DNA of 8,146 nucleotides from Deltaproteobacteria bacterium (GTDB lineage Bacteria > Campylobacterota_A > Desulfurellia > JAGGSF01): positions 1 through 8,146 of the forward strand of contig JAGGSF010000064.1 in the NCBI GenBank assembly GCA_021159235.1, written 5' to 3'. Under the pieces are notes generated by a model. It saw nothing but the letters and a program-made list of their open reading frames with translations, did not search any database and was not told where the DNA came from. Position numbers and translations under genes: made by a program. Within the stretch, counting starts at the first letter, position 1. Every line of letters begins with the position of its first letter. This document shows, piece after piece, positions 1 to 8,146 of this stretch.

Positions 1-305
1 TTCTTAGCGGGAATAGGTTTTGTTATATCTATGAGTAGGATAGTTTTCGGTGGTATTTCTGAACCAAAGCGTTCATTTATATTTTTTCCAAGTTCATTAA
101 AACTCGCTTCAATAGTGCTTCTTTCTTCTGGTTCTTCCCCTGTTTTTTCTGCTCTTGTAACTTCAAATGCTATTTTTTTAGAGTCAATTTTAATGTAATA
201 GTCAGGTGGATTTTCGCCTTTACAAGCCGTAATATTTCTATTCGGATAAATATTCTTCAGATATTCTACCACTTTGTTTTTAGTGTATTCTTCATCTGGC
301 TTCAT
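1..305 (-). CDS. Unrecognised protein, N-terminal part, possible PD-(D/E)XK-like nuclease fold (runs off the window)
   Basis: An open frame of about 101 codons begins near 305 and continues past the left edge with no stop. Upstream is AGGAGGAAG followed by two adjacent ATGs (308 and 305); the second has the better 6-base spacing. The N-terminus is a charged predicted helix (TKNKVVEYLKNIYPN), then a predicted beta-hairpin containing NPPDYYI (Asp about residue 35) and KKIAFEVTRAE (Glu about 48). The arrangement PD, about 12 residues, E-x-T recalls PD-(D/E)XK nuclease cores, but the usual Lys is replaced by Thr. Later comes a hydrophobic strand TILLIDI. No family is recognised with confidence, and the C-terminal half is missing. 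It lies 96 bases downstream of vapC in the same direction. I see no convincing promoter of its own, so it may be read through from vapBC. That it is a gene is well supported; the nuclease idea is weak. Confidence 0.7.
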   Translation of the reverse strand, partial: MKPDEEYTKNKVVEYLKNIYPNRNITACKGENPPDYYIKIDSKKIAFEVTRAEKTGEEPEERSTIEASFNELGKNINERFGSEIPPKTILLIDITKPIPAK

Positions 306-401
306 CATCTTCCTCCTCAAAAACCTTCTTCTTTTTAATTAAATCCTCATATCAACTCTTTTTTTTCTCAGTGTCTCCTCACCTCCTTGCTCTTGTTCTT
401 T

Positions 402-806
402 CTAAAGCCATGAAATGTCCACCATAGCTTCAACCTGCTTGAATTCCGGATCACCAGTGATTATCGTGGCTTTCAGCTCTGCTGCCAGTGCCACCACAAA
501 GGTATCCGCATAAGACATGGCATAGCGCGCCTTTATATGAGCAGCGGATACCACACGATCCATAGTAGTTTCGGCGAAATGAATGGGCAGGCGTAAGATA
601 TCGTGCAGAATTGCTGTAGCAGTCTCTTTTCCCAATTTGCGCTCTGTGATGTAAAGGACTTCACCCAGACTGATTACACTCATATACACAGCGGTTTTAG
701 CAAAGAGTGCTTCTCTGAGCACTTCTTTGACCTTTAAACCATTAGATTCTGCCTGAAGATAAGCAAGTAGAGCAAAACTATCGAGCACGTAACCTTTTTT
801 CTTCAT
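402..806 (-). CDS. vapC: VapC-family toxin, PIN-domain ribonuclease
   Basis: A 134-residue protein of normal PIN-toxin length. The family cleaves RNA (often tRNA or rRNA) using Mg2+ held by an acidic quartet. All four acids are visible: D9 in YVLDSFALLAYL, E49 in SLGEVLY, D101 in SYADTFVVALA and D119 in TGDPEF. The site therefore looks intact and the toxin functional. It starts with ATG inside the end of the antitoxin gene (29-base overlap), with an AGAGGAAT-like binding site upstream, the usual translational coupling for vapBC. No signal peptide or membrane segment is visible, so it should be cytoplasmic. Its RNA target cannot be told from sequence. Confidence 0.93.
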   Translation of the reverse strand: MKKKGYVLDSFALLAYLQAESNGLKVKEVLREALFAKTAVYMSVISLGEVLYITERKLGKETATAILHDILRLPIHFAETTMDRVVSAAHIKARYAMSYADTFVVALAAELKATIITGDPEFKQVEAMVDISWL

Positions 807-1047
807 GCTGCGATTCCTCTTTTCTGCTTTCCATCAAAGCACGGATAAGTGATGGCTTTTCTGCCAGTTTGCCATATAGCTCTTCCACTGGATCTTTTTG
901 TTTCGGAATAATAATGATTCCACCACCTGTCTCTTTGAACTCTACAAGAGTGCCCGGCTTGATCTGAAACTTTTTCCTCAACGCTGCAGGTATTACCACC
1001 CATCCCTTGGCAGACACCTTTGCCTTCATAGTTTGCTGAGTTTCCAT
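778..1047 (-). CDS. vapB: VapB/AbrB-type antitoxin (SpoVT-AbrB DNA-binding domain)
   Basis: An 89-residue protein with a swapped-hairpin AbrB domain at about residues 7-50: KAKVSAKGWVVIPAALRKKF followed by IKPGTLVEF and a GGGIIIIP strand. The charged C-terminal half (about 52-89) is the part that in this family wraps around and blocks the PIN toxin. ATG at 1047 is preferred over the internal Met7 because AAGGAGGC lies 6 bases before it. The stop lies inside vapC. The family binds its own promoter as VapB or a VapBC complex, and the inverted repeats over the upstream promoter fit that autoregulation. Antitoxins of this type are usually protease-labile, which is family knowledge and not seen here. 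Confidence 0.92.
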   Translation of the reverse strand: METQQTMKAKVSAKGWVVIPAALRKKFQIKPGTLVEFKETGGGIIIIPKQKDPVEELYGKLAEKPSLIRALMESRKEESQHEEKRLRAR

Positions 1048-1071
1048 ACTAAAGCCTCCTTAAATAAATGC

Positions 1072-1113
1072 GTTATACATTTACCTTAAAAAGTATAACC
1101 TTGTTCAGGTAAA
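1072..1113. promoter_or_regulatory. Interleaved inverted repeats, likely VapB/VapBC operator
   Basis: Two inverted repeats overlie the vapBC promoter. GTTATAC (1072-1078) pairs with GTATAAC (1093-1099), with starts 21 bp apart, about two helical turns. TTTACCT (1080-1086) pairs with AGGTAAA (1107-1113). The first covers most of the -10, the second lies over the spacer and the start region. This placement suits repression by the AbrB-type antitoxin, whose operators are typically AT-rich and repeated. The match is read directly; the assignment to VapB is inference. Confidence 0.6.
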
Positions 1114-1120
1114 ATGTCAA
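1092..1120 (-). promoter_or_regulatory. Consensus sigma70-type promoter for vapBC
   Basis: On the minus strand TTGACA (1120-1115) and TATACT (1097-1092) are separated by exactly 17 bases. The -10 ends 44 bases before the vapB start, leaving a short leader with an AAGGAGGC binding site. The -35 is perfect and the -10 differs from TATAAT at one base. Confidence 0.85.
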
Positions 1121-1193
1121 ATCACCGAATTGCCTCACCGAAAATCTGTAAAGAGGTATCAAAAGCCAGCATTCTGCAACATATGAAGACTGC

Positions 1194-1226
1194 CTCTAAA
1201 CTGAGGTTAAAAAAATCAGCTTAGAG
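1194..1226 (-). terminator. Stem-loop after the ligase/Trm112 operon, possible terminator
   Basis: In the minus-strand transcript CTCTAAGCTGA and TCAGTTTAGAG can form an 11-bp stem with one G-U wobble around an 11-base loop. In the plus-strand RNA the wobble becomes an A-C mismatch, which fits a function in the minus transcript. It starts 34 bases after the Trm112-like stop and ahead of the vapBC promoter, where a terminator is expected. The run of seven U lies in the loop, not after the stem, so it is not a canonical intrinsic terminator. It may instead protect the 3' end. The rest of the 1048-1260 gap holds only the vapBC promoter and leader. Confidence 0.4.
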
Positions 1227-1260
1227 AAATTAGAGAAAAACGAGAATAAAGATAGTGAAA

Positions 1261-1431
1261 CTATTTATGCTCATTTATAGGTTTCGCTTCTTCTATGAGC
1301 ATTATAGGAATATCTTCCTTTATAGGATAGATAAGCTTACACCTCTCGCATACAAGGCCTTCTTTTGTCAATTTTAATTCTCCCTTACACTTTGGGCAAA
1401 CCAGAATTTCTAAAAGTTCCTTAGAAATCAT
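1261..1431 (-). CDS. Trm112/UPF0434-family zinc-ribbon small protein
   Basis: A 56-residue protein. ELLEILVCPKCKGEL is followed by LVCERCKLIYPIKEDIPIML, placing C12/C15 and C28/C31 as two CxxC knuckles that could hold one zinc. The pattern LLEIL-CPxC ... YPI-DGIP-ML is the hallmark of the bacterial YcaR/UPF0434 family, related to eukaryotic and archaeal Trm112, an activator of methyltransferases acting on tRNA and translation factors. Here the usual DGIP is EDIP. ATG at 1431 is preferred over an upstream in-frame TTG at 1446 because it lies one base after the TGA of the preceding gene (TGA-A-ATG), a coupled restart. No good separate ribosome binding site is visible. Its partner is unknown. 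Confidence 0.8.
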   Translation of the reverse strand: MISKELLEILVCPKCKGELKLTKEGLVCERCKLIYPIKEDIPIMLIEEAKPINEHK

Positions 1432-1432
1432 T

Positions 1433-1609
1433 TCAAAAACATCCAAGCTGACATTTTACTATCTTAATATGCAGCTTGTTTACAAGTCTCCCTACCTCTT
1501 TTGGTAATACATTAAAGTCTTTTGCAATCTCCATACATTGTTTACAGGATATCTTTCCGTCCTTTGCCACCTTCAGGATAGCTTCTTCTATTTTTCCTGC
1601 ACCTTCCAT
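1433..1609 (-). CDS. Small Cys-rich helix-turn-helix-like protein ending in CQLGCF
   Basis: A 58-residue protein if started at ATG 1609; an in-frame GTG at 1630 would add seven residues. The N-terminal helix (KIEEAILKVAKDG) leads to ISCKQCMEIAKDFNVLPKEVGRLVN, which reads as a compact helix-turn-helix (first helix about 21-31, recognition helix about 36-45). A beta-like tail IKIVKCQLGCF follows. Cysteines at 22, 25, 53 and 57 form CxxC and CxxxC pairs that could bind a metal or a redox partner. I recall similar short proteins with a CQLGCF tail in anaerobic proteobacteria and archaea, with no known function; that is memory, not a search. It sits between the ligase (46 bases upstream of the ATG) and the Trm112-like gene, one base from the latter. 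It could be a DNA-binding regulator, but this is unproven. Confidence 0.6.
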   Translation of the reverse strand: MEGAGKIEEAILKVAKDGKISCKQCMEIAKDFNVLPKEVGRLVNKLHIKIVKCQLGCF

Positions 1610-1613
1610 GCAA

Positions 1614-1646
1614 ATTATATTACCCTGCACTGAGAATGCCTGTCAA
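1614..1646 (-). promoter_or_regulatory. Weak candidate promoter before the small CQLGCF gene
   Basis: Minus-strand TTGACA (1646-1641) is followed by TAATATAAT. A TAATAT -10 (1622-1617) has an 18-base spacer; the perfect TATAAT (1619-1614) would need 21 bases. If the first is used, transcription would begin at or beside the ATG at 1609, a near-leaderless message. That would explain why no good ribosome binding site precedes that ATG. Uncertain. Confidence 0.3.
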
Positions 1647-1655
1647 GCAAAACTG

Positions 1656-3326
1656 TCATATTAGGGGTGTTTTTTTTGAATTCCTGCCCAGTTTCTCTTC
1701 TATCTCCTTCTTTCTTAAAACAACCCGTTTAATTTTGCCGCTGATTGTCTTTGGCAGATTGTTGGTAAACTCTATTTCCCGTGGATATTTGTAGGGAGCT
1801 GTTTCTTTTTTTACATGATCCTGTAATTCCTTAACCAATTTATCGGATGGTTCATATCCTGGAGCAAGTATGACAAAAGCCTTTACAATATCTCCCCTCA
1901 CCGGATCGGGACTGGCAACCACCGCCGATTCTGCCACTGCAGGATGTGACTGTAACGCACTTTCCACTTCAAATGGTCCAATGCGGTAGCCAGAGGATAT
2001 AATTACATCATCCGCTCTACTATAAAACCAGAAATAACCATCATTATCCTTATAGGCTTTATCTCCTGTAAAATACCAGTCTCCTCTAAACACCTCTTCT
2101 GTGGATTCTCTATCCTTCCAGTATTCTTTAAATAGTCCTATGGGATGATGGGGTTTCACCTTTATAGCAATGTGACCTGGCTCGCCAACGGGCATCTCGT
2201 TCCCATCATCATCTATTATATGAATATCGTATCCCGGCACCGGTTTACCCATAGAACCATACTTTACAGCCATGCAGGGATAATTGGCTACTGCAACCAC
2301 AGATTCTGTTTGTCCATAACCATCGTAAATGGTCAGGCCCGTTGCCTCTTTCCATATTTTGATCACCTCCGGGTTTAACGGTTCACCTGCAGAGGTGCAG
2401 TGCCTCAAACTGCTGAAATCATACTGTTTTAAGTCCTCTAAGACAAGCATTCTGTAAACGGTGGGTGGAGCACAAAAACTGGTTATACCCTGTGTGGTCA
2501 GAAGCTTCAGTGTAATTTTAGGGTCAAATGCTCCTTCCGCATTATGCATGAATACCGCTGCTCCAATCTGCCACTGTCCATAGAGTTTTCCCCAGAAGGC
2601 TTTCAGCCAGCCGGTGTCCGATATAGTCCAGTGCAGGTCTGTGGGTTTCAGGTCATGCCAGAATTTTGCAGTAATGATATGGGCTAAGGCATAACTCTGT
2701 ACATGGGGTACCATTCGGGGATACTTTGTTGTACCGGAAGAAAAAGCAACGAGCAAGAGATCATCACTTTTTGTAGCTTCAACATCCTCCTTGGAAAGGT
2801 GGGGTGAAGACTTCTCCATTTCTATATCGTAGCTTATCCATTTATCCAGTTCTCCCCCAATGATGATCTTGTTCTTTACAGTAGGGCATTTCCCTATTAC
2901 CTTTTCTATCTTGGAGGCATTAGAACTGGAAGCCACAACTATCTTTGCTTCTGATTGGTTAATACGGTATTCAATATCCTGGGGAGTGAGAATACTGGGA
3001 GCAGGAGAAATAACCGCACCTATCTTATTGGCGCCAACAACAACCGCAAACCACTCCGGTATGCGGGGAACCATAACAAATATTATATCTCCCTTTTTTA
3101 CCCCTATATTTAGCAGTAGGTTGGCAAACCGATTGGACTGCTGGCTTATATCCCAGAATGTGTACTTTCTTATACTCTTTCCTGTTACATTCGCCCAGAC
3201 TAAAGCTAATTTTGTTCTATCCTCCGCCCATCTATCCACTACATCAAAACCAAAGTTGTAATACTCTGGAACCTCCAGTTTAAATGTTCTTTTCGTCTCT
3301 TCATAATCCATCATATTGTGTTCCAT
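1656..3326 (-). CDS. AMP-forming acyl-CoA synthetase (acetyl/medium-chain acyl-CoA ligase type)
   Basis: A 556-residue member of the ANL adenylating superfamily, which converts carboxylic acid, ATP and CoA to acyl-CoA, AMP and PPi. Visible motifs are the P-loop-like SSGTTKYPRM (about 196-205), YGQTES (337-342), the TGD aspartate (420-422), RADDVI hinge (437-442) and the C-terminal PKTISGK with its catalytic Lys (about 531). All core residues are present. The residue after the P-loop Thr pair is K, where G is common. Overall it resembles acetyl- and medium-chain acyl-CoA synthetases; the substrate cannot be fixed. The frame stays open to 3425, but ATG 3326 is chosen because GGAGG lies 6 bases before it and a promoter ends just upstream. 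Starting at 3425 would overlap RNase Z and the promoter. Two small genes follow. Together with the neighbouring AOR it could activate acids made from aldehydes. Confidence 0.9.
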   Translation of the reverse strand: MEHNMMDYEETKRTFKLEVPEYYNFGFDVVDRWAEDRTKLALVWANVTGKSIRKYTFWDISQQSNRFANLLLNIGVKKGDIIFVMVPRIPEWFAVVVGANKIGAVISPAPSILTPQDIEYRINQSEAKIVVASSSNASKIEKVIGKCPTVKNKIIIGGELDKWISYDIEMEKSSPHLSKEDVEATKSDDLLLVAFSSGTTKYPRMVPHVQSYALAHIITAKFWHDLKPTDLHWTISDTGWLKAFWGKLYGQWQIGAAVFMHNAEGAFDPKITLKLLTTQGITSFCAPPTVYRMLVLEDLKQYDFSSLRHCTSAGEPLNPEVIKIWKEATGLTIYDGYGQTESVVAVANYPCMAVKYGSMGKPVPGYDIHIIDDDGNEMPVGEPGHIAIKVKPHHPIGLFKEYWKDRESTEEVFRGDWYFTGDKAYKDNDGYFWFYSRADDVIISSGYRIGPFEVESALQSHPAVAESAVVASPDPVRGDIVKAFVILAPGYEPSDKLVKELQDHVKKETAPYKYPREIEFTNNLPKTISGKIKRVVLRKKEIEEKLGRNSKKTPLI

Positions 3327-3353
3327 TTTTTCCTCCATGATGATTTTTGCTGA

Positions 3354-3382
3354 ATGATACGCAGATTGCAATAATCTGTCAA
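3354..3382 (-). promoter_or_regulatory. Promoter of the acyl-CoA ligase operon with palindrome in its spacer
   Basis: Minus-strand TTGACA (3382-3377) and TATCAT (3359-3354) are 17 bases apart, one mismatch from consensus overall. The -10 ends 27 bases before the ligase ATG, giving an untranslated leader of about 20 bases with a GGAGG site. The spacer holds a perfect 6-bp inverted repeat, CAGATT-gcaat-AATCTG (3362-3378), lying between the two boxes and just touching the -35. This is a classic position for a repressor or a MerR-like activator. The regulator is not identified. The promoter begins directly after the rnz stop, so the ligase can be controlled apart from the AOR cluster. Confidence 0.75.
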
Positions 3383-3384
3383 TG

Positions 3385-4299
3385 TTATACTCTGTATTCT
3401 GCAAGATCTTCAGCCAGCATTGCACCGGGAAATATAGATCGGGCTTGAGAAAGTAGCTCTTTCAAGGAGTTGTAACGGGAACTAAAGTGAGTGAGTATCA
3501 ATTGTTTAACATTAGCTTCCCTGGCTACTCTACAGGCATCCTCCACGGTGGAGTGAAAACTCTTTTTAGCCAGGTTTTCGTCCTGTTTAATAAATGTTGC
3601 CTCGTGTATCAACAGGTCTGCTGATCTGGCCAGGATCACAGAATTTTTACAGTAGGTTGTGTCACTGCAATATACTATCTTTTTTCCAGGGATAGGTTCG
3701 CTTAAGAAATCTTTTCCATGAAAGATGCGACCATCACTTAGCTTAATAGTTTCACCCCTTTTTAATGCTCCATACAATGGACCCTCCGGGATATTGAGTC
3801 TGCGTGCTTTTTCTACCAGGAAATGAACTGAACTCTTTTTTTGAATGGAATATCCATGGCTTTCAATACCGTGGTTGAGTAAAGCGTGTTTTACAATATA
3901 GTTTTCGTTTTCGCATGCCACACCAAAGGAATCATCTGCAGAAAGTGTATGTATTTCAAGTTCATAAGGAGTATAGGTATGTGTTATCCTTTGAATCCCT
4001 TTTATAAAAGAATCGATACCTTCTGGTCCATATATCTCTACTTTACTCTTTGCATCTTCCATTCCCCGTGTAGCCAGCAGTCCTGGAAGACCGAAGGTAT
4101 GATCTCCATGAAGATGAGAGATAAATATCTTTTCCAATCTGGATAATTTTAAGGATGTTCTTCTAATCTGATGCTGAGTGCCCTCTCCACAATCCAGTAA
4201 CCAGAATTTACCGCTTTCCGGGAAACTGATGGCAATCGAAGATACATTACGCTTCAAGGTAGGAATAGCTGAACCTGTTCCAAGAAATATGATCTTCAA
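3385..4299 (-). CDS. rnz: Ribonuclease Z (tRNA 3' endonuclease)
   Basis: A 304-residue metallo-beta-lactamase-fold enzyme of the short RNase Z type, which cuts the 3' trailer from tRNA precursors. It opens with MKIIFLGTGSAIPT, typical of the family. The zinc motif SHLHGDHTFGLPGLL (61-75) supplies H62, H64, D66 and H67; further ligands are likely H143 (LNHG), D213 (CSDT) and H271 (THFSSRY). FHST at 248-251 is also typical. The PEGPLYGALKRGE stretch (171-183) fits the flexible arm that grips tRNA. The start is TTG, lying directly after the macro gene's TAA; the gene's own tail GGCGAGGT serves as binding site. The conserved N-terminus supports this start. The weak start and zero spacing suggest translation coupled to the macro gene. 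The family also shows phosphodiesterase activity. Confidence 0.95.
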   Translation of the reverse strand: MKIIFLGTGSAIPTLKRNVSSIAISFPESGKFWLLDCGEGTQHQIRRTSLKLSRLEKIFISHLHGDHTFGLPGLLATRGMEDAKSKVEIYGPEGIDSFIKGIQRITHTYTPYELEIHTLSADDSFGVACENENYIVKHALLNHGIESHGYSIQKKSSVHFLVEKARRLNIPEGPLYGALKRGETIKLSDGRIFHGKDFLSEPIPGKKIVYCSDTTYCKNSVILARSADLLIHEATFIKQDENLAKKSFHSTVEDACRVAREANVKQLILTHFSSRYNSLKELLSQARSIFPGAMLAEDLAEYRV

Positions 4300-4839
4300 T
4301 TAACCTCGCCTTTTATCTGCTTCTTTAACAAACAAGGAAGATGTAAGTTCGTCTATATTGCAGAGATGAACCTCTTCTACAGATGTTTTTTTCTTCATAA
4401 AATGGACAACTGTATTGAATATAATAGGCACAGCCTTTTCTTTTGGGAAACCGAATATACCGGAGCTAATTGCAGGCAAGGATACAGACCTTAGATTATG
4501 CTCTGCTGCCACTTCTAATGCACTTTTTACTGCACTTTCCAGTTTCTTCTCTTCCTCTCCTTCTCCCCACCTGGGCCCAACGGCATGGATTACATACTTT
4601 GCCTTTAATTTTCCACCCGTGGTAATTGCTGCTTTTCCCACAGGAACATAACCGATCCTGTTGCTTTCCTCCTGAATAATCCTGCCCCCTTTTCTTACTA
4701 TTGCTCCTGCCACTCCACCCCCATGCTGAAGATGAGAATTTGCAGCATTAACAATAGCATCCACATCCTCCTCCGTCAGATCACCCTTAATAACCTTCAA
4801 TATTTTGCTGTCTATTTTAACTTCTTTTAGAACCTCCAT
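4300..4839 (-). CDS. Macro-domain protein (ADP-ribose binding/hydrolysing)
   Basis: A 179-residue single-domain protein. The ADP-ribose pocket motifs are all present: KGDLT (18-22), [18 protein letters not shown] (30-47), the GPRWG strand end (88-92) and the phosphate loop SSGIFGFP (125-132). It resembles archaeal AF1521-type macro domains more than TARG1 types. Members bind ADP-ribose and hydrolyse ADP-ribose-1''-phosphate, O-acetyl-ADP-ribose or ADP-ribosylated carboxylates; which applies here is unknown. ATG at 4839 has a strong GGAGGT site lying within the 3' end of the preceding flavoprotein gene (23-base overlap). No transmembrane segment or signal peptide is seen. Placement between a redox flavoprotein and RNase Z hints at a role in NAD-derived or tRNA-derived metabolites. 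Confidence 0.92.
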
Positions 4840-5827
4840 AACTACCTCCTCGCTTTAACATCTCTTCATATTCATAGGCATATTTTCCATTCTTTGCTCC
4901 TGCAAACATAATTCCTCTTTTCACCAGTTCCATAGCTAAGTACTCACTGGCAGCCATCCCCGCACTTGCTCCCTCCGCCGCTGCATTTATCACATGAAAT
5001 GGTTTCCCTATCATATCTCCACAGGCAAATATACCTTGTTTGGAGGTCATAAATTTCTCATCTACCCATACATGATTGTTTTCTATCTTTAAACCCATTT
5101 CCTTTGCCAAGTCTAAGTTTGGGGAAGTACCCACACAGATGACCACCCAATCCACGGGAACTGTTTTTTTCTCTTTCGTCTTGTTATTGACCAATACAAC
5201 TTCTTCTACATGATCGCTGCCCCTTATTTCCAAGAGTTCTGTGTTGTACATTACATTTACACCAGTTTTTTGAAGTAAATCAGTCATGCGGGGATATGTT
5301 CGTAGATACTCCTGTCTGTGAATCATAATCACATCCTTAGCTACAGTTTTAGATAAAATTGCGCTCTTTGCAGTTGAATTTCCACCACCGACAACCAGCA
5401 CTCTTTTCCCTTCAAAGTTTTTGTAATCCCTTTTTGCATAGTATGAAACACCTTTTCCAATAAACTTATCTTCTCCCTTTGCGCCCAACTTTTGCATTCT
5501 TGCACCGCAAGCCAGTATTATGGCTGGTGTTTGGTATTCTCCCCCGTCTGTTCGCACGATTTTTTTATCGGGGTCTATAAAAGTGACATTTTCACCTCTT
5601 ATTTCCACGCCCAAATTTTCCACCTGTTTGCGCATTTTCTCCGTTAACTCTTCTCCATCCCCGGGCAAGAAACCAGGATAATTTAACACTGTATAAGCAA
5701 TGGAAAGCTGTCCTCCTATCCAATTTCCTTCAAAGATAGTTGTTCTCCACTTATCTAAAGCGCTGTATATACCTGCTGAAAGTCCTGCTGGACCCCCACC
5801 CACAATAATTACATCCCTTTCTTCCAC
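4817..5827 (-). CDS. Thioredoxin-reductase-like FAD/NAD(P) oxidoreductase lacking the CxxC disulfide
   Basis: A 336-residue two-dinucleotide-fold flavoprotein with a TrxB-like layout. FAD binding is shown by GGGPAG (10-15), IGGQ (37-40), NYPGF (49-53) and the C-terminal ACGD (268-271). The NAD(P) domain shows GGGNSTA (147-153) and HRQEYLR (170-176), where NADPH-type TrxB has HRRxxxR. The redox site aligns without gaps to E. coli GVSACATCD, but CATC reads YAKR (Y130-R133), so no disulfide can form and it is unlikely to reduce thioredoxin. The tail after about 300 ends in a Tyr/Gly-rich stretch (YGGSKRS). Related Cys-less enzymes include TrxR-like ferredoxin-NADP reductases, though those differ near GGQ. 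The start is GTG with GAGGGGG ahead, 10 bases after the AOR stop. It may move electrons between NAD(P)H and the AOR Fe-S subunit (inference). Confidence 0.88.
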
Positions 5828-5837
5828 TTCTGCCCCC

Positions 5838-7604
5838 TCATTTTAATTCAAGAAGTATCTTTTTAAAATAACTTAACGCCTTTGAGAAATAATCTCTTTT
5901 TAATGCACCAAGTGAAGATGGAGTCTGGAATATGCGCTCCGGAAGTCGTAAATTATCAACAGAGAATCCTTCTCTTATTTTGAAGTTGAATTTGTCCTTG
6001 TAAATTCTATCACCGATGTTCTGCAATTCATCCTGGGAGAGATCAAAACCTGCTACCCTTAACGCAGAAATAACCACATCTGGCACGTATATGCGACGGG
6101 CAAAAAAACAAACTACCAGACTGGAAAGTACCTGCCTCCATTTTTCTTCTTTAATCAACCTGTCTACCATATCCTCCGGTTCTATTTCTTCTTTTCTCTC
6201 ATACGCCTTTTCATCTATACTATAGCCTGCATTATCCAGATGGCCATGTCGAGCTCCGATAAGAAATCCCAGATAGCAACCATGACCAGTGTGATAACCG
6301 GGCATCTCATTTCCACCAAAAGCCAGAGCAAACTCCCTTCCTCCATAGATGTTGCTTGCATAATCTACTCCCTTTGCCAGGGCTCTATAAAATTCATTGG
6401 GTTGATTGACAATTTTCCTCACCATTTTCATGTAAGTTTCTCCATCTCCCCATTTTGGTTCAAGCCCCATCGTTTCCCTTTTACCTATCAGTTTCTTTTG
6501 GTAAGCCTCTGTAGCCCATGCCAGAACAACACCTGTACTCACCGCATCTATACCCAGGATCTCCACCTCATCCATGAGCTTCAGAAAAACAGATGCATCG
6601 CTAATTCCCAGCATTGTGCCTAATGCGTATGTCGGTTCATAATCGTAAGATATCATAGACGTTTTATAGAAATACGGTTCATCCTCATAAGGCTCCCGCA
6701 ATGCGGCTAAATGGATGCATCCTACCGGACAATGAGAGCAGGCTAACCTTCTTCCCAAAAAATGTTCAGCAAACGACTCCCCAGATATCTTTTTCATTTC
6801 GTCTAACCCTATCTGCTGCAGGTTCCTTACAGGTAGCGCTCCCTTTTTAGCCAGAGGGTTTATATTGGATTGAGTTCCCAAATCATGATATTTTTTCATT
6901 GCCTCAGACCTTGTGGCCTCATTAAAAATGTGGTTGTACACCTCCTTATAGAGTCTGGCATTTTCTACAGGAAGAGATCTTCTGCCAGAGATGATGATTG
7001 CCTTTAGATTTTTACTACCGAATACTGCTCCCAGGCCCAACCTCCCAAAATGCCTATAAGATTCTGTAATTACACCGGCGTAGGTAACCAGTTTCTCTCC
7101 CGCTCTTCCTATACGCATGATGGTGCGCAAGCCCTCACCTTTTTCTCTTTCTCTGATTACCCTCCCCACCGTAAACGAGCTTTTCATTCCCCACAGGGAA
7201 GAGGCATCTCTAAAATGAACCCCATCCTCATGAATGGCTATATAAACAGGATAATCACTCTTCCCCTTGATTACCATTGCTCCATAGCCTGCCAGTCTCA
7301 TCGCTATCGCACTTCTTCCGCCACAGTGACTTTCTCCTAAATTTCCAGTATGAGGAGATTTAAACAGAACTGTTGTTTTACTGGCAACCGGAAAGAGCGC
7401 ATTTAATGGCCCAACGGCGAAGATAATGGGGTTCTCTGGTGAAAAGGGATCACAACCTTTAGGGCATTCTTCAAGGAGTAGTTTTATTCCCGCGCCTACA
7501 CCCCCTAACCTTTCTTCAAATACATCACTCCTATCCTCTATATGAAAGGAATTTCTGGAGAGGTTTATATATAATACATTTTTTAAGGGGTCATTCTTTA
7601 ACAT
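5838..7604 (-). CDS. Aldehyde:ferredoxin oxidoreductase family, tungsten/molybdenum-pterin catalytic subunit
   Basis: A 588-residue AOR-family protein, close to the usual 600. It carries a bis-pterin W or Mo centre and one [4Fe-4S] cluster, and interconverts aldehydes and carboxylic acids in characterised members. Cluster ligands are C289, C292 and C296 (CSHCPVGC) plus C499, matching the spacing known for Pyrococcus AOR. The pterin-site stretch GAVFGSKNLKA (192-202), GIDAVSTG (351-358) and RHGHLDNAGYSID (452-464) are all present. The N-terminus (VLYINLS, then ERLGGVGAGIKLLLEE) is closer to the YdhV-like branch than to archaeal Aor, which leaves the substrate open. ATG 7604 has GGAGG six bases upstream, inside the end of the Fe-S gene (14-base overlap). 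No cofactor-assembly genes are in the window. Cytoplasmic, with no signal peptide. Confidence 0.93.
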   Translation of the reverse strand: MLKNDPLKNVLYINLSRNSFHIEDRSDVFEERLGGVGAGIKLLLEECPKGCDPFSPENPIIFAVGPLNALFPVASKTTVLFKSPHTGNLGESHCGGRSAIAMRLAGYGAMVIKGKSDYPVYIAIHEDGVHFRDASSLWGMKSSFTVGRVIREREKGEGLRTIMRIGRAGEKLVTYAGVITESYRHFGRLGLGAVFGSKNLKAIIISGRRSLPVENARLYKEVYNHIFNEATRSEAMKKYHDLGTQSNINPLAKKGALPVRNLQQIGLDEMKKISGESFAEHFLGRRLACSHCPVGCIHLAALREPYEDEPYFYKTSMISYDYEPTYALGTMLGISDASVFLKLMDEVEILGIDAVSTGVVLAWATEAYQKKLIGKRETMGLEPKWGDGETYMKMVRKIVNQPNEFYRALAKGVDYASNIYGGREFALAFGGNEMPGYHTGHGCYLGFLIGARHGHLDNAGYSIDEKAYERKEEIEPEDMVDRLIKEEKWRQVLSSLVVCFFARRIYVPDVVISALRVAGFDLSQDELQNIGDRIYKDKFNFKIREGFSVDNLRLPERIFQTPSSLGALKRDYFSKALSYFKKILLELK

Positions 7605-8004
7605 CTATTTCCTCCATTTTCAATACACCATGTGGACAGAAATCTACACAATATCCACAATGGGTACAGATCATGGGTTTATTTATCTCCTCGTTCCAGA
7701 ACACTGCTCCCACAATGCAGGCTTCCATGCACAACTTACATCCGATACAGTCAGAGGCTACAAGCGTAACCCCTCCACCTTTTCTTTTCTTTAATGCCCT
7801 TGTGGGACAAACTTTTGAACATTGAGGGTCTTTACACGCTCGGCATACAACAACGACAAAACCTCTCTCCAATCCACCGGCAGATCTTACGCCAATGCAA
7901 GAGCGAGACAATCCACCCTCGCCAAATCTCCTCGCACAGGCAAACATACAGGATTGACAACCCAAACATTTATCTGCATCTACAACTGCAATTCTTTTCG
8001 CCAT
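7591..8004 (-). CDS. Four-[4Fe-4S] ferredoxin-like electron-transfer subunit of the AOR
   Basis: A 137-residue protein with 17 cysteines, 16 of them in four cluster motifs: CLGCQSCMFAC (13-23), CRACKDPQCSKVC (54-66), CIGCKLCMEAC (86-96) and CTHCGYCVDFC (113-123). C36 is the extra one. The CxxCxxxxCxxxC motif and the overall layout match DmsB/YdhY-like subunits and the small subunits of AOR complexes such as AorA of Aromatoleum and WorS types. It should pass electrons between the AOR large subunit and a partner. Its stop overlaps the AOR start by 14 bases, implying coupled synthesis in a fixed ratio. ATG 8004 has GAGAGG five bases upstream. No Tat signal is seen, so it acts in the cytoplasm. 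Confidence 0.92.
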   Translation of the reverse strand: MAKRIAVVDADKCLGCQSCMFACARRFGEGGLSRSCIGVRSAGGLERGFVVVVCRACKDPQCSKVCPTRALKKRKGGGVTLVASDCIGCKLCMEACIVGAVFWNEEINKPMICTHCGYCVDFCPHGVLKMEEIDVKE

Positions 8005-8024
8005 CCCCGCCTCTCATTCAACCA

Positions 8025-8066
8025 TTAAAGCCTGCCCTTTATAATATAATTAATATTCTTTAACAT
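8025..8066 (-). CDS. Possible 13-residue leader peptide upstream of the AOR operon
   Basis: ATG at 8066 follows TTAGGAGGTAGTA, the best ribosome binding site in the window, and encodes MLKNINYIIKGRL then TAA. The TAA overlaps an ATG opening MVE-stop, and the Fe-S subunit starts 20 bases later. The first 12 bases (ATGTTAAAGAAT) are identical to the start of the AOR gene, and the GGAGG context is also alike. It may be a leader peptide that controls translation, or a relic of a duplicated AOR start. The ORF is certain as sequence; its translation is unproven. Confidence 0.35.
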   Translation of the reverse strand: MLKNINYIIKGRL

Positions 8067-8086
8067 TACTACCTCCTAATTTTATT

Positions 8087-8134
8087 TTAATGATGATTAA
8101 TTTTCCTAAACAGCGAGAACAAATAACAGGAAAA
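8087..8134. promoter_or_regulatory. Upstream region of the AOR operon: FNR/CRP-like palindrome and a second inverted repeat
   Basis: TTAAT-gatg-ATTAA (8087-8100) is a perfect 5-4-5 inverted repeat, differing from the FNR-type TTGAT-N4-ATCAA by one base per half. TTTTCCT (8101-8107) and AGGAAAA (8128-8134) form a second repeat with a 20-base spacer. Both lie upstream of the leader ORF. No convincing -35/-10 pair was found; TAAAAT near 8081-8090 on the minus strand is a weak -10 candidate. Both repeats are AT-rich and could be chance. Confidence 0.3.
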
Positions 8135-8146
8135 ATACAAAAAGCG

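Follow-up and report, generated by a model that had tools for sequence, protein, structure and literature searches.

A TrxB-type flavoprotein gene without the catalytic dithiol adjoins a widespread Fe-S/AOR gene pair in one bacterial lineage

The window, i.e., the whole stretch of 8,146 nucleotides that was analysed, carries on its minus strand three closely packed genes that encode a small iron-sulfur protein, an AOR/WOR large subunit and a TrxB-type flavoprotein (Table 1). The first two share 14 bases, and a gap of 10 bases separates the AOR gene from that of the flavoprotein. The coordinates, the overlap, the gap and the tight packing given in an earlier note on this DNA are all exact, and the order Fe-S subunit, AOR and FAD protein that it had proposed agrees with the open reading frames as well as with the HMM families. 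A Shine-Dalgarno-like sequence precedes each of the three genes, reading GAGGGGG in the case of the flavoprotein. Since the flavoprotein gene in turn overlaps the macro-domain gene by 23 bases, the co-directional run extends further through the macro, RNase Z and acyl-CoA ligase genes. For the ligase, the true start probably lies within the open reading frame listed in Table 1.

Table 1. Genes of the co-directional run and their positions in the window.
Feature	Position	Strand	HMM match
Fe-S subunit, 137 aa	8004-7591	minus	Fer4 repeats
AOR/WOR large subunit, 588 aa	7604-5838	minus	AFOR_N + AFOR_C
TrxB-type FAD/NAD(P) flavoprotein, 336 aa, GTG start, YAKR replacing CxxC	5827-4817	minus	Pyr_redox_2
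Macro-domain (ADP-ribose-binding) protein	4300-4839	minus	
Ribonuclease Z (RNase Z)	3385-4299	minus	
AMP-forming acyl-CoA ligase, MbcS-like	1656-3425	minus	

The GC3 of the trio is 35-39, compared to 34-43 in the remaining window, and base composition gives neither a signal of foreign origin nor a mark of recent acquisition of the three genes. It also gives no indication of an assembly chimera, on a contig of just 8.1 kb. The contig stops at 8146 and the genes upstream of the Fe-S subunit lie beyond the visible sequence. At the other end of the window, overlapping genes for an AbrB/MazE-type antitoxin and a PIN-domain toxin are found (402-1047), as well as a small Trm112-like protein and a weak DUF7645-like protein, whose ends overlap (1261-1630).

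The Fe-S subunit contains 16 ligand cysteines arranged in four cluster motifs (Cys 13/16/19/23, 54/57/62/66, 86/89/92/96 and 113/116/119/123). The AOR scores 227 bits with PF02730 and 215 bits with PF01314. Its residues Cys 289/292/296 and 499, Glu323 and His455 are invariant within the subfamily, and the Glu and His match the catalytic pair in the alignment with solved AOR. The nearest solved structure is 1aor with 242 bits; none is close. When 386 genomes were searched, the relatives of this AOR formed a separate block of 22 members with 40-65% identity, beyond which the next AORs reach only ~34% identity or less. A scan of GTDB genomes using the alignment of the 22 gave 80 further loci (56-64%) in Thermodesulfobacteriota, Nitrospirota, Chloroflexota, Atribacterota, Planctomycetota, Bipolaricaulota, Thermoproteota, Bathyarchaeota, Asgard and ANME-type archaea and others. 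Near-invariant motifs within the subfamily (L068-L147) are GESHxGGR, YRHFGR, YDxE and GYxTG.

Among the 102 related loci, which include at least one genome twice (L040 and L075 are identical), the Fe-S gene lies directly upstream of the AOR gene in 100. The exceptions are L078, which is cut by a contig end, and L091, where the Fe-S gene is missing. This AOR relative from Methanoxibalbensis (L091 9400-10060) is the sole case of its kind among the 102. No other recurrent neighbour of the Fe-S/AOR pair was found in the 102 loci. The pair forms a distinct subfamily that is very widespread in bacteria and archaea. It is a robust, free-standing two-gene module, which would be Class II in the scheme of PMC13328260. 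The known Class II WORs (WorL and WorS; P. furiosus WOR5/ASOR and Caldicellulosiruptor GOR) likewise consist of an AOR and an adjacent small subunit with four [4Fe-4S] clusters, and they hand their electrons to ferredoxin (PMC13328260). In difference to these enzymes, the subfamily of the window is far from any solved AOR and the window has an extra flavoprotein gene.

The best-matching family of this flavoprotein is TrxB, as the earlier note had supposed. It scores 162 bits with PF07992 (Pyr_redox_2) and 255 bits with TIGR01292, the latter being under the curated cut-off of 343. The note had regarded the protein as single-domain, but residues 5-297 align on 9-307 of 4zn0 and cover both TrxB Rossmann domains, so that the FAD and the NAD(P) domain are both present. 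The protein retains GGGPAGL and GIFACGD as FAD motifs and GGGNS as nucleotide motif. However, compared to low-molecular-weight TrxB, to which it is homologous over both domains with up to 44% identity, the flavoprotein carries YAKR at the CxxC position, reads HRQxxxR where the NADPH (2'-phosphate) motif usually is HRRxxxR, has lost the RQ pair after the last FAD (GD) motif and has a tail of ~37 residues. It contains three cysteines in all, which are scattered, and CxxC is present in all but one of the 78 other aligned homologs. As the CxxC pair is gone, the flavoprotein cannot reduce thioredoxin in the usual way. The genome also carries a normal TrxB gene next to a thioredoxin gene.

In ~480 genomes, 50 of them with this AOR subfamily, the nearest relatives of the flavoprotein showed at most 44% identity and no ortholog was present; nor was one found among the viral contigs and plasmids searched or in the phyla of two other genomes searched. 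In the tree it forms an end branch of 2.13 changes per site and does not fall among the TrxB proteins of its own class. This position does not support a duplication of the TrxB of that class, with the reservation that the long branch makes the placement unsure. A grouping with a CxxC-less Jordarchaeum protein (L155b, support 89/69) was flagged as a long-branch join and set aside. In that archaeon (G424), the gene concerned is a second TrxB-like gene with YYLSSP in place of CxxC that adjoins an ordinary TrxB gene, and no AOR gene adjoins it in the sequence examined. A single-sequence AlphaFold model of the window flavoprotein had a mean pLDDT of 38 and was discarded.

A long branch, a lost catalytic pair and the lack of an ortholog would be expected as well for a decayed, functionless TrxB copy that happens to lie in the operon. 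We regard this as very improbable, since the frame is open over its full 336 aa, the FAD and nucleotide motifs are intact and the ribosome-binding site is good. A TrxB fold without the dithiol is present in the TrxR-like ferredoxin-NAD(P) reductases of the YumC/Chlorobaculum type, which exchange electrons with an iron-sulfur partner. Among solved proteins the flavoprotein scored 175 bits with TrxB and 107 bits with members of this reductase family; it is closer to TrxB and therefore the dithiol was likely lost convergently. TrxR-like NAD(P) reductase occurs in green sulfur bacteria (PMC11269200), and the TrxB-type FFTR takes electrons from ferredoxin (PMC12796991). A TrxB that lacks the dithiol and keeps its FAD and nucleotide motifs should use some partner different from thioredoxin for electron exchange with NAD(P)H. 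Because TrxB-type proteins that work with ferredoxin are known, the likeliest role of the flavoprotein, by analogy, would be that of an NAD(P)/iron-sulfur reductase.

Conserved adjacency of the three genes in other genomes, by which the earlier note had proposed to check the module, is not found: a TrxB-type gene adjoins the Fe-S/AOR pair in none of the 102 related loci, 90 of which extend at least 1.1 kb downstream. This is the reciprocal of the criterion in the note, a flavoprotein lying mostly away from AOR genes, for which the genomes searched gave no ortholog to count. The count of none in 102 excludes a standing three-gene module, and the flavoprotein does not regularly accompany this AOR subfamily. 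In the 102 loci a single pyridine-nucleotide flavoprotein is packed beside the pair; it is encoded by a dihydrolipoamide-dehydrogenase-like gene of an Atribacterota genome (L080). This gene (L080 1693-3090) lies 36 bases upstream of the pair, and the near relatives L077 and L085 have no such gene at that place. With no TrxB-type neighbour and this lone flavoprotein among the relatives, the linkage seen here is peculiar to the lineage of the window. The best explanation is that the flavoprotein was added to the pair either within this lineage or within an unsampled donor.

The congener G001 retains the macro, RNase Z and ligase genes with 80-91% identity. In G001 a promoter-like region of its own precedes the macro gene, and a divergent gene lies beyond it. 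The Fe-S, AOR and flavoprotein genes were absent from the G001 genome at the similarity level searched, and in a second congener, G002, searches with the RNase Z, this AOR and the flavoprotein all came back empty. Since the trio is absent from G001 and the downstream genes are kept, the most likely history is a joint gain or a joint loss of the three genes at this site.

These observations have to be weighed against the possibility that the flavoprotein gene is in the operon by chance and its product has a redox partner of its own, e.g., ferredoxin, flavodoxin or a peroxide system, and that the pair uses ferredoxin like the other Class II WORs. The lack of a TrxB-type neighbour in all relatives speaks for this, as do the random nature of the other neighbours of the pair and the gene in L080, whose absence from close relatives indicates that flavoproteins now and then land beside the pair. 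The adjacency was seen once, and the downstream macro, RNase Z and ligase genes, which are packed equally tightly, have unrelated functions and do not encode AOR subunits. In addition, with no ortholog and a very long branch there is no conservation that would argue for a working interface. On the other hand, the joint absence of the trio from the sister species fits a joint move or loss, and a reductase linked to AOR would need just such a change of partner as the loss of the dithiol implies. We consider the chance neighbour a serious possibility that falls a little short of even, nearly as likely as the role as NAD(P)/iron-sulfur reductase.

Elsewhere in the genome of the window a genuine AorABC-type operon is encoded (contig C56, L151, 168-3696), which makes the window module a second AOR. 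The AOR of C56 is a PfAOR/AorB-type protein that scores 716 bits to 9mqx, and the best solved match of its AorC is the Aromatoleum AorC (8c0z, E 6e-48). Its AorA has ~24 residues more at the C-terminus than the window Fe-S subunit, which ends at residue 137, where the AorA filament helix starts. This C-terminal helix drives the polymerisation of AorA into filaments (PMC10413684). C56 also bears a fragment of a WtpC-type tungstate-transporter ATPase and a radical SAM/SPASM gene. An Fe-S and AOR pair like that of the C56 operon is also found in the congener G001, on contig C67.

Class III is recognized by a gene for an FAD/NAD(P)-binding domain (IPR023753, Pfam Pyr_redox_2) beside WorLS (PMC13328260). 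In the window a PF07992 gene lies 10 bases downstream of the AOR gene, and by the gene-context rule the trio would be filed as Class III (WorLSN). It shares with the Class III AorABC of Aromatoleum the order Fe-S subunit, W subunit and FAD protein and the four-cluster small subunit. The parallel to AorABC that the earlier note had drawn thus stands for the gene order and is possible for the function, but it does not extend to an AorC-like flavoprotein. The window flavoprotein is TrxB-type and 25% identical to the AorC of C56, whereas that of Aromatoleum is of the AorC/NADH-oxidase type; the small subunit lacks the AorA helix, the AOR and AorB are of different subfamilies, and the third gene is unconserved in the window subfamily. 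Although gene order and gene-context rule are the same, it is therefore highly unlikely that the trio is a true Class III WOR that shares homology with AorABC, has an AorC-type NADH subunit and forms filaments. With a genuine AorABC in the same genome, the analogy to AorC is functional at best, and the flavin partner in the window is of different stock from AorC and not conserved. The Class IV bifurcating WORs (WorLSABC) also have an AOR and a four-cluster small subunit in common with the window. The earlier suggestion that two acceptors might be coupled by electron bifurcation found no backing, as no WorA, WorB or WorC-type gene lies within the window, whose upstream side ends at 8146.

Taken as a whole explanation, a Class II WorS and WorL pair together with a lineage-specific, dithiol-less, TrxB-derived NAD(P)/iron-sulfur reductase is in our judgement an even call. 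In such a system the AOR would oxidise an aldehyde (or reduce an acid) at a W/Mo bis-pterin, and the electrons would pass from the W-pterin via the [4Fe-4S] cluster of the AOR to the four clusters of the small subunit. The flavoprotein, probably co-transcribed with the pair in this one lineage, would then swap electrons between NAD(P) and an iron-sulfur partner. For this it might dock on the Fe-S small subunit, taking the place of AorC by convergence, or the exchange might proceed via free ferredoxin. The metal (W), the substrate, the co-transcription and the electron route of the trio are those that we infer. The further-reaching idea of a second, convergent wiring of AOR to NAD(P), in which a dithiol-less TrxB was recruited as flavin subunit of a Fe-S/AOR pair that does without such a subunit elsewhere, is put forward tentatively and is somewhat less likely than not.

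If the flavoprotein is indeed a working subunit, the coupling of AORs to NAD(P) would have arisen repeatedly, from flavoproteins of different stock, and the TrxB fold would be convertible into a reductase for an iron-sulfur chain. The Fe-S/AOR subfamily itself, for which no close solved structure was found, spans from Asgard and ANME archaea to Chloroflexota. Whichever reading holds, the enzymology of this subfamily would be worth more than the single flavoprotein neighbour.
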